A stretch of 64,000 nt of DNA from Sporomusa acidovorans. GTDB taxonomy: Bacteria > Bacillota > Negativicutes > Sporomusales > Sporomusaceae. Below, piece after piece: positions 1-64,000 of the stretch. Positions within the stretch are counted from its first letter, which is position 1. The number at the start of each line of letters is the position of its first letter. A program made the position numbers and the translations under genes. The notes under the pieces were generated by a model. The model did no database searches. It was not told the DNA's origin and saw only the letters and a program-made list of their open reading frames with translations. The stretch is taken from contig NZ_FNAM01000001.1 in assembly GCF_900101845.1 (NCBI RefSeq), forward strand, positions 62,001 to 126,000. The letters are read 5' to 3'.

Positions 1-297
1 GCTCCTAAAAAATCTTATGCCCTGGTAACATTTGCGCCACTTGCTTTTCTGGCTGTAACTGTTCTGCTTGCCGGTATAATGAATGTCCAAATGTTCTTCA
101 ATCGCGGTGATACGCTTGGCAATACTAACGGGACAGTGAGTATTATCCTCATTATTTTGGTAATTATTACCTTGGTCGACTCGATAAGGGTTTGGTTGAA
201 ACTCTTGAAGACTGATAAACCCATCGGCATGAACACCGAAATTTCATTCCAGTCGTGCCCCATTGACTCTAATTCTCGTCCCAATATTCCAAGCTGA
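1..297 (+). CDS. cstA: Carbon starvation protein CstA family permease, C-terminal end (partial)
   Basis: The reading frame is open from base 1 to a TGA at 295-297, so the gene starts outside the window and only the last 98 codons are seen. The fragment has two hydrophobic membrane segments separated by an Asn/Thr-rich loop, followed by a VDSIRVWLKLL stretch and a short polar tail. That arrangement matches the end of CstA-type peptide/pyruvate permeases, in which a last helix runs into a D-x-x-R-x-W-x-K-L motif. Family knowledge: CstA proteins are large inner-membrane transporters taking up peptides or pyruvate under carbon limitation. An intrinsic terminator follows directly. The family call rests on a short C-terminal fragment, so another multi-helix permease remains possible. 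Confidence 0.65.
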   Translation, partial: APKKSYALVTFAPLAFLAVTVLLAGIMNVQMFFNRGDTLGNTNGTVSIILIILVIITLVDSIRVWLKLLKTDKPIGMNTEISFQSCPIDSNSRPNIPS

Positions 298-320
298 TTA
301 TTAAGTTAATAAAAAATCAG

Positions 321-361
321 AACCGTCACTATTTTGCTTTAGCTAGATAGTGGCGGTTTTT
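321..361 (+). terminator. Intrinsic terminator after cstA
   Basis: A 12-bp stem pairs AACCGTCACTAT with ATAGTGGCGGTT (one G-T pair) around a 14-base loop and is followed by a T run. It lies 24 bases past the CstA stop codon. Confidence 0.8.
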
Positions 362-435
362 AATTTGAAACAACAGGATAAAGGGGGTATAATAAATAGG
401 ATGAATATGCCAGAGACTATCAGCAGGAGGCAATT

Positions 436-2397
436 ATGAAAATTTACCTGGCCGAACACCGGGGATTTTGTTATGGTGTAAAACGAGCTGTCGATATGGC
501 AATTAGCTCAGCAGATGAAGGCTGCCTAGTGCATACCTTAGGACCAATTATCCATAATCCGCAAATGATAAACCGACTTAAAGAATTAGGAATTAAGACT
601 GTTGACCAGTTAGCAGAAATTCCTGAAGGCAAAGTCATCATCCGTTCACACGGTGTCGCTCCCGCCATTTATAGGCAGGCTGAAAATAAACACTTAACGA
701 TTATAGACGCCACCTGTCCCCATGTAAAAAAGGCTCAGCAAGCCGCACACGAACTTGTAACTGCAGGTTATAAAGTAGTTATTGTCGGTGAACCTCACCA
801 TCCTGAAGTTCAAAGTATTCTTGCCTGGACAAATCAAGAAGCGGCCGTCATTGAAACACCGGCAGAAGCCGAAAAATTACCTAATTACTCCCGATTGGGA
901 ATTGTAGCGCAAACTACATTCGCTGCTAATAAATTTGATGCTATTGTCGCAATCTTGAAATCAAAAAGCGAGGAAATAAGAATTGAACGCACAATCTGTA
1001 CGGCAACAGATTTTAGGCAGCAAGCAGCCGTTAACCTGGCAAAAAAAGTCGACGTCATGATCGTCGTGGGTGGTAAAAACAGTGCCAACACAGCTCGCTT
1101 AGCCAGCGTTTGTCAGGATATTGGCAAACCGGCTTATCATATTGAATCAGCTAGTGAACTTAAACCGGATTGGTTTATTAATGTTCAGGCTGCAGGGATT
1201 ACAGCGGGAGCATCAACACCTGACTGGGTAATTAAGGAGGTATACGAAAGAATGGAAGAATTGACAATGCATGATGTAATTCATTTAGAAAATGGCAGCC
1301 TGATAAAAGGTACTGTTGTTGGCGTCCGTCATGATGAAGTATTTGTTGATATTGGTTATAAGGCCGAGGGTGTTATTCCCTTAACTGAACTTACTTATCC
1401 GACCCCGCAGACTGCCAGCGATATTGTCAGTGAGGGACAAATCATTGATGTTTTGGTCCTTGATGCTGATAGTTCTGAGGGGCAGGTTAAATTATCCAAG
1501 GTTCAAGCAGATAGAATTATCGCCTGGGATAAACTGGAGCAGGCATTTTCCAAAAAACAACCGCTAGATGTAAAAGTTACTGAAGTAGTCAAAGGTGGAT
1601 TGGTTTGCAGCATTTTAGGCATTCGCGGTTTTATTCCGGCTTCACAGGTAGATCTTAGATTTGTTGAAGATTTAAAACCATTTGTAGGGCAGGTTATTGG
1701 GGTCATACCTATTGAAATTGATAGGGAGAAGCAAAGAGCGGTTCTATCCCGTAAACAATTGCTTATGCAAGAAAAAGAAAAAAAGGAAAAAGAATTATTT
1801 GCTAAATTGACCATAGGACAGACCATAACAGGTAAAGTAAGTCGTTTAACAAACTTTGGGGCATTTGTCGATGTCGGCGGAGTTGACGGACTTATTCATA
1901 TCTCTGATTTATCCTGGCAGCGGGTAAAAACCCCACAAGAAGTTGTCAATGTTGGCGATGAGGTGACTGTCGTTGTTCTTAAAGTTGACGCTGAAGCAAA
2001 AAAATTATCACTTAGTCTAAAAGATGTGCAGCGTGATCCCTGGTATGATATGATCGACACGCTGACAGTGGGAACCGTCCTCACAGGTACAGTTAGTAAG
2101 CTTGCTAAGTTTGGTGCATTTGTTGAAATAAAAAAAGGTATGGAAGGATTAGTACATATTTCTGAGATGGCTGACCGCCGGGTTGCCAGCCCTGAAGAGG
2201 CAGTCAGTGTCGGGCAAAAAGTTGCTGTAAAAATCTTAAGTATCGACAAAGATCAGAAGCGAATCGGTCTTAGTATAGCCCAGGCCGAGCAGGATAAAGA
2301 ACGAGCTGAATTCAGTAACTATCTTTCCAGCCAGGCCCCCTCATCTGGAGTTACACTTGGTGATAAATTTGGTCATTTATTCAAGCGGGAGGACTAA
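436..2397 (+). CDS. ispH: Bifunctional 4-hydroxy-3-methylbut-2-enyl diphosphate reductase / S1 RNA-binding protein (IspH-S1 fusion)
   Basis: This 653-aa protein carries a complete IspH (LytB) domain at residues 1-280. Family knowledge: IspH is the last enzyme of the MEP isoprenoid pathway and reduces HMBPP to IPP and DMAPP with a [4Fe-4S] cluster. The three cluster cysteines are C12 (GFCYGV), C94 (DATCPHV) and C188 (RTICTAT). The substrate-site H40 and the HHPE motif near residue 122 are present. Residues 286-620 hold about four S1 repeats; the third and fourth are the most canonical (TNFGAFVDV, AKFGAFVEI). The same fusion is known from Clostridia and Negativicutes, where it takes the place of separate ispH and rpsA genes. 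A GGAGG site precedes the ATG. The next gene, fni, interconverts the IspH products, so the two form a short isoprenoid operon. Confidence 0.95.
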   Translation: MKIYLAEHRGFCYGVKRAVDMAISSADEGCLVHTLGPIIHNPQMINRLKELGIKTVDQLAEIPEGKVIIRSHGVAPAIYRQAENKHLTIIDATCPHVKKAQQAAHELVTAGYKVVIVGEPHHPEVQSILAWTNQEAAVIETPAEAEKLPNYSRLGIVAQTTFAANKFDAIVAILKSKSEEIRIERTICTATDFRQQAAVNLAKKVDVMIVVGGKNSANTARLASVCQDIGKPAYHIESASELKPDWFINVQAAGITAGASTPDWVIKEVYERMEELTMHDVIHLENGSLIKGTVVGVRHDEVFVDIGYKAEGVIPLTELTYPTPQTASDIVSEGQIIDVLVLDADSSEGQVKLSKVQADRIIAWDKLEQAFSKKQPLDVKVTEVVKGGLVCSILGIRGFIPASQVDLRFVEDLKPFVGQVIGVIPIEIDREKQRAVLSRKQLLMQEKEKKEKELFAKLTIGQTITGKVSRLTNFGAFVDVGGVDGLIHISDLSWQRVKTPQEVVNVGDEVTVVVLKVDAEAKKLSLSLKDVQRDPWYDMIDTLTVGTVLTGTVSKLAKFGAFVEIKKGMEGLVHISEMADRRVASPEEAVSVGQKVAVKILSIDKDQKRIGLSIAQAEQDKERAEFSNYLSSQAPSSGVTLGDKFGHLFKRED

Positions 2398-2405
2398 TAA
2401 GGGGC

Positions 2406-3467
2406 ATGATACGGCAGTCACGTAAATTGGAACACTTGAAGTATTCGATGCTCTTGGACGACGGGCCGGCGGCTGCCGGTTTTAATGATTTTCATTTAGT
2501 GAATAACTGTTTGCCTAATTTAGCGTGGCAAACTATTCATGTTAATACGGCGATAGCAGGTATTGACTTGTCACAACCGATTATTATTAATGCAATTACT
2601 GGCGGGGCTGCTGATGTCATGCAAGTCAATCAGGAATTGGCGGAATTCGCGCGGTTAACAGGTACGGCCATGGCGGTAGGATCGCAATATTCGGCTATTG
2701 AAAATCCAACTGCTGCCGATTCCTATAAAATTGTTCGAAAAATTAACCCCGATGGAGTGGTATTTGCCAATCTAGGGGCCCATGTTTCCCCTGAAGCTGC
2801 GCTCAATGCTGTTGAGATGATTGGTGCACAGGCTCTTCAGATTCATCTTAATGCCGGTCAAGAGATTATTATGAGCGAAGGGGATCGCAATTTTAACGGT
2901 TACTTGTCTCGCATCGAAGCGATCATCAAAAAGATTGATATACCTGTTATTGTTAAGGAAGTTGGCTGTGGTATTGCCCAAGAGCAAGCTCACGCACTTG
3001 TGGGCGTTGGCGTTAACGCTATCGATGTAGGTGGCACTGGTGGTACCAATTTTTTGGCCATTGAAGCTGCACGCGGTCAGCTTACGTTGGATACAGAAAT
3101 GTTATCGTGGGGAATTCCAACTGCGATTTCGGCTGTAGAAGTGGTAGCAGCAGTGGCACCCAAGGTGGATGTGGTCGTATCAGGGGGGGTTCGAACGCCG
3201 CTTGATGTTGTCAAAGCACTTGCCATTGGCGGCAAGGCAGTGGGAATTGCCGGTCCTGTATTAAAAATAATAAAACAAAAAGGACTGGAAAATGCCGTTC
3301 GGTGGTATGAAAATTTGGTTTTAGACATCAAACGATTTATGCTCTTAACTGGGGCAGCTACTATTCACGATTTGCAGTCAGTCCCGTTAGTGATTACCGG
3401 TTTCAGTCGAGAGTGGCTGAAAGCGCGTGGATTTTCCGTAGAACAATTTGCTAAACGAAAAAAATAG
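2406..3467 (+). CDS. fni: Type 2 isopentenyl-diphosphate delta-isomerase (FMN-dependent)
   Basis: This 353-aa protein has the usual length of type 2 IPP isomerases, which interconvert IPP and DMAPP using reduced FMN and Mg2+. Visible motifs are the N-terminal RKLEHLKYS, the INAITGG strand at 62-67, the H148-LNAGQE segment with the conserved Gln/Glu pair at 152-153, KEVGCG at 184-189 and the flavin-phosphate loop GGTGGTNF at 209-216. It starts 9 bases after the ispH stop with GGGG as ribosome binding site, so it is translated from the same message. Placement after ispH, whose product is the IPP/DMAPP mix, fits its role. A strong hairpin terminator follows. Confidence 0.95.
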   Translation: MIRQSRKLEHLKYSMLLDDGPAAAGFNDFHLVNNCLPNLAWQTIHVNTAIAGIDLSQPIIINAITGGAADVMQVNQELAEFARLTGTAMAVGSQYSAIENPTAADSYKIVRKINPDGVVFANLGAHVSPEAALNAVEMIGAQALQIHLNAGQEIIMSEGDRNFNGYLSRIEAIIKKIDIPVIVKEVGCGIAQEQAHALVGVGVNAIDVGGTGGTNFLAIEAARGQLTLDTEMLSWGIPTAISAVEVVAAVAPKVDVVVSGGVRTPLDVVKALAIGGKAVGIAGPVLKIIKQKGLENAVRWYENLVLDIKRFMLLTGAATIHDLQSVPLVITGFSREWLKARGFSVEQFAKRKK

Positions 3468-3468
3468 T

Positions 3469-3499
3469 AAAAGCATGGCCTCAAGGCCATGCTTTTTGC
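3469..3499 (+). terminator. Intrinsic terminator after fni
   Basis: AAAAGCATGGCCT pairs with AGGCCATGCTTTTT almost without a loop, two bases past the fni stop. The structure ends the isoprenoid operon. Confidence 0.9.
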
Positions 3500-3567
3500 A
3501 TTAATCAAGCGGCAACAGTGCAAACTAGGAGTGATGCGATAACATTAAGGCTATGAGGTGAAACAAT

Positions 3568-4329
3568 ATGATGAATTTGCCGCTCGGAATGATTCTGCTT
3601 TTAGTTGTAAGCGTGCTGGTTTTCTTTGGCTTGGCTCAACGAATTTTAGACCGCATGCGAATGACCGATAAACAAGCGTTATTATTTATTGCCGCTATTG
3701 TCGTCGGCAGTTTTATTGACATTCCCTTAATGCGTTCTCCAATGGAGATTACAGTCAATGTCGGTGGAGCAATTCTGCCTATTTTACTGAGTATTTACTT
3801 AATTGCGAAGGCGGATGAAACAGCCGAAAGAGTGCGGGCAATTATCGCTTCCCTACTAGTTGCTGTTGCCATATCGTTAGGCTCACGTTATTTGCCTTAT
3901 GAGCCGGAAAACATGTTTCTTGATCCTAAACTGATATATGGCATAGCAGCCGGCCTTATTGCTTATTTGGCAGGTCGCTCACGGCGAAGTGCTTTCATCG
4001 GCGGAGTTTTGGGTGTGGTATTAAGTGATATTGTACATATTATTACACTTTCAGGGGTGGGCGTCCCTGGGACTACTGCGATTGGCGGGGCTGGGGCATT
4101 TGATGTTACCATTATTGCTGGCATTGTAGCCGTAATGATCGCAGAACTTGTCGGCGAAACCCGTGAGAAGATGCAAGGTGGTCCGGTGCTTGGTCCTAAC
4201 CGGCCTGAGGGATTGTACGAGTTTAGCGATGAATTACACCCAGATAAAGAGAATGGGAGTCAGCAAGAAACGAAAAACAAAGAGCGCAATAACACCTCTG
4301 AAAAGGAGGAAAAACGTAGTGATAAATAA
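3568..4329 (+). CDS. DUF1614 family membrane protein
   Basis: This 253-aa polytopic membrane protein has about seven hydrophobic segments in residues 1-200, beginning with LPLGMILLLVVSVLVFFGL. Glycine-rich loops lie between later segments (AGRSRRSAFIGGVLG, GAGAFDVTIIAG), and the charged tail of about 55 residues is probably cytoplasmic. Length and the GGAILP and GGVLGVVLSDIVH segments match the DUF1614 family of unknown function, common in clostridial and negativicute genomes. The start is the first of two ATGs after a GAGGTG site. The gene overlaps the spoIIP start by 11 bases, so both are made from one transcript and translation is coupled. A role in sporulation is inferred only from that coupling. 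Confidence 0.75.
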   Translation: MMNLPLGMILLLVVSVLVFFGLAQRILDRMRMTDKQALLFIAAIVVGSFIDIPLMRSPMEITVNVGGAILPILLSIYLIAKADETAERVRAIIASLLVAVAISLGSRYLPYEPENMFLDPKLIYGIAAGLIAYLAGRSRRSAFIGGVLGVVLSDIVHIITLSGVGVPGTTAIGGAGAFDVTIIAGIVAVMIAELVGETREKMQGGPVLGPNRPEGLYEFSDELHPDKENGSQQETKNKERNNTSEKEEKRSDK

Positions 4330-5524
4330 AGTATTTGCGACATTCCTTACGCTGTTACTTATTGCCTCAAATGCTATATGTTATGCGAATGACGGTGTAA
4401 GCGGAAATTACTCAACAGTGATCGATGAAGCCGGTAATTCAGTGTATACAACCGGTTGGACAATGCGACCAGGCGATCAAATACTTACCGGGAATAATCG
4501 CAGATATGAAGTTTTCCGTATTGAGGGAAACAACGTCTATGCCAAATTTGTAGGCGAGGTAGACTTATCTGCTTATTATCATGAAGATATCAATATACTC
4601 AATCGTTTAAGAGCATACCTTAAGTTAGGCATTGCGGAAGCCGAGGGTAATGGCAAAGTTGCCATTTACCATACACATTCTGATGAATCCTATGTACCTA
4701 CAGATGGTCAAGAAAGCATCTTGGGAGCTGGCGGTATTTACAAAGTTGGCGATGCTTTTACGTCATCCCTGGAAAAACACGGAATTACAGTAATTCATTC
4801 ACAGGCGAAACATGATCCGCATGATGATATGGCTTATGAACGTTCGCGGCGAACAGCTATGGATTTAATAAAAAAAGAACAACCTGACGCTATTTTTGAT
4901 ATACATCGCGATGCAGTGCCGCCAGAAGTATATAAAACCAATATTGACGGCCAGGATGTAAGCAAGGTCCAACTGGTTGTTGGTAAATACGGGGCTACTG
5001 GTAAGCAAATAGAGGATTACGCGCTCCAGATAAAAGCAGCCGCCGATAAACAACATCCGGGATTAATAAAAGGAATATTCTTTGCCAAGGGTGGTGACTA
5101 TAACCAGGATTTACATCCACGTTCCATATTATTGGAAGTAGGGGCTCACACGAATGATCGCGAATCGGCCGAAAGGGGAATCGCCTTGTTTTCCGACGTT
5201 GTGCCTACTATTCTTGGCAAGTCTAGCACCCCTACAGGACCTAACGCTGCCGGGGAAACCGGAGCGGCTGGCAATGCCGGTTTAGGATCTGCGGCTGGCG
5301 GGGCATCAGGTGCAACTAAGTCGATAGGATGGATTCTAGGGATCTTGCTTGTTGGCAGTGCAGCATTTTTACTGCTAAGTACCGGCAGTGTAAAAGAAGC
5401 CGGTGCCAAACTGAAGAATTTTGCTTCAACGGAGTTTACTAATTTTATAGGGGCCAAAAAAAAGAAGAAAAGTAATAGCCACACCAAGTCAGAGAACCCC
5501 AAACAACCAAATGATAACGAATAA
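4319..5524 (+). CDS. spoIIP: Stage II sporulation protein SpoIIP family (engulfment peptidoglycan hydrolase)
   Basis: I place the start at GTG 4319 because AAGGAGG lies 8 bases upstream and the product then begins with a signal/anchor segment (MINKVFATFLTLLLIASNA). This gives 401 aa. Family knowledge: SpoIIP is an amidase/endopeptidase that works with SpoIID and SpoIIM to thin septal peptidoglycan during forespore engulfment. Visible zinc-site motifs are IYHTHSDESY at 117-125, DIHRD at 194-198 and LEVGAHTND at 272-280. After residue 300 there is a Gly/Ala-rich linker, an unusual second membrane helix at about 336-355 and a Lys-rich tail. That C-terminal anchor is not typical of Bacillus SpoIIP. 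The gene overlaps the DUF1614 gene by 11 bases. Confidence 0.85.
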   Translation: MINKVFATFLTLLLIASNAICYANDGVSGNYSTVIDEAGNSVYTTGWTMRPGDQILTGNNRRYEVFRIEGNNVYAKFVGEVDLSAYYHEDINILNRLRAYLKLGIAEAEGNGKVAIYHTHSDESYVPTDGQESILGAGGIYKVGDAFTSSLEKHGITVIHSQAKHDPHDDMAYERSRRTAMDLIKKEQPDAIFDIHRDAVPPEVYKTNIDGQDVSKVQLVVGKYGATGKQIEDYALQIKAAADKQHPGLIKGIFFAKGGDYNQDLHPRSILLEVGAHTNDRESAERGIALFSDVVPTILGKSSTPTGPNAAGETGAAGNAGLGSAAGGASGATKSIGWILGILLVGSAAFLLLSTGSVKEAGAKLKNFASTEFTNFIGAKKKKKSNSHTKSENPKQPNDNE

Positions 5525-5530
5525 TATTTT

Positions 5531-5556
5531 AGGCAGGCATAACCCTGCCTTTTCCT
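5531..5556 (+). terminator. Intrinsic terminator after spoIIP
   Basis: A short hairpin pairs AGGCAGG with CCTGCCT and is followed by a T-rich stretch, 7 bases past the spoIIP stop. Confidence 0.7.
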
Positions 5557-5633
5557 ATTTATTTTGCTGTTTAGTAAAACTATTGGCAGGAAAATATGAC
5601 TCCTGACGGAATAATAAAGGAGGGGGGAATACT

Positions 5634-6941
5634 TTGACATATAAAGGCATTATATCCAACATTAAACCGAATAGTATTGGCGAGGAAATTGGCCTTGTGC
5701 CCGGTGATTGTCTTCTAGAAGTAAATGGTGAGGCTGTTGAAGATATTATTGATCTTAGCTTTGCGCTAGCGGAGGAAGAAATTGAACTGCTGATTGAACG
5801 AACTTCAGGCGAACAGGAATTAATTGTTTTTGAAAAAGAGTATGATGAAGAGCTAGGCGTAGAATTTGAAAGTGCGGTGTTCGACAAAGTAAGGCAATGC
5901 GCCAATAAATGCATCTTTTGTTTTGTGGATCAAATGCCTGCTGGCATGAGGGATAGTCTTTACATTAAAGATGACGATTATCGTTTGTCTTTTTTATATG
6001 GAAACTTTGTTACGCTAACTAATTTGGGTCCCCGTGACCGGGAACGGATATCCAGACTGCATTTATCACCGCTTTATGTTTCCGTACATACTACCAATGG
6101 GAAGCTGCGAGAACAAATGCTCGGTGGTAAACAAGCAGGCAAAATTATGGAGCAACTTAACGATTTAGTAAAGAGGGGTATTGAACTGCATACACAGGTC
6201 GTTTTATGCCCCGGCTTTAATGATGGCAAAGAACTAGAAAAAACAATTCATGATCTTTATACCATGTACCCTTCGATTTTGTCACTGGCGATTGTACCGG
6301 TTGGTCTTACCCGTTATCGGGAACACTGTCACCCATTGACCAAATTTTCGTCGTCAGCTGCGGCAGAGGTTATAAGCCAAGTTGAAAAATGGCAAAAAAA
6401 TTGCCGTAAAGAAATCAATGAGTCCTTTGTCTACTTGGCAGATGAATTTTATCTGTCTGCTGGCAAGGAAATTCCCAGTTATGAATCTTATGACGGCTTT
6501 CCTCAACTTGAAAATGGGATTGGACTTGTCCGCAATTTTCTTGCCGACTGGGAGCAGGAACAGGTAGGTACTGAAGGTTATGGTGAAGCATGTCATATCG
6601 ATGTCATTTGTGGCGTTTCGGCAGAGAAGATTCTTTCACCACTATTTTCTGAATTTATAATTCCTAATTTAACAGTAAGAGTCATTGCGGTTGAAAATGA
6701 ATTTTTTGGTAATGATGTGACCGTCACTGGCCTGTTGACCGGTGGTGATATTATCGAGACTTTAAAAACTTACTCAGGCCCCCGTACAGGGATTATCATT
6801 CCTGGTATTGCCCTCAGAAAGGGTGAGCATGTTTTTCTTGATAACACTACTCCGGATCAGATTGCCGCCGCATTACATGTCCCGGTTCGCACGGCTTACT
6901 TTGCCCAGGACTTAAAACAGTTACTTGCCAAATGGCGATAA
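5634..6941 (+). CDS. PDZ / DUF512 radical-SAM-like protein
   Basis: This 435-aa protein starts at TTG 5634, preceded by AGGAGGGG. Residues 1-60 form a PDZ-like domain (IKPNSIGEEIGLVPGDCLLEVNG). A cysteine motif C89-x3-C93-x2-C96 (CANKCIFC) then resembles the [4Fe-4S] site of radical SAM enzymes. The C-terminal half is the DUF512 domain, with VILCPGFNDG-like and VTGLLTGGDI-like segments. Proteins of this architecture (YmiA/putative Fe-S oxidoreductase) are widespread in Clostridia and often lie next to der, as here. Their substrate is unknown. The gene is 59 bases upstream of der on the same strand and is probably co-transcribed with it. Confidence 0.85.
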   Translation: MTYKGIISNIKPNSIGEEIGLVPGDCLLEVNGEAVEDIIDLSFALAEEEIELLIERTSGEQELIVFEKEYDEELGVEFESAVFDKVRQCANKCIFCFVDQMPAGMRDSLYIKDDDYRLSFLYGNFVTLTNLGPRDRERISRLHLSPLYVSVHTTNGKLREQMLGGKQAGKIMEQLNDLVKRGIELHTQVVLCPGFNDGKELEKTIHDLYTMYPSILSLAIVPVGLTRYREHCHPLTKFSSSAAAEVISQVEKWQKNCRKEINESFVYLADEFYLSAGKEIPSYESYDGFPQLENGIGLVRNFLADWEQEQVGTEGYGEACHIDVICGVSAEKILSPLFSEFIIPNLTVRVIAVENEFFGNDVTVTGLLTGGDIIETLKTYSGPRTGIIIPGIALRKGEHVFLDNTTPDQIAAALHVPVRTAYFAQDLKQLLAKWR

Positions 6942-7000
6942 AAACTAGAGAATGAAGAAATAATATGAGTTAGATTGAATAAGATACAAGGTGGTATGTA

Positions 7001-8326
7001 ATGAGTAAACCAATTGTTGCAATTGTTGGCCGACCAAATGTCGGTAAATCAACTATATTTAATTACATAGGAAAAAACCGGTTGTCGATCGTGGAAGATA
7101 TGCCTGGTGTTACCCGTGACCGCATCTATATGGACGCTGAATGGCTAGGTCGCAATTTTACCATGATTGATACCGGCGGCATAGAATTTGAAACTAATGA
7201 TAAGATGCTTACAGCTATACGTAATCAAGCCAGACTGGCTATCGATGAAGCCGATGTTATCATGTTTATTGTTGATGGTAAAGTTGGTATGACAACCGCC
7301 GATGATGAAGTGGCCGCCATTTTACGCAATACCCGTAAACCGGTCCTGCTGGTGGTAAACAAGGTTGACAATATGAAAAATGAAGCCGATATTTATGAGT
7401 TTTACAATTTAGGCTTAGGCGACCCAATCGCTATTTCAGCGACTAATGCACTTAATCTGGGCGATATGCTGGACAGACTGATCGAGAACTTACCCGAGGA
7501 ACATATTGAAACGGAAGAAAATGACCAAATCAAAGTAGCTGTTATCGGTCGACCTAATGTGGGTAAATCTTCACTGGTTAATGCTATTATTGGTGAGGAT
7601 AGGGTAATTGTAAGCGATATTCCCGGCACAACCCGGGATGCTATTGACACTCACTTTACAAAAGACGGACAGTCCTATGTCTTAATTGATACTGCCGGCA
7701 TGCGGCGTAAGGCGAAAGTCGATATGCCTGTCGAACGGTATAGTGTTATTCGTTCACTCCGGGCTGTTGATCGCTCTGATGTAGTGCTCATGGTTATTAA
7801 TGCGGAAGAGGGTGTGACGGAACAAGATAAGAAAATTGCCGGTTATGCTCACGAAGCTGGTAAAGCCAGTATTATTGTAGTTAACAAATGGGATCTTATT
7901 GAAAAAGATGGTAAGACTTCGTTACGATTTACCGAAACCATCCGGGAAGAGTTAGGTTTTATGCAGTATTCTCCCGTACTATTTACTTCGGCACTTACTA
8001 AGCAGCGCGTACAGCGGGTTACTGAACTTGTCAAATATGTAGCTGATCAACATGTAATGAGGGTGGCTACAAGTGTATTGAATCAAGTTATTGAAGATGC
8101 AACAGCCATAAATCCGCCTCCTTCCGACCGGGGACGGCGTCTTAAAATTTATTTTACTACTCAGCCTGATGTTAAACCGCCTACTTTTATTTTCTTTGTT
8201 AATGATCCGGAAATTATGCATTTTTCCTATTTGCGCTTTTTAGAAAATAAATTGAGAGAAGCATTCGGATTTGAGGGAACTCCACTCAAGCTGGTCGTTC
8301 GCGGTCGTAAAGAGAAAGATGAATAA
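7001..8326 (+). CDS. der: Ribosome biogenesis GTPase Der (EngA)
   Basis: This 441-aa protein has the tandem GTPase layout unique to Der. The first G domain has GRPNVGKST at 10-18, DTGG and NKVD; the second has GRPNVGKSS at about 182-190, DTAGM and NKWD. A C-terminal KH-like domain (about residues 350-440) ends in a basic tail. Family knowledge: Der is an essential factor for late 50S subunit assembly. The length is standard. AAGGTGG precedes the ATG. It is followed at 20 bases by plsY and then gpsA, an arrangement common in Firmicutes. Confidence 0.97.
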
Positions 8327-8346
8327 AAAATTGGGGGGAGAGGAGA

Positions 8347-8967
8347 ATGGAGTTTTTATTGGTAATTGTCGCCAGCTACTTGATTGGATCAATTCCGAAT
8401 GGATTGATTATTGGTCAGACTTTCTATAAAACTGATTTAAGGCAGTTTGGCAGTAAAAATATTGGCGCAACCAACGCCTATCGGACACTAGGTCCCGGAC
8501 CAGCATTCTGGGTATTTTTATCAGACGCATTAAAAGGAGTAGTCGGAGTCTTGATTGGTCAATATATTGGCGGTAGCGCACTGGCTGAAGTAGCAGGCGG
8601 AATTGGAGCCATTGCCGGCCATAACTGGTCAGTCTTTTTGAAATTTAAAGGCGGCCGGGGCGTAGCTACCGGTTTAGGCGTAGTTGCCATGCTTTCGCCG
8701 AAAGTTACCTTGATTGTATTTATTATCTGGGCATTTATTGTATATTTTACCCGTTATGTTTCACTTGCTTCTATTGTCGCAGCCGCTTTCGTTCCCATCA
8801 CTATGTGGATACTTAACGCCAGACAGGAATTTTATTATTTTGGTATGTTAGCTGCTTTGTTTGTCATTGCAAGACACCGACCCAATATTGAACGACTGCT
8901 TGCAGGAACAGAAGCAAAAATTAAAGCCGGCGGTAAACCTGAAACCGGCTCTCCGAAAGAGAAGTGA
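8347..8967 (+). CDS. plsY: Acyl-phosphate:glycerol-3-phosphate acyltransferase PlsY
   Basis: This 206-aa inner-membrane protein has about five to six helices and transfers the acyl group from acyl phosphate to glycerol-3-phosphate, the first step of phospholipid synthesis. Conserved signatures are the N-terminal YLIGSIPNGLIIG, the GSKNIGATNAYRTLG loop and GHNWSVFLKFKGGRGVATG, which carries the phosphate-binding glycines. A GGGGGGAGAGGAG site lies just before the ATG. It lies between der and gpsA. The next gene makes the glycerol-3-phosphate substrate, so substrate supply and use are encoded together. Confidence 0.96.
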   Translation: MEFLLVIVASYLIGSIPNGLIIGQTFYKTDLRQFGSKNIGATNAYRTLGPGPAFWVFLSDALKGVVGVLIGQYIGGSALAEVAGGIGAIAGHNWSVFLKFKGGRGVATGLGVVAMLSPKVTLIVFIIWAFIVYFTRYVSLASIVAAAFVPITMWILNARQEFYYFGMLAALFVIARHRPNIERLLAGTEAKIKAGGKPETGSPKEK

Positions 8968-8977
8968 CTAATTACAA

Positions 8978-10006
8978 ATGCATATAGCCGTTATTGGCGC
9001 GGGAAGCTGGGGGACGGCCATAACCGCTGTATTAGGTCAAAAGCACCATTCAGTTAGGCTATGGGTACGCTCACCAGAATTATCCCGACAAATCCAGGTT
9101 AGTCGTGAAAATGCAAATTATCTGCCTGGCTGTAAATTGCCTCAATCTGTTCTTATTACTCCCGATCTAAAAGAAGCTGCTGCAGGAGCTTCACTCATTG
9201 TGCTGGCAACCCCGTCACACGCTGTAAGGCAAACCGTCGCAAAGCTATCTTCTTATGTTAGTCCTGAAACGATTCTGGTTAACGTGGCTAAAGGGCTGGA
9301 ACTGTCAAGCTTAAAACGATTATCTGAAACCATTGTGGAAGAGTTGCCGGCAATAGCCAACCAAATCGCTATATTATCCGGCCCCAATCATGCGGAAGAA
9401 GTAGCGTTAGCTTACCCAACCGCTACGGTTGTGGCTGCCAAATCACGCAAAGTAGCAGAATATATTCAAGATGCATTTATGCAACCCTATTTCCGCGTTT
9501 ATACTAACCCGGACATAATTGGCGTGGAACTGGCCGGAGCACTTAAAAATATTATCGCCTTAGGAGCCGGTATTGCGGACGGGTTAGGCTTCGGCGACAA
9601 TGCTAAATCCGCACTGATGACACGCGGCCTGGCTGAAATTGCCCGCTTAGGTATTTCTATGGGAGCCAACCCTTTGACTTTTGCGGGGTTAGCAGGTATT
9701 GGCGACTTAATTGCTACCTGTACTAGCAGCCATAGCCGTAACCGGCGGGCCGGGCTTATGTTAGCCTCGGGCAAATCAGTCAATGAAATTCAAACCGAAA
9801 CATCCATGGTGGTTGAGGGCATCCGGGCTACAAAAGCCGCCTATCAACTAGCGGTTAAGCAAGGCATAGATATGCCGATCACCAATCAGATTTACCAAGT
9901 TCTCTACCAGAATAAATCTCCCAAAGACGCTGTTTTTGAATTAATGACCAGAAGCCGCACCCATGAAGTTGAGGAAGTCGCCCTTCATAATTCTAGTTGG
10001 GATTAA
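8978..10006 (+). CDS. gpsA: NAD(P)-dependent glycerol-3-phosphate dehydrogenase
   Basis: This 342-aa cytosolic enzyme reduces dihydroxyacetone phosphate to sn-glycerol-3-phosphate for phospholipid synthesis. The Rossmann motif GAGSWGTA is at residues 7-14. Also visible are the catalytic lysine segment VAKGLE, GPNHAEEV, and ELAGALKNIIALGAGIADG with the second active-site lysine. It starts 11 bases after plsY with a weak ribosome binding site (AGAAGTGA), suggesting translational coupling. The product is the acceptor used by PlsY, the neighbouring gene. A terminator follows. Confidence 0.97.
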   Translation: MHIAVIGAGSWGTAITAVLGQKHHSVRLWVRSPELSRQIQVSRENANYLPGCKLPQSVLITPDLKEAAAGASLIVLATPSHAVRQTVAKLSSYVSPETILVNVAKGLELSSLKRLSETIVEELPAIANQIAILSGPNHAEEVALAYPTATVVAAKSRKVAEYIQDAFMQPYFRVYTNPDIIGVELAGALKNIIALGAGIADGLGFGDNAKSALMTRGLAEIARLGISMGANPLTFAGLAGIGDLIATCTSSHSRNRRAGLMLASGKSVNEIQTETSMVVEGIRATKAAYQLAVKQGIDMPITNQIYQVLYQNKSPKDAVFELMTRSRTHEVEEVALHNSSWD

Positions 10007-10021
10007 ATAAACTTGGCATAA

Positions 10022-10080
10022 AAAAGTATGGTAGCTAATAAAGTATTGTAGATTACTTTTTAGTTACCATACTTTTATTT
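10022..10080 (+). terminator. Intrinsic terminator after gpsA
   Basis: AAAAGTATGGTAGCTAA pairs with TTAGTTACCATACTTTT around an AT-rich loop (one mismatch/wobble region) and is followed by T-rich sequence. It ends the der-plsY-gpsA unit. Confidence 0.8.
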
Positions 10081-10083
10081 TTG

Positions 10084-10111
10084 TAATATTTGGCTTGGCC
10101 TGTCATATATT
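10084..10111 (+). promoter_or_regulatory. Sigma-E-like sporulation promoter of spoIVA
   Basis: TAATATT at 10084-10090 and CATATATT at 10104-10111 are separated by 13 bases. They fit the mother-cell sigma-E pattern (-35 KMATATT, -10 CATAnAnT). spoIVA is sigma-E dependent in Bacillus, which supports the reading; the spacing is at the short end. Confidence 0.5.
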
Positions 10112-10150
10112 TATAATGACAATTACCGTAATCAGGGAGGGAGACGCCAG

Positions 10151-11629
10151 ATGGAAAAATTCGACCTGTTTAGAGATATTGCCGAACGCACTGGTGGAGA
10201 TATTTATATTGGTGTAGTCGGTCCGGTCCGCACGGGTAAATCAACATTTATTAAACGTTTTATGGAGACAATGGTACTGCCTAATATCATCAATCCCCAT
10301 GATAAAGAACGTGCCAAAGATGAGTTGCCGCAAAGCGCCGGTGGCAAAACCATCATGACAACCGAACCTAAATTTATCCCAAATGAAGCAGTTGAAATCA
10401 ATGTTAAAGATAACGTGAACGTCAGGGTGCGGGTTGTCGATTGTGTTGGCTACACGGTAGATGGTGCGTTGGGCTATGAAGAAGCAGAAGGTCCTCGCAT
10501 GGTGCTCACACCCTGGTTCGAGAATGAAATTCCGTTCCAGGAAGCGGCTGAAGTAGGCACTCGCAAGGTAATTACAGAACATTCAACAATTGGCCTGGTC
10601 ATTACAACAGACGGTACAGTAACCGATTTGCCAAGAGATAAATATATTCCGGCAGAAGACCGGGTCATTAGTGAACTTAAAGAGTTACAAAAACCATTTC
10701 TCGTTATTTTGAATACAGGCAAGCCGAACTCGAAAGACACACGGGAGTTGGTTGCAAAATTAGAAGGTACATATGATGTACCGGTAATTCCGGTAGATTG
10801 TGCTCAATTATCTCATGACGACATTTATGGAATTTTGCAAGAGGTACTTTATGAGTTCCCGGTTAAAGAAGTCAATATTACTTTACCCAAGTGGGTTGAA
10901 GAACTTGAAAAAGATTATTGGTTACGCCAAAAATTTGAGAGTGCGGTTAGTGATGTAGTTCAATATATTCGCCGTTTACGGGATATTGACCGAGCGATTG
11001 ACGATTTGTCGGGTTATGACTTTGTAGCCGACGTAATTCTTCATGACATGGATCTTGGCAGCGGTATAGCGGTTATCGAAATGACGGCACGCTCAGATCT
11101 TTTTTATAGTGTTCTTGAAGAACTTACTGGCTTTACCATCACCGGCGAGCATCATTTGTTGCGGCTTATGAAAGACTTGGCAGTGGCCAAGCGGCAATAT
11201 GACAAAATATCAGCTGCACTCGAAGATGTGGAACAATCCGGCTATGGCATTGTACCGCCACAGCTTGATGAAATGGTATTGGAAGAACCGGAGATTATTC
11301 GTACCGGTAATCGATTTGGTGTAAAATTAAAAGCCTCAGCGCCTTCACTGCATATTATCCGCACAGACGTACAAGCTGAAATCTCGCCTATCATTGGTAC
11401 TGAAAAACAAAGTGAGGAACTTATTCAATACCTAATGCGTGAATTTGAAGGTGAACCGGAAAAAATCTGGCGCACAAACTTATTTGGAAAATCGTTAAAT
11501 GAACTTGTTCGCGAAGGCATTCAAAATAAATTAACAGGAATGCCGGAAAATGCACAAATGAAATTGAAAGATACTTTGCAAAAAATTGTTAATGATGGCA
11601 GTGGCGGATTAATATGCATTATTTTTTAG
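10151..11629 (+). CDS. spoIVA: Stage IV sporulation protein A (spore coat assembly ATPase)
   Basis: This 492-aa protein is full length for SpoIVA. Family knowledge: SpoIVA polymerises on the outer forespore membrane, using ATP, to form the base layer of the spore coat, and is recruited there by the micropeptide SpoVM. A Walker-A motif GPVRTGKST is at residues 24-32, a VVDCVGY switch region near 98, and the protein ends in the characteristic GLICIIF tail. GGGAGGGAG precedes the ATG. It stands alone between terminators and has a sigma-E-like promoter upstream. A SpoVM-like micropeptide is encoded at 41625 in this window. Confidence 0.97.
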   Translation: MEKFDLFRDIAERTGGDIYIGVVGPVRTGKSTFIKRFMETMVLPNIINPHDKERAKDELPQSAGGKTIMTTEPKFIPNEAVEINVKDNVNVRVRVVDCVGYTVDGALGYEEAEGPRMVLTPWFENEIPFQEAAEVGTRKVITEHSTIGLVITTDGTVTDLPRDKYIPAEDRVISELKELQKPFLVILNTGKPNSKDTRELVAKLEGTYDVPVIPVDCAQLSHDDIYGILQEVLYEFPVKEVNITLPKWVEELEKDYWLRQKFESAVSDVVQYIRRLRDIDRAIDDLSGYDFVADVILHDMDLGSGIAVIEMTARSDLFYSVLEELTGFTITGEHHLLRLMKDLAVAKRQYDKISAALEDVEQSGYGIVPPQLDEMVLEEPEIIRTGNRFGVKLKASAPSLHIIRTDVQAEISPIIGTEKQSEELIQYLMREFEGEPEKIWRTNLFGKSLNELVREGIQNKLTGMPENAQMKLKDTLQKIVNDGSGGLICIIF

Positions 11630-11656
11630 ATAAATCAATATATTATTTAATAATAG

Positions 11657-11691
11657 CGGTCAGTCTGTACAGGACTGACTAATTTTTTTGT
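11657..11691 (+). terminator. Intrinsic terminator after spoIVA
   Basis: GTCAGTC pairs with GACTGAC around a 7-base loop, followed by TAATTTTTTT. Confidence 0.8.
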
Positions 11692-11699
11692 ATTTTAAC

Positions 11700-11729
11700 T
11701 TGTATAGTTTGGTGTTTTGATGATATAAT
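11700..11729 (+). promoter_or_regulatory. Sigma-A-type promoter of the threonine operon
   Basis: TTGTAT (11700-11705) and TATAAT (11724-11729) are 18 bases apart, about 50 bases before the ACT-domain gene. Confidence 0.6.
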
Positions 11730-11781
11730 GTCTACCATATAGAGATATCCATCCGTAACAGCAGTACCGAGGAGGGGAATT

Positions 11782-12231
11782 ATGGTTACAGGACAAAAAG
11801 CTATATTTTATCTAGTTCGCGAGGAAATATTACCCGAAGCGATCAAAAAAACTATTAAAGTTAAGGAACTATTAAAACGTGGTGAGGCACGAACAATCAA
11901 TGAAGCAGTAGAAAAAATGGAATTAAGCCGTAGTGCTTATTATAAATATAAGGACTATGTATTTCCTTTTTATGAAGCAAGTAAAGAAAAGATTGTAACA
12001 ATTGCTTTGCTGCTTGAACATAAGTCAGGCGTATTATCAAGGGTTCTGAACACCGTCGCCAATGAGCATGGCAGTGTATTAACCATCAACCAAGGCATTC
12101 CGCTGCAGGGAGTGGCTAATGCGACAATTTCCATTGAAACTGCCGATTTATCTATAGATTTGGAAGCTATGCTTGATAAATTAAGAATGATAGATGGTGT
12201 AAAGCGACTGGAAGTCTTAGGGCAAGCTTAG
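11782..12231 (+). CDS. ACT domain-containing regulator (PheB/ThrR-like)
   Basis: This 149-aa protein has an N-terminal helix-rich part with a helix-turn-helix look (residues 30-60, RTINEAVEKMELSRSAYYKYKD). An ACT domain follows at about 72-149 (IALLLEHKSGVLSRVLNTVANEHGSV as the ligand-binding segment). Family knowledge: such proteins, formerly called PheB, sit upstream of hom in many Firmicutes and include ThrR-type repressors of threonine genes. The gene is first in a three-gene operon with hom and thrB, 10 bases from hom. A feedback-sensing repressor of threonine synthesis is therefore likely, but a ligand cannot be read from sequence. Confidence 0.85.
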   Translation: MVTGQKAIFYLVREEILPEAIKKTIKVKELLKRGEARTINEAVEKMELSRSAYYKYKDYVFPFYEASKEKIVTIALLLEHKSGVLSRVLNTVANEHGSVLTINQGIPLQGVANATISIETADLSIDLEAMLDKLRMIDGVKRLEVLGQA

Positions 12232-12241
12232 GAGGCGAAAA

Positions 12242-13534
12242 ATGAGTGCGATTAACATTGCTTTACTGGGAATGGGTACGGTAGGTACCGGAATTGTCAA
12301 AGTATTAACCAATAATGCTCATAGTATTGCGCAAAAAGTGGGAGCGCCGGTTACCATAAAAAAAATATTAGTAAAAAATCCTGGAAAAGCTAGAAATGTT
12401 ACGACAGATGCTAAGCTGGTCACTGACTTTGAAGAAATCCTAAGTGATCCTGATATTAAGCTTGTGGCAGAGGTCATGGGAGGCGAAGTTCCTGCCAAAG
12501 ATTATATGCTTGCCGCCTTAAATGCCGGCAAGCATGTTGTTACTGCCAACAAAGATGTTGTTGCCAAATATGGCCGCGAACTATTTGAAGCAGCCGAGAA
12601 AAGTCATGCCGATTTTCTGTTTGAGGCTAGTGTGGGCGGTGGCATTCCCATTATCCGCCCTCTTAAGCAATGTTTAGCCGCTAATAAAATAACGGAAATC
12701 ATGGGCATCGTCAATGGCACTACCAATTACATGCTCACTAAAATGACTAATGACAGGATGGATTATGCAGAGGTATTAGCGGAAGCACAAGCGAAAGGCT
12801 ACGCAGAATCCGATCCGACAGCAGACGTCGGTGGTTTTGACGCTGCCCGCAAAATTGCTATTTTAGCATCAATCGGTTTTGGCGCCCGGGTAACAGTGAA
12901 TGATGTTTATATTGAGGGCATTACAAACATTTCTATTGAAGATATTGAGTATGCTAAAGAACTCGGCTTTATTATCAAATTATTGGCAGTTGCCAAACAG
13001 GATGATCACGGTATTAATGTCCGCGTACATCCGGCATTTGTATCCGTTAATCACCCTCTAGCCGCAGTTAATGACGTATTTAATGCAATCTTTGTTAAAG
13101 GCGATGCTGTAGGCGAAACTATGTTTTACGGGCGTGGCGCAGGCGAATTGCCCACGGCCAGCGCAGTAGCTGCCGATATTATTGATGTGGCCCGGGATAT
13201 TCGCCACAATGTCAGTAGCCAAATTCTCTGTACCTGTTTTGATCAAAAACCGATTTACCCTGTAAGTAAGACGGAATCACCTTATTACATCCGGCTGCTG
13301 GTCGAAGACAAACCCGGTGTGTTGGCCGCTATTGCAGGGGCCTTTGGCGCTCAGCAGGTTAGTTTGCATTCCGTTATTCAAAAACGAAAAGTTGAGCATT
13401 CTACTGAACTGGTTCTTATTACCTATCGAGTATCCGACGAAAGTATTCGTCTGGCTATGAGTACCTTATTAGGTATGTCCATAGTAAGTAAGGTTGGAAA
13501 TGTTATAAGGGTGGAAGCCGAACAAATTTCATAA
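12242..13534 (+). CDS. hom: Homoserine dehydrogenase
   Basis: This 430-aa enzyme reduces aspartate semialdehyde to homoserine for threonine and methionine synthesis. It has the Rossmann motif GMGTVGTGIV at 10-19, the signature region FEASVGGGIPIIRPL with GIVNGTTNYMLTKM, and YAESDPTADVGGFDAARK carrying the catalytic lysine and aspartates. A C-terminal ACT domain covers about 350-430 (VEDKPGVLAAIAGAF), so feedback inhibition by threonine is expected. AGGAGG precedes the ATG. It lies between the ACT regulator and thrB. Confidence 0.97.
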   Translation: MSAINIALLGMGTVGTGIVKVLTNNAHSIAQKVGAPVTIKKILVKNPGKARNVTTDAKLVTDFEEILSDPDIKLVAEVMGGEVPAKDYMLAALNAGKHVVTANKDVVAKYGRELFEAAEKSHADFLFEASVGGGIPIIRPLKQCLAANKITEIMGIVNGTTNYMLTKMTNDRMDYAEVLAEAQAKGYAESDPTADVGGFDAARKIAILASIGFGARVTVNDVYIEGITNISIEDIEYAKELGFIIKLLAVAKQDDHGINVRVHPAFVSVNHPLAAVNDVFNAIFVKGDAVGETMFYGRGAGELPTASAVAADIIDVARDIRHNVSSQILCTCFDQKPIYPVSKTESPYYIRLLVEDKPGVLAAIAGAFGAQQVSLHSVIQKRKVEHSTELVLITYRVSDESIRLAMSTLLGMSIVSKVGNVIRVEAEQIS

Positions 13535-13554
13535 GGTCAAAAGGTGGCGATAAC

Positions 13555-14463
13555 ATGGCAAATTCTATAAAAGTTCGCGTACCGGGAACAACTGCCAATT
13601 GTGGCCCGGGATTTGACGCAGTAGGTATAGCATGTACAATATACAATGACCTTGAGCTTACCTTGTGTGACCAAAATGGTATATCCCTAAAAGTTAAGGG
13701 TGAAGGGGCCGGGTACATTCCTGCTGATGAATCCAACGTTGTTGTTAGGGCCGTTAAAATGGTATTAAATAAAACCGGTCATCAAGCCAAAGGTTTACAG
13801 CTTAACATGGTTAATCATATTCCGCTTGCGAGGGGGCTTGGCAGTAGTGCGGCCGCTATTGTCGGTGGATTAGTGGCTGCGAATGAGCTTACGGGCAGGC
13901 ATTTCAGTAAAGAGGAATTATTAGAGATGGCAACGGCTATTGAGGGTCACCCTGATAATGTTGCACCAGCTATTTTGGGCGGTATTACTGTTAGCATTAT
14001 GGAATGTGGCAAAGTCAAATATTTGCGTTTTTTGCCACCTGTAGATTTTTTAATGGTGGCGGTAATTCCGGAATTTAATCTTTCGACTAGAGCAGCCCGC
14101 AAAGTCTTACCGCAAACAGTACCTTTTCCGGATGCCGTATTTAATGTAAGCCGGACGGCACTGTTAATTGGCGCCTTATGTACCGGTGAGTTAAAGCTAT
14201 TGTTGCCCGCACTTGAAGATAAGTTGCATCAACCATATCGGGAACCGCTTATTCCCGGCATGACACAGGTTTTAGCGGCAGCCCGTCAAGCTGGGGCACT
14301 GGGTTCAGCGTTGAGTGGTGCCGGTCCCTGTCTATTGGCCTTTGCTAATGAGAACGCTGATGAAATTGGGAAAGCTATGGTTCAAGCTTTTAATGTCAAC
14401 AAAGTGAAAGCAAAATATCAAATTTTACAGATTGACCGGCAAGGTGCTATCATTTTATCATAA
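13555..14463 (+). CDS. thrB: Homoserine kinase
   Basis: This 302-aa GHMP kinase phosphorylates homoserine, the step before threonine synthase. The N-terminal PGTTANCGPGFDAVG and the ATP-binding loop PLARGLGSSAA at 90-100 are diagnostic, as is the C-terminal GSALSGAGPCLLAF segment. It is the last gene of the ACT-hom-thrB operon, 20 bases behind hom, and is followed by a strong terminator. Threonine synthase (thrC) is not in this window. Confidence 0.97.
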   Translation: MANSIKVRVPGTTANCGPGFDAVGIACTIYNDLELTLCDQNGISLKVKGEGAGYIPADESNVVVRAVKMVLNKTGHQAKGLQLNMVNHIPLARGLGSSAAAIVGGLVAANELTGRHFSKEELLEMATAIEGHPDNVAPAILGGITVSIMECGKVKYLRFLPPVDFLMVAVIPEFNLSTRAARKVLPQTVPFPDAVFNVSRTALLIGALCTGELKLLLPALEDKLHQPYREPLIPGMTQVLAAARQAGALGSALSGAGPCLLAFANENADEIGKAMVQAFNVNKVKAKYQILQIDRQGAIILS

Positions 14464-14490
14464 GTTAATATTATATTATCCAATAATGTA

Positions 14491-14534
14491 AAAAGAAACC
14501 CGTTTGCACAATATGCAAACGGGTTTCTTTTTAC
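14491..14534 (+). terminator. Intrinsic terminator after thrB
   Basis: A perfect stem AAAAGAAACCCGTTTGCA / TGCAAACGGGTTTCTTTT with a small loop and T tail separates the threonine operon from the B12-mutase-like cluster. Confidence 0.95.
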
Positions 14535-14608
14535 ATAGTTATTGCAGTATTTGGCACAATATAAAAGTCTTATAAATTTTAATTCCGTTTTTGAAAGGGG
14601 GGAACTGT

Positions 14609-15031
14609 GTGTCCGATCCTTATGCCCGCAATATGTTTGGCACTTTTAATCCTTATTATGCCAAACAACCTGTTATCGGCAGGCTGGTAGTGGTTTTGGA
14701 CGGAACCTATGAGAACCGTGGAATGGAACTCATTAAACCGCCTTCACGCGCCTTACGGCAAACGGAAATTCATGAATTAATAATAACCAATGAGGATACT
14801 CAGCCAGGAAGCAAGGTAAACAGTATCGCCTATATTGGCTTTTTTGAAGTAGTACAAGGTGGTGTCATAATTGTGGGCGATCAAGTTAAAATTGATGGTA
14901 AAAGGATTGGCAAAATTGCCGGTTATGACGAAACTCACATGCTCAATCACCTAAATATCGTTATGAATGGGAACAAAATATCCGGGAAAGATTTTCATTT
15001 ATCGGTTGCCGATGAGGTTGTAATTGGTTAA
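14609..15031 (+). CDS. Uncharacterised protein opening the B12-mutase-like cluster
   Basis: I place the start at GTG 14609 (140 aa) because AAAGGGGGG lies just upstream; an upstream in-frame TTG would overlap that site. I do not recognise the family with certainty. The protein is soluble and rich in beta-strand patterns (PVIGRLVVVLDGTYENRG, GGVIIVGDQVKIDG, GKIAGYDETHMLNHLNI), suggesting a small beta-barrel with two halves. There are no cysteine clusters and no membrane segments. It is the first gene after the thrB terminator, 28 bases before the RidA-type gene, in a same-strand run of seven genes reaching 21918. An accessory subunit or metabolite-binding role is possible but not shown. Confidence 0.7.
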   Translation: MSDPYARNMFGTFNPYYAKQPVIGRLVVVLDGTYENRGMELIKPPSRALRQTEIHELIITNEDTQPGSKVNSIAYIGFFEVVQGGVIIVGDQVKIDGKRIGKIAGYDETHMLNHLNIVMNGNKISGKDFHLSVADEVVIG

Positions 15032-15059
15032 CACTCTATAACTACAGGAGGGATTAACT

Positions 15060-15518
15060 TTGAGTTATGAAGCAAAAGTAAAAGAACTAGGTATTACGAT
15101 ACCAGATGCCCCTAAGCCGGTTGCAGCCTACGTTGCAGCTGTCAGAGACGGAAACTATGTGTATACGTCCGGGCAAATCCCCTTTGTCGCTGGTGAATTA
15201 AAATTTAAAGGGAAACTTGGCAAAGATTTGTCTGTTGAACAAGGTTACGAAGCCGCAAAAACTTGTGCCATAAATTGCTTGGCGGCTATTAAAGGGCAAA
15301 TTGAATCACTTGATAATATTGAAAAAGTTGTAAAAATCGTTGGCTTTGTCAGCAGTTCCCCAGAATTTTATGACCAGCCTAAGGTAATTAATGGGGCATC
15401 GGAATTAGTTGGTTCGATTTTCGGCAAAACAGGTGAACATGCACGTTCTGCAGTCGGTGTGGCCGAACTGCCACTCAACGCCGCTGTCGAAGTGGAAATG
15501 GTTGTCAAGGTGAAGTAA
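15060..15518 (+). CDS. RidA family protein (enamine/imine deaminase type)
   Basis: This 152-aa protein begins at TTG 15060 after ACAGGAGGG. It matches the YjgF/YER057c/UK114 (RidA) family, with YTSGQIPFVAGELKFKGKLG, the central CLAAIKGQIESLDN and the C-terminal HARSAVGVAELPLNAAVEVEMVV, which contains the arginine that holds the imine substrate. Family knowledge: RidA members hydrolyse reactive enamine/imine intermediates released by PLP enzymes such as threonine dehydratase. A PLP enzyme is the very next gene, which makes a pathway-specific clean-up role a reasonable inference. The length is about 20 residues above the shortest members, as in the longer RidA subgroup. Confidence 0.9.
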   Translation: MSYEAKVKELGITIPDAPKPVAAYVAAVRDGNYVYTSGQIPFVAGELKFKGKLGKDLSVEQGYEAAKTCAINCLAAIKGQIESLDNIEKVVKIVGFVSSSPEFYDQPKVINGASELVGSIFGKTGEHARSAVGVAELPLNAAVEVEMVVKVK

Positions 15519-15586
15519 TTGCTTTCAAATATCATCTTTTCGTTTATTATCCAAACATACATAATTATTAACAGGGAGGCAATCAC

Positions 15587-17056
15587 ATGTCAGCTCACAA
15601 ATTTAAGTTTCAAATGTATCGCTCTCTCCAACAAAATATTCCCAATATCTATGCAGACGCCCGCAAAGCCGCTGACGAAATTAATATACCCAAAGAGCTT
15701 AGAGGCAAGTTTGGCTTGACTGGTGCTATCTCCGGCTGTCCGGCTCCTCTTCGCGATGATATTATGGAATTTAGTGAACATGGTGCCAAAGAAGTAATTC
15801 CACTTGCTAAGCTCGTGGATGAGATTCGTGAACTAGTTAAATCCGTGTATGGTGACGAATATGATGCCTGTCCTGTTACTACTTGCGAAGCAGGATTATG
15901 GGTGACTTTTGACAGTTTGTTTAGCCCACCGATGATGGGGCGCGGTGATAACTATCGGGCACGTTATATCGCGCCTTATGAAAAGCATCTTCATCATCAA
16001 GGGTCATATGGCCGTCCTTTTCCAGCCCGGTATAAGGATGTATTAGCCGATCGTGGCAGTACTGCCGGCGAATTGGGCTTTTACGGCAAACGCCAAAATA
16101 ACCTTGATACCATTATCGTACCGTTGGCGGGTGCCCGTTATGATGTTCATGGAATTAAATACCATCCTGTACCTCTTCTGACTGATGTTGATCCTGACGA
16201 ATCGTTAGATATCTTAACTGAGCATGCCAGTATTCATGCCCCGTTTTTGACAGGCATTACCAGTCTTGGTTATGAAACTCCCGGTTATGGCTATGCCGTA
16301 AAAGATGAAGAGGGGACGCCAATTCTGCAAAAATATCTGGCTGACCTGGCTCATTCCTATGATATTCCCTATGTCATTGACAATGCCTGGGGCCTTCCAT
16401 TCGTAGGGTGCAATCCGCTAAAGAATGGTGCCGACGTCATTATTTACAGCATGGACAAGGCTACAGGTTCCGCTACCAGTGGCCTTATTATCGGTAAAGA
16501 AGAATTTTTGGTGCCTATTCGCCGCGCTATGGGCGTACATGGTGACCGCTATGGTACTACTGCATCCTATGGCAAGGCTGCATATGTAGCTTTTGATCCG
16601 GGGAAAGAGGCTCTCCTGACTCAAATTCAGGCTCTTAAGGTATTGCGAGATAATCCGAAAGTATTAACTAAGCCAGTCGATGTTTTGGAAAATATTATTA
16701 AAGAAGAATTTGCCAACATTAATCTCCCCGCTCACCTCAAAGATGGCATACTGATTTCCAAATCCTATAATTCAACTGCTGTTGAAATTAACTATGAAAA
16801 AACTTGGTCTAATGGTGAGCTTGGTATTCCTATCTTCTCAATTGAGGATATGTATGCCGGCAGCAATATTTTCCAGACTGGTATGGCACAAATGGGAGTA
16901 ATCCCGACTGTAGCCTATGATGGAAACATTTATGTGTCTACAGGTTTAGCCACTACCGATAATAAAGGTCGTCTGCTTGAGGACGTAACCCGTTATGCCA
17001 TAAAAGCCCTAGTACGCCTTATTGAAATAACGTGCAAGTACGCAGGTATTGCCTAA
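15587..17056 (+). CDS. Fold-type-I PLP-dependent enzyme of unknown substrate
   Basis: This 489-aa protein has the large-domain pattern of fold-type-I PLP enzymes. D265 in PYVIDNAWGLPF would contact the pyridine nitrogen, and K291 in YSMDKATGS is the probable Schiff-base lysine. The overall shape recalls SelA/SepSecS-like and beta-eliminating enzymes more than common transaminases. Two cysteine-bearing segments are notable: GAISGCPAPLRDDIMEF near 47-63 and CPVTTCEAG at 95-103. GGGAGG precedes the ATG. It lies in the B12-mutase-like cluster, between RidA and an FAD enzyme, pointing to amino acid catabolism. Transaminase, racemase, lyase or aminomutase partner roles all remain open; no substrate can be read from sequence. 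Confidence 0.8.
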   Translation: MSAHKFKFQMYRSLQQNIPNIYADARKAADEINIPKELRGKFGLTGAISGCPAPLRDDIMEFSEHGAKEVIPLAKLVDEIRELVKSVYGDEYDACPVTTCEAGLWVTFDSLFSPPMMGRGDNYRARYIAPYEKHLHHQGSYGRPFPARYKDVLADRGSTAGELGFYGKRQNNLDTIIVPLAGARYDVHGIKYHPVPLLTDVDPDESLDILTEHASIHAPFLTGITSLGYETPGYGYAVKDEEGTPILQKYLADLAHSYDIPYVIDNAWGLPFVGCNPLKNGADVIIYSMDKATGSATSGLIIGKEEFLVPIRRAMGVHGDRYGTTASYGKAAYVAFDPGKEALLTQIQALKVLRDNPKVLTKPVDVLENIIKEEFANINLPAHLKDGILISKSYNSTAVEINYEKTWSNGELGIPIFSIEDMYAGSNIFQTGMAQMGVIPTVAYDGNIYVSTGLATTDNKGRLLEDVTRYAIKALVRLIEITCKYAGIA

Positions 17057-17079
17057 ACAATTAACAGGAGGTAAACATC

Positions 17080-18360
17080 ATGGCCAGAGTAGTTGTCATC
17101 GGTGGCGGATGGGCCGGCTGCAGTGCAGCCGTGTCCGCCAAAAAAGCCGGTGCGGCTGAAGTTATTTTGCTTGAACGGGCAGATATGCTTCTCGGCACAG
17201 GATTGGTCGGCGGTATTATGCGTAATAATGGCCGCTTTACGGCCACCGAAGAAGCGGTTGCCATGGGCGGCGGCGATATTTTTGCAGCGGTTGATCAGGT
17301 CGCCCGTCATAAGAATATAGAGTTTCCCGGTCATAAACATGTAACCCTTTATGATGTTGCTCATGTTGAGCCCGCTATTAGAAAAGTTCTGGAACGCTTT
17401 AGTGTTCAATATAACCTAATGGCCAGAGTACGCGATATTACCATGGAGGGGCAGAAGATTAAATCAGTTATTACTGATCAAGACGATGAGGTATATGGCG
17501 ACGTATTTATTGAGGCCACCGGTACTGCCGGTCCTCAAGGCCAATGCAGTAAATACGGCAATGGTTGCGTCATGTGCATTATCCGCTGTCCCTCGTTTGG
17601 TCCGAGAATAAGTATTGCTGCGCGTGCGGGTGTTCAGGAGATGATTGGCAAAAAGGCAGACGGCAGCTTAGGAGCAATGAGCGGTTCTTGTAAACTCCAC
17701 AAAGAATCATTAAGTAAAGCTATTGTCACAGAACTCAACAGCAAAGGCGTAGCCGTTATTCCTATTCCCGAAGAGCTTAAGAAGGCTGAATCTTTATCGA
17801 TAAAAGCCTGTCAGCAATACGCCCTGAAAGAATTTGCCGACAATATAATACTACTTGATACGGGGCATGCTAAACTTATGTCGCCATTCTATCCTTTAGA
17901 TAAGTTGCGTAAAATACCGGGATTTGAGAATGCCCGCTATGAAGATCCCTATGCTGGCGGTGTGGGTAACTCCATGCGTTTTACCGCGCTATCACCGCGT
18001 GATAACGCCCTTAAAGTCCAGGGGGTTGATAACCTATTTTGCGGCGGTGAAAAAGCCGGTCTTCTTGTAGGACATACCGAGGCTATTGTTACAGGTACTT
18101 TGGCAGGTCATAACGCCGTTCGTTCTACGCTTGGTAAAGAAATGCTGGTATTGCCCGAAGCATTAGCCATTGGTGATGCAATTGCCCATGTTAGGGAACA
18201 GATGCAAACAGAAGAAGGGTTAAAACTTAAATATACCTTTTCCGGAGCTCAGTATTTCAAACGTATGCAAGAAAAAGGTCTGTATACCACAGATGTACAG
18301 GCTATTAAAGACCGTGTGGAAAAAGCTGGCTTAACTGGCGTATTTTCTCGCCCAGTCTAA
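17080..18360 (+). CDS. FAD-dependent oxidoreductase with four-cysteine cluster
   Basis: This 426-aa protein opens with a dinucleotide-binding motif, VVVIGGGWAGCSAA (4-17), followed by an acidic-ended strand (LLERADMLLG). A late FAD motif, GVDNLFCGGEKAGLLVGHTEAIVTG, resembles GidA/TrmFO and HI0933-type flavoproteins. Unusually, C156, C163, C166 and C170 form a C-x6-C-x2-C-x3-C cluster that could hold an Fe-S centre. AGGAGG precedes the ATG and the gene lies 24 bases after the PLP enzyme gene. Expected activity is oxidation of an amino acid or a hydroxy/keto acid in the same pathway; tRNA modification is less likely because of the metabolic neighbours. The substrate is unknown. Confidence 0.8.
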   Translation: MARVVVIGGGWAGCSAAVSAKKAGAAEVILLERADMLLGTGLVGGIMRNNGRFTATEEAVAMGGGDIFAAVDQVARHKNIEFPGHKHVTLYDVAHVEPAIRKVLERFSVQYNLMARVRDITMEGQKIKSVITDQDDEVYGDVFIEATGTAGPQGQCSKYGNGCVMCIIRCPSFGPRISIAARAGVQEMIGKKADGSLGAMSGSCKLHKESLSKAIVTELNSKGVAVIPIPEELKKAESLSIKACQQYALKEFADNIILLDTGHAKLMSPFYPLDKLRKIPGFENARYEDPYAGGVGNSMRFTALSPRDNALKVQGVDNLFCGGEKAGLLVGHTEAIVTGTLAGHNAVRSTLGKEMLVLPEALAIGDAIAHVREQMQTEEGLKLKYTFSGAQYFKRMQEKGLYTTDVQAIKDRVEKAGLTGVFSRPV

Positions 18361-18372
18361 GGAGGTAGCAAG

Positions 18373-19752
18373 ATGTCGGTAACTTTGACAACAGCACATT
18401 GGCTGTTTCTCTTTTGGGTCGCTGTGGTTATCATCGTCATGGGATTCCGTAAAGATCCGCTGATCCCTTGTCTCTTAGGCCTGCTAACAGTAAGCTGGCT
18501 TTTCAAAAATAGCTTTCTTGGCGGTATTACCAGCGTATATAATGCGCTCATTGTTGCGGGAAATGAGTTTTGGGGGATAATTGTTATTATCTCTCTTATT
18601 GTATCCTTATCGAAACTATTGAGTGAGACAGGAGCCGACTACCTGGTTATGAGTCCTGCGGCACGCCTGATGATTAATGCCGATATTGCTTTCTGGGTAA
18701 TTGGCATTGCGATGATGGTGGCTTCCTGGTTCTTTTGGCCGTCACCGGCTACCGCGCTAATCGGTGCAATTATGTTTCCGGTAGCAGTACGAGCAGGACT
18801 TCCCGCGATTGGTGCTGCTATGAGCATGAATTTATTTGGCCACGGTATTGCGCTTTCAACAGATTATATTATCCAAGGTGCCCCCACAATTACTGCTAAA
18901 GCTGCCGGATTTGCCGACCCTTCTCCAGTTATCCAGGCAAGCATACCACTAGCACTGACAATGGGGCTTGTTGCCACAATTGCAGCCTATATTATTATAA
19001 AGAAGGATATTCGCAGCAATCCTGAACGTATTGCTGCCGAACGTGAGACCATAATAGGCAAAGAAATCAAAAGAGAATTGACCGGTGTATCGTATTTCCT
19101 GGCCGTAGTTACCCCGTTGGCTTTTGCTCTTGATGTAGCCGCTATGTGGGTTCTGCAACTCCGGGGCGGCGATGCTACAGCCTTGTTAGGCGGTACAGCG
19201 GTACTCATACTGGCGGTAGGTACCATACTCAAGTATGGGTGGGAAGGTCTAGAAAAAATTACTGATTTTATTCGGGACGGCTTTATGTTTGGCATAAAAA
19301 TTTTTGCTCCTGTTGTTATTATTGGCGGATTCTTCTTTCTTGGCAAAGGAGAATTGGCCCAGAGTATTTTAAGTGATAAAGCAGCGACAGGCTTTCTCGA
19401 AGATTTTGGTGTGGCATTATCCCAGACTGTACCGCTCAACAAAGTATTCGTTGCTTTAGTCAGTTTGGCAACAGGAATTGTTGTCGGCCTGGACGGTTCG
19501 GGTTTTTCGCCTTTACCACTGGTTGGCAGTGTTGCCGCCACCTTTGGTAAAGCCGGTTTTGACACAGCTACCCTGGCGGCACTTGGGCAAATAGCTGGTG
19601 TATGGACAGGCGGTGGCACTATTATCCCTTGGGGATTGATTCCAGTTGCCGCGATTACCGGTGTCAACCCAATTGATCTTGCCCGTCGAAATTTTATTCC
19701 TGTTGTGTTAGGATTTGCCGCTACTACGATCGTGGCAATACTCCTCATGTAA
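18373..19752 (+). CDS. Multi-pass permease of the B12-mutase-like cluster
   Basis: This 459-aa membrane protein has 11-12 predicted helices, starting at HWLFLFWVAVVIIVMGF. Intramembrane polar segments typical of ion-coupled carriers are visible (FFWPSPATALIG near 120, GHGIALSTDYIIQGAPTIT near 155, GLDGSGFSPLPLVGS near 370, GQIAGVWTGGGTIIPWG near 400). The general layout resembles GntP/CitMHS/NhaC-type secondary transporters, but I cannot place it in a named family. GGAGG precedes the ATG and only 12 bases separate it from the FAD enzyme gene. The natural inference is uptake or exchange of the substrate degraded by the neighbouring enzymes. Confidence 0.75.
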   Translation: MSVTLTTAHWLFLFWVAVVIIVMGFRKDPLIPCLLGLLTVSWLFKNSFLGGITSVYNALIVAGNEFWGIIVIISLIVSLSKLLSETGADYLVMSPAARLMINADIAFWVIGIAMMVASWFFWPSPATALIGAIMFPVAVRAGLPAIGAAMSMNLFGHGIALSTDYIIQGAPTITAKAAGFADPSPVIQASIPLALTMGLVATIAAYIIIKKDIRSNPERIAAERETIIGKEIKRELTGVSYFLAVVTPLAFALDVAAMWVLQLRGGDATALLGGTAVLILAVGTILKYGWEGLEKITDFIRDGFMFGIKIFAPVVIIGGFFFLGKGELAQSILSDKAATGFLEDFGVALSQTVPLNKVFVALVSLATGIVVGLDGSGFSPLPLVGSVAATFGKAGFDTATLAALGQIAGVWTGGGTIIPWGLIPVAAITGVNPIDLARRNFIPVVLGFAATTIVAILLM

Positions 19753-19848
19753 AGAATAATAATAACACGGGATAACCAGGCGGCAGCAAAGAAGGTGATA
19801 CGGAGATATCATCTTTTATGCTATCTGGGGATAGGAGGTAAAAAGTTT

Positions 19849-20085
19849 ATGCGGCCATTAGAGCAAGTTATGGATGCACTTGATGTCGAAACTTTTTTCG
19901 TTTGTGATAATGAGCAGCAAGGGCGCAGTTTAATGCTGGAACTGCTTAGACAATGGGGATTATCTGATATTGACGTAGTGTTTGCTCAACATATGGGACC
20001 GGGAATTCGCGTGAGAGGAAGGGCCTATATATATCGTCCGGCAGACAGATATAGTTGGATTCTTCCTGATTCTGAACGGAAATAG
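19849..20085 (+). CDS. Small uncharacterised protein next to the B12-mutase-like gene
   Basis: The start is ATG 19849 behind ATAGGAGG; the product has 78 aa. It has an amphipathic N-terminal helix (PLEQVMDALDVETFF), a second helix (GRSLMLELLRQWGL) and a basic C-terminal half with strands (GPGIRVRGRAYIYRPADRY). No cysteine pair or membrane segment stands out and I do not recognise a family. It ends 12 bases before the B12-domain gene. Small subunits accompany several B12 enzymes (for example the S subunits of ornithine aminomutase and glutamate mutase), but this protein does not look like those, so a subunit role is conjecture. Confidence 0.65.
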   Translation: MRPLEQVMDALDVETFFVCDNEQQGRSLMLELLRQWGLSDIDVVFAQHMGPGIRVRGRAYIYRPADRYSWILPDSERK

Positions 20086-20097
20086 AGGCATAGAACC

Positions 20098-21918
20098 ATG
20101 AAAAAAGTACTTTTGGCGCCTATCGATCCAGTACATGACATCGGCTTAAAAATGATAGCTCGAGGATTAGAGCAAGCAGGACATCAAGCTATATTATTGC
20201 AGCCAGATCTACCTGTTGAAGAAATAATTCAAAAAATTCTTCATGATCATGAGGTTGAAATATTGCTTCTTAGCCGTACGCTTGGCTACGGGGTAGGGGA
20301 ACTGCTGGCACGTTTTATTGATCTTACTGATGCCGTCGGCATAAGAGAACGTGTCAAAATTGGTATTGGCGGGATGGCCATTCGCCCTGAATTGGCAGCA
20401 GAGCTTGGTTTTGATGCGGGGTTTGGACCAGGAACTACTGTAGAAGAGGTTATCTGTTTTGTAGAGGATCGTGAATATAAACCGGACCTAATACGTACCA
20501 AGAAAATCAAAAAAGATATGACAGCAAGTTATGATTATCATTATGGGTCAGCTGTAATTGGCAGCAAACTTAGCAAAATATCAGACATAATAATAGAATG
20601 GGTTAAAAATAAAACTTCCCCTGGCGTTGAACGCGGTCGCATCCGTGATGAATACTGGGATGTTGAACGTTGGCGTGACCGTCTTGGCAATGGCGATCTT
20701 GATAAATATTATTCCGGCTTTTGTAGTGAATTACCGCAAAAATTTTATAAAACAGGTGAGTTACATCCCAAAACCAGACGCTTTACCAAAGATGAAGTCA
20801 TTGGCCTCGAAAAATACCTTGAAGAAACTAAAGCTCGTATGTCTGTTCTTAAGTTACAGCATACCAGGCAAAAACCTTTGGTATTTAATCAATATGGTAC
20901 AGGCTGTCCCTTTATGGATATTGCCCATATTCTGGCTAGCGAGGCCTGGGGTGCCGATGGAGTCGTTCACTTCGATCCATCATGGGGAGCTAGAACCGAA
21001 GGGTTTCTTGATGGCTTTTTGACGCATCAGGAAGATGGTACAGTAATAACTCCTGCCAATCTTAATCGAATTTGGCTGGCCTTGGAAAATTCAACGCTGT
21101 GGCAAATTCGTGCCCATCGTGGCTTAAATACTCCAGAAACTGTAGTAATGGCAGGTAAAATTGGCGCCGACTTAACTAAGATTAATATCTGTTATGGCTC
21201 GCTTGGCGCCGGTACTGACCCCGAACGTATGACGGTAGATGGTTATCATTCCATTCAGTATGCCCAAAAATATAATCTACCCTTTGACATCGTTACCAAT
21301 GAAGAGTTGGCAGGTGTGCCTGCTCATAAAGCTTTTGCAGGCATGTTAATTGTGACTGATTTGGCTATAAAACTTGGTGCAAAGCCCATTTTACAACCCT
21401 TGTTCGCTTATTCACCTGAAGTTATGATCAATGATCTCATGGATGATAACTATGTTAACTTTAATGCCGCCAAAATTTATGCACTTAGAAAAATCATTAA
21501 TGCGCCGGTCTGGCCGGGTGCACCTATCGGGTTTCTGACACATACCGAAGACCGCGTCCAATCAGCTATGACAACCACCCTACATGCATGTCTTGCCATG
21601 TCACTAGGCGTAGATGCTATTTCAATAGCTTCTACTGATGAAGCCTACTCCGGCGGACCCATTTCTGTACCTGCTAAAATTGATACCCTTCGGGCAGTTC
21701 AGGATGGATTCCGTTTCTTCGGCCACGCTAATATTACGCCTACAGAAAAAGCACACCTTTATGCTGAGCAAATTGTTAACGGTATCGATGATGTACTTGA
21801 CAAAGTCATTGCCGAAGGTGATTTTGTTGCTGCTATTCATAAAGGTATTTTAGGCAGTAGAGAAGAAGGGGCATATCCGGGACGAATCGGCAAGGATACG
21901 GTTAAGCAAAAAAAGTGA
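20098..21918 (+). CDS. B12-binding, glutamate-mutase-like protein (domain-fused)
   Basis: This 606-aa protein joins two parts. Residues 1-135 form a B12-binding Rossmann-like domain, with H13 in IDPVHDIG as the likely lower cobalt ligand, the S59 loop (LLLSRTLGYG) and the GIGGMA turn at 89-94. Residues about 255-590 look like a TIM barrel resembling the epsilon subunit of glutamate (methylaspartate) mutase, with QYGTGCPFMDIAHI, GADGVVHFDPSWGARTEG, TNEELAGVPAHKAFAG and SIASTDEAYSGGP. In glutamate mutase the two parts are usually separate proteins (MutS, MutE); here they are fused with the B12 domain first. The usual D-x-H-x-x-G motif is changed: Asp is three residues before His, not two. It closes the seven-gene cluster. 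Carbon-skeleton or amino-group migration is expected; the substrate is unknown. Confidence 0.8.
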   Translation: MKKVLLAPIDPVHDIGLKMIARGLEQAGHQAILLQPDLPVEEIIQKILHDHEVEILLLSRTLGYGVGELLARFIDLTDAVGIRERVKIGIGGMAIRPELAAELGFDAGFGPGTTVEEVICFVEDREYKPDLIRTKKIKKDMTASYDYHYGSAVIGSKLSKISDIIIEWVKNKTSPGVERGRIRDEYWDVERWRDRLGNGDLDKYYSGFCSELPQKFYKTGELHPKTRRFTKDEVIGLEKYLEETKARMSVLKLQHTRQKPLVFNQYGTGCPFMDIAHILASEAWGADGVVHFDPSWGARTEGFLDGFLTHQEDGTVITPANLNRIWLALENSTLWQIRAHRGLNTPETVVMAGKIGADLTKINICYGSLGAGTDPERMTVDGYHSIQYAQKYNLPFDIVTNEELAGVPAHKAFAGMLIVTDLAIKLGAKPILQPLFAYSPEVMINDLMDDNYVNFNAAKIYALRKIINAPVWPGAPIGFLTHTEDRVQSAMTTTLHACLAMSLGVDAISIASTDEAYSGGPISVPAKIDTLRAVQDGFRFFGHANITPTEKAHLYAEQIVNGIDDVLDKVIAEGDFVAAIHKGILGSREEGAYPGRIGKDTVKQKK

Positions 21919-21947
21919 AGTTTCCATAAAAATATTAGTAATAAGTG

Positions 21948-21976
21948 TTGACATCTCTAGCTAAATTGGGTACAAT
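21948..21976 (+). promoter_or_regulatory. Sigma-A promoter of tRNA-Pro
   Basis: TTGACA at 21948-21953 and TACAAT at 21971-21976 are separated by exactly 17 bases, about 50 bases before the tRNA. Confidence 0.85.
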
Positions 21977-22028
21977 AAACGTTGTCAGTTAGGCAAGGGT
22001 ATTAGAGTCTGCTGGTTAAAGATAAGAT

Positions 22029-22105
22029 CGGGGCGTAGCTCAGTTTGGTAGAGCGCTACCTTGGGGTGGTAGAGGCCGCACGTTCAAGTCGTGTCGCTCC
22101 GACCA
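22029..22105 (+). tRNA. tRNA-Pro (anticodon GGG)
   Basis: The 77-base cloverleaf is complete. The acceptor stem CGGGGCG/CGCTCCG has the C1-G72 pair typical of bacterial tRNA-Pro. The D-arm is GCTC/GAGC, the anticodon stem CTACC/GGTAG encloses loop TTGGGGT (anticodon GGG at 34-36), the T-arm has loop TTCAAGT, and CCA is encoded. It reads CCC/CCU proline codons. It stands alone with its own promoter and terminator, and marks the left edge of the small-gene accessory region. Confidence 0.95.
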
Positions 22106-22118
22106 GTAAAAAGCTAGT

Positions 22119-22151
22119 AAATCTGCAGGTTTTAGAAACCTGCAGATTTTT
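22119..22151 (+). terminator. Intrinsic terminator after tRNA-Pro
   Basis: AAATCTGCAGGTTT pairs with AAACCTGCAGATTT (near-perfect palindrome) and is followed by a T run, 13 bases past the tRNA. Confidence 0.92.
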
Positions 22152-22270
22152 GCTTTATATACCGTGGTCCTTTCCATCTTGGCGGGTGCTCAGAATTGCT
22201 AACGTGCTGGGCTATGAAATAGTTTGGAAAAAGAAAGAATCTAGCAGTAGCCGGGTAGGAGGAGACAAAA

Positions 22271-22447
22271 ATGGGGAAAGTTGCAAAATGTATGAAATGT
22301 GGAAAAGTATTTAATACCGAGGGAGCAATATTGAAACCAATAGGCGACGGTGGATATTTAGAATGTTGTCCTAAATGCGGCAGTACTAATGTCTATTATA
22401 TGGACTACTTCCCAAGTGATGAGGATAGCTCATGGAAAAATTTTTAA
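22271..22447 (+). CDS. Small zinc-ribbon-like protein (58 aa)
   Basis: This short open frame starts at ATG 22271 after a strong TAGGAGGAG site. It has two cysteine knuckles, C-x2-C near residues 7-10 (AKCMKCGK) and a C-C-x2-C near 32-36 (LECCPKCGS), the arrangement of a small zinc ribbon. The C-terminus is acidic (SDEDSSW). The family and partner are unknown. Its stop overlaps the stop of the convergent GrlR-like gene by four bases. Confidence 0.7.
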   Translation: MGKVAKCMKCGKVFNTEGAILKPIGDGGYLECCPKCGSTNVYYMDYFPSDEDSSWKNF

Positions 22448-22884
22448 TATTCTCCTGAAGTCTTATCGAATTCGCAAATTAGCGAGTCAATGTAAGCTTT
22501 TGCTCTATTATTTTGAGAATTGGTTTGAGTAGACGGTGAACCGCTGAGCGTGTAAGCTAGGTTTACAATTTTTTTCATTGTGGCGGTCAGTTTCATTTGC
22601 GGGAAACCTTCGACGTTACCCGATAATGATATTTGATCACCATTAACATTGCCGGTTAAAGTGAGTTTGAATGAATTTATGTCGCCGAATACTGAAGTTA
22701 TGGCACGATTATGTTTGGTAATGGTAATAACAGCGCTGGCTGAACTTCCTGATATTGTACATTTACCGAGATAATAATATCCCATATCGCCACCAACAAC
22801 CTGATCGCCGTCAAGCATAACGACCCTTGAACCAAAATCCTTCATGTCTGATTCGAATTTGATGGACCAAAGTGATTTAGTCAT
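22444..22884 (-). CDS. GrlR-like family protein
   Basis: This 146-aa minus-strand protein resembles the GrlR fold, a lipocalin-like beta-barrel: an N-terminal SLWSIKFES strand, VVMLDGDQVVGGDMGYYYLGKCTISG and FKLTLTGNVNGDQISLSGN. Family knowledge: GrlR represses the LEE activator GrlA in enteropathogenic E. coli, but related proteins occur in many bacteria without that system and have no known role. GAAGGAATT precedes the ATG on the minus strand. After residue 115 a Ser/Thr/Asn-rich stretch leads to a C-terminal helix not present in short GrlR members. No type III secretion genes are nearby, so the LEE function should not be transferred. Confidence 0.65.
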   Translation of the reverse strand: MTKSLWSIKFESDMKDFGSRVVMLDGDQVVGGDMGYYYLGKCTISGSSASAVITITKHNRAITSVFGDINSFKLTLTGNVNGDQISLSGNVEGFPQMKLTATMKKIVNLAYTLSGSPSTQTNSQNNRAKAYIDSLICEFDKTSGEY

Positions 22885-23213
22885 AGGAATTCCTTCTTTC
22901 TTTAGTCTTGTTTTATAGAGTTCTTAGAATAATTATTAATTCCTGCAAATTAACGGAATTTTCCACATGGACTTCCAATATTATTTTGTGTTTTAGAAAT
23001 TATTTTCCTTTTACCAGATGGTATGATAAAAACGGTAAAAGGCGATAACTTAATTTTTAGAAAAATATCCGGCTGGCAGGTGCGATTATGATGGCAAATC
23101 AAATAACTGTTCTTATATGTTAATCAAAATTATTAATTAGTTGTAAATAACCAGGGAGGAAATAGACGTTAAACTCTCCTTATTTTCATTTAATACAGGG
23201 ACAAAGATATTTC

Positions 23214-23250
23214 AAGCTTCTGGGGTAAATCCCAGAAGCCTACTTTTATT
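23214..23250 (+). terminator. Orphan terminator-like hairpin
   Basis: AGCTTCTGGG pairs with CCCAGAAGCCT around GTAAAT (one bulged base), followed by ACTTTTATTT. There is no gene directly upstream, so it could end a small untranslated RNA. Confidence 0.45.
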
Positions 23251-23322
23251 TCCCTTTGTATTGTGATTTTTAGTGTTTAGCTCCAATTAAAATAACTGCC
23301 TAAACCGGAGTTCAGAGTATAT

Positions 23323-23370
23323 AGACAAAACCCGCTCCTAAGCCTCTCGGCACTGAAGCGGGTTTTGTCT
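23323..23370. terminator. Perfect 14-bp hairpin, possibly a bidirectional terminator
   Basis: AGACAAAACCCGCT at 23323-23336 is the exact inverse of AGCGGGTTTTGTCT at 23357-23370, with a 20-base loop. A-rich and T-rich flanks on both arms suit termination in both directions. It lies past the end of the minus-strand gene at 23533. Confidence 0.55.
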
Positions 23371-23532
23371 ATTACTCTGGGCCCCAGACTATTCATTAAC
23401 CTGGCTTTGGATTTATTTACGGCTTTACTGTTTGTAGTAATCTGCATTACGGTTCTCTGAATATTCTTCGTCGCTTTGTAATTCATAGATATAAACTAAA
23501 CGATCTCACAATATAGGCGGCTAAAAATTTCG

Positions 23533-23679
23533 TTAAGTCGTTTGATCCATTTGTTTAATAATATTAAATACCTGCTGATAAAGATTTACAATTGCTGTTG
23601 CGTTAAGTGATAGCTGCGTGTTAGTTACAGCTGCCGCAATGATCTGTGTGGTTAATGTGGCAATTTGTTGATTATCCAT
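23533..23679 (-). CDS. Small helical protein (48 aa)
   Basis: The start is ATG at 23679 on the minus strand behind GGGAGG. The 48-residue product is almost entirely predicted helix with alternating Thr/Ala/Ile (IATLTTQIIAAAV, ATAIVNLYQQVFNIIKQM). There is no signal peptide or cysteine. It lies 29 bases after the DUF6173-like gene on the same strand and is probably co-transcribed with it. I do not recognise a family. Confidence 0.6.
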   Translation of the reverse strand: MDNQQIATLTTQIIAAAVTNTQLSLNATAIVNLYQQVFNIIKQMDQTT

Positions 23680-23708
23680 CTTTGAGCCTCCCTCTGCATA
23701 GGTTCTAA

Positions 23709-24119
23709 TCAATCAAATTCTTGCTCGTTTTGTTGATCAGGGCGACAAAATCCAATTGGAGCTTTCGGCTTTTCAGGATTTTGTCTTTTAACAGCAACCA
23801 TCAAAAAACTGATCTGATTTACATGTTGTAACAACTGAACAGTAGAACCATCAGGCAATATACCTTCAAACCAAATAATACTGGGGTCCATATACCCTAA
23901 GCGCAAAACGCTGAATTGAATTGATTGTCCAAAGCTAACTAATTGCATACCAACTTCGTGCTCATGATCAAGTGACATGTCAAATAATTTAATTCTTTGA
24001 ACAAGTTGACTGAATATATTCTTTGCAGTATAAGGCTCATATAATTTTTTCATTGCCTCTTTTGCTAAAGGCGTTCGTGATAATGTTGGGGGTGTCGTCG
24101 TTGTCAAATTAAAATCCAT
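23709..24119 (-). CDS. DUF6173-like protein
   Basis: This 136-aa protein has an N-terminal Thr/Pro-rich lead (NLTTTTPPTLS), then a helix (AKNIFSQLVQRIKLFDMSLD) and a beta-rich core with GMQLVSFGQSIQFSVLRLGYMDPSIIWFEG and LLQHVNQISFLMVAV. These core signatures fit the small DUF6173 family of unknown function. A GGTGG site precedes the minus-strand ATG. It is soluble, with a Lys/Pro/acidic tail. It shares the strand with the 48-aa gene downstream. Confidence 0.6.
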   Translation of the reverse strand: MDFNLTTTTPPTLSRTPLAKEAMKKLYEPYTAKNIFSQLVQRIKLFDMSLDHEHEVGMQLVSFGQSIQFSVLRLGYMDPSIIWFEGILPDGSTVQLLQHVNQISFLMVAVKRQNPEKPKAPIGFCRPDQQNEQEFD

Positions 24120-24321
24120 AGTTTCACCACCTTATGTGTCTGTTAGTTTATTATACGGTTTATGTAATAAGGAGGTGAAAAGTTATAACGAAGGAGTGCC
24201 GCACAAGCTGCGGATAATAAATTGTTTAATGTAAAATATTTCCAGGAAATAAAACGTATACTTATATAGAATATTATAAAGCAGGGTTAAATAACAGCTA
24301 ATGTGTCAACCGTAAGAAAAA

Positions 24322-24353
24322 AACAGTTCAATTGCGAAAACAATTGAACTGGA
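24322..24353 (-). terminator. Minus-strand terminator
   Basis: CAGTTCAATTG and CAATTGAACTG form an 11-bp perfect stem; on the minus strand it is followed by a run of seven T. It would end transcription of the 61-aa gene at 24399-24584. Confidence 0.85.
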
Positions 24354-24398
24354 AAATTGTTGATTTTTAAGTTACCTAGTATCGAAAAGCCCCAAGAA

Positions 24399-24584
24399 CT
24401 ACTTATTCTCAAGTTTGTCAATGATTTTTGATAATGCCAAAATCATTGTTCTATCAGCAATTTTGCATCTGTTGAGCGAGTCACCACCTTTGTAACACAG
24501 CTTATAAACTGTCCCAGTATGGATTTTTTCGCATATTTTAATCATATCACAGTCGTTAGATGATTTAGTAAATAGCATGTCCAA
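24399..24584 (-). CDS. Small uncharacterised protein, TTG start (61 aa)
   Basis: I take TTG at 24584 as start because AAGGAGG lies 8 bases upstream; an in-frame GTG nine bases earlier would abut the ribosome binding site. The product is a small mixed alpha protein with four cysteines (SNDCDMIKICEKI, KLCYKGG, NRCKI) and a C-terminal helix (TMILALSKIIDKLENK). The cysteines are not in a standard zinc-ribbon spacing. No family is recognised. Its ribosome binding site is inside a 10-bp inverted repeat, so translation may be controlled by RNA structure. Confidence 0.6.
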   Translation of the reverse strand: MDMLFTKSSNDCDMIKICEKIHTGTVYKLCYKGGDSLNRCKIADRTMILALSKIIDKLENK

Positions 24585-24585
24585 T

Positions 24586-24611
24586 AGTATCACCTCCTTT
24601 TAGGTGATACT
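24586..24611 (-). promoter_or_regulatory. Inverted repeat sequestering a ribosome binding site
   Basis: AGTATCACCT (24586-24595) and AGGTGATACT (24602-24611) are exact inverse copies around a six-base loop. On the minus-strand mRNA they would fold into a 10-bp hairpin with AAGGAGGT partly in the loop and partly in the stem, directly before the TTG at 24584. Confidence 0.6.
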
Positions 24612-24791
24612 TCGATGGAATCCAAAAATTTCCTTGTAATGATTTGTAAAAAAGGTAAATGTTACGCTGCCTGAGCCAAATACAGATAGGGGAGGGCAAC
24701 AACTGTATGAAAAATCAAAGCGATTGGATCTGCATTAATCATGACTTCTAATCATACAATGAAGTACAAGCAGTGATTAGGAGGAGATTCG

Positions 24792-25088
24792 ATGATTAAG
24801 AAAGTGGCTGTAATGGGTTTAATGATTTTATTAGCCATAGCAAGTTATGGTAATTCGGAACCGCCTAAGGGACACTTAGTCAGTGAGTTTTATATTGTAA
24901 AATCCGGTGATACCTTAGATGAGATAGCCAGCAAGTTTATTGCAAAATCTAGTGTTCGTCGTGACATTCGTGAATTTCGTGAAGGAATCATTGAATTGAA
25001 TTATGACAAAGTTTTTAAGGACAGGTATCCATACGGCACGATTTATGCCGGAGATCATCTGCAAATAAATTACTGGGAAGAGGACTGA
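24792..25088 (+). CDS. Exported LysM-like protein (98 aa)
   Basis: This short protein has an N-terminal signal or anchor segment (residues 1-20, VAVMGLMILLAIASYGNS). A LysM-type cell-wall-binding motif begins at FYIVKSGDTLDEIASKFI (about 36-53) and ends with IYAGDHLQINYW; a charged helical insertion lies between (RRDIREFREGIIELN). TAGGAGGAG precedes the ATG. Size and layout recall YneA-type cell-division inhibitors, which carry an N-terminal membrane segment and a LysM domain, but no lexA-type neighbour or operator was seen. It probably acts at the cell envelope. Confidence 0.75.
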   Translation: MIKKVAVMGLMILLAIASYGNSEPPKGHLVSEFYIVKSGDTLDEIASKFIAKSSVRRDIREFREGIIELNYDKVFKDRYPYGTIYAGDHLQINYWEED

Positions 25089-25533
25089 CGGTGAAAAAGC
25101 GCGCAGCCTGAAATTGCAATAGCAGTAATCGTTGCCTATGCATATTCTAGAAGACATGATATTAAACATGGCTAAAGGAACCTGTCAATAGAACGTATAA
25201 GGCTTGAAAAATAAGGTGAAACTATAATATTGCGTGAGTTACAATCGCTCATTATTATGAAAAAATTTAGAATCCAATTAATAAGATTGCCGCATTACTG
25301 TTAAAGATATGTATAGGTCCCGAATGAAGCTAAAATTGTATACTAGGTTAAACGAGTCATTGATTTATCAAGTGATTCAGTGTTCGTTGGGCAGTTATAA
25401 AATTTTTTTAGAAATTCTGCTGTTATAAATAGGAATAATATCTCATAGCTATAAATTTTTTTACGTGCTAAAATACTATATTAAGAGCTACTTGGGAAAA
25501 GTAAACGATAAAATTTCAGAAGGTGTATTTATT
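25089..25533. other. Interval without a clear gene
   Basis: No complete gene is seen in these 445 AT-rich bases. A GTG with an A-rich start at 25090 reads only six codons. The frame beside it encodes PEIAIAVIVAYAYSRR before stopping at 25171, so one base change would join them into a 27-aa peptide. This could be a decayed small gene or chance. Confidence 0.35.
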
Positions 25534-25749
25534 ATGAAACAAATTGAAGAAGTTCTAAAATTAATGCACGAATATAAAACCCGGAACAATAAACCACTTA
25601 CGTTAATAAAAATGTCGCATAAAACCTTTGCCGAAATACGTAATGAATTTTCTGTAACATCTGGTAGTAGGAATCCCGAATTTAATGGCGCAACTATTGA
25701 ATTTTGTACTGAAATGGAGGAAAACGACTTTTATCGAAAGATACTATAA
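25534..25749 (+). CDS. Small uncharacterised protein (71 aa)
   Basis: I place the start at ATG 25534, which follows AGAAGGTG. The upstream in-frame ATG at 25465 has no ribosome binding site. The product is soluble: an N-terminal amphipathic helix (KQIEEVLKLMHEYKTRNN), a Lys-rich middle and an acidic C-terminus (EFCTEMEENDFYRKIL). No family recognised. Confidence 0.5.
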   Translation: MKQIEEVLKLMHEYKTRNNKPLTLIKMSHKTFAEIRNEFSVTSGSRNPEFNGATIEFCTEMEENDFYRKIL

Positions 25750-25825
25750 TGTTACGAAGAATTTATGATTATAAGGTTTATTGCATATCTTGAAAATTGC
25801 CCAAATATATACAACGTGCTAAAGA

Positions 25826-25916
25826 ATTTTACAGGCGGGTGGTGTGTTGGCAAAAGCGGAAGTCAGACGCCAGTGGGGGAGCGTTGTCAATACATACCCG
25901 CCTGTGCTTGTAAACT
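25826..25916 (+). ncRNA. Candidate structured RNA element (two-stem hairpin)
   Basis: A perfect outer stem ACAGGCGGGT / ACCCGCCTGT encloses a second 9-bp stem GTGTTGGCA / TGTCAATAC (two G-U pairs). The terminal part is a GA-rich loop of about 30 bases. The element lies in a 365-base gap without a gene. A terminator is found 70 bases further on, so it may be part of an independent RNA. It does not match a riboswitch or SRP RNA that I know. Confidence 0.45.
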
Positions 25917-25986
25917 TCTTTAATACGGAATATATAGATGAGAAAAAATTATTAACGAAATTAAAAAAATTCAAATATATTTATTT

Positions 25987-26016
25987 TTAGCCCCTTTATT
26001 GGGCTCTCTTTTTTTG
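25987..26016 (+). terminator. Intrinsic terminator
   Basis: AGCCC / GGGCT hairpin with CTTTATT loop followed by CTCTTTTTTT. No gene lies within 240 bases upstream, so it probably ends the 25534 transcript or the structured RNA. Confidence 0.75.
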
Positions 26017-26114
26017 TCCAGAAACAGGCAATTGCTAGGTGGATCTGTTCTATTTACCAAACAATTGTTCTGTATTATAATATACATAGCACTTAAAGAA
26101 AGCTGGTGTTGACT

Positions 26115-26273
26115 ATGTGTAATCAAAAAGAGTTATGGAAAGACATCGAGTATTTACAGGAAAAAATGCGAAAAACTATAAGAAGCAAAGGTGTTAATTC
26201 ACCTGAAGCAAAGCGTGCAATTTTAATGTTTAGAAATAAAATGAAGGAATATAATAATCTAGTAAATTATTAG
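26115..26273 (+). CDS. Spo0E-like small protein with degenerate motif (52 aa)
   Basis: The 52-aa product has the two-helix layout of Spo0E-type aspartyl-phosphate phosphatases: IEYLQEKMRKTIRSKG, a V-N-S-P-E turn, then a second helix ending in EYNNL. Family knowledge: active members have an SQELD-type motif in helix two and dephosphorylate Spo0A~P, delaying sporulation. Aligned from the Pro-Glu turn, the five motif positions here read ILMFR, so the catalytic Asp is Arg. The ribosome binding site is weak. It may be an inactive or redirected paralog; the assignment rests on a short alignment done by eye. Confidence 0.55.
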   Translation: MCNQKELWKDIEYLQEKMRKTIRSKGVNSPEAKRAILMFRNKMKEYNNLVNY

Positions 26274-26378
26274 CATTTTTAGTTTTACTTATATTGAAAA
26301 TAAAGAAACCGTTAAATTAATACATTTATAAAATGTTTATGATATAATTAACATAAAGTAAGCTAAGGAGGATTCTCT

Positions 26379-26615
26379 ATGAGAAGAACGAATTTTATCC
26401 GTATTTTAACTGCTATAAAACTGATTTCGAATAATGTAAGTGTTATAGAGAACTTTAATAAAAAAGCACTGGTAACCGTTCGAGTGCCTGAAATTATAGG
26501 GGATTCTCCTAAGCAGCTTCGGACCTTACGAAAGGCACTTTCTTATTGTTCTTATTTTAGCATAAAGGCTGAAGAAGGCGAGTTACTTGTTACTTTGGAA
26601 TTTAATTGGGAGTAA
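26379..26615 (+). CDS. Small uncharacterised protein (78 aa)
   Basis: CTAAGGAGG gives this ATG a strong ribosome binding site, and TATAAT at 26343-26348 may be its -10 box. The product has a basic N-terminal helix (RRTNFIRILTAIKLI), a strand (KALVTVRVP), a Lys/Arg-rich loop and a C-terminal strand pair (FSIKAEEGELLVTLEFNW). It looks like a small alpha/beta soluble protein. A terminator follows. No family recognised. Confidence 0.6.
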   Translation: MRRTNFIRILTAIKLISNNVSVIENFNKKALVTVRVPEIIGDSPKQLRTLRKALSYCSYFSIKAEEGELLVTLEFNWE

Positions 26616-26646
26616 TAGCAAACAGCTTAGCCATGTTATGATAACC

Positions 26647-26674
26647 AAAAAGAGCCCTAGGGCTCTTTTTATTT
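26647..26674 (+). terminator. Intrinsic terminator
   Basis: AAAAAGAGCCC / GGGCTCTTTTT is a nearly loopless palindrome followed by ATTTTT. Confidence 0.88.
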
Positions 26675-26857
26675 TTCAGTAAGTTTTTTCTTATTTGCTT
26701 AATGAGCAAAAACGAAATTACAGAGCAGTTATTGCGGACAAAAGGGCAAGCCGCAAGTGTAAGTTATTTCCTACGATAGTAACTAAGATGGTCTTCACTT
26801 CTAGCATTGAGATGAATATGATATTACAAATTATTGTTAGATAAGGAGGCATCTGGT

Positions 26858-27040
26858 TTGTCTCATTTTGCTATCATTGATGTTGGTAGGGCAGGATTTG
26901 AAATTGTGCCAATAACGCCTGAAGGTAGTGCCTATATGGCAAAATGCAGAGGTACGATGACGTACTCTAAACGGAATATCGCCAAATCAGCGGTTAAACG
27001 AATGGAAGCAACTTTAAGCAAACGTATCAAAATAAAATAG
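26858..27040 (+). CDS. Small basic protein, TTG start (60 aa)
   Basis: I use TTG 26858 because AAGGAGG ends 8 bases upstream; an earlier in-frame TTG at 26834 overlaps that site. The product begins with a strand-rich half (HFAIIDVGRAGFEIVPITPEG) and ends in a basic helix (AKSAVKRMEATLSKRIKIK). It is probably soluble, with a possible nucleic-acid-binding tail. No family recognised. Confidence 0.55.
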   Translation: MSHFAIIDVGRAGFEIVPITPEGSAYMAKCRGTMTYSKRNIAKSAVKRMEATLSKRIKIK

Positions 27041-27146
27041 CCGGTTAATCCGTCCGCAAAAATAATAGTAAATAGTGTTGCTGCTAAGAAGCTTATAAAA
27101 TCAAGTAACGAACCGTTGCTTAGTAAATTACGAACATAACAAAAAT

Positions 27147-27176
27147 AAACCTGCCGTACAGGCAGGTTGTCTTGTA
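27147..27176. terminator. Hairpin between convergent small genes
   Basis: AACCTGCC / GGCAGGTT stem with GTACA loop lies between the 26858 plus-strand gene and the 27202-27339 minus-strand gene. Its plus-strand T tail is weak; A-rich DNA on the left gives a better T tail on the minus strand. Confidence 0.6.
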
Positions 27177-27201
27177 GTTACCAGGTTGGAATTACATCTC
27201 A

Positions 27202-27339
27202 CTATACAGAAAAAATTACTATATAACAAATCAATGCTGCTATAAAAAAGCAAATTCCTAGAATTACTGGAGCGACACGATATAGAATACATAACGTATC
27301 TAGGGATTTTCCAATGGTATTAAGAAAAGAAGGTCTCAT
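27202..27339 (-). CDS. Single-helix membrane peptide (45 aa)
   Basis: The minus-strand ATG at 27339 follows AAAGGGGG. The product has a polar N-terminus (RPSFLNTIGKSLDTLCILYR) and one membrane helix at about 22-44 (VILGICFFIAALICYIVIF). It ends three residues past the helix, so most of the peptide lies in or next to the membrane. The function is unknown. Confidence 0.6.
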   Translation of the reverse strand: MRPSFLNTIGKSLDTLCILYRVAPVILGICFFIAALICYIVIFSV

Positions 27340-27545
27340 TTGAAATTCCCCCTTTAATATGTTTGTACTATTATTTTAACAAATCCATTATTGTATGTAT
27401 ATACTTTTCCGTTAATCTCTTTATTTACGTTATATACCAGGAGTTCTGCTGTAACAAAAAAATCGAAATGGAATTGGCAGAATTTTTACATATTAGCAGG
27501 ATTTTGGAGACTGATGTATAATAGTATCATTATTAAAAAATTAAA

Positions 27546-27622
27546 TTGGCAAACCTTCCGAAAGGAAGGGACGCAAAGCCATGGGTCTAAAGATGTAATC
27601 ATCTATGATAGCCAGGTTGCAT
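27546..27622 (+). promoter_or_regulatory. c-di-GMP-I riboswitch (GEMM), first copy
   Basis: The conserved core is complete. A CAAACC / GAAAGG arm with a GAAA tetraloop (CCTTCCGAAAGGAAGG) leads into GGGACGCAAAGCC. ATGGGTCTAA and the closing AGCCAGGTTGC, which carries the tetraloop receptor side, follow. A TATAAT at 27517-27522 may be its -10 box. It is followed by an overlapping terminator and then a 74-aa zinc-ribbon gene. Family knowledge: this RNA class binds cyclic di-GMP. Confidence 0.93.
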
Positions 27623-27648
27623 AAAAAGCAATCTGGCTATTTTATTTT
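27608..27648 (+). terminator. Riboswitch expression-platform terminator (copy 1)
   Basis: ATAGCCAGGTTGC, the 3' strand of the aptamer, can pair with GCAATCTGGCTAT, followed by TTTATTTT. Aptamer and terminator compete for the same strand, so ligand binding should favour read-through (an ON switch, inferred). Confidence 0.85.
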
Positions 27649-27667
27649 AGAAAAGAAGGTGAATGAA

Positions 27668-27892
27668 ATGGCTCTGAATAGATGTTCCTGCGGAAGTAAA
27701 TTTTTTGAAAATGTGGATGTGACACCGGCCGGAGTTAAAGAAAAAAGATATTTTACAAGATGCAAACAGTGCGGCTTAGTCATAGCTGCTCATGGATGTA
27801 GGGCTCGGAGGCAAGAGCATTTGGTATTATCCTATGTATTACATAACATCGGTTGGCTCCCTGGTAAGGTTTATCATATGCTATCGAGGTGA
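27668..27892 (+). CDS. Small zinc-ribbon-like protein under c-di-GMP control (74 aa)
   Basis: I start at ATG 27668, 8 bases after AGAAGG. The N-terminal half has cysteine pairs NRCSCGSKFF (C6, C8) and FTRCKQCGLV (C31-x2-C34), consistent with a small zinc ribbon. A His/Arg-rich segment (AAHGCRARRQEHL) and a hydrophobic helix (LVLSYVLHNIGWLPG) follow. It is directly downstream of a c-di-GMP-I riboswitch and its terminator, so expression should follow cyclic di-GMP level. The function is unknown; similarly placed genes often act in motility, attachment or envelope remodelling. Confidence 0.7.
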   Translation: MALNRCSCGSKFFENVDVTPAGVKEKRYFTRCKQCGLVIAAHGCRARRQEHLVLSYVLHNIGWLPGKVYHMLSR

Positions 27893-28492
27893 ATCGGCTG
27901 AAATAGGAGCCTGATACAGAATAACAATTAATTTATATTGTAGTGAGAAACATATTTTTGGCAGTGCTTCAGTATTTTTTAGCGGTGCAGCTTTCCAGTT
28001 ATGAACAGTTTGGTCAAAAAGCTGATTATTTATACTACGGCCGGTATCATGTATTTCGGTTAATTTGCTGTAACAGTTGCGCATTTTCATATAGGTACAT
28101 AACCATGATTGGCATGATTATCAGGCTCATTACGTCAGTGACGGCACGATGGAGGACGGCTGCATAGGGAAAACGTCATGAAAGAGGAAGCGGGAAGAAG
28201 TTTATGCTCGTTAATTACGGGTTAGTTGCAGTCATCTTAACTGGAATTTATCACATCAGTATCATCAAACGAATTAATTTATTTTCCTAAAACAATTTAT
28301 AGTTTGACGGTATTTATATCAATTATTTTGAAAAAAAAAGAAACTGGGTCGATTCGGAAGATATTAGGGTAAACTGCAAATTACATAGGTTCTTAACTTT
28401 CTTTTTGCTTAGATATAAGCAGACGGGCACTGTTACTAAAATAAACTATTCAGCAAAAAGTGCTATAATAAATACAAAAGGAGATGTTTGCA
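27893..28492. other. Gene-poor interval
   Basis: No convincing gene is seen in 600 bases apart from a possible 28-codon membrane peptide at 28204-28290. Overlapping open frames on both strands (27943-28167 plus, 27881-28090 minus) lack ribosome binding sites. Confidence 0.5.
28204..28290 (+). CDS. Possible 28-aa membrane micropeptide
   Basis: ATG 28204 follows a purine-rich GGAAGAAG. The peptide has one hydrophobic segment (GLVAVILTGIYHISII) and a basic end (KRINLFS). Its size and the lack of any known homolog make this tentative. Confidence 0.25.
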   Translation: MLVNYGLVAVILTGIYHISIIKRINLFS

Positions 28493-28597
28493 ATGGGAGA
28501 TAAAAGCCCTAAGAATAAGAAGAAGCAACTTAGGAGAATTGCTGAAAAAAAAGCTGCTGCTCATAAAGAACCAGCTAGCACTTTAAAATCTGAATAA
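28493..28597 (+). CDS. Lysine-rich basic micropeptide (34 aa)
   Basis: ATG 28493 has AAAGGAGA 8 bases upstream, and TATAAT at 28464-28469 could be a -10 box. The 34-residue product is strongly basic and probably helical (KNKKKQLRRIAEKKAAAHK), with an Ala/Ser/Thr tail. It may bind nucleic acid or the ribosome; no family is assigned. It is followed at 54 bases by a clear terminator, which supports expression as a single-gene unit. Confidence 0.6.
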   Translation: MGDKSPKNKKKQLRRIAEKKAAAHKEPASTLKSE

Positions 28598-28650
28598 CTT
28601 CTGGCAAACTGCAATCGATTAGTTGTAACTTGTAGAATGGATTACTTTAT

Positions 28651-28678
28651 CTCCTGGCATGCGCCAGGGGGTTTTTTG
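28651..28678 (+). terminator. Intrinsic terminator
   Basis: CTCCTGGC / GCCAGGGG hairpin with ATGC loop followed by GTTTTTTG. Confidence 0.88.
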
Positions 28679-28807
28679 TTATATTGTCAACTAATTAATT
28701 GCTATATTTAATGAAGCGCAAGTAAAATCTCTTGTTGTAGTTTTTATTAAATTTAAAGGATTTTGTCGAAAAAAAAAGAAATATATAATAAGTCGGGAGG
28801 AAAATTT

Positions 28808-28975
28808 ATGAAAACACAGATAAGTCAATGCACTATACTAAAAAAGAAATGTCAATATACTCCGACTAAAGGGAGGACTTCTAATCACGCTAAGCCATAT
28901 CCCAGGCAAATAAACGGTGAAGAAATCTCAATATATCAAGCTTTAGAAAGATATATGTCAAAATATTCCCTTTAG
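28808..28975 (+). CDS. Small basic protein (55 aa)
   Basis: The ATG at 28808 follows CGGGAGG; an upstream in-frame ATG has no such site. The product is basic, with two cysteines (C8, C15) and a Lys/Arg/Pro-rich middle (SNHAKPYPRQINGEE). It ends in a short helix (IYQALERYMSKYSL). No family recognised. Confidence 0.5.
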   Translation: MKTQISQCTILKKKCQYTPTKGRTSNHAKPYPRQINGEEISIYQALERYMSKYSL

Positions 28976-29348
28976 TACTTTTTAAAGAGTGTCTAAAAAG
29001 CTAAAAAGAGTGCTATTTAGAGTGAGGTGCTAATAAATGTCAGCATTTAAAACATTGGGCAGATGAACTCGATTTGCTTTCTGCATTTTTAGCTCTATCA
29101 GTTTGTATACCAAGAAACCTTCTTCTCTAGAATGCGAAAGAAGGTTTTTTTGATGAGATGAATGTTTAGCTATTTTTCACATTTATTTTGTCAACCTTAA
29201 ATTTAGTGTATAAAGACTATTGTCAAATTAAACAACCCCCGCTTATGAATTTAGATAGAAATGTAGTGACATTTAGTTCTTTTTGGACATGTCATCTTCC
29301 TTTATAACAATTGCTATAAGTGCTATGATTTTTATAGGGAGGGATAAT
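28976..29348. other. Interval with one terminator, no clear gene
   Basis: No gene is supported in 373 bases. A frame at 29047-29130 reads plausible protein (HWADELDLLSAFLALSV) but has no start codon; the neighbouring ATG with this position ends after nine codons. It may be a frameshift remnant. A hairpin terminator follows. Confidence 0.4.
29114..29152 (+). terminator. Intrinsic terminator
   Basis: AAACCTTCTT / AGAAGGTTT stem with a 14-base loop and a run of seven T. Confidence 0.85.
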
Positions 29349-29621
29349 ATGTTAATTAACGGAATAAAGGTGATTGCTGAAGAGGGCATAGTAGAATCTC
29401 AATTACAAGATATCGTAGCCGAAGAACAAAAACTCTGGGGGAAAAAAGGTAAAAAAATTGCTAAAATAGAATTGACTATTGACGGTCAAGAAGTTGTTGT
29501 CAAAACTACAGAACGCTCACCAATTACGCGGACTCGGAGAATAACAGGATATTTATCAACTGTTGATAGGTTCAATGATGCAAAAGTAGCAGAATTAAAT
29601 GCAAGAGTTGTGCATGTATAA
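29349..29621 (+). CDS. NrdD-tail-like small protein (90 aa)
   Basis: I start at ATG 29349 after AGGGAGGG. The C-terminal part, RTRRITGYLSTVDRFNDAKVAELNARVVH, resembles the end of anaerobic ribonucleotide reductase (NrdD), where R-x-x-G-Y-L and a W/F-N-x-x-K-x-x-E-L-x-x-R segment surround the glycyl radical loop. The zinc cysteines and the rest of the 600-800-aa enzyme are missing, so this cannot be a reductase by itself. Residues 1-45 form a helix and strand (SQLQDIVAEEQKLWGKKGKK) unlike NrdD. Small proteins of this kind are often annotated as anaerobic ribonucleoside-triphosphate reductase; the role is unknown. Confidence 0.6.
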   Translation: MLINGIKVIAEEGIVESQLQDIVAEEQKLWGKKGKKIAKIELTIDGQEVVVKTTERSPITRTRRITGYLSTVDRFNDAKVAELNARVVHV

Positions 29622-29746
29622 AAATATTTAGCTAAAGTAAATATTTAGTTAATTGACAAGCCGTTGCTAAGAGGCCGGTTATTTTTATTTTAATAGGTGG
29701 TGAAATTGGCAATAAAAATAAAAACGTAATGAAAAGGGGAATGAAA

Positions 29747-29953
29747 ATGAATCATCCAATATTGGAAGACTTGCTGCAAAAAGTGGACTGTAAGTATACT
29801 TTAGCTGTTTTAGCTGCAAAACGAGCCCGGGAAATCATTGAGGGTAGTGAAATATTAGTAGAAACCAAATCGGCCAAACCGGTCAGTATTGCACTAGAAG
29901 AAATCGTTCAAGGAAAAATAAAATATCAGAGAACCAAGGATGGAATTAAATAA
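29747..29953 (+). CDS. RNA polymerase omega subunit-like protein (68 aa)
   Basis: I start at ATG 29747, 7 bases after AAGGGG; two in-frame ATGs further upstream are less well placed. The sequence fits RpoZ: the N-terminal helix PILEDLLQKVDCKYTLAVLAAKRAREI matches the conserved omega segment (D-x-LL-x-K-x-x-x-x-Y-x-L-x-x-x-AAKRAR-x-I), and SAKPVSIALEEIVQGKIKY matches the second conserved helix. Family knowledge: omega clamps the beta' C-terminus and helps assemble RNA polymerase. rpoZ usually lies next to gmk in a core operon; this copy stands alone among small accessory genes, which suggests a paralog. Confidence 0.8.
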   Translation: MNHPILEDLLQKVDCKYTLAVLAAKRAREIIEGSEILVETKSAKPVSIALEEIVQGKIKYQRTKDGIK

Positions 29954-29954
29954 A

Positions 29955-29991
29955 TAAAAAACCGTATCAAGCCGATACGGTTTTTTATTTA
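29955..29991 (+). terminator. Intrinsic terminator after the omega-like gene
   Basis: AAAAAACCGTATC / GATACGGTTTTTT hairpin with a short loop, overlapping the region right after the stop. Confidence 0.92.
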
Positions 29992-30116
29992 TCAAAATGT
30001 GCGCCAAGAAAAATAGGGCATGCCTGAAAACAGCTTAAATAATACGAACAATATGCCTTAGGTATACATAAGATGGTATAGAGATCATTCCATAATTGTG
30101 ATAGGAGGTATTTTGA

Positions 30117-30536
30117 ATGCCCAATAATACCTGTCAGGAATTTGCCAGAATTTTGGGTAGTACCATTATTATGTCCAGTGAAAGTTCCTGTGTTGTTTCA
30201 AGAATGCGAGATATTGCTGTAACTATTTTAGGCAGAACATCAACATCACCGCTAACATTAGCGGCAATGTTCTCTTATGAGTCTCCCGACGACCAGGGGA
30301 GGACATTAAATCTGGGCGAAACTGTAATATTGCCAAGAGAAGTTAACCCCTTTATAGACGTTTTAAGAGATAATGGCATAATTATTACGGCATTACACAA
30401 TCATTGGCTTTTTGAAAGATTGCGTCTTATGTATATTCATTTTGAAGTGATAGATAATCCTTTATCGTTTGCACGTAATGTTGCAGAAGCATTTGAAATT
30501 CTCAATTTTAGAATAACAGAAAATACTTTGGAATAA
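30117..30536 (+). CDS. DUF1259 (LppY/LpqO-like) protein
   Basis: This 139-aa protein carries the DUF1259 signature: a central EFARILG start, then LNLGETVILPREVNPFIDVLRDNGIIITALHNHWLFERLRLMYIHF, with the conserved ALHNH and H-F pair, and DNPLSFARNVAEAFEIL. Family members in actinobacteria are lipoproteins (LppY, LpqO), but this one lacks a signal peptide and is half the usual length, containing a single unit. TAGGAGG precedes the ATG. The histidines suggest metal binding, which is inference. It stands alone between terminators. Confidence 0.8.
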   Translation: MPNNTCQEFARILGSTIIMSSESSCVVSRMRDIAVTILGRTSTSPLTLAAMFSYESPDDQGRTLNLGETVILPREVNPFIDVLRDNGIIITALHNHWLFERLRLMYIHFEVIDNPLSFARNVAEAFEILNFRITENTLE

Positions 30537-30618
30537 ATATTTGACATAAATTTGAAAATTGCGCTGAAAAATATTTAAATTAAAAAATTTATTTATTTCT
30601 GCAGGATTTTTTCCCTTA

Positions 30619-30647
30619 TTGCCCAATAATACTATCAAAACTAAATA
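30619..30647 (+). promoter_or_regulatory. Likely promoter of the second c-di-GMP riboswitch
   Basis: TTGCCC (30619-30624) and TAAATA (30642-30647) are 17 bases apart and end just before the riboswitch aptamer. Confidence 0.45.
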
Positions 30648-30652
30648 AATTT

Positions 30653-30728
30653 AAGCAAACCTTCTGAAAGGAAGGGACGCAAAGCCGTGGGTCTAACGAT
30701 GAAAAAATCTATGATTGCCAGGTTGCAC
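30653..30728 (+). promoter_or_regulatory. c-di-GMP-I riboswitch (GEMM), second copy
   Basis: Core elements are GCAAACCTTCTGAAAGGAAGG, GGGACGCAAAGCC, GTGGGTCTAA and a closing GCCAGGTTGC, matching the first copy at nearly every conserved position while the variable arm differs. A terminator overlaps its 3' strand and a 41-codon gene follows. Confidence 0.93.
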
Positions 30729-30755
30729 TAATTGTGTAATCTGGCAATTTTTTAT
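30713..30755 (+). terminator. Riboswitch expression-platform terminator (copy 2)
   Basis: ATTGCCAGGTTGCAC pairs with GTGTAATCTGGCAAT followed by TTTTTTATT. As in the first copy the aptamer's 3' strand is shared, predicting read-through when c-di-GMP is bound. Confidence 0.85.
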
Positions 30756-30777
30756 TGATTAATTTGGGGGTGTTAGG

Positions 30778-30903
30778 ATGGGGGATACAGCTGATAATAG
30801 TAATTTTAATTATCCTGATTTGACTGACGAGGAATTAAAAGAATTGTTGGAGGAATTACCTCAATTTATAAAAGAATTAGAAGAGTTATTGTCAAAAAAA
30901 TAA
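30778..30903 (+). CDS. Acidic micropeptide under c-di-GMP control (41 aa)
   Basis: ATG 30778 follows GGGGGTGTTAGG, directly behind a c-di-GMP-I riboswitch and its terminator. The product is strongly acidic and helical (TDEELKELLEELPQFIKELE), with Glu/Leu repeats that could form an amphipathic helix or coiled coil. There is no membrane segment or cysteine. The family is unknown. The HsmA-like membrane gene lies 139 bases further on and may be in the same transcript. Confidence 0.65.
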   Translation: MGDTADNSNFNYPDLTDEELKELLEELPQFIKELEELLSKK

Positions 30904-31042
30904 TGTTTTTTCTGCAAAATAAGCTAATTGCTGGTAAAATAGAAGTAAAAAAATTTTAATTTTAGCTATAATAATATTCAGAATTTCAGACAAAAAATAT
31001 TTTAGTATAATATGCTAGTAAAAGATGCTGGGGGATTCGTAA

Positions 31043-31414
31043 ATGTTAATTATCGCAATTAGTTTTATCAGTTTAGCAGGTCTTTTTTATACTCTGGCTG
31101 TATTGGCTGAAAAAACTCAGAACATTTTAAAATGGTGGCACGTAATGTTTTTTTGGATGGGCTTAGCTTCTGATAGTATCGGTACTACCGCAATGAGCAA
31201 GATTGCAGGGAGATTTCAAGCAGACTTTCATGGATTAACTGGTTTATTGGCTATACTTCTTATGTTCGTTCACACAATATGGGCAACATATGTACTACAC
31301 TCAGACAATAATCATCTCAAAGTAAATTTTCATAAACTAAGTATCTTCGTATGGCTAATTTGGCTAATCCCTATGATCTCAGGGCTGATATTCAGTTTTT
31401 TTAAAACACAATAA
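31043..31414 (+). CDS. HsmA/TIGR03987 family four-helix membrane protein
   Basis: This 123-aa protein has four membrane helices (about 2-22, 32-50, 66-86, 100-120) and the family features WWHVMFFWMGLASDSIGTTAMSKIAG, FHGLTGLLAILLMFVHTIWATYV and FHKLSIFVWLIWLIPMISG. Conserved histidines sit at helix ends. The family is annotated TIGR03987/HsmA and has no established role. GGGGGA precedes the ATG. TATAAT at 31006-31011 may be an own -10 box, but it could also be expressed from the riboswitch transcript upstream. Confidence 0.8.
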   Translation: MLIIAISFISLAGLFYTLAVLAEKTQNILKWWHVMFFWMGLASDSIGTTAMSKIAGRFQADFHGLTGLLAILLMFVHTIWATYVLHSDNNHLKVNFHKLSIFVWLIWLIPMISGLIFSFFKTQ

Positions 31415-31454
31415 TATAATAAATAGCTGCCAGAAGGCAGCTATTTATTATATT
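31413..31454. terminator. Bidirectional terminator between HsmA-like gene and helD
   Basis: A perfect 19-bp stem (31413-31431 and 31436-31454) with an AGAA loop lies between convergent genes and overlaps both stop codons. AT-rich arms give T-rich tails on both strands. Confidence 0.92.
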
Positions 31455-33693
31455 ATAAGGTATTAACTGTTTCATATAGATTTTTACAAACCTGTTCTAA
31501 AAAAGGGGAAGGATTATCTGTATAAAAGAGATGCAGACGATGTAGTGCCCGGGTGCAGATAGTATAAAGTATGTGGCGATCAGATTTTTGATAGTAATTC
31601 TGAGCGTTGGCATTAAACACTAATACAGCATCAAATTCTAATCCTTTAGCCAAATAAGAAGGAATGACAACGACACCATGATGAAACTTATCATTCTCTT
31701 CAATGACAAGGTTAGGGCTAACGGATTTTATAAGCTTACGATATACGGTTTCAGCTTCTGAAGCGTTCTTTGTAATTATGGCAACAGAATGCCATCCTTG
31801 GTAAAAAAAAGAATTTATAGCACGAGCAAGCACTGCATCTAATTTCAATGGATTTACATGACTAACAACAGGCAGCGAACCAGGGCGGTTAATCGATTGT
31901 CCTGTCGATATATCTGGCAGCAGTGCTTGACAAAAAGCCTGTATTTCCTTTGTTGAACGATAACTTTTGTGCAAGCGGAAAAACAGTGGCGTTTCTAGGT
32001 TATTAAGTATTTGGCCGGCTTCGACAAAAGAGGAGGATGTTAAAAATGGCTGCACGGCTTGCATAGGATCACCAACAATCGTCCAAGAACTGTTAGGGAA
32101 CATGTGAGCAAGAATTTGATATTGAAAAGCGGTATAATCCTGTGCTTCGTCAATTACGACATGCTTAATAGCAGTATTAATTGCAAAACCATGCAATACA
32201 CCCTGGAAATACAAAAATGGTCCGATATCCTCATAGGGTAGCCATCTATTATTTAGAGACTTACATGTTCGCTTTTTGATTAACCCCCATTCAACTGGAA
32301 GAGAAATTCCGGTTTTTTGAAATAGTCTATTATCCGTAAATAAGTTTTTATACTCAACTTCGGCGTCTAATGTAGTTAGTTTCTCAATTTTATCGGTAAT
32401 TGGTTTTAATTCATCCCTTGCTTGAATCCTAGCCAATGCTTTTATTACCTTTTCATTGATTTCCTCACCACGGTCAGAAATCTCTCTTGCTTTTTCCTCG
32501 CGAATAGTATGAACAAAGTCGCGCATGCGGTTTTGAATAATGATTCTTATTTTTTCTAAGCGGAGAGCAGGCGGCATCTTGCTAAAACTATCCGTATAAT
32601 AATGCCGCCATTCATCTTGACGAAAAAAAGTTTTTCCGCGGATTATGATAGCCGGATGTGTATTTATCCAGTCTGATGCAAGCCAGTTAAGATATTTTAT
32701 CAAAGCCTCCCTGAACTCTTTTGACGATTTAAATTTTATGGCAGATGCCCGCACCTTGTTGGGGTGAGCCGACAGCATTTTTTCAAAATAATTCTTACGC
32801 GTTTCAGTCTGCAGCGAATGATTGGTAATGGATTGAGTCACATAATCCTGAAACGTCATTTGCACTACATTTTCTTCGCCAATTTCAGGTAAAACATTGG
32901 AGATGTAATCGCTAAATATATGATTAGGTGAAAGAATCAGTACATTCCTTGCTGTTAACTTTTGACGCTCATGATACAACAAAAAGGCGATTCGATGCAG
33001 AGCTACCGATGTTTTACCGCATCCTGCCGGGCCCTCAACAAATAAAATTTTATGGGTCTGATCACGAATTACTTGGTTTTGTTCATGCTGTATACTGTTA
33101 ACAATGGTATGCATCTTATCGTCAGCACTTTTCCCTAATAGTTGTTGCAGAATTTCATCATCAATTTTCAAATCGGAATCAAACATATATTCGATATGAG
33201 CGTTAACAATTTTATATTGACGTTTAAGCGAAATTGTACCTGATATTGTTCCCGCAGGACAACGATAAGCGGCTTGACCCCGTCCATAATCATAAAACAT
33301 ACTTGATACCGGCGCACGCCAGTCATAAACCATAAAATCGCCACTAATACTGTTACCTAGATTGCCAATTCCAATATAGATTTTTTCCGTTTTGCTATAG
33401 CCAGCCTCAGTAAAATCAATACGGCCAAAATATGGGGAATTTAGCATTTTCCGCAATCGGTCTGAAGTCTGGTTAAGATGAGAAGATAGTAAACGCTGCC
33501 GGTTCATCGTCTCGATAAATTGTGCCTCGTCTATCGAGCTGCCAGCGCCTGACTTCCAATATTCTTTCAGGGTAGAGTGGAGAGAATGCTGGTGGTTGGA
33601 GGACGTTTGCTCGCTCATTTTAATTTGTGCTTCTATCTCTTGCCGTGTTTCCGCCAGTCTGGCAATTTCAAATTGTTGTTCCTGCTTATTCAT
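31453..33693 (-). CDS. helD: HelD-type UvrD-family helicase (RNA polymerase recycling factor)
   Basis: This 746-aa minus-strand protein has the HelD layout. An N-terminal charged coiled-coil arm (residues 1-90, QQFEIARLAETRQEIEAQIK) can enter the RNA polymerase secondary channel. The superfamily-1 motor follows, with Walker A GPAGCGKTS at 221-229, the Walker B VVIDEAQDYT and the motifs GDPMQAVQPF, LHKSYRST and SYLAKGLEFDAVLV. Family knowledge: HelD removes stalled RNA polymerase from DNA with ATP in Firmicutes and actinobacteria. GGGGAGG precedes the ATG on the minus strand. It is downstream of htpG, separated by a terminator. Confidence 0.92.
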   Translation of the reverse strand: MNKQEQQFEIARLAETRQEIEAQIKMSEQTSSNHQHSLHSTLKEYWKSGAGSSIDEAQFIETMNRQRLLSSHLNQTSDRLRKMLNSPYFGRIDFTEAGYSKTEKIYIGIGNLGNSISGDFMVYDWRAPVSSMFYDYGRGQAAYRCPAGTISGTISLKRQYKIVNAHIEYMFDSDLKIDDEILQQLLGKSADDKMHTIVNSIQHEQNQVIRDQTHKILFVEGPAGCGKTSVALHRIAFLLYHERQKLTARNVLILSPNHIFSDYISNVLPEIGEENVVQMTFQDYVTQSITNHSLQTETRKNYFEKMLSAHPNKVRASAIKFKSSKEFREALIKYLNWLASDWINTHPAIIIRGKTFFRQDEWRHYYTDSFSKMPPALRLEKIRIIIQNRMRDFVHTIREEKAREISDRGEEINEKVIKALARIQARDELKPITDKIEKLTTLDAEVEYKNLFTDNRLFQKTGISLPVEWGLIKKRTCKSLNNRWLPYEDIGPFLYFQGVLHGFAINTAIKHVVIDEAQDYTAFQYQILAHMFPNSSWTIVGDPMQAVQPFLTSSSFVEAGQILNNLETPLFFRLHKSYRSTKEIQAFCQALLPDISTGQSINRPGSLPVVSHVNPLKLDAVLARAINSFFYQGWHSVAIITKNASEAETVYRKLIKSVSPNLVIEENDKFHHGVVVIPSYLAKGLEFDAVLVFNANAQNYYQKSDRHILYTICTRALHRLHLFYTDNPSPFLEQVCKNLYETVNTL

Positions 33694-33725
33694 GCTTCCT
33701 CCCCATATTTCTTCAATAGTAAATA

Positions 33726-33756
33726 CAAGCGCCTACCAACAATGATAGGCGCTTGT
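33726..33756 (-). terminator. Intrinsic terminator after htpG
   Basis: CAAGCGCCTA / TAGGCGCTTG is a 10-bp stem with a 10-base loop, in the 65-base gap between htpG and helD. The downstream T tail on the minus strand is short. Confidence 0.75.
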
Positions 33757-33758
33757 TG

Positions 33759-35720
33759 TTATTGAGCGCTGCGAGCCATTAGGCGGGCCACTTTACTAGC
33801 GAAGCTAATGGGATCGTCCGGAGTTATTCCTTCCATTAATAATGCCTGGCCGTATAATAAATCACAGTAGTCTTTAAAGGATTCGGAGGTTGGATCAGTT
33901 TGGTATAAATTTTTTAACACCGTAAATATTTCATGATCGGGATTAATTTCTAGAATCCGTTTAGCTTTATACATAGTTTTGTTCATTTCAGACAAAATCT
34001 GTTCCATTGAAAGACTAATACCTGAATCGTCGCTAACCAAGCATACAGCGCTGGACTTCAAACGGTTACTGATTGTAACATCAGCTACTTTGCCATTGAG
34101 TTGATCCTTGATGGCCTTAATCAGAGGTTCATTCTCTTTCGTTTTTTCTTCTTTATTTTTTTTATCCTCAGGTGATTCAATGTTATCAAGTTCTAAGCTG
34201 CCGCGACTGACTGATTGAAACTTTTTCTCTTTATATTCATGCAAGGCGTCAATCGCAAACTCGTCAACGCGATCAAACAAATACAGAACTTCAATGCCTT
34301 TTTCACGAAGTAATTCCATTTGTGGCAAGCGTTCAACTGCCGAACGATCTTTACCTGTTGCATAGTAAATCACTTTTTGATTTTCCGGCATACGCTCCGT
34401 ATAAGCTTCCAAAGTGGTTAATCCTTCAGGGGAGTTGGAAGAAGCGAATAACAATAAATCTTTTAGTTTATCTCGATTTTGAAAATCAGAATAGATTCCG
34501 GTTTTAATGGCTCTTCCATATTCTTGCCAGAATTTCTCATATTTAGGACGATCTTTGCTTAGCATATTTTCCAGGGTTTTTAGAATGCTTTTTTCAAGAT
34601 TTTTACCAACCCGCTTTAATTGCTGGCTTTGTTGCAGTAATTCGCGGGATATATTAAGAGAAAAATCAGGTGAATCGACTAAACCGCGAACAAAGCGTAA
34701 ATAATCCGGCAACAATTCCTGGCAATTATCCATAATAAACACATTCTTTGAATAGAGGCGGATACCGGTCATTGACTCTTTTTGATAAAAATCAAAAGGC
34801 GCATGAGCGGGAAGGTAGAGGAGGCTTGTATATTCTACTACGCCCTCCACTTTGGAATGAATAATTTCTAAAGGGTCTTCCCAGTCGTGAAAGAGATTTT
34901 TGTATAACTGATGATATTCTTCCTGGGTAATATCATTTTTATTTTTAGTCCAAAGGGGAGCCATGGAATTAAGGGTACGAACCTCGACTGTCTGAGTAGC
35001 TGGAGCATCTTCAATTACTTTCCCCTCAGCGTCCAGTGGTTTTTCATCTTTTATAAAGTTCATTTTGATTGGATAACGGATATAGTCGGAATATTTTTTT
35101 ACTAAATTTTGCAGAATATACCGGTTAAGAAAATTTTCCTCAGGATGTTCGGAAGAACGGTATTCTTCTTTAAGGTTCAAAATAATCGTAGTGCCCCGTG
35201 CGTCTTTGTCACATTCTTCAATTGTATAAGTACCGTCACCGTTTGATTCCCATTTAATACCTTTTGATTGTCCGGGAGCACGGGTAAGCAGTGTCACCTT
35301 TTCAGCAACCATGAAAGCCGAATAGAAGCCAACGCCGAACTGGCCGATTAATTCCGTATCGGCCACAGAACCGGCAGTCTTTAGTTTATCAAGAAAAGCT
35401 TTGGTGCCTGACTTAGCGATTGTGCCGATATTTTCTACAACTTCGTCATAAGTCATACCCATACCATTGTCAGAGATAGTGAGCGTGTTGGTCTTTTCAT
35501 CAGGAAGAATAAAAATTTCAAAATCTGAATTATTCTCAAGCAGTTCATGATTAGTCAGAGCTTCAAAGCGAATTTTATCAATAGCATCTGAAGCATTAGA
35601 AATAAGTTCCCGCAGAAAAATCTCACGGTTTGTATAAATTGAATGAACCATCAGATCCAGTAACTGTTTAGTTTCAGCCTGGAATTCTCTTATTTGTTTG
35701 CCGCTTGCTTCTTGAACCAT
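33759..35720 (-). CDS. htpG: Chaperone HtpG (Hsp90)
   Basis: I place the start at the ATG at 35720, preceded on the minus strand by GGAGGT; this gives 653 aa, the normal length. The N-terminal ATPase domain shows the Hsp90 motifs REIFLRELISNASDAIDK, ISDNGMGMT and IGQFGVGFYSAFMVA. The middle domain and the C-terminal dimerisation region (LYGQALLMEG) are complete. Family knowledge: HtpG is an ATP-dependent cytosolic chaperone induced by heat. A perfect CIRCE operator is located 34 bases upstream, so control by HrcA is expected; in Bacillus htpG belongs to a different, CIRCE-free class. Confidence 0.97.
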   Translation of the reverse strand: MVQEASGKQIREFQAETKQLLDLMVHSIYTNREIFLRELISNASDAIDKIRFEALTNHELLENNSDFEIFILPDEKTNTLTISDNGMGMTYDEVVENIGTIAKSGTKAFLDKLKTAGSVADTELIGQFGVGFYSAFMVAEKVTLLTRAPGQSKGIKWESNGDGTYTIEECDKDARGTTIILNLKEEYRSSEHPEENFLNRYILQNLVKKYSDYIRYPIKMNFIKDEKPLDAEGKVIEDAPATQTVEVRTLNSMAPLWTKNKNDITQEEYHQLYKNLFHDWEDPLEIIHSKVEGVVEYTSLLYLPAHAPFDFYQKESMTGIRLYSKNVFIMDNCQELLPDYLRFVRGLVDSPDFSLNISRELLQQSQQLKRVGKNLEKSILKTLENMLSKDRPKYEKFWQEYGRAIKTGIYSDFQNRDKLKDLLLFASSNSPEGLTTLEAYTERMPENQKVIYYATGKDRSAVERLPQMELLREKGIEVLYLFDRVDEFAIDALHEYKEKKFQSVSRGSLELDNIESPEDKKNKEEKTKENEPLIKAIKDQLNGKVADVTISNRLKSSAVCLVSDDSGISLSMEQILSEMNKTMYKAKRILEINPDHEIFTVLKNLYQTDPTSESFKDYCDLLYGQALLMEGITPDDPISFASKVARLMARSAQ

Positions 35721-35753
35721 AGGTACCTCCAATATTAACAATAATTTCATTTG

Positions 35754-35780
35754 TTAGCACTCTTATAAAGCGAGTGCTAA
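35754..35780. promoter_or_regulatory. CIRCE operator (HrcA binding site)
   Basis: TTAGCACTC (35754-35762), nine bases, and GAGTGCTAA (35772-35780) match the CIRCE consensus without a mismatch. It lies between the htpG promoter and start codon. Confidence 0.95.
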
Positions 35781-35785
35781 TATCT

Positions 35786-35814
35786 ATTTAAATAATACCG
35801 AAAATAAACGGCAA
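35786..35814 (-). promoter_or_regulatory. Sigma-A-type promoter of htpG
   Basis: On the minus strand TTGCCG (35814-35809) and TTAAAT (35791-35786) are 17 bases apart; the CIRCE element begins 5 bases downstream, at the expected start of transcription. Confidence 0.65.
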
Positions 35815-35937
35815 AATCAAATATTCAGTAATATAAAAACGGAAATTAACCGTGTAATCCCCGCAATCAACTAAATTATCTCTTGTTTTTGTGGAATATC
35901 ATGTTTTTTCTCAACTTAACTGTCTTTGCTTTTAGAT

Positions 35938-37206
35938 TTACTCGGAATCATCATTATATTGTCCTAAAATCCGAACAGATTCAGCCGGGGGTAACTGTTC
36001 AACCGCCTTGAGTTTCCGTTCAATAGCCCTGGTCCGAACGGCAGCAGAATCAATTTGTTTGCTGGCTTGCTCCAATTTTTCCTTCGTTTTGGTTAGAACG
36101 TCACCAAATTTACCAAACTCAGTCTTAACAGCCCCCAGAAGTCTCCAGACTTCGCTGGAATGCTTTTCAATTGCCAACGTACGAAAGCCCATTTGCAGAC
36201 TGTTTAACAAGGCAGCTAAAGTTGTTGGCCCGGTAACGTTAATACGGTATTCACGCTGCAGGCTTTCACAGAGGCCAGGACGCCGCAACACTTCGGCATA
36301 CAATCCCTCAACAGGCAAAAACATAATTGCGAAATCGGTCGTATTGGGAGGATCAATGTATTTTTCTCTAATAGTCTTAGCTTCCTGGCGAATCCGGCTT
36401 TCTAAGCTGGAGGCAGCCGCAGCGGCCAATTCGCTATTTGCTAACTCCTGGGCCTCTAACAGTCGTTGATAGTCTTCTTGCGGGAATTTCGCATCAATTG
36501 GCAGCCAAACAGTGCTATTATTACTATCTTTGCCCGGCAGGCTAACGGCAAATTCTACCCGGTCCTGGCTGCCGCGTTTTGTTGCCACATTGGCTGCATA
36601 TTGCTCGGGTGTCAGTACCTGTTCCAGGAGAGACGCCAGTTGCATTTCTCCCCAAATGCCGCGGGTTTTAACATTAGATAAGACTTTCTTTAAATCGCCA
36701 ACACCTGATGCCAGTTGCTGCATTTCACCTAACCCTTTATGCACTTGCTCCAGTCGCTCACTCACAAGCTGAAAAGATTCGCCTAAACGCTTTTCCAGGG
36801 TAGCATGCAGTTTTTCGTCGACTGTAGCTCGCATATCCTCAAGTTTTTTGCTGTTATCCTGCTGAATTTCCGTGAGTTTTCTTTCAACGGTTTCACGCAG
36901 TTTGTCAAGTTTTTGTTCATTAAGTTGTGTAAGACGGGCAAATCTTTGATCATTGCTATTGGTAAATTTATGTAATTCGCTGCCTAACTCTTCCCTAAGT
37001 ATTTTCGAATGAAAAGCTATTTCTTGTCGGTTTTTCCCAAGCTCATCGCGTAATAAAGCTTCCAGTCGTTCCTGATTATAAATAAGTTGTTTGAATGGCA
37101 TTAAATCAGATTTTCCGTTTTTACGCACTTGGACTAATAGTAATAGGAGGAGCCCGCCGTTACCTAGAAGCAATAATAGATTGATTATTGTAATTATGTC
37201 ATTCAT
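35938..37206 (-). CDS. rmuC: DNA recombination protein RmuC
   Basis: This 422-aa protein (start ATG 37206; an in-frame GTG three codons earlier overlaps the GGTGG site) has an N-terminal membrane helix (IITIINLLLLLGNGGLLLLLL). A long coiled coil covers residues about 40-170. The RmuC nuclease-like domain has KTRGIWGEMQLASLLEQ, WLPIDAKFPQEDYQRL, FLPVEGLYAEVLRR and GPTTLAALLNSLQMGFRTLAIEK. Family knowledge: RmuC limits inversions at short repeats. It is followed by the htpG promoter region and has no operon partner. Confidence 0.95.
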   Translation of the reverse strand: MNDIITIINLLLLLGNGGLLLLLLVQVRKNGKSDLMPFKQLIYNQERLEALLRDELGKNRQEIAFHSKILREELGSELHKFTNSNDQRFARLTQLNEQKLDKLRETVERKLTEIQQDNSKKLEDMRATVDEKLHATLEKRLGESFQLVSERLEQVHKGLGEMQQLASGVGDLKKVLSNVKTRGIWGEMQLASLLEQVLTPEQYAANVATKRGSQDRVEFAVSLPGKDSNNSTVWLPIDAKFPQEDYQRLLEAQELANSELAAAAASSLESRIRQEAKTIREKYIDPPNTTDFAIMFLPVEGLYAEVLRRPGLCESLQREYRINVTGPTTLAALLNSLQMGFRTLAIEKHSSEVWRLLGAVKTEFGKFGDVLTKTKEKLEQASKQIDSAAVRTRAIERKLKAVEQLPPAESVRILGQYNDDSE

Positions 37207-37399
37207 CAATTCCACCGTCCATTACTTGTTTGTTATCTTAATTCAAGGAGAACATTGGCAAATCCTTTATCAGACAGAATTTGCACCTAATTCTAATTAT
37301 AATTGAATAAAGAAGGAGTTTTTTTGTTATTAATAGAAAATAATGCCCTGTTAGATTGGATAATAGTGGCATCAATTTTGCGTAGGAGGCTTGGTCTAT

Positions 37400-38656
37400 A
37401 TGTCTAACAAGGAACAATTGATAACCCAGACAATTGATAAATACGAACACTATATTAACCCGGCAATGGCTAAACTGTTCCGGTTCATGGGGCTGTCCAC
37501 TATCGAATGGGAAGCTGAAGGCAATGTGATCCGGGACATTATGGGTAAGGAATATATTGATTGTCTGGGCGGCTATGGCGTATTCAGTCTGGGACACCGT
37601 CATCCCAAAGTGGTCGCAGCGGTTAAGCGCCAATTGGATTTCATGCCTTTGTCCAGCAAAGTGTTATTTGATAAACCCATGGCTGATTTGGCAGAACTTA
37701 TGGCAGAAATAACGCCAGGTGACCTACAGTATAGCTTCTTTGTCAACAGCGGTGCCGAAGCAGTGGAAGGCAGCCTTAAACTGGCACGGGTGCATACCGG
37801 CCGGAACAAAATCCTTGCTACGGTGAACTCGTTTCATGGTAAAACACTAGGTGCCTTAAGTGCGACCGGGCGCGACATGTTCCGGGAACCTTTCCAGCCG
37901 CTGCTCGCCGGCTTTAGTCATGTGGCATTCGGCGACATCGATGCAGTATATCATGCTGTGGATGAGGAAACAGCAGCCGTCATTATTGAACCTATTCAAG
38001 GGGAAGGTGGAATCATTGTTCCTCCTGATGCATATTTACCGGCAGTACGTGAAATCTGTGATAAGACGGGCGCCCTGCTAATTTGTGATGAAGTTCAGAC
38101 CGGCCTGGGCCGCACTGGCAAGATGTTTGCCGTTGACCATTACGAAGTGGTGCCTGATATTATAACAACAGCAAAAGCGCTTGGTGGCGGCGTTATACCG
38201 ATTGGAGCTTTTACTGCCCGGCCCAAGGTATGGGACAAGTATATTACCAGTCCTTTTCTGCATACTTCAACTTTCGGCGGCAATCCTTTGGCGTGTGCTG
38301 CTGCTATTGCTGCTATTGGCGTCATACGTGAGGAAAACTTAAGCAAACGAGCGGAACAAAGCGGCCGGTATTTTATGGGCAAATTAATAAAACTAGCAGA
38401 GACGTATCCTGAGGTAATAGCTCAAGTTCGCGGTAAAGGGCTTATGCTGGGGATAGAATTGACGAAGGAAGGTATTGGCGGACTGCTTTTGGCTGAAATG
38501 ATTGACAAGGGTGTGCTTATTGCCTACACTCTTAATAATCCTAAAGTCATTCGCATTGAACCACCACTTACCATTGAACAATCGCAGATTGATTATGTCA
38601 TTACTGCGCTGTCCGGTGCTTTAGAAAAGGCGCAGGCTATGTTGGAAGATCTATAA
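37400..38656 (+). CDS. patA: Putrescine aminotransferase-like class III aminotransferase
   Basis: This 418-aa PLP enzyme is very close in motif order to E. coli PatA/YgjG. It shows EYIDCLGGYGVFSLGHRHP, LQYSFFVNSGAEAVEGSLKLAR, NSFHGKTLGALSATG, IIEPIQGEGGIIVPP, LLICDEVQTGLGRTGKMFA (the Asp contacting the pyridine nitrogen) and TAKALGGGVIPIG with the Schiff-base lysine. FLHTSTFGGNPLACAAA and RIEPPLT complete the set. The expected reaction transfers the amino group of putrescine (or cadaverine) to 2-oxoglutarate. ATG 37400 is preferred over a TTG three codons earlier because AGGAGG is then correctly spaced. Acetylornithine or GABA aminotransferase activity is the alternative. Confidence 0.88.
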   Translation: MSNKEQLITQTIDKYEHYINPAMAKLFRFMGLSTIEWEAEGNVIRDIMGKEYIDCLGGYGVFSLGHRHPKVVAAVKRQLDFMPLSSKVLFDKPMADLAELMAEITPGDLQYSFFVNSGAEAVEGSLKLARVHTGRNKILATVNSFHGKTLGALSATGRDMFREPFQPLLAGFSHVAFGDIDAVYHAVDEETAAVIIEPIQGEGGIIVPPDAYLPAVREICDKTGALLICDEVQTGLGRTGKMFAVDHYEVVPDIITTAKALGGGVIPIGAFTARPKVWDKYITSPFLHTSTFGGNPLACAAAIAAIGVIREENLSKRAEQSGRYFMGKLIKLAETYPEVIAQVRGKGLMLGIELTKEGIGGLLLAEMIDKGVLIAYTLNNPKVIRIEPPLTIEQSQIDYVITALSGALEKAQAMLEDL

Positions 38657-38682
38657 TTATTACTAAGACGGGAGGAAATAAT

Positions 38683-39123
38683 ATGCCATATGTGGAAGTT
38701 ACTCTGCCTGTAAAGGCCGACCGTGGACAAATTTTTCCCATTTTGAGAGATATGGAAAAATATCCTGAGTTTATGGCTGATTTAGTTAGTGTAGAAGTGA
38801 TGGAACGAAAGGATAATACAACAATAACAAAATGGGTATCCAATGTAGATGGCCGCATTATCAAATGGACAGAACTTGACACTTTTGATGAAGCCAACCT
38901 GCATATTCATTATAAGCAAATCGAAGGCGATTTAAAAAAATTTGAAGGAGATTGGATATTAACGCCGCTTGACGGTGGCACAGAAATTAAATTAACAGTT
39001 GATTTTGAATTTGGAATTCCGATGATCGCGGGATTGCTCAATCCGATTCTAAAAAAGAAGGTACGGGACAACAGTATGAATATGTTGACTGCCATCAAAG
39101 AACGCATGGAAAATCCAGCGTAA
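38683..39123 (+). CDS. SRPBCC / RatA-like polyketide cyclase family protein
   Basis: This 146-aa protein has the START-like fold pattern of the RatA/Coq10 group: residues 2-30 (VEVTLPVKADRGQIFPILRDMEKYPEFM), the central KWTELDTFDE and FEGDWILTPLDGGTEIKLTVDFEF, and a C-terminal helix (KKKVRDNSMNMLTAIKERM). Such proteins bind hydrophobic ligands; E. coli RatA was reported to block 70S ribosome association, but that function should not be assumed here. GGGAGG precedes the ATG, 27 bases after patA, so both may be co-transcribed. Confidence 0.8.
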   Translation: MPYVEVTLPVKADRGQIFPILRDMEKYPEFMADLVSVEVMERKDNTTITKWVSNVDGRIIKWTELDTFDEANLHIHYKQIEGDLKKFEGDWILTPLDGGTEIKLTVDFEFGIPMIAGLLNPILKKKVRDNSMNMLTAIKERMENPA

Positions 39124-39130
39124 ATGCTTG

Positions 39131-39159
39131 TTGTTAATTCTGAGTTAATCACTTATAAT
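39131..39159 (+). promoter_or_regulatory. Sigma-A promoter of htpX
   Basis: TTGTTA (39131-39136) and TATAAT (39154-39159) with a 17-base spacer, about 100 bases before htpX. Confidence 0.7.
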
Positions 39160-39260
39160 TATAGTAGACTCAAAAAAGAAATGGAGGGGCGATGTCATCT
39201 TTAGCTAGCGTGGGTGCTTAAGACCAGATTACTATAAAAAATACAATATGGAGGTGTCTT

Positions 39261-40127
39261 ATGAACACGCTTAAAACTACAGTTTTACTTGCTGCATTAA
39301 CGGGTTTGCTCATTGCAGTTGGTGCTTTTTTTGGCGGCACTAAAGGCATGACGTTCATGTTTGTTATTTCGATTTTAATGAACTTTGCCAGCTACTGGTT
39401 TAGTGATAAAATTGTGCTGAATATGTATGGCGCGCAAGAGGTTACACCACAAGATGCACCAGATCTAGTCCGCATGGTAAGTAACCTCGCTCAAAAAGCC
39501 AAATTACCGATGCCCAAAGTTTATATTATAAACACGGATGTCCCGAATGCCTTTGCCACCGGCCGTGATCCTGAGCATGCCGCCGTAGCGGTTACTACGG
39601 CTATTATGCGCACGCTTAATTATGAAGAATTGGAAGGTGTTCTCGCGCATGAACTGGCTCATGTTAAAAATCGTGACACACTGATTAGTACAGTTGTCGC
39701 CAGTATAGCCGGCGTAATCACGATGATTGCCAACATTGCCCAGTGGACAGCAATTTTTGGGTTCGGCCGCAACGATGATGAAGAAGGCGGTATTAGCGGT
39801 ATTGTGGAGTTTGTTTTTCTGGTAGTACTGGCGCCGCTGGCCGCAACCCTTATCCAGCTTGGCGTTTCCCGTTCACGTGAGTATCTCGCTGATGAAACAG
39901 GTGGCTCTGTATCCGGCAATCCGTTGGCTTTGGCCAGCGCCCTTAAAAAAATTGAATATTTTGCGCAACATAAGGTTATGCCTGAAGCTACTCCGGCCAC
40001 TTCGCATCTTTTCATTGTGAATCCATTTAGTGGCGCTGGCGGCATGATTACCAACTTGTTCAGTACCCATCCTTCAACTGCTGATAGGGTAGCTAAATTA
40101 GAAGAACAGGCAAAAAAACTGCGATAG
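39261..40127 (+). CDS. htpX: Membrane zinc metalloprotease HtpX
   Basis: This 288-aa M48 protease has two N-terminal membrane helices ([17 protein letters not shown] and [18 protein letters not shown]). The zinc motif HELAH lies within [15 protein letters not shown], two further helices follow, and the third ligand is in [13 protein letters not shown]. Family knowledge: HtpX degrades misfolded inner-membrane proteins on the cytoplasmic side together with FtsH. Length and motifs are standard. GGAGGTG precedes the ATG. It has its own promoter and terminator. Confidence 0.96.
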
Positions 40128-40141
40128 CTTCTTTTCTTCCT

Positions 40142-40189
40142 AAAAGTCACTGGCAGCTTTAACTGCCCAGTGGCTTTTTATTTTTTTTA
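40142..40189 (+). terminator. Intrinsic terminator after htpX
   Basis: AAAAGTCACTGG(CAG) pairs with (CTG)CCCAGTGGCTTTTT, followed by ATTTTTTTT. Confidence 0.9.
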
Positions 40190-40292
40190 GAATTTTTACC
40201 TAAAATAATCCTTTTGCAGGATATAGCGTAGTAGATATGGAAAAAATATACTAGCTTTTAATCTATGGCTATTTGTGAAGGAGTCCAACACT

Positions 40293-40745
40293 ATGAATAG
40301 TAACATCGAAAGTACGTTAGTACTGCTAAAACCTGATGCCGTACAACGAAAACTTTGCGGAGAAATTATCCATCGATTTGAGCGCAGAGGGCTATTGATT
40401 TCCGCACTCAAATTACTGCAATTGACGCCGGATATGGCGGCTAATCATTATGCTGAACATAGAGGCAAACCATTTTATCCGTCGCTAGTCAAGTTTATTA
40501 CTTCAGGTCCATTGGTCGCCATGGTACTTTCCGGACCAAATGCCGTCAAAGTTGTCAGAACCATGATGGGGTCAACCAATCCGGTAGAGGCGTTACCCGG
40601 AACTATCCGCGGCGACTATGCAACAATTATGTCATATAATATTGTGCATGGTTCCGACAGTGCAGCCAATGCAACCCGGGAAATCGCTATTTATTTTACT
40701 AAGCAGGAAATTATTCAATATGATTGGGAGGATTGTTATGAGTAA
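40293..40745 (+). CDS. ndk: Nucleoside-diphosphate kinase
   Basis: I start at ATG 40293, as GAAGGAG lies at proper distance; a GTG six codons upstream overlaps it. The 150-aa enzyme passes the gamma phosphate from ATP to other NDPs through a phosphohistidine in NIVHGSDS. Other NDK motifs are [22 protein letters not shown], and [16 protein letters not shown]. Its end overlaps the adenosyltransferase gene by 8 bases, so the two are translationally coupled. Confidence 0.96.
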
Positions 40746-41256
40746 AGTTTATACTAAAACCGGTGATAAAGGAACAACTAGTCTCCTCACCGGCGAACGG
40801 GTCAGTAAGACAAGTGCCCGCGTAGAAGCCTACGGTACTGTTGACGAAATAAACTCCGCGTTAGGGTTAGCCCGTGCCCATTGTACTAAGACGGAAGTCA
40901 AAGATACCATACTCAAACTTCAGAATTTGTTAATGTCAATTATGGCCGATTTAGCCAGTACCGGCGGTGATAAGGAGCATTATGTAACAGCCGGACATGT
41001 AACAACTCTTGAGCAAATAATTGATGAATTTGATAGTAAACTGCCCCCACTAAAAAATTTCATTATTCCGGGTGAAACACCGGGCGCAGCAGCACTTGAT
41101 TTGGCCCGAACAGTTACAAGGCGGGCAGAACGTCAGACCTTACGTCTGAAAGAACAGAAAGCCGATAACAACGTGACGGACGACTTGTTAATCAGCCTAA
41201 ATCGTCTGTCAGACTTATGTTTTGTGTTATCTCGTTATGAAGCAGAGAGTAAATAG
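40738..41256 (+). CDS. PduO-type ATP:cob(I)alamin adenosyltransferase
   Basis: This 172-aa enzyme starts at ATG 40738 behind GGGAGG, inside the end of ndk. It shows the PduO-type signatures: [21 protein letters not shown] at the N-terminus, [43 protein letters not shown] and [17 protein letters not shown]. The reaction converts cob(I)alamin plus ATP to adenosylcobalamin, the cofactor of B12 mutases. A B12-domain mutase-like protein is encoded at 20098, so this enzyme could supply its cofactor; that link is inference, since the genes are 20 kb apart. Confidence 0.92.
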
Positions 41257-41272
41257 TTAAAGGTGATGAATT

Positions 41273-41482
41273 ATGCCGATTTATAATTTTATCTGCAATG
41301 AATGTGGTGAGAAGTTTGAACAATTATGCCGTATTAGCTGGCAGGGAACTGTTACCTGTCCCGCGTGCAAGCAGACTGATGTTAAAAAAGTAATTTCTCT
41401 TATTAGCAGTCATGGTCGTTCCGGAGGCGATAGCAGCGAATGCTCAGGCAAAAGTTGCAGTGGTTGCAGTGGCTGTAAATAG
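41273..41482 (+). CDS. FmdB-type zinc-ribbon protein
   Basis: This 69-aa protein has the FmdB regulatory domain: MPIYNFICNECGEKFEQLC followed by VTCPACKQTDVKKVIS, giving a C-x2-C / C-x2-C zinc ribbon. The tail is a Ser/Cys/Gly-rich segment (SGKSCSGCSGCK) typical of the group. FmdB was named as a regulator of formamidase, but most members have no tested role. It lies 16 bases after the adenosyltransferase gene and probably belongs to the same transcript. Confidence 0.85.
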   Translation: MPIYNFICNECGEKFEQLCRISWQGTVTCPACKQTDVKKVISLISSHGRSGGDSSECSGKSCSGCSGCK

Positions 41483-41564
41483 CATTGGGCGCCATTTCCT
41501 ATAAAAAAACCTTTTGCGCTAAAAGAAAGATAGATATTGCACAACTTTGCTCAATCCGCATAAA

Positions 41565-41594
41565 CTATATTGATAACGTAAGGTTGCATAAACT
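41565..41594 (+). promoter_or_regulatory. Sigma-E-like sporulation promoter
   Basis: CTATATT (41565-41571) and CATAAACT (41587-41594) are separated by 15 bases, close to the mother-cell sigma-E consensus. Transcription would begin about 30 bases before a 24-codon gene. A second copy of GCATAAACTAT lies at 41558-41568. Confidence 0.55.
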
Positions 41595-41624
41595 ATCGAT
41601 ATAGTTCAATGGGGGGCGAGCACT

Positions 41625-41699
41625 ATGAATTTTCATTTTTATGTGATGTCACTGCCGGGACCGCTGCGTAAATTGATGCGTATGTTCATAAAAGGATAG
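41625..41699 (+). CDS. SpoVM-like sporulation micropeptide candidate (24 aa)
   Basis: ATG 41625 has GGGGGGCGAG at good distance. The 24-residue peptide aligned by eye with Bacillus SpoVM (26 aa) shares the start with F3, the L-P pair in the middle, a Leu three residues after the Pro, the I/L-V/M-R turn and a basic end; LPGPLRKLMRMFIKG is an amphipathic cationic helix after the Pro, as in SpoVM. Family knowledge: SpoVM recognises the convex forespore membrane and anchors SpoIVA, whose gene is in this window. A sigma-E-like promoter and a perfect 20-bp terminator frame the gene, which supports a stand-alone mother-cell unit. Any single match is weak; the combination makes it plausible. Confidence 0.6.
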   Translation: MNFHFYVMSLPGPLRKLMRMFIKG

Positions 41700-41705
41700 A
41701 CAATC

Positions 41706-41756
41706 TGTACATACAAAAAGAGCTATTGTCAGGCAGTAGCTCTTTTTGTATGTACA
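41706..41756 (+). terminator. Intrinsic terminator after the SpoVM-like gene
   Basis: The arms at 41706-41725 and 41737-41756 are perfect 20-base inverse copies around an 11-base loop. A T run is inside the 3' arm. Confidence 0.9.
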
Positions 41757-41965
41757 GGGGGATTTTTCTTTCTTTATTTTGTTTTATTTTTCCAATATAA
41801 TTAAATGGAAAAAATTTATAAATATGGAATAAAAACTAGAAAAATTGATCATTTTAACTTAAACAAAGTTGACTGAAAAGCAGGAATATTTGTAGTAAAC
41901 AGAGAATTATTCTAATCATATGTCAGTAGGGAATTTAAGCAGACCACAACAGGAGGGGACTAGCC

Positions 41966-44047
41966 ATGAAAGAGTACAAGAGCGACAAGTTAAGAAATGT
42001 TGGAATTGTAGCCCACGGCGGAGCCGGTAAAACATCCTTGACAGAAGCCATGTTATTTAATTCTGGCGCGGTTAACCGTTTAGGACGTGTTGATGATGGT
42101 TCGGCGACAACTGACTTTGAACCGGAAGAAGTCAAACGTAAGGTAACAATTAGTACGGCTTTAGCGCCTTGCGAGTGGCGCGATTACAAAATAAATTTTG
42201 TCGATACCCCGGGCTATGCTGATTTCGTTGCTGAAGTTAAGGGCGCTCTACGGGCTGTTGATAGTGCGCTCATTGTGCTGTGCGCCGCTGCTGGCGTGGA
42301 GGTAGAAACCGAAAAAGTATGGAAATATGCTTCTGAATTAGGTATGCCGCGTATCGGATTTATCAACAAAATGGACCGGGAAAACGCTGACTTTTATAGT
42401 GTTGTCGAAAGTATGAAGGAAAAATTCGGCAATGGCGTTGTCCCGGTTCAATTGCCGATCGGCGCTGAGGATAACTTCAAAGGTATTGTTAATATACTCA
42501 ACATGAAAGCCTACCTACCTGACAAAACAGGTAAGGAATATACGCAAGCCGATATTCCGGCAGATATGTCAGATAAAGCCGAAGAAGCAAGAATGGCACT
42601 TATTGAAGCAGCCGCGGAAGGCAATGATGAGCTTTTAACTAAATATCTTGAAGGAGAAGAATTAAGCGATGACGAAATAAAAAACGGTTTATTAGCCGGT
42701 ATTGCCCAAGCCAAAGTATTTCCGGTCTTCTGTGGATCAGCTCTTAAAAATATTGGTGTAAAACAGGTGCTTGACTCCATTGTTACTTACCTGCCAGCCT
42801 CGGATGCTACTTCGGTTTTGGGTTATCACCCTGTGAGTAATGATCCTGTTGAAAGAAATAGTACCGATCCTTTTTCCGCTATGGTCTTTAAAACAACCGC
42901 CGACCCCTTCGTTGGCCGCTTAAGTTATATTCGTCTGTTTTCCGGCAGTATGAAACCGGATACTACTCTCTATAACGCCACTAAACAAAAAGCTGAACGT
43001 ATTGGGACGATCTTTACGCTAAAAGGCAAACATCAAGATCCAATCACGAATGCAAACGCCGGCGATATTGTCGTTGTAGCGAAGCTGCAGGAAACCGCTA
43101 CCGGTGATTCTCTCTGCGACAAAGATAATCCCATTTTATTTGAACAGATTGCTTATCCCAAACCGATGTTTACCCGCACGGTTGAAGCCAAGAATAAAGG
43201 TGACGAAGATAAGATTGGGCAGGCGTTAGCCCGTCTCATGGACGAAGATCCAACCTTCAAAGTCCGTAAGGATGTGGAAACCCATCAATTGCTTATTTCC
43301 GGTATGGGTGAACTGCATTTGGATATTATAGCTGAACGTATGAAAAGAAAGTTCGGCGTTGAAACCCTGCTGGCTACACCAAAAGTGCCTTACCGTGAGA
43401 CTATTCGCGGTTCAGCCAAAGTAGAAGGCAAACACAAAAAGCAAAGCGGGGGACATGGACAGTATGGTCATGTCTGGCTGCAACTGGAACCACTCGCTCC
43501 TGGTAAGGATTTTGAGTTCGTTGATTCAATTTTTGGCGGTGCCGTACCACGTCAGTATATTCCCGCTGTTGAAAAAGGCGTAAAAGAAGCTTTAACCGGT
43601 GGCATACTTGCCGGCTATCCCATGGTTGATGTCAAAGTAACCTTAACTGATGGCTCATATCACACAGTCGATTCATCGGAGATGGCTTTTAAAATTGCCA
43701 GCGCCATGGCATTGCGTAAAGGCGTTTTACAAGCCAAACCCGTTTTGCTTGAGCCAATCTATTCTATAGAAGTTGTTGTCCCAGAACCCTATATGGGTGA
43801 TGTCATTGGGGATCTTAATACCAAGCGTGGACGAATTCAAGGTATGGAGCCCATTGGTGACGGACTTGGAAAAGTAAAAGCGCAAGTACCATTGGCGGAA
43901 ATGTTCCGCTACAGTATTGATCTTAGATCCATAACCCAAGGACGCGGTTCCTTTGATATGACTTTTTCTCATTATGAAGACGTACCGGCGCGTATTGCCG
44001 AATCAATCATTGCCAATGCCAAGAAAGATAAAGTAGAAGAGTCCTAA
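41966..44047 (+). CDS. fusA: Elongation factor G paralog (EF-G-like GTPase)
   Basis: This 693-aa protein has all five EF-G domains: GTPase (1-290), beta-barrel domain II, domain III, domain IV (about 480-600, GHGQYGHVWLQLEP) and domain V (VVVPEPYMGDVIGDLNTKRG). G-motifs are DTPGYADF and NKMDREN. The P-loop reads AHGGAGKTS where standard EF-G has AHIDAGKTT. Together with GAVNRLGRVDDGSATTDFEPEE as switch I, this marks the second EF-G group often annotated as elongation factor G-like or EF-G2. The canonical fusA would lie in the str operon, not here. AGGAGGGG precedes the ATG. Translocation or a ribosome-recycling/stress role cannot be told apart by sequence. Confidence 0.9.
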   Translation: MKEYKSDKLRNVGIVAHGGAGKTSLTEAMLFNSGAVNRLGRVDDGSATTDFEPEEVKRKVTISTALAPCEWRDYKINFVDTPGYADFVAEVKGALRAVDSALIVLCAAAGVEVETEKVWKYASELGMPRIGFINKMDRENADFYSVVESMKEKFGNGVVPVQLPIGAEDNFKGIVNILNMKAYLPDKTGKEYTQADIPADMSDKAEEARMALIEAAAEGNDELLTKYLEGEELSDDEIKNGLLAGIAQAKVFPVFCGSALKNIGVKQVLDSIVTYLPASDATSVLGYHPVSNDPVERNSTDPFSAMVFKTTADPFVGRLSYIRLFSGSMKPDTTLYNATKQKAERIGTIFTLKGKHQDPITNANAGDIVVVAKLQETATGDSLCDKDNPILFEQIAYPKPMFTRTVEAKNKGDEDKIGQALARLMDEDPTFKVRKDVETHQLLISGMGELHLDIIAERMKRKFGVETLLATPKVPYRETIRGSAKVEGKHKKQSGGHGQYGHVWLQLEPLAPGKDFEFVDSIFGGAVPRQYIPAVEKGVKEALTGGILAGYPMVDVKVTLTDGSYHTVDSSEMAFKIASAMALRKGVLQAKPVLLEPIYSIEVVVPEPYMGDVIGDLNTKRGRIQGMEPIGDGLGKVKAQVPLAEMFRYSIDLRSITQGRGSFDMTFSHYEDVPARIAESIIANAKKDKVEES

Positions 44048-44068
44048 TATAAGATATAAGGAAGAGTA

Positions 44069-44111
44069 AGCCTTGGTAGGGAGTTTGGACATCTGCCAGG
44101 GCTTTTTTCAT
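44069..44111 (+). terminator. Intrinsic terminator after the EF-G paralog
   Basis: AAGCCTTGGTAGG pairs with CTGCCAGGGCTT (with wobble pairs) around a loop, followed by TTTTTC. Confidence 0.7.
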
Positions 44112-44189
44112 GGAAATTTTGCTACAGCCGCCATATTGCGGTAAAATATGAGTAACATGAATTATATCATTAATTTTCGGAGGATTATT

Positions 44190-45005
44190 ATGAGCAAATT
44201 CGTTTTGCAACAAGCTATAAATAAAGTTTGGTATGGAACATTTACCAGCTTTGCGGCGTTAGGCATCAAACATGGCATATCTACTCGTCTGGGAGGCCAT
44301 AGCGCTTCTCCTTTTGCCAGCCTAAACCTGGGACTGCATACTGGTGATGATGCTGAAGTTGTTTGGCATAACAGACAGTTATTTTGTCAAGCCGTGGGCT
44401 TGACCGCAGAGAAAGTAGTCACTGCCGAACAAATACACGGTGATTCCATCTATCGAGTTACCGCAACAGATGCCGGGCGCGGTGCCCAACACTATGATGA
44501 AGCGATAAAAGGTACCGATGCGCTTATCACCAATGAACCGGGTCTGCCGTTAATGTTGTTTTTTGCTGACTGTGTACCGGTACTTATTGTTGACCCGGTA
44601 GCCAAAGCCATTGGCATAAGCCACGCTGGCTGGAAAGGTACGGTTGCCAAAATTGCGCAAAAAACTATATTCGCTATGCAGCGTCAGTTTCATACAAACC
44701 CGTCAGACTGCCTGGTAGGAATTGGGCCGTCAATCAGACCTTGCTGCTATGAAGTCGATGAAGCCGTAATTAATAAGCTGAGTGTGGAGTTTGACCATTG
44801 GGACAGACTGGTAAAGCCAACAGGTGAAAATCGCTGGCAACTAAATTTGTGGGAAGCCAATCGTCAACAACTTAACGAAATTGGTATCAGAGACAATAAT
44901 ATTACAGTTAGCCAAATATGCACAGCCGACAATACGGCCCTATTCTTTTCCCATCGTGCCGAGAAAGGCAATACCGGGCGAATTGGCGCCATTATCTCCT
45001 TATAG
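44190..45005 (+). CDS. pgeF: Peptidoglycan editing factor PgeF (YfiH/DUF152, laccase domain)
   Basis: I start at ATG 44190, preceded by CGGAGG; an upstream in-frame ATG at 44148 has no such site. The 271-aa protein shows the multicopper-oxidase-like YfiH motifs GISTRLGGHSASPFASLNLGLHTGDD, EQIHGD, LMLFFADCVPVLIVDP, ISHAGWKG and IGPSIRPCCYEVDE, containing the conserved His/Cys metal ligands. Family knowledge: PgeF hydrolyses wrongly incorporated amino acids from peptidoglycan precursors, and relatives act as purine nucleoside phosphorylases. In other Firmicutes it lies near yggS-sepF; here it is separated from them by about 7 kb of the dehydrogenase locus. Confidence 0.93.
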   Translation: MSKFVLQQAINKVWYGTFTSFAALGIKHGISTRLGGHSASPFASLNLGLHTGDDAEVVWHNRQLFCQAVGLTAEKVVTAEQIHGDSIYRVTATDAGRGAQHYDEAIKGTDALITNEPGLPLMLFFADCVPVLIVDPVAKAIGISHAGWKGTVAKIAQKTIFAMQRQFHTNPSDCLVGIGPSIRPCCYEVDEAVINKLSVEFDHWDRLVKPTGENRWQLNLWEANRQQLNEIGIRDNNITVSQICTADNTALFFSHRAEKGNTGRIGAIISL

Positions 45006-45048
45006 TAATTTTTGTAAACATATGTAGTTTTTAAATGCTATTTATTTC

Positions 45049-45077
45049 TTGAAATTAACACTTTAGCAAGCTATAAT
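45049..45077 (+). promoter_or_regulatory. Sigma-A promoter of the sigma-54 activator gene
   Basis: TTGAAA (45049-45054) and TATAAT (45072-45077) with a 17-base spacer; predicted start near 45085. Confidence 0.8.
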
Positions 45078-45086
45078 AGAATAAAC

Positions 45087-45100
45087 GTCAAATAATTGAC
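45087..45100. promoter_or_regulatory. Palindrome GTCAA-N4-TTGAC at the activator start site
   Basis: GTCAAATAATTGAC lies at about +3 to +16 of the predicted transcript. The same palindrome occurs at 46923 before the target operon, with flanking CGTCAA and TTGACAC also shared. The position suggests autorepression. Confidence 0.65.
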
Positions 45101-45107
45101 ACTAAGC

Positions 45108-45147
45108 AAAGACGCTGTATTTCCTTTGGGAAGATAGCGTCTTTTTG
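45108..45147 (+). terminator. Leader terminator before the sigma-54 activator
   Basis: AAAGACGCT pairs with AGCGTCTTT followed by TT; it lies inside the predicted leader, only a few bases before the activator's ribosome binding site. It may end pgeF transcripts or attenuate the activator gene. Confidence 0.7.
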
Positions 45148-45168
45148 ACTATAAGGAGGTATGACAGC

Positions 45169-46914
45169 ATGCTCCCATTATGCATAAAAGACATTATTAT
45201 TACCAATGTTATCGTAATGGATCCATCAACCGTACTTGCTGACGTGGCTAATGTTATCGCGAATAATGAACAAAGCGCCATTATTATAAGAGCAGAGAGC
45301 AACTGGGGCTATATTACGTTAAACGACCTCAGCCGTACCGGTCAATGTGCCCAAGATATTGCTAATTTTGATGCTGTAATTACTTCAGCCTCCTGTTTAG
45401 ATGACATAGTGGAAAATTACCCGGCAAATCTGCTGCGAACACCTGTTTTGTTTGAAGATGATCAAAAAATAGTAGGGATCAGTACTCCTGAATCATTAAT
45501 TGATGCACTGCTTACCCAATACCATCTTCAGCAGGCACGTATGACAGCTGTTTTAGATACGGTTGGTGAATCGGTATGTATTATTGATCCGAATAATAAA
45601 GTCGTAGTATGGAATAAACGCGCCGAGAGACTATATGGCATTGCCGCTGATAGTATTTTAGGCAACCGGATTGATAATTTTTTTACAAATTTGCTGGTGA
45701 AAAAGGCGCTTGCTGAGCAGCTCGTTGTCAAAGATCAATATCATAAACCTTGTTCAAGTACCCATGTACTTATTAATGCCGCCCCCATTTTCCTAAAAAG
45801 CGAGGTTGTTGGCGGAGTTAGTGCCGAACGCGATATTACCGAAGTGGTAACACTGAATCAGGAACTCACGCGAACTAGCCGCAAAGTGCAGTCCCTGGAA
45901 AGCCAAATTGATAAAATCAACGCCGGAACCGATGCATTTGCCAATGTTTCCGGCCACAGCCCAGGCATAGTAACCGCCGTGAGCATGGCCAGACGAGTAG
46001 CAGCTACCAATGCGCCACTACTTATCAGAGGTGAAAGCGGTACAGGCAAGGAAGTATTTGCCAGGGCTGTACATACGGCCAGTGGCCGTCAAGGTAAATT
46101 CATGGAAATTAACTGCGGGGCCATTCCTGCCAATTTATTTGAAAGTGAACTTTTTGGCTATCAGTCCGGAGCTTTTACAGGCGCTGACAAAAAAGGAAAG
46201 GTAGGCCTGATTGAACTTGCTGACGGCGGTACCGTATTTCTCGATGAAATTGGTGAAATGCCGAAAGAGATGCAGGTAAAATTACTCAGAGTTCTCCAAG
46301 AAAAAAGTTTTTATCGGGTAGGCGGTGAAAAACCAATACAAGTAGATGTGCGAATTATTTCGGCTACCCATCGTGACCTGGAAGAAATGATAGTTACTGG
46401 CGATTTTCGAGAGGATTTATACTACCGCCTGAATGTTGTCACCTTATATTTACCTCCGCTGCGTGACAGACGGGAAGATATTCCCGAATTAGTATACCGC
46501 AAGCTCAAAAACTTTACCGCCAACTCTAACCAGGAAGCTGTAATTAACAAAGTGGATCCGGCGCTTATGGCCGTTTTTTTAGAACACGACTGGCCGGGAA
46601 ATGTCCGTGAACTTAATAATATTCTGGAGCGTCTGGTCATTCTTACCGATGGTGACAGCTTAACAACAGCTAATTTGCCGCCTAATTTTCTTACTAATGG
46701 GCATCACGGCAAGCCTATTGACAAATTACCCGAAAACGCCAAACTAAAAACCATTCCGGAATTATCAACCCTGGAACGTTTACTTATTGAGCAAACCTTG
46801 AAGGAAGTTAACTTCAATAAAGCAATGGCAGCGAAAAAACTGGGCATTCCCCGCAGTACCTTGTATTATAAAATGCACCAATTTAACTTGGAAGATATTA
46901 ATGTCAATAAATAG
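45169..46914 (+). CDS. Sigma-54-dependent transcriptional activator (CBS-PAS-AAA-Fis)
   Basis: The start ATG 45169 follows ATAAGGAGG. The 581-aa protein has a pair of CBS-like repeats at residues 1-120, a PAS domain at about 128-245 ([21 protein letters not shown]), and a short coiled linker. The AAA+ domain has Walker A GESGTGKE at 288-295, GAFTGA at 334-339, which contacts sigma-54, [13 protein letters not shown] and the arginine region [12 protein letters not shown]-terminal Fis-type helix-turn-helix ends it ([17 protein letters not shown]). The sensor ligand is unknown; CBS pairs usually bind adenine nucleotides. The five-gene dehydrogenase operon downstream has a perfect sigma-54 promoter, so this is its likely activator. 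Confidence 0.93.
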
Positions 46915-46922
46915 ACGACAGC

Positions 46923-46936
46923 GTCAAAAACTTGAC
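46923..46936. promoter_or_regulatory. Palindrome GTCAA-N4-TTGAC, likely activator (UAS) site
   Basis: GTCAAAAACTTGAC is centred about 108 bases before the -24 box of the sigma-54 promoter, a normal enhancer distance. It repeats the palindrome at 45087. Confidence 0.65.
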
Positions 46937-46950
46937 ACATTTATGATTTG

Positions 46951-46982
46951 CGCCTCCTCAGCCAGAGGAGGCGTTTTTTTTA
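46951..46982 (+). terminator. Intrinsic terminator after the activator gene
   Basis: CGCCTCCTC pairs with GAGGAGGCG around AGCCA, followed by eight T. Confidence 0.95.
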
Positions 46983-47035
46983 AGAGCAATCCTATTTACT
47001 GGTTTTCTCAATGAAATTTTCGTCGCTATTTATAT

Positions 47036-47050
47036 TGGCACACTTCTTGC
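47036..47050 (+). promoter_or_regulatory. Sigma-54 (-24/-12) promoter
   Basis: TGGCAC (47036-47041), five bases, TTGC (47047-47050) matches the sigma-54 consensus exactly, 27 bases before the first gene of the dehydrogenase operon. Confidence 0.93.
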
Positions 47051-47077
47051 TGTTTAAATAGACAAGGAGGTGCAGTT

Positions 47078-47383
47078 ATGCGAATTACTAATCATCCAAT
47101 TTTAGAGTTTCCCCCAAAAGAAAAAGTCTCATTCAGCTTCAATGGCCAGTCACTTGAAGGTTATGCTGGTGAACCTATTGTTGCCGCGCTGCATGCCGCC
47201 GGTATCACAGTGCTTAAACATAGTCACGAACTGAATCGGCCGCGAGGATTGTTCTGCGCAATCGGCAATTGTTCATCCTGCTTAATGACTGTTAACGGGA
47301 TGCCAAATGTGCGGGTATGTGTTGAACCACTCGTTGAAGGTATGAGGGTAGAAACTCAAGTGGGAAGAGGTAAACTGCCATGA
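47078..47383 (+). CDS. 2Fe-2S ferredoxin-like subunit of an amino-acid dehydrogenase (HcnA-like)
   Basis: This 101-aa protein is a small plant-type [2Fe-2S] domain: FSFNGQSLEGYAGEPIVAALHAAGI and the ligand set C-x4-C-x2-C-x12-C in GLFCAIGNCSSCLMTV to VRVC. Proteins of this size are the A subunits of HcnABC-type and D-hydroxyproline/opine dehydrogenases, passing electrons from the flavin subunits. AAGGAGG precedes the ATG. It is the first of five overlapping genes behind the sigma-54 promoter; its last bases overlap the next start. Confidence 0.9.
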   Translation: MRITNHPILEFPPKEKVSFSFNGQSLEGYAGEPIVAALHAAGITVLKHSHELNRPRGLFCAIGNCSSCLMTVNGMPNVRVCVEPLVEGMRVETQVGRGKLP

Positions 47384-48486
47384 AAATAGATATTGCAGTT
47401 ATCGGTGCCGGCCCTGCAGGCTTAATGGCAGCTATTCAAGCCGGCAGTCAGGGAGCTTCGGTGCTTTTAATTGAGCGTGCCGCCAATTTAGGCGGGCAAC
47501 TCATCAAACAAACACACAAATTTTTTGGTTCTAAAAGCCAATTCGCCGGTGAACGCGGTGTAACTATTGCCGCTATGCTAATAGAAAAAACACTAAGCAA
47601 TAAAAATGTTACCACCTGGACAAATGCCACTGTATTGGGATATTACCAGGAAGAAAAAGTTCTGACCGTCAACCGTCAGGGCAATTATGCTACAGTACAG
47701 GCAAAGAAGATCATTGTTGCTACCGGTGCCTCTGAAAAAACATTGGCTTTTCCGGGTAACGACCTACCTGGCGTTTACGGCGCCGGTGCAGTCCAAACTT
47801 TGATGAACGTTTATGGCGTTATGCCTGGCAAGCGATTATTAATGATAGGCGCAGGCAATATCGGCCTAATAGTAGCGTATCAACTGCTACAGGCCGGCGT
47901 AGAAGTTGCGGGCATTGTGGAAGCAGCCCCGACAATTGGCGGTTACCTGGTTCATGCCGCCAAAATCCGCCGGGCCGGTATTCCCATCTATACTTCTCAT
48001 AGTATAAAAGCTGCTTATGGCTCACCTGCCCTAAACAAAGCAACCATATATCGGCTTGATAAAAATTGGCAGCCAATCGCCGGTACTGAGTTTGACCTTA
48101 GGATTGACGGACTCTGCCTGGCCGTCGGGCTTACACCGCTTGCCGAGCTATTGTGGCAAGCTGGCTGTCAAATGCTCTATGTGCCGGAACTGGGCGGTTA
48201 TGTGCCATTACGCGACGATACATTACAGACTACCCAGCCTGATATCTATGTTGCCGGTGACGTAGCCGGCGTTGAAGAAGCCTCGGCGGCCATGGTCGAA
48301 GGTAAATTAGCCGGAATGGCTGCTGCTGCCGGTATCGGACTGTTGACATCTTCCCAGCAAGAAAATTATAGCGAACTTAAAAACCAATTGACTGTCCTTC
48401 GAGCTGGAGATATCAGTAATAAAATACGTTTCGGCCTTGCTAAGGCAACAATCAGCAGTCAAGCGGAGGTGATGCAAAATGCTTGA
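47380..48486 (+). CDS. FAD/NAD(P)-dependent oxidoreductase subunit (HcnB-like)
   Basis: This 368-aa flavoprotein has GAGPAGLMAAIQAGSQGA at about 9-26 for FAD, the GG motif ATGASEKTLAFPGNDLPGVYGAGA and a second Rossmann motif GAGNIGLIVAYQLLQAGV for a nicotinamide nucleotide. A C-terminal FAD strand reads DIYVAGDVAGVEEASAAMVEGKLAG. It matches the B subunit of HcnABC-like dehydrogenases and opine oxidases, but is shorter because the usual C-terminal BFD-type Fe-S domain is encoded separately (48971). It overlaps its neighbours by 4 and 8 bases. Confidence 0.9.
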   Translation: MKIDIAVIGAGPAGLMAAIQAGSQGASVLLIERAANLGGQLIKQTHKFFGSKSQFAGERGVTIAAMLIEKTLSNKNVTTWTNATVLGYYQEEKVLTVNRQGNYATVQAKKIIVATGASEKTLAFPGNDLPGVYGAGAVQTLMNVYGVMPGKRLLMIGAGNIGLIVAYQLLQAGVEVAGIVEAAPTIGGYLVHAAKIRRAGIPIYTSHSIKAAYGSPALNKATIYRLDKNWQPIAGTEFDLRIDGLCLAVGLTPLAELLWQAGCQMLYVPELGGYVPLRDDTLQTTQPDIYVAGDVAGVEEASAAMVEGKLAGMAAAAGIGLLTSSQQENYSELKNQLTVLRAGDISNKIRFGLAKATISSQAEVMQNA

Positions 48487-48967
48487 ACAAACAGGGATAC
48501 CGACTACCGATAAAATTAGTGCTGTTTTGCCAGTTATGGAACGTTTAAACAAGGGGCCGATCGCAATCTTTGAATGTTTTCAAAATATTCCTTGTAATCC
48601 CTGCGTTGATGCTTGTCCGCAAGGGGCGATTTCTATTGGTGCTGATATCAATGAGCGCCCGGTACTTGATGAAAGCAAATGCAATGGCTGTGGTATTTGT
48701 ATAACACATTGTCCCGGTCTATCCATTTTTGTTATTGACTATGCTTATGCCCCGGATACGGCTTTGATTAAATTGCCGTACGAATATTGGCCGTTGCCTG
48801 CGACCGGTGAAACCGTGGATGCCTTGAACCGTCAGGGGAAAGCAGTCGCTGCCGCCGAAATTGTGCGGGTACAACAAAATAAAAACAAGACAAATGTGGT
48901 ATGGGTATCTGTCCCCAAAGCATTAATTATGGAAGTGCGGGGCATCGCCCTGCGAAAGGAGGGCTAA
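48479..48967 (+). CDS. Ferredoxin-like protein with two 4Fe-4S motifs
   Basis: This 162-aa protein has two cysteine clusters: IPCNPCVDACPQGAI near residues 38-52 and CNGCGICITHCPG near 67-79. These are suitable for two [4Fe-4S] centres. N- and C-terminal extensions of about 30 and 80 residues have no metal motif. Within the operon it probably moves electrons from the flavin subunits to an external acceptor. Such an extra ferredoxin is not present in the aerobic HcnABC type; it fits an anaerobe. Confidence 0.88.
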   Translation: MLEQTGIPTTDKISAVLPVMERLNKGPIAIFECFQNIPCNPCVDACPQGAISIGADINERPVLDESKCNGCGICITHCPGLSIFVIDYAYAPDTALIKLPYEYWPLPATGETVDALNRQGKAVAAAEIVRVQQNKNKTNVVWVSVPKALIMEVRGIALRKEG

Positions 48968-48970
48968 ACC

Positions 48971-49246
48971 ATGACTGAGCCTGTTATTATCTGTCGTTGT
49001 GAAGACATTACCCTTGAAGAGATTCAAGAACTTATCAAACAAGGAAAACATACCATAGAAGAACTAAAACGCGAATGTCGGTGCGGCATGGGTCCTTGCC
49101 AGGGGCGGACTTGTACCCCGCTTATTGCGCAAGAACTGGCCAAAACGCTAAAAAGTAATGTCGGCGATGTTGCCTTACCGACGTTCCGGCCGCCGACTGC
49201 CCCCATATCGTTAGGTGCTCTAGCCAGGGGTGACAATCATGATTAA
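48971..49246 (+). CDS. BFD-like [2Fe-2S] protein
   Basis: This 91-aa protein has the bacterioferritin-associated-ferredoxin pattern: IICRCEDITLEEIQELIKQG and CRCGMGPCQGRTC, giving C-x-C and C-x4-C ligand pairs. In related dehydrogenases this domain is the C-terminal end of the B flavoprotein; here it is a separate gene. GGAGG lies before the ATG (start 48971, 3 bases after the previous stop), and the end overlaps the next gene. Confidence 0.9.
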   Translation: MTEPVIICRCEDITLEEIQELIKQGKHTIEELKRECRCGMGPCQGRTCTPLIAQELAKTLKSNVGDVALPTFRPPTAPISLGALARGDNHD

Positions 49247-50387
49247 GCAGGCAGATATTGTTATTATTGGCGGCGGTGTTGTCGGTTGTTCTATAGCCTA
49301 CAATCTCGCTAAAGCCGGAGCCGGAAAAGTGGCTGTCATTGAACGCGCCTATTTGGCCAGCGGGGCAACAGGCCGCTGTGGTGCCGGTGTCCGGATGCAA
49401 TGGGGAAGCAAGACAAATTGTCTGCTCTCTCGCGAAAGTGTTAAGATCCTGGAAAACTTGCCGGCTATCCTCGAAGAAAAAGACGATATTGAGTTTAATC
49501 AAAGTGGTTATTTACTGCTGGCCTATACCGATAAAATGGTAGATCAGTTCAAGAAAAATCTTGTTTTGCAAAATTCTCTTGACATTCCAGCCAGATGGAC
49601 CACACCGTCTGAGGCAAAAGAAATTGTTCCCCAATTAAACATAGAAGGTCTCCTGGGAGCCACATTTTGTGGCAAGGATGGGCATGCTAATCCGTTTAAG
49701 GTAACCAGTTTGTACGCTAAAGCGGCACGCCGGTTGGGGGTAGAATTTTATACTTATACGGAAGTTACGGATATAACCGTTAAGTCCGGTAAAATTACAA
49801 CAGTTCATACCACAAAAGGTGATATTGACACAAACACCGTAATCAATGCGGCTGGCGGCTATGCCAAAGTAGTAGGCCGCATGGCTGGTGTAGAGTTACC
49901 GATCTTCCCGGAGCGGCATGAAATCCTCGTCACCGAACCGGTTGAACCTATGCATATGCCGATGGTTATGTGTTTTTACCACAATCTTTATTGTCAGCAA
50001 ACTCCACACGGCAGCTTTATTATGGGTATCGGTCATCCCAATGAACCAGAGACCTTTACCATCAAATCAAGCTTGTCATTTCTTCCGGAAATGGCAAGGC
50101 GCATTACGAAAATTTTACCGCCGTTAAAGAATCTTAATGTTATTAGACAGTGGGCAGGTCTCTATGATATGTGTCCTGACCGAACACCTATTTTAGGCGA
50201 AGATTCCGCATTGAAAGGGTTCTATATTGCTGCCGGTTTTAGCGGACACGGCTTTATGATTTCACCTATAGTGGGCAAGCTTATGGCGCAAACGATTATG
50301 GGATCACCTACAGATATCCCAATTACTATGTTTAGTGCTGAGCGTTTTGCTCTCAATCAATTATATATAGAGCCATCGGTTGTTTAA
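49239..50387 (+). CDS. FAD-dependent amino acid oxidase/dehydrogenase, catalytic subunit (DAO family, HcnC/SoxB-like)
   Basis: I choose ATG 49239 (382 aa) with GGGG upstream; a GTG three codons earlier is possible. The protein belongs to the DAO/glycine-oxidase/sarcosine-oxidase-beta family: FAD motif IIGGGVVGCSIAYNLAKAG, the signature SGATGRCGAGVRMQWG, NAAGGYAKVVGRMAG, WAGLYDMCPDRTPILG and the C-terminal GFYIAAGFSGHGFMISPIVGKLMA. Such subunits oxidise amino acids such as proline, hydroxyproline, sarcosine or opines to imines. It closes the five-gene set. The substrate cannot be named; a cyclic or N-alkyl amino acid is most likely from the family. Confidence 0.9.
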   Translation: MIKQADIVIIGGGVVGCSIAYNLAKAGAGKVAVIERAYLASGATGRCGAGVRMQWGSKTNCLLSRESVKILENLPAILEEKDDIEFNQSGYLLLAYTDKMVDQFKKNLVLQNSLDIPARWTTPSEAKEIVPQLNIEGLLGATFCGKDGHANPFKVTSLYAKAARRLGVEFYTYTEVTDITVKSGKITTVHTTKGDIDTNTVINAAGGYAKVVGRMAGVELPIFPERHEILVTEPVEPMHMPMVMCFYHNLYCQQTPHGSFIMGIGHPNEPETFTIKSSLSFLPEMARRITKILPPLKNLNVIRQWAGLYDMCPDRTPILGEDSALKGFYIAAGFSGHGFMISPIVGKLMAQTIMGSPTDIPITMFSAERFALNQLYIEPSVV

Positions 50388-50446
50388 ATTTGTTTGTCAC
50401 ATAAACAATGACAGTAAAAAAACTTAAAAATAATCTAAAATTATTC

Positions 50447-50475
50447 TTGCTTATTTTTATTTTCTGTAATACAAT
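50447..50475 (+). promoter_or_regulatory. Sigma-A promoter of the solute-binding protein gene
   Basis: TTGCTT (50447-50452) and TACAAT (50470-50475) with a 17-base spacer. Confidence 0.65.
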
Positions 50476-50519
50476 GTTTATTGTAAGGAAACAAAAGTAT
50501 TTAATATGTTAAGCAAAGA

Positions 50520-50560
50520 TGCTTTTTGAGGAAACATTTTTCCTCAAAAAGCTTTTTTTA
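50520..50560 (+). terminator. Leader hairpin/terminator before the binding-protein gene
   Basis: GCTTTTTGAGGAA pairs with TTCCTCAAAAAGC around a short loop, followed by TTTTTT. It lies between the predicted promoter (50447) and the gene, so it can act as attenuator as well as ending the upstream operon. Confidence 0.75.
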
Positions 50561-50656
50561 TTCATTGCTTTAGCAACAATATAGCCGTCGGGGGTGATAG
50601 ATCTAAATTTTGATGAATCATATAAAACCAGGTAAACTAAGAGAGGAGAGGAATTT

Positions 50657-51820
50657 ATGAGTAAAGGGTTTAAATTGGCAGTTTTATTGACAATGCTGGT
50701 AATGCTGGTCGGTTTAGTGTCAGGCTGTGGTGATTCCGGCAGCAAGGATCTCAAAATTGGCGTAGTGTATGAATTGACAGGCAATACTGCTTCTTTTGGT
50801 ACTGCGGCAGCCAATGGAGCAAAGCTGGCTTTCAAAGAAATCAATGCTAAGGGTGGTGTTCTTGGCAAACAAATTCAGTTAATAGTTGCGGACAACAAAG
50901 GGGAGCCTTCAGAGTCAACAAATGCTATGACCAAAGTAATAAATCAGGACAAAGTAGTTGCAGTAACCGGCTTTACTGTAAGCTCTAATGGTATCGCCGG
51001 ATCGACTGTAGCTGAAGCGAATAAAATTCCGTTCGTAGCGGCAGCAACTACCAATCCCAAAGTTACCCTTGATGAGAAATCCGGTAAGGTAAAAGATTTT
51101 GTCTTCCGCGCCTGTTTTATTGATCCGTTCCAAGGTACGGTTGGTGCCAATTTTGCACTTAATAGTTTAAAGGTCAAAAAAGCCGCGATTATGATTGATA
51201 ATTCTAGCGACTATAGCAAAGGCTTGACCCAATTCTTTAAAGATGCCTTTACTAAAGGCGGCGGCCAAATTATAGCTGAAGAGGCATTTTTGCAAAAAGA
51301 CCAAGACTTTAAGGCCATCCTAACCAAGATTAAAGCTCAAAATCCTGATATACTCTATATTCCTGCTTATTATGAGGAAGTAGGCAAGATAGTAAAACAA
51401 GCTCGTGAAATGGGTATCATGGTACCTGTTCTCGGCAGCGACGGCTGGGACTCTCCCAAACTGCCCGAAATTGGTGGTCCTCAAGCTCTGAACAATACTT
51501 ATTTCACTAACCTTTATTCTGTTGAAGATACTAACCCCGCTTCAAGAGCATTTGTTGAAGCATACAAGAAAGAATATGGACAAACTCCTGATGCCATGTC
51601 AGCTATGGGCTATGATGCCGCCTACTTACTGGTAGACGCCATTAAACGCGCTAACAGCACCGATGCAGCAAAAATCCGCGAGGCACTTGTGGCAACCAAA
51701 GGATTCAAAAGTTTGAGCGGTGATATGGATTTAAGTCCTAACCATGATGCTATCAGAAGTGCAGTAATCATCGAAATGAAAGATGGTAAACAAGTTTACA
51801 AAGAAACTATAAAACCGTAA
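50657..51820 (+). CDS. ABC transporter substrate-binding lipoprotein (branched-chain amino acid type)
   Basis: This 387-aa protein has a lipoprotein signal peptide with lipobox LVSGC at 20-24, then a periplasmic-binding-protein fold of the LivJ/AmiC type: LKIGVVYELTGNTASFGTAAANGAKLA, INAKGGVLGKQIQLIVADNKGEPSES, the hinge segment DNSSDYSKGLTQFF and MSAMGYDAAYLLVDAIKRANS. Family members bind Leu/Ile/Val or other amino acids and amides. GAGAGGAG precedes the ATG. No permease or ATPase genes follow; it is an orphan binding protein next to an amino acid dehydrogenase operon, which hints at related substrates. Confidence 0.92.
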   Translation: MSKGFKLAVLLTMLVMLVGLVSGCGDSGSKDLKIGVVYELTGNTASFGTAAANGAKLAFKEINAKGGVLGKQIQLIVADNKGEPSESTNAMTKVINQDKVVAVTGFTVSSNGIAGSTVAEANKIPFVAAATTNPKVTLDEKSGKVKDFVFRACFIDPFQGTVGANFALNSLKVKKAAIMIDNSSDYSKGLTQFFKDAFTKGGGQIIAEEAFLQKDQDFKAILTKIKAQNPDILYIPAYYEEVGKIVKQAREMGIMVPVLGSDGWDSPKLPEIGGPQALNNTYFTNLYSVEDTNPASRAFVEAYKKEYGQTPDAMSAMGYDAAYLLVDAIKRANSTDAAKIREALVATKGFKSLSGDMDLSPNHDAIRSAVIIEMKDGKQVYKETIKP

Positions 51821-51830
51821 TTGTAGCCTA

Positions 51831-51871
51831 AAAAATCACCGTCCGGCTTAGACTGGACGGTGATTTTTTTA
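51831..51871 (+). terminator. Intrinsic terminator after the binding-protein gene
   Basis: AAAAATCACCGTCC pairs with GGACGGTGATTTTT around a loop, followed by TT. Confidence 0.95.
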
Positions 51872-51991
51872 GTAGCAGAAAACCAGAGGGTGTCTCTTAT
51901 AGTTTTTATGTAAAAAGATACAATAATATATGTGATTTTTAGAGGAAAATTCTGTTTGTGGGCGAATATCTACTAAAATGGAGGGTTTGCC

Positions 51992-52663
51992 ATGTCTATA
52001 GCGCAAAATATTGCTGAAATTGAAAATAAAATATTCGCTAACAAGGTTAAACTTGTAGCCGTTACGAAAAATCACAGCGTTTCCGCAATGCTGGAAGCAA
52101 TTGCTGCCGGGGTAGTGGCCGTAGGTGAAAACCGCGTTCAGGAGACACTCGCAAAATATCCGGAAGTTACCGTCCGGGCGGCAAAACCGGTAGAATGGCA
52201 TCTAATAGGTCATTTACAAACCAATAAAGTCCGCCAGATTGTCCCGCTGATCGATCTGATTCACTCAGTCGACAGTGAACGGTTAGCTGTAGAAATTGAT
52301 AAAATTGCCGGTACTTTAGGTAAACGGCAAGAGGTGCTTGTACAGGTTAATGTCGCGGATGAAGACAGCAAATATGGTATTTCCGTTAATCAAGCTCTAC
52401 CGTTAGCAAAATTTATCAACAATCTGGAAAATGTCAGGCTTTGCGGTTTGATGACGATTGCACCTTTTAGCGAAAATCCCGAGACAGTACGTCCTGTGTT
52501 TAAAGAACTTTATCAGTTGTTTGGCGAATTAAAGGGGCTGAATCTTGCCAATACTGATATCAAGTGGTTATCCATGGGGATGACAAATGATTATATGGTG
52601 GCTATTGAAGAAGGAGCAAACTTAGTGCGTATTGGCACTGGAATATTTGGTTCGCGTCAATAA
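51992..52663 (+). CDS. YggS/PLPBP family PLP homeostasis protein
   Basis: This 223-aa PLP-binding protein is a single alanine-racemase-like barrel: KLVAVTKNHSV carries the PLP lysine, and GENRVQETLAKYP, WHLIGHLQTNKVR, VQVNVADEDSKYGIS, MTIAPF and WLSMGMTNDYMVAIEEGANLVRIG follow. It has no enzymatic activity in studied members but buffers PLP and affects amino and keto acid pools. GGAGGG precedes the ATG. It heads the yggS-sepF-proC-ylmH-divIVA group, a standard Firmicutes order downstream of the division cluster. Confidence 0.95.
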   Translation: MSIAQNIAEIENKIFANKVKLVAVTKNHSVSAMLEAIAAGVVAVGENRVQETLAKYPEVTVRAAKPVEWHLIGHLQTNKVRQIVPLIDLIHSVDSERLAVEIDKIAGTLGKRQEVLVQVNVADEDSKYGISVNQALPLAKFINNLENVRLCGLMTIAPFSENPETVRPVFKELYQLFGELKGLNLANTDIKWLSMGMTNDYMVAIEEGANLVRIGTGIFGSRQ

Positions 52664-52683
52664 TAAGGAGGAGAGAGTAAGGT

Positions 52684-53136
52684 ATGAAGTTCATGGAAAA
52701 GGTTTGGGGCAGTCTTGGTCTGTTCGAACCATCAGAGCAAGAGGATGAGCGTCCAAAATTAGAGGAACCTGAATCAAAAAACAAGCAAAGAAATAGTAAT
52801 GTAGTATCATTGCCGATAGCCCCGAATAATAATAGTCAGCCGCAAGCTAAACAAGTTAAGGTTATGGTCGTTGAACCTTTTTCATTTGATGATGCTCAAC
52901 ATATTGCCGATTATCTAAAAAATCGCAAACCGGTTGTCGTTAACCTGGAAAGCACTGATCCCGATATTTCCAAACGCATGATTGATTTCATCAGTGGTAC
53001 TACTTACGCTTTAAACGGTCAAATTCAAAAAGTAGGCAATAATATTTTTCTATGTGCTCCCAGCAATGTTGATGTTGCCTATAGCCCACGGGAAGATGTC
53101 AGTGATAAGACATTTATACCTTGGGGAAATAAATAA
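52684..53136 (+). CDS. sepF: Cell division protein SepF
   Basis: This 150-aa protein has an N-terminal amphipathic membrane-binding segment (KFMEKVWGSLGLF), a Pro/Gln/Asn-rich linker (about 18-58) and the SepF core at 59-140 with VVEPFSFDDAQHIADYL, PVVVNLESTDPDISKRMIDFISG and VGNNIFLCAPSNVDV. Family knowledge: SepF forms rings that bundle FtsZ filaments and anchor them to the membrane. GGAGGAG precedes the ATG. It lies between yggS and proC as in many Firmicutes. Confidence 0.95.
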   Translation: MKFMEKVWGSLGLFEPSEQEDERPKLEEPESKNKQRNSNVVSLPIAPNNNSQPQAKQVKVMVVEPFSFDDAQHIADYLKNRKPVVVNLESTDPDISKRMIDFISGTTYALNGQIQKVGNNIFLCAPSNVDVAYSPREDVSDKTFIPWGNK

Positions 53137-53162
53137 AAGTTAGAGCACCAGACGGAGGAACT

Positions 53163-53975
53163 ATGCTAAAAAATAAACAAATTGGCTTCATTGGCGGCGG
53201 CGCCATGGCTGAAGCACTCATTCGCGGCATTTTAAATGCAGGGCTGGTAGTGCCGTCGCAAATACTGGTAAGTGATGTTTCCGTAGAACGTCTGGACTAC
53301 CTGCGTGGTACTTTTACGATTTTAACAACCACCGACAGTCAGGAAACAGCAAGGCAGTCTGATATTTTATTTCTAACAGTAAAACCTCAGGTCATTAATG
53401 GCGTTATTGATACAATTGCTCCGGTAGTGTCCAAATCCACCGTACTGGTAACGGTGGCTGCCGGCGTAACAATCAGCACTTATCAAAACAAGATGCCGGG
53501 AGTACCGATCATTCGTGTTATGCCCAACACACCGGTTGCCGTAGGCGAAGGCATGTCTGCCATGGCACTGGGAAAATATGCGACCACAGAAGTAAGTAAA
53601 CCTGTGGCTCAGGTTTTTTCTTCTGTTGGCCAAGTTGTTACGGTCAGTGAAGACACGATGGATGCCGTTACCGGTCTGTCAGGCAGTGGTCCGGCCTATG
53701 CCTTTGTTTTGATTGATGCTCTCACAGATGCGGGTGTCAGAGTAGGTTTTTCACGCCAAACAGCCGTTCTGTTAGCAGCACAAACCTTACTAGGAGCCGC
53801 TAAGATGGTGCTTGCAACCGGAGAGCATCCCGCCAAACTGCGGGATATGGTAACATCGCCGGGTGGTACTGCCATTACAGGTGTTCATATCTTAGAACAA
53901 AACGGGGTACGAGCTGCTCTTATCGACGCTGTTGTTGCCGCTACTAACCGCTCACGTGAGATGGGGAGACGGTAA
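53163..53975 (+). CDS. proC: Pyrroline-5-carboxylate reductase
   Basis: This 270-aa enzyme performs the last step of proline synthesis. It has the NAD(P) motif IGFIGGGAMAEALIRGI at 8-24, VKPQVI, RVMPNTPVAVGEGMSA and the C-terminal signature TGLSGSGPAYAFVLIDALTDAGVRVG, ending with MVTSPGGTAITGVHIL. Length is normal. CGGAGG lies before the ATG; the stop codon shares one base with the next start, so translation is coupled with ylmH. A proline-type link to the dehydrogenase operon at 47-50 kb is possible but unproven. Confidence 0.96.
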   Translation: MLKNKQIGFIGGGAMAEALIRGILNAGLVVPSQILVSDVSVERLDYLRGTFTILTTTDSQETARQSDILFLTVKPQVINGVIDTIAPVVSKSTVLVTVAAGVTISTYQNKMPGVPIIRVMPNTPVAVGEGMSAMALGKYATTEVSKPVAQVFSSVGQVVTVSEDTMDAVTGLSGSGPAYAFVLIDALTDAGVRVGFSRQTAVLLAAQTLLGAAKMVLATGEHPAKLRDMVTSPGGTAITGVHILEQNGVRAALIDAVVAATNRSREMGRR

Positions 53976-54769
53976 TGAACGAACGTGATAAAATTTTACG
54001 TTATTACCGGTCCTCAGGTGATGCTGAGTTAGCGGCAAAACTGTTGGATCTGGCAGAAATTGCCCTTAAAACAAAAAAATATAAAGTCAGTGACTTTCTT
54101 GATCCTTATGGATTAAGTATTGCCGAAACTATTATTGCGCACTATGAAAGATTGGCACTGGAAACAAGCGGTGGCTATCCCGGAGCGGAACGGGTTAAAG
54201 CGGCTTTTGTTGATACTGATTTTCTTGAATATGCTGATTCTTTCGCATTTGATTTGGCAGCAATCTTAATAAAATGTGACAGCCGCTATTACCATCTGTC
54301 ACACCGTGACGTTTTGGGAGCGCTTATGGGGCTCGGAATCAAGCGAGAGGTTTTAGGTGATATTATTATGGCCGGAGATCAGTGTTATCTCATAGCCGAC
54401 TCAGCTATGGCCGCCTATATAATCCAGAATTTAACCGAAGTCGGACAGGCTGTCGTGTCTGTTGCCGAGTGTGCTCTTGCCATGATTCCGGCAAAAGAGG
54501 AAAAAGTTAAGGAAATCCGGGCAACGGTAGCTTCTTTGCGATTGGATGCCGTAGCTGCGTCCGGTTTTGGGACCTCAAGGACGAGAATGGCCGAAGATAT
54601 CACGGCTGCTAAAATCAAAATAAACTGGCAAGAAGCCAAAAGCCCATCGCAGGCCGTAAAGGTTGGCGACATAATTTCAATGCGTGGCCGCGGCCGGATC
54701 GAAGTGATTGAAGTTCCCGGGCAAACCAAAAAAGGTAGGTACAGCATTTTACTTAAGCGATTTATGTAA
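53975..54769 (+). CDS. YlmH family RNA-binding (S4 domain) protein
   Basis: This 264-aa protein has the YlmH layout: an N-terminal helical part (residues 1-90), a middle domain (SHRDVLGALMGLGIKREVLGDIIMAG) and a C-terminal S4 RNA-binding domain at about 185-260 with ASLRLDAVAASGFGTSRTRMAEDITAAKIKINWQ and VGDIISMRGRGRIEV. Family knowledge: YlmH lies next to divIVA in Firmicutes and binds the ribosome; it has been linked to rescue of stalled 50S-peptidyl-tRNA complexes. The ATG overlaps the proC stop (TAATG) and divIVA follows at 21 bases. Confidence 0.93.
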   Translation: MNERDKILRYYRSSGDAELAAKLLDLAEIALKTKKYKVSDFLDPYGLSIAETIIAHYERLALETSGGYPGAERVKAAFVDTDFLEYADSFAFDLAAILIKCDSRYYHLSHRDVLGALMGLGIKREVLGDIIMAGDQCYLIADSAMAAYIIQNLTEVGQAVVSVAECALAMIPAKEEKVKEIRATVASLRLDAVAASGFGTSRTRMAEDITAAKIKINWQEAKSPSQAVKVGDIISMRGRGRIEVIEVPGQTKKGRYSILLKRFM

Positions 54770-54789
54770 TAGAATAGGGGTGGAGAGTT

Positions 54790-55242
54790 ATGCTTACGCC
54801 ATTAGACATTCATAATAAAGAGTTTAAGCGCGGTTTTCGTGGCTATAATGAAGAAGAGGTCGACGAGTTTCTGGATAATGTTATCAAAGACTATGAAACC
54901 CTTTACCGCGAAAATATAGAATTGAAAGATACCATTGAACGTCTTAACAGCAAACTCGAACATTATCAACATATGGAGAACACTCTCCACAGTACGCTTG
55001 TCATTGCACAAGAAACAGCTGAGGAAGTAAAACTTAATGCCAAAAAAGAAACTGAGTTGATTCTTAAGGAAGCAGAAATCCGTGCGCAAAAACTAGTCGA
55101 GGAAGCTCTGGCTAAAGTTCGCAGAATGACTGGTGAATATGAGGAACTTCAAAAGCAATCGCAAATTTTCCGTACTCGTCTGCGTACTCTTTTGGAAGCC
55201 CAAATGGAAATGCTCAATACAGTCGAAGAGGATGAAAATTAG
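54790..55242 (+). CDS. divIVA: Cell division/polarity protein DivIVA
   Basis: This 150-aa protein begins with the conserved DivIVA lipid-binding segment LTPLDIHNKEFKRGFRGYNEEEVDEFLDNVI, in which F and R insert into curved membranes. A long coiled coil follows to about residue 145. Family knowledge: it marks negatively curved membrane at poles and septa, and in spore formers helps chromosome placement. GGGGTGGAG precedes the ATG. It closes the yggS-divIVA cluster. Confidence 0.95.
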   Translation: MLTPLDIHNKEFKRGFRGYNEEEVDEFLDNVIKDYETLYRENIELKDTIERLNSKLEHYQHMENTLHSTLVIAQETAEEVKLNAKKETELILKEAEIRAQKLVEEALAKVRRMTGEYEELQKQSQIFRTRLRTLLEAQMEMLNTVEEDEN

Positions 55243-55297
55243 TTTTGCCTGATCATGGACTTACTATTGGCCTTTTTGCCGCACTCGCGCCCTATAT

Positions 55298-55325
55298 TTG
55301 ACTTTACTCGTCAATCATGTATAAT
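55298..55325 (+). promoter_or_regulatory. Sigma-A promoter of the ileS leader
   Basis: TTGACT (55298-55303) and TATAAT (55320-55325) with a 16-base spacer, just before the T-box RNA. Confidence 0.75.
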
Positions 55326-55332
55326 ATATGGG

Positions 55333-55589
55333 TATATGATAATATGGTATCAGTAATGACGGAGACGTGCTCTGATGGCGGTTTACAGCGAACCGGGATA
55401 TGGTGTAAGCCCGGTAATCAATATCATAGCTTTTTCAATCTCTCCCGAACTGCAGGCTGAACATTTAAAGTAAGCTTCGCCGCCTGACGCCCGTTATTGC
55501 GTTTTCAAGTGACTTATAATAAAGTCAGTAGGGTGGTACCACGGGAATTTTAACTCTCGTCCCTTTTTAGGGATGAGAGTTTTTTTATT
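55333..55589 (+). promoter_or_regulatory. T-box leader (isoleucine tRNA-sensing) of ileS
   Basis: The leader has a stem I region with the conserved AGCGAACCGGG / GGTGTAAGCCCGG distal part, an ATC (Ile) triplet in the specifier loop (GGTAATCAATATC, about 55410-55425) and the T-box sequence AGGGTGGTACCACGG at 55529-55543. The terminator stem AACTCTCGTCCC / GGGATGAGAGTT with a T run is at 55552-55589. Uncharged tRNA-Ile should pair with both sites and allow read-through into ileS. Confidence 0.95.
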
Positions 55590-55609
55590 TATTATTGGAG
55601 GTGCTAATT

Positions 55610-58402
55610 TTGGATTATAGCAAAACACTGAATCTGCCGCAGACAGATTTTCCGATGCGGGCTAATCTTCCTGAACGGGAACCCAAAATGTTGGAATACT
55701 GGCATGAACAAAAAATTTATGAGAAGAAACTTTCCCAAAGCAAGGGAAAAACAAAATTCATCCTACACGACGGACCGCCGTATGCCAATGGTAATATTCA
55801 TATCGGCACGGCATTAAATAAAATTCTTAAGGATATTATTATAAAATACAAATCATTACAGGGATTCGATGCGCCTTATGTTCCGGGCTGGGACACACAC
55901 GGCCTGCCTATTGAACATGCGGCTATCAAAATTCTCGGCTTAAACCGTCATGAACTCAACCCCCTTGATCTGCGTCGCGAATGTAAGCAGTACGCACTGA
56001 AATGCCTTAACCTTCAGCGGGAAGACTTCAAACGTCTGGGCGTCGCCGGTGACTGGGAAAATCCATATATAACATTAATTCCTGAATATGAGGCCGAACA
56101 AATCAAAGTCTTTGGCGAAATGGCCAAAAAGGGCTATATCTATAAAGGATTAAAGACGGTTTACTGGTGTACCTCCTGTGAAACAGCACTGGCAGAAGCC
56201 GAAATAGAATATGCGGAAAAGAAATCACATTCCATTTATGTAAAATTTCCGTTAATTGATGATAAAGGCAACTTGCCTGCCGGTGTTGACCGGGAAAAAG
56301 TGTATGCCGTCATCTGGACGACAACCCCCTGGACAATGCCGGCCAATGTGGCAATCTGCGTTCACCCTGAGATTGAATATGCCTGGGTAAGAACAGGTGA
56401 TGAAATTTATCTTTTAGCCAGCGAGTTAGTAGAAACTGTTGTCAAAGCTAACAACTTAGGGGAATATACCATACTGGCAACGATGAAAGGTGAAAAAATT
56501 GAAGGTATGGTATTCCATCATCCGTTTATTGAACGGGAGTCGCCTATTATTTTAGGCGAGCATGTAACGTTAGAAGCCGGTACCGGTTGCGTACACACTG
56601 CTCCCGGACACGGCCAGGAAGACTTTGAAGTAGGTATGAAATATGATCTGCCGATAATTTGCCCGGTTGATCCTACTGGCAAATTTACTGCGGAGGGCGG
56701 TAAATTTGCCGGCATGACTGTTGCTGATGCTAATGTGCCGGTCATAAAAGAATTGGCGGCACATGGACGGTTATTGGGCAAAGGTTCGGTCAAACATCAA
56801 TATGCACATTGCTGGCGTTGCAAAAATCCGATTATTTATCGTGCGACAGAACAATGGTTTGCTTCGGTTGACGGATTTAGAAGCGAAGCACTGGAAACAA
56901 TTGCCCATAAAGTTCAATGGATTCCCAGTTGGGGTGAAGATCGCATCCACAATATGGTTGCCGACCGGCATGATTGGTGTATTTCACGTCAGCGGGTTTG
57001 GGGAGTTCCCATACCGATTTTCTACTGTGCCAAATGTAATGAGCATATAATAAACGATGAAACAATTACTGCGGTTAAGGAAATTTTCCGGCGTGAAGGT
57101 TCCGATGCTTGGTGGTCCAAAAAACCGGAGGAAATTCTCCCTCAAGGCTTCACATGCCCACATTGCGGCCATGGAGAATTCAGAAAAGAAACCGATATTA
57201 TGGATGTATGGTTTGATAGTGGTTCCAGCCATGCGGCTGTTCTCAGGCAGCGTGAGGAACTTCAGTGGCCGGCGGATTTATACCTGGAAGGCAGTGATCA
57301 GCATCGCGGCTGGTTTCAATCTTCGCTATTAACTTCGGTAGCCACGCAGGGCGCAGCGCCATATAAAGCGGTCCTAACCCACGGTTTTGTTGTGGACGGC
57401 GAAGGGCGTAAGATGTCTAAATCGATTGGGAATGTTATTTATCCGCAGGAAGTTATTAAAAAATATGGTGCCGATGTTCTGCGTCTGTGGGTGGCATCAG
57501 CCGACTATAAAGCCGATATTCGCATTTCCAATGATATTCTTAAACAATTGTCCGAAGTATACCGCAAAATTCGCAATACCTTCCGTTACATTCTAGGCAA
57601 CCTACATGACTTCAATCCCGATACTGACAAAGTTTCTTTTAATCAATTGCTGGAGATTGACCGTTGGGCACTTATGCGTTTGGAACAAGTCCGTTCCAAA
57701 GTCACCCAAGCCTATGAAACATATGAATTCCATCTGTTATATCATACTGTTCATAACTTCTGTGCCGTAGATTTAAGCTCGATTTACCTGGACATTCTTA
57801 AAGACCGCGTTTATACCGCATTGCCCGCTTCGATTGAGCGCCGTGCCGCGCAAACAGCCATGTATGAAATTCTTAATACCCTGGTAACACTGGTTGCACC
57901 TGTATTAACTTTCACCGCAGAAGAAGTATGGCAATATATGCCTAAAAGAAAAAATCAACCCGAGAGCGTACAATTAGCCAGTTGGCCGCTAGCTCATCCT
58001 GAATATCTTGATACTGCGCTGGAAGCTAAATGGGCGAAGATACTGGAAATGCGTGGTGAAATTACTAAGGCTTTGGAAACAGCAAGGCGCAATAAGGTAA
58101 TTGGTCATTCATTAGATGCTGCGGTCAGCCTTTATGCTGCCGGTGAAGAACTAACTGCACTCTCTGCCATCCAGGATGATTTAGCTACGTTACTCATTGT
58201 CTCTAACGTAACTTTATCTGACAGATTTGAACAAGCTCCGGGTGAAGCCTACCGGGTTGCCGAGATGCAACTCGCTATTGCCGTGGCTCCGGCACAAGGC
58301 ATCAAATGCGAACGTTGTTGGATTTATAGCCCGACAGTGAACCTGGATAATGAGCATCCGGCTCTTTGTCAGCGCTGTGCTACTGTAGTAAAAAACATGT
58401 AA
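55610..58402 (+). CDS. ileS: Isoleucyl-tRNA synthetase
   Basis: I use TTG 55610 (930 aa) since TTGGAGGTG five codons before is the ribosome binding site. The class I motifs are HIGT within [12 protein letters not shown] at 59-70 and KMSKS near 600. The CP1 editing domain shows [12 protein letters not shown] and the [16 protein letters not shown] segment that clears mischarged valine. The C-terminal zinc site is C-x2-C ... C-x2-C ([12 protein letters not shown]). The length is typical of bacterial-type IleRS. It is controlled by the T-box leader. Confidence 0.98.
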
Positions 58403-58408
58403 GTTTGA

Positions 58409-58440
58409 TAAACCGGGAGCTAAATCCCGGTTTATTTTCA
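58409..58440 (+). terminator. Intrinsic terminator after ileS
   Basis: TAAACCGGGA / TCCCGGTTTA hairpin followed by TTTTC. Confidence 0.85.
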
Positions 58441-58478
58441 TTTGCCGGGTAATAATAATACAGGTGGAGGACGGTTGT

Positions 58479-58811
58479 ATGGACAATAAACATCGGGTAA
58501 ATACTACTAATGAAAATACAGATAATAATCAGTCCGAATTTGTAGCCAAACAACTAGAAAGGCTTGTAAACCGATTGGAGGCCATGCGAATTGCCGATTA
58601 TATGGAATTGTTGGAACGGCCGGCCAGACTGATTTTTACTAATTTTGTTGCCGGTATTGCCCGTGGTTTAGGCATTGCAATTGGTGCCAGCTTAGTGTTT
58701 GCCCTCTTGCTCTCTTTTCTAAAGCAACTGATTCTGCTTAATATACCTGGTATCGGTGGCTTTATAGCTGATATTGTCCGGTTTGTTGAAGCTAAGAAAG
58801 GAACATTTTAA
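58479..58811 (+). CDS. DUF5665 family membrane protein
   Basis: This 110-aa protein (ATG 58479 after GGTGGAGG) has a polar Asn-rich start, an amphipathic helix (VAKQLERLVNRLEAMRIADYMELLERP), then a membrane helix (GLGIAIGASLVFALLLSFLKQLIL) and a second hydrophobic part (NIPGIGGFIADIVRF). The pattern fits DUF5665, a family of short single-pass proteins common in clostridia and without a known role. It lies between ileS and the nitroreductase gene. Confidence 0.8.
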   Translation: MDNKHRVNTTNENTDNNQSEFVAKQLERLVNRLEAMRIADYMELLERPARLIFTNFVAGIARGLGIAIGASLVFALLLSFLKQLILLNIPGIGGFIADIVRFVEAKKGTF

Positions 58812-58835
58812 TTATCAATTTAGGGAAGGTGGCCT

Positions 58836-59363
58836 ATGACAAAAGATATTTTTGATTGCATTCGTGATAGTCACAGTGTTCGAAATTTCCAGTCAGAGCA
58901 AATTCCCGAGCCTACTCTTACAAGAATTCTGGAGGCCGGTAATATGGCCCCCAGTGCCGGAAACCTGCAACCTTGGTATTTTTATGTGGTACAAGATCCA
59001 TCTGTACAAGAGAAGCTTGCTAGCGCAGCTTTTGACCAAAACCAAATTATTGACGCACCAACCGTTGTGGTTATTCTGGCTGACCCTGCCCGGTCCAACG
59101 AAAAGTACGGTGAGCGTGGTGCTCAGCTATATTGTCTCCAAGACTCAGCCGCCGCCGCGCAAAATATTCTTTTAGCCGCCGAGGGATTGGGAATTGCCGC
59201 TTGCTGGGTCGGTGCCTTTGACGAAAAAAAAGTTCAGGAAGCCGTAGAAGCTCCACCACGTCTCAGGGCTGTTGCGTTGATTTGTTTAGGTTATAGTGAT
59301 GAATCACCAAAAGACTATAAAGAGCGACTACGCTTAAAAGAGGTCGTCAAATTTATCCATTAA
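58836..59363 (+). CDS. Nitroreductase family flavoprotein
   Basis: This 175-aa FMN enzyme has the N-terminal SHSVRNFQSEQIP flavin-phosphate segment, the central LEAGNMAPSAGNLQPWYFYVV and the C-terminal ILLAAEGLGIAACWVGAFDE and ALICLGYSDE motifs. Family members reduce quinones, nitro compounds or flavins with NAD(P)H; a small group dehalogenates or reduces F420. GGGAAGGTGG precedes the ATG. The physiological substrate is unknown. It is followed by a long terminator. Confidence 0.92.
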   Translation: MTKDIFDCIRDSHSVRNFQSEQIPEPTLTRILEAGNMAPSAGNLQPWYFYVVQDPSVQEKLASAAFDQNQIIDAPTVVVILADPARSNEKYGERGAQLYCLQDSAAAAQNILLAAEGLGIAACWVGAFDEKKVQEAVEAPPRLRAVALICLGYSDESPKDYKERLRLKEVVKFIH

Positions 59364-59710
59364 TAGTAATGAACACTTAGCTTTTGCCGACATGACAAAC
59401 TCCCTTAAAGCCTAAAGGACCTCTAACCAAAAAGTAAACCGAGCGGTTATCCGCTTGGTTTACTTTTTACATTAGCAGCCAGTATAGCATGTAAGATAAT
59501 AAATAAGGTCGATAAGGTTTCTGCCGAACATTTCACCAAAGCTAGAAAACGGCCGGGTTTTCTAATTATGAAGGATTCTAATTTTTCTTGTTTAATTATA
59601 AAAAGGTACTGGGTATACTATTTAGGTTGCAACCTTACTCACCGCATGCAAAAACGATGAATGTGATGAATATTTTGTATAAAAAGATCTATGGGCTAGG
59701 AGGTGGCTTG
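59364..59710. other. Intergenic interval with terminator
   Basis: Apart from the terminator at 59428-59470 and a short AGAAAAC / GGTTTTCT hairpin at 59544-59562, no feature is seen. Confidence 0.5.
59428..59470 (+). terminator. Intrinsic terminator after the nitroreductase gene
   Basis: AAAAAGTAAACC and GGTTTACTTTTT enclose an inner stem GAGCGG / CCGCTT; T run follows. Confidence 0.92.
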
Positions 59711-60418
59711 ATGACCTGTCCCAAGATAAACTATATGGTGTTACTAACCAGAATTGGCGTTTTAGGACTGGCTATTGCCGCCTATTTTTGCTTTCCCGGA
59801 GTACAAGAATTTGCTACAGAGGGTATTACATACTTAAAACATCGTAACTTTGGGGGATTACGGCAATTTATTTTATCTTATGGTCTATGGGCTCCCGTAA
59901 CAAGTATTGCTTTAATGACATTACAGTCTATAGTACCTCTGGTTCCGGGACTTATTATCACCATTTCAAATGCCTGGATATTTGGCTGGAAATATGGCGC
60001 CCTTTATTCGTGGTTTGGAGCCCTTTTAGGCGCAGCTCTGGATTTTGGTATTGCCCGCTGGTATGGACGGCCGGTAGTTGAAAGATTTATCAGTGCCAAA
60101 TTCTTAAATTTTACAGATAGATTTTTTAAAAGGCATGGCATATTTGCTGTGTTTATTACACGTTTGGTGCCATTAATACCTTTTAAAGTAATCAGTTATG
60201 GCGCGGGTCTAACTCAACTCACCCTATATGAATTTGCTGCAGCAACTGCGATCGGCCAAACACCAGCCATAATACTCTATTCCATATTAGGCCAAAACCT
60301 TTCCCATAGTGTAAAATCAGTAGTAATGATTACCTCGCTGTTGGTTCTTGCCGGTTTGGTTGTTTATTACTATCGTAGCACTATTGAGCGCTATTTTACT
60401 TCTTACAATGATAAATAA
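59711..60418 (+). CDS. TVP38/TMEM64 (VTT/DedA-like) membrane protein
   Basis: ATG 59711 follows CTAGGAGG and gives 235 aa with about five to six membrane segments. The SNARE-associated/VTT domain is clear: LVPGLIITISNAWIFGWKYGALYSWFGALLGAALDFGIARWYGRP, FFKRHGIFAVFITRLVPLIPFKVISYGAGLT and AAATAIGQTPAIILYSILG. Relatives act as lipid scramblases or flippases in eukaryotes and are needed for membrane homeostasis or metal/acid tolerance in bacteria; the exact role here is unknown. An upstream in-frame ATG lacks a ribosome site. Confidence 0.88.
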   Translation: MTCPKINYMVLLTRIGVLGLAIAAYFCFPGVQEFATEGITYLKHRNFGGLRQFILSYGLWAPVTSIALMTLQSIVPLVPGLIITISNAWIFGWKYGALYSWFGALLGAALDFGIARWYGRPVVERFISAKFLNFTDRFFKRHGIFAVFITRLVPLIPFKVISYGAGLTQLTLYEFAAATAIGQTPAIILYSILGQNLSHSVKSVVMITSLLVLAGLVVYYYRSTIERYFTSYNDK

Positions 60419-60520
60419 GTAACGGCGCAGCAATTCATGTTGTGCCGCTTTACGTTTGGTAAAAATTCCGGTATCATGTTATATAGCTTATATAATAGAT
60501 CAGGATAGGAGAGAAGACTG

Positions 60521-60991
60521 GTGCCGATATCATTATTAGCAACCATTGCTGCAGTAGTTGTCATCCTTGACCAGTGGTTGAAACAGTATATTCAAGCCCA
60601 TATGCTCCCAGGTATGTCTATACCCGTGATTGACGGGATTTTTCATATCACTTATGTATTAAATCCTGGAGCTGCCTTTGGCATTTTAGAAAATCAGCGC
60701 GTATTTTTCATTGTTATTGCATTGTTTATGTTGGGGCTTGCCTTTTATTTTTTTAAACACATTCCCAAAAAATTTATGCTTATGCGGTTAGGGTTAAGTT
60801 TGCTTGCCGGTGGAGCGATTGGCAATGTTATTGACCGTGTGCAAACCGGCTATGTAATAGATTTTTTAGACTTTCGTATTTGGCCGGTATTTAACTTAGC
60901 CGATATGGCGATTGTAACTGGTGTTGGCTGTGTCATATATACCCTCGTTTTTATGTCCTTTCCGACCGAAGATCAAGAAAGCTCAAGATAG
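60521..60991 (+). CDS. lspA: Lipoprotein signal peptidase II
   Basis: This 156-aa protein starts at GTG 60521 after AGGAGAG and has four membrane helices. Signatures are DQWLKQYIQ, TYVLNPGAAFGIL, LLAGGAIGNVIDRVQTGYVIDFLDF with the first catalytic Asp, and FNLADMAI with the second. It cleaves prolipoproteins after lipid attachment. It is followed at 9 bases by the pseudouridine synthase gene, a common Firmicutes arrangement (lspA-rluD-pyrR). Confidence 0.96.
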   Translation: MPISLLATIAAVVVILDQWLKQYIQAHMLPGMSIPVIDGIFHITYVLNPGAAFGILENQRVFFIVIALFMLGLAFYFFKHIPKKFMLMRLGLSLLAGGAIGNVIDRVQTGYVIDFLDFRIWPVFNLADMAIVTGVGCVIYTLVFMSFPTEDQESSR

Positions 60992-61000
60992 GAGGATACT

Positions 61001-64000
<3,000 letters not shown>

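Follow-up and report, generated by a model that had tools for sequence, protein, structure and literature searches.

Aminomutases that depend on both PLP and adenosylcobalamin are rare, and two of them, lysine 5,6-aminomutase (KamDE) and ornithine 4,5-aminomutase (OraSE), are treated in PMC3958899. In that account, R184-x-x-G-Q-S189 of KamD forms the PLP phosphate site, the Schiff-base lysine is Lys144beta / Lys629, and Tyr263 stacks on PLP. In modular terms, KamDE carries clamp and barrel on one chain and the dimerisation and B12 domains on the other, KamE following the end of KamD in 8 loci. OraE joins barrel, dimerisation and B12 domains in a single chain with OraS apart, and is encoded in an operon with OrtA/OrtB and a GlmL-type factor. 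Glutamate mutase (MutS/MutE, with MutL) also combines a Rossmann B12 domain with a barrel. One mechanistic question about these aminomutases is how the Rossmann domain moves across to the barrel; a circular permutant occurring in nature, with its dimerisation subunit on a separate chain, would allow the contribution of each link to be tested directly.

We analysed a 64,000-nucleotide stretch of the Sporomusa acidovorans genome (the window), in which an earlier note had described seven same-strand genes with short gaps, linked as a set unlike the MutSLE, OraSE or KamDE loci. The seven open reading frames are real, all lie on the plus strand at the coordinates given below, and are separated by gaps of 12 to 96 bases. 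In agreement with that description, the set recurs as a linked group across loci and differs from all three of these known loci. Family matches are consistent for DUF6917 (158.8 bits, cut-off 27), RidA/YjgF, the GIDA-like FAD enzyme and the B12-binding domain. With rather better than even confidence, we lean towards reading the last two genes as a two-chain, circularly permuted relative of lysine 5,6-aminomutase, an adenosylcobalamin radical enzyme whose product would pass to a SelA/DgaE-like PLP enzyme encoded in the same cluster.

The large chain (20098..21918) begins with a B12-binding domain (residues 1-127; 20098..20478) that is homologous to KamE (hhalign E 7e-20), which is also its best-scoring solved B12 domain. 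H13, G91 and G92 are invariant in 65 full-length large-chain sequences, so that the base-off histidine ligand and the GG of the B12 fold are both present, with a variant motif, DPVHDxG, replacing DxHxxG in 40 of 41 family members. Judged from these alignments, His13 is the likely cobalt ligand. The KamDE beta-subunit equivalog NF052385 is matched by all 24 aligned family members (best E 1.8e-16); the window protein reaches 44.8 bits against a cut-off of 280, through its B12 domain only, as is also the case for the OraE equivalog NF040743 (29.1 bits against 800). The domain resembles the corrinoid proteins MtgC/MtbC/MtaC as well, and B12-binding matches number 28 in the host genome, both of which would suit a corrinoid methyltransferase or another non-radical B12 protein. 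We consider such a function highly improbable, given that the top solved B12 domain is KamE, that the barrel ranks KamD first and that the recurrent partner is a KamB-type reactivase.

The catalytic part of the chain (residues about 255-606; 20860..21918) is a predicted TIM barrel homologous to KamD. A profile of this region aligned with KamD over 389 columns (E 9.5e-6, 83% probability), and over 386 columns at the hhalign default (E 3e-6, 88%) when 65 family and 10 KamD rows were used, extending to 429 columns under a relaxed setting; the same profile gave 10% for OraE, 0.3% for MutE (18 columns) and 0.1-0.5% for four unrelated controls. An AF2 model of the large chain, built from 24 sequences (mean pLDDT 81.8), retrieved KamD (1xrs_A, E 1.6e-15), 8t0v_A (6.7e-15), OraE (1e-10) and MutE (3e-9) in Foldseek, all modest matches at 16-17% identity, TM 0.53-0.62 and rmsd of about 10 A. 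Scans of single sequences pointed the other way, with a better E for MutE than for KamD: the KamD alpha-barrel model PF09043 matched 1 of 24 members at E 0.1 and the MutE barrel model PF06368 1 of 24 at E 0.001, the window member matching neither, and the NCBIfam MutE model also matched 1 of 24 (E 0.0034). A glutamate-mutase origin is not supported by the barrel profile, despite these weak MutE matches. The B12 domain and barrel pointed out in the earlier note stand, while the glutamate-mutase likeness finds less support than a likeness to KamD. Judged by sequence and predicted fold, the nearest relatives of the large protein lie in the lysine 5,6-/ornithine 4,5-aminomutase lineage and not in glutamate mutase, and the true MutE of the host is a separate gene elsewhere in the genome (C69).

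Between the two domains lies a clamp-like segment (residues about 150-195; 20545..20682) with the pattern TSPGxERAxxR, weakly resembling OraS and the KamD N-terminus; the OraS family PF16552 matches 5 of 24 mutases (best E 0.011), with a weak hhalign probability of 18%. The preceding gene (19849..20085) encodes a 78-aa protein that may represent a separate dimerisation-domain subunit: PF16554 (OAM_dimer) matches 14 of 21 members (best E 2.2e-4), no other family matching more than two, and the window protein, at 13.0 bits, stays under the cut-off of 25. In hhalign, it aligns to OraE just before the B12 domain of the latter (20% probability), and to KamE over 28 columns (3.7%). In contrast to the KamDE arrangement, the modules therefore look circularly permuted, with a putative free dimerisation subunit followed by B12 domain, clamp and barrel on one chain. 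This order is supported by lines that are each weak, since the permutation follows from the dimer and clamp identities, whose matches are weak when taken singly.

Despite this shared scaffold, the aligned family does not conserve the majority of the PLP-holding residues of KamDE, the Schiff-base lysine among them. RxxGQS, found in 10/10 KamD and 5/5 OraE sequences, is missing at the corresponding alignment position from 66/66 family members; it occurs elsewhere in four of the 66, always near residue 535. The Schiff-base lysine, 11 residues after the cobalt-ligand histidine, is present in 8/8 identified KamE (a count leaving out L144 and L145, which are not KamE) and 5/5 OraE sequences, and in none of 66 family members. 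Also absent are the SGxCxPE context of the KamD PLP site and the context of Arg268, and Y366, which aligns with KamD Tyr263 and is invariant in 65/65 full-length sequences, lacks the Y-x4-R context in 66/66. Given the absence of RxxGQS, of the SGxCxPE context and of Y-x4-R, known chemistry cannot simply be transferred to this family.

Two alternative chemistries can be weighed against this residue pattern. The enzyme might be a PLP-dependent aminomutase catalysing a 1,2-amino shift on a new substrate at a rebuilt site, in which, for example, K361 would serve as Schiff-base lysine, R341 would replace Ser238 at the pyridine nitrogen and Y366 would stack as Tyr263 does. R341 and K361 are, like Y366, invariant in all 65 full-length sequences, K361 ends a predicted barrel strand (359-361 in the AF2 model), and KamB, clamp and dimer domain all indicate an aminomutase lineage. 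The relocated lysine is, however, read from the alignment, and the losses of RxxGQS, of the context around Arg268 and of a counterpart to Lys144beta/Lys629 weigh against it, which leaves this chemistry, in our estimate, rather unlikely. The same losses would favour a PLP-independent carbon-skeleton mutase that performs glutamate-mutase-like chemistry on a KamDE-derived scaffold, where the invariant arginines R338, R341, R377 and R486, together with invariant acidic residues, could hold carboxylates. MutE is the next fold after KamD and OraE, and the one member matching MutE models points the same way; nevertheless, the barrel is without MutE profile similarity and no mapping of an arginine claw was achieved, and we regard a carbon-skeleton mutase as equally unlikely.

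A further link to lysine 5,6-aminomutase, and so to the permuted relative we favour, is provided by a recurrent P-loop neighbour of the KamB type, one copy of which (L040) scores 247.2 bits against the NF052386 cut-off of 210. This neighbour is absent from the window, and the host's own KamB (201.1 bits, under the cut-off) is unlinked to the cluster (C95). The only KamD-family match in the host genome is its OraE (1314 bits, cut-off 800), which lies away from the window in an operon with Ord, OrtB and OraE over cut-off, OrtA, OraS recognised by sequence, and a GlmL-type factor belonging to that operon (632 bits; cut-off 600). Since the sole KamD-family protein is thus already provided with a factor, the most likely client of the host KamB is the window enzyme. 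The window mutase belongs to the same superfamily as OraSE, but none of the seven window proteins matches OrtA, OrtB or the GlmL-type factor. The window cluster likewise differs from KamDE in its partners, a DUF6917 protein and a fold-type-I PLP enzyme, with no Kdd/Kce-type gene among the neighbours annotated at cluster loci.

We examined 40 related loci in other genomes, of which 27 were full-flank (at least 7 kb upstream and at least 4 kb downstream). Among the latter, the PLP enzyme and the 78-aa protein occur in 27/27 and DUF6917 in 22/27, compared with 18/27 for RidA, 17/27 for the FAD enzyme and 9/27 for the permease; a KamB-type reactivase (20/27) and an FCD-type regulator (22/27) are recurrent neighbours that the window lacks. 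All cluster-gene matches share the strand of the mutase, and this recurrence at 27 loci argues that the association is not due to chance. A PLP enzyme, often with RidA beside it, is in keeping with the pairing to which the earlier note had drawn attention. The co-occurrence of all seven genes that it proposed to check holds for a linked core, whereas many loci lack RidA, the FAD enzyme or the permease. An amino acid fermentation operon in which each of the seven genes is required could still be argued from the continuous same-strand unit and from the identical seven-gene order at 6 of the 40 loci (L023, L029, L033, L034, L035 and L048). Such an obligate unit is improbable given the patchy accessory genes, and the FAD gene adjoins thrB, with the other cluster genes absent, in two mutase-free relatives (G004, G009).

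In a survey of 299 genomes from the phylum, 28 held the mutase and the identical 28 held DUF6917, while the PLP enzyme occupied the same 28 plus one genome (G108) lacking both mutase and DUF6917, where a decayed orphan copy carries Asn in place of D265 and has lost K291. KamB, scored in mutase genomes at E 0.001, was present in 28/28 (22 over cut-off) versus 54/271 others (49 over cut-off), and lay within 12 kb of the mutase at 27 of 30 mutase places. The mutase is held by 25 of 215 genera, the co-occurrence counts being raw and ignoring kinship. Based on these near-identical genome sets and the frequent lack of RidA, FAD enzyme and permease, we define the core as DUF6917, PLP enzyme, 78-aa protein, mutase and KamB. 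The matching sets tie DUF6917, a family of unassigned function, to one specific pathway. One genome search used short peptide patterns and recovers mainly close relatives; no plasmid-borne homologues were found beyond a single 110-residue B12-domain match. Carriers are anaerobic Bacillota from acetogens to heliobacteria, in which an undescribed reaction is probably indicated. We tentatively suggest, at somewhat short of even confidence, that these proteins form a new class of adenosylcobalamin radical enzyme across anaerobic Bacillota: a permuted KamDE descendant with its PLP site lost or relocated, obligately associated with DUF6917 and an unassigned fold-type-I PLP enzyme and acting on a substrate without a known B12 pathway.

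The partner proteins were compared in subsets of the sequences recovered (24 of 41 for the mutase, 21 of 37 for the PLP enzyme, 21 of 39 for the 78-aa protein, 13 of 26 for the FAD enzyme and 17 of 30 for DUF6917). The 140-aa DUF6917 protein (14609..15031), whose gene has a GTG start preceded by a AAAGGGGGG stretch, has H-E and D-x-T-H-x-x-N-H residues that are invariant across 17 sequences and may form a metal site. By eye it looks like OrtA, a relationship we rejected: hhalign aligned only 13 columns (1.7%), and in Pfam five of seven members match DUF6917 alone, two giving other weak, non-OrtA matches. The PLP enzyme (489 aa; 15587..17056), identified from weak sequence matches and a model, shares its predicted fold and catalytic lysine region with SelA, SepCysS and DgaE, but is longer, carries its own set of invariant residues and remains below curated cut-offs (DgaE 33.8 versus 385.3 bits; SelA 21.5 versus 267.9). 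The likely PLP residues are D265 and K291, neither of which varies among the 21 sequences. Accessory to this core are the RidA/YjgF-family protein (152 aa; 15060..15518), the GIDA-like FAD enzyme (426 aa; 17080..18360), whose C-x6-C-x2-C-x3-C, invariant in 13 sequences, is a possible 4Fe-4S site, and a permease-like membrane protein (459 aa; 18373..19752), which is called a permease from its hydrophobic sequence and has no family match.

From these features, we infer a scheme for the permuted relative in which the large chain would bind adenosylcobalamin base-off via His13 and be kept active by the KamB-type reactivase encoded elsewhere in the genome. Formation of a 5'-deoxyadenosyl radical would lead to rearrangement of a small substrate, probably an amino acid or amine that the permease would import. 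Its product may then undergo elimination or C-C/C-N cleavage by the SelA/DgaE-like PLP enzyme together with DUF6917. Where the accessory enzymes are encoded, RidA would hydrolyse an imine set free on the way, and a redox step would fall to the FAD enzyme. The cofactor use, order of reactions and catabolic direction in this scheme are presumptive, as are an amino-acid substrate and the anaerobic fermentation proposed in the earlier note.

A literature search found no description of the cluster or of DUF6917, most subscription papers falling outside its coverage, so that this is no proof of unpublished status. A scan of ten proteins flanking the cluster at five loci yielded no hint of the pathway or substrate (WhiA, sigma-54, a CggR-like regulator, PGK, an Na/Ca exchanger twice, a histidine kinase, a chemotaxis protein, an FGGY sugar kinase and one without a match), other flanking proteins being judged by eye. 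A riboswitch that might hint at the substrate was likewise not found: around the cluster, both in the window and at the six related loci searched, the only family to exceed its gathering score was the adjacent tRNA gene (window and L023). At the 5' boundary, a terminator-like hairpin of 20 pairs (14488..14534, plus strand; a consensus match only) separates the cluster from the upstream gene, which we take to be homoserine kinase. The 3' boundary is marked by tRNA-Pro(ggg) (22029..22105, plus strand) together with a second terminator-like hairpin (22119-22149). In two relatives, tRNA-Pro directly follows thrB.

All seven genes that the earlier note had grouped as a same-strand cluster at 14609-21918 lie on the + strand of the window, which sits at C67:62001-126000 in the 6.0 Mb host genome. 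In order, they encode a DUF6917 protein (14609-15031), RidA (15060-15518), a fold-type-I PLP enzyme (15587-17056), an FAD enzyme (17080-18360), a permease-like protein (18373-19752), a 78-aa protein (19849-20085) and a mutase (20098-21918) with 90% identity to that of the close match Sporomusa malonica. A terminator-like hairpin of 20 pairs (14488-14534) and a gene that we take to be thrB lie upstream, and a tRNA-Pro with its own promoter-like and terminator-like sites lies downstream. Among relatives, tRNA-Pro directly follows thrB in G003 and G006, whereas DUF6917, RidA and the PLP gene start adjoin thrB in G005 and G011; the gene set has thus been gained or lost at this spot. G003 carries its mutase on a different contig.

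A collection covering 84,980 species was scanned by pattern and yielded 40 related loci, by their titles presumably all Bacillota, with partner matches all on the same strand as the mutase. The expectation that the seven genes travel together held in part: the full set in identical order was found at 6 of the 40 loci, while the 78-aa protein (38/40 loci; 27/27 of those with at least 7 kb upstream and 4 kb downstream) and the PLP enzyme (36/40; 27/27) were the most constant partners. Lower counts were obtained for a KamB-type reactivase (32/40; 20/27), an FCD regulator (31/40; 22/27), DUF6917 (29/40; 22/27), RidA (23/40; 18/27), the FAD enzyme (25/40; 17/27, its 42 matches including other FAD proteins) and the permease (11/40; 9/27). 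At six other loci (L041, L042, L045, L046, L049 and L050), the stretch examined contains the mutase and PLP genes, the small protein and the regulator, and no other member of the set.

In an even sample of 299 genomes across the phylum, presumably Bacillota, the mutase (E 1e-50) and DUF6917 were each found in 28, in exactly the same genomes, the PLP enzyme (E 1e-30) in 29 and KamB in 82 (71 over its cut-off), including all 28 mutase genomes (22 over cut-off). Uncorrected for kinship, Fisher P values for co-occurrence with the mutase were 5e-40 (DUF6917), 2e-38 (PLP enzyme) and 4e-18 (KamB), and within 12 kb of the mutase (30 places) the PLP enzyme, DUF6917 and KamB were found at 29, 29 and 27, respectively. 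The additional PLP copy, in G108 (L126 7051-8565), occurs in a genome with no mutase or DUF6917 match, has Asn in place of Asp265 and is missing Lys291; such changes are expected if the PLP enzyme decays after mutase loss, and this copy is a natural decayed control. In a class sample, presumably of Negativicutes, 18/200 genomes possessed the mutase. The G007 mutase is broken into two frames with stops (L157 4563-6366). G337 and G313 carry additional copies of DUF6917 and the PLP enzyme, situated apart from the mutase (L127-L130).

Single-sequence searches of the mutase recognised essentially the B12 domain alone, which resembles KamE (E 7e-20); among 24 members scanned, the KamD model had a single match (E 0.1), and MutE models were likewise matched by one member (E 0.001 and 0.0034). 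An AlphaFold2 model built from 24 sequences (mean pLDDT 81.8, pTM 0.77) was searched with Foldseek, and the barrel fold proposed in the earlier note was recovered, its glutamate-mutase-like assignment being less supported: the top three matches were lysine 5,6-aminomutase alpha (E 1.6e-15 to 9e-14; identity 16-17%, TM 0.53-0.62, rmsd near 10 A), followed by OraE and then MutE. Profile alignments gave the same order (KamD 389 columns, OraE 160, MutE 18), as did larger-alignment profiles (KamD 386 columns, 88%; OraE 10%; MutE 0.3%; four unrelated controls 0.1-0.5%).

The OAM_dimer domain was matched by 14/21 members of the 78-aa protein family, which aligns just ahead of the OraE B12 domain (20% probability) and with KamE over 28 columns only (3.7%). 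A clamp-like TSPGxERAxxR segment in the mutase matched OraS in 5/24 members (hhalign 18%). These weak identities rest on the agreement of two methods and on position. In KamD-KamE the order is clamp-barrel followed by dimer-B12 (with KamE beginning where KamD ends, 8 loci), and in OraS-OraE clamp followed by barrel-dimer-B12, whereas the window enzyme has a separate dimer followed by B12-clamp-barrel, a putative cyclic shift of the same modules in which the dimer and clamp are each weakly identified.

PLP contacts of KamDE include Arg184, Gly187, Gln188, Ser189, Ser238, Tyr263, Arg268, Asn299 and Lys144beta (PMC3958899). Among 66 mutase family sequences (62 distinct), RxxGQS was not found at the aligned place (four chance matches occur near residue 535), nor were the SGxCxPE and Y-x4-R contexts or a lysine 11 residues past the His; in contrast, KamD (10/10), OraE (5/5) and KamE (8/8) carry their versions of these features. 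The known site is thus not kept. A rebuilt PLP site, for example with K361, is conceivable: Y366, aligned to KamD Tyr263, is invariant, and KamD Ser238 aligns to an equally invariant R341. KamD Asn299 and Glu341 have no confident placement. Since the defining PLP features were sought and not found, the window enzyme is best placed outside KamDE, as a novel variant within the B12 aminomutase group. A literature search found no publication on this gene cluster.

Most likely, the permuted mutase would homolyse AdoCbl and rearrange an amino-bearing substrate, the product of which the PLP enzyme with DUF6917 would then cleave or deaminate, RidA and FAD steps being added in loci that have them. Of this scheme, the data show homology, gene order and co-occurrence, its reaction steps are what we infer, and no sequence, neighbour or co-occurrence analysis named the substrate. 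Leading matches of the predicted PLP enzyme model (pLDDT 82.8), a fold-I protein, were Cap15, SelA and SepCysS; sequence matches to DgaE/SelA and Cys/Met enzymes all fell under their cut-offs. Invariant DUF6917 residues (H55, E56, D107, T109, H110, N113 and H114; 17 sequences) suggest a putative metal site. The FAD enzyme, with four invariant cysteines (C-x6-C-x2-C-x3-C; 13 sequences), is often missing from related loci; in G004 and G009, two relatives lacking the mutase, well-conserved copies (L155 2428-3726 and L156 2292-3581) adjoin thrB with none of the other cluster genes alongside, and the enzyme may therefore have its own use.

The host KamB gene lies on another contig, C95. The window enzyme is the probable client of KamB, because OraE, the sole KamD-family match in the host, has a GlmL-type factor within its own operon, which encodes an ornithine route (L122: Ord, GlmL-type factor, OraE, OraS, OrtB and OrtA). 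With MutE on contig C69, the host possesses at least three different AdoCbl-type mutases. By eye, host KamB (L077 8251-9387) is close to whiA-, rapZ- and yvcK-like genes. At L053, whiA and sigma-54 are found in the vicinity of the complete cluster; the two may once have shared a site. Two c-di-GMP-I riboswitch aptamers were also observed on the + strand of the window, at 27538-27624 (91.0 bits) and 30644-30730 (74.3 bits).
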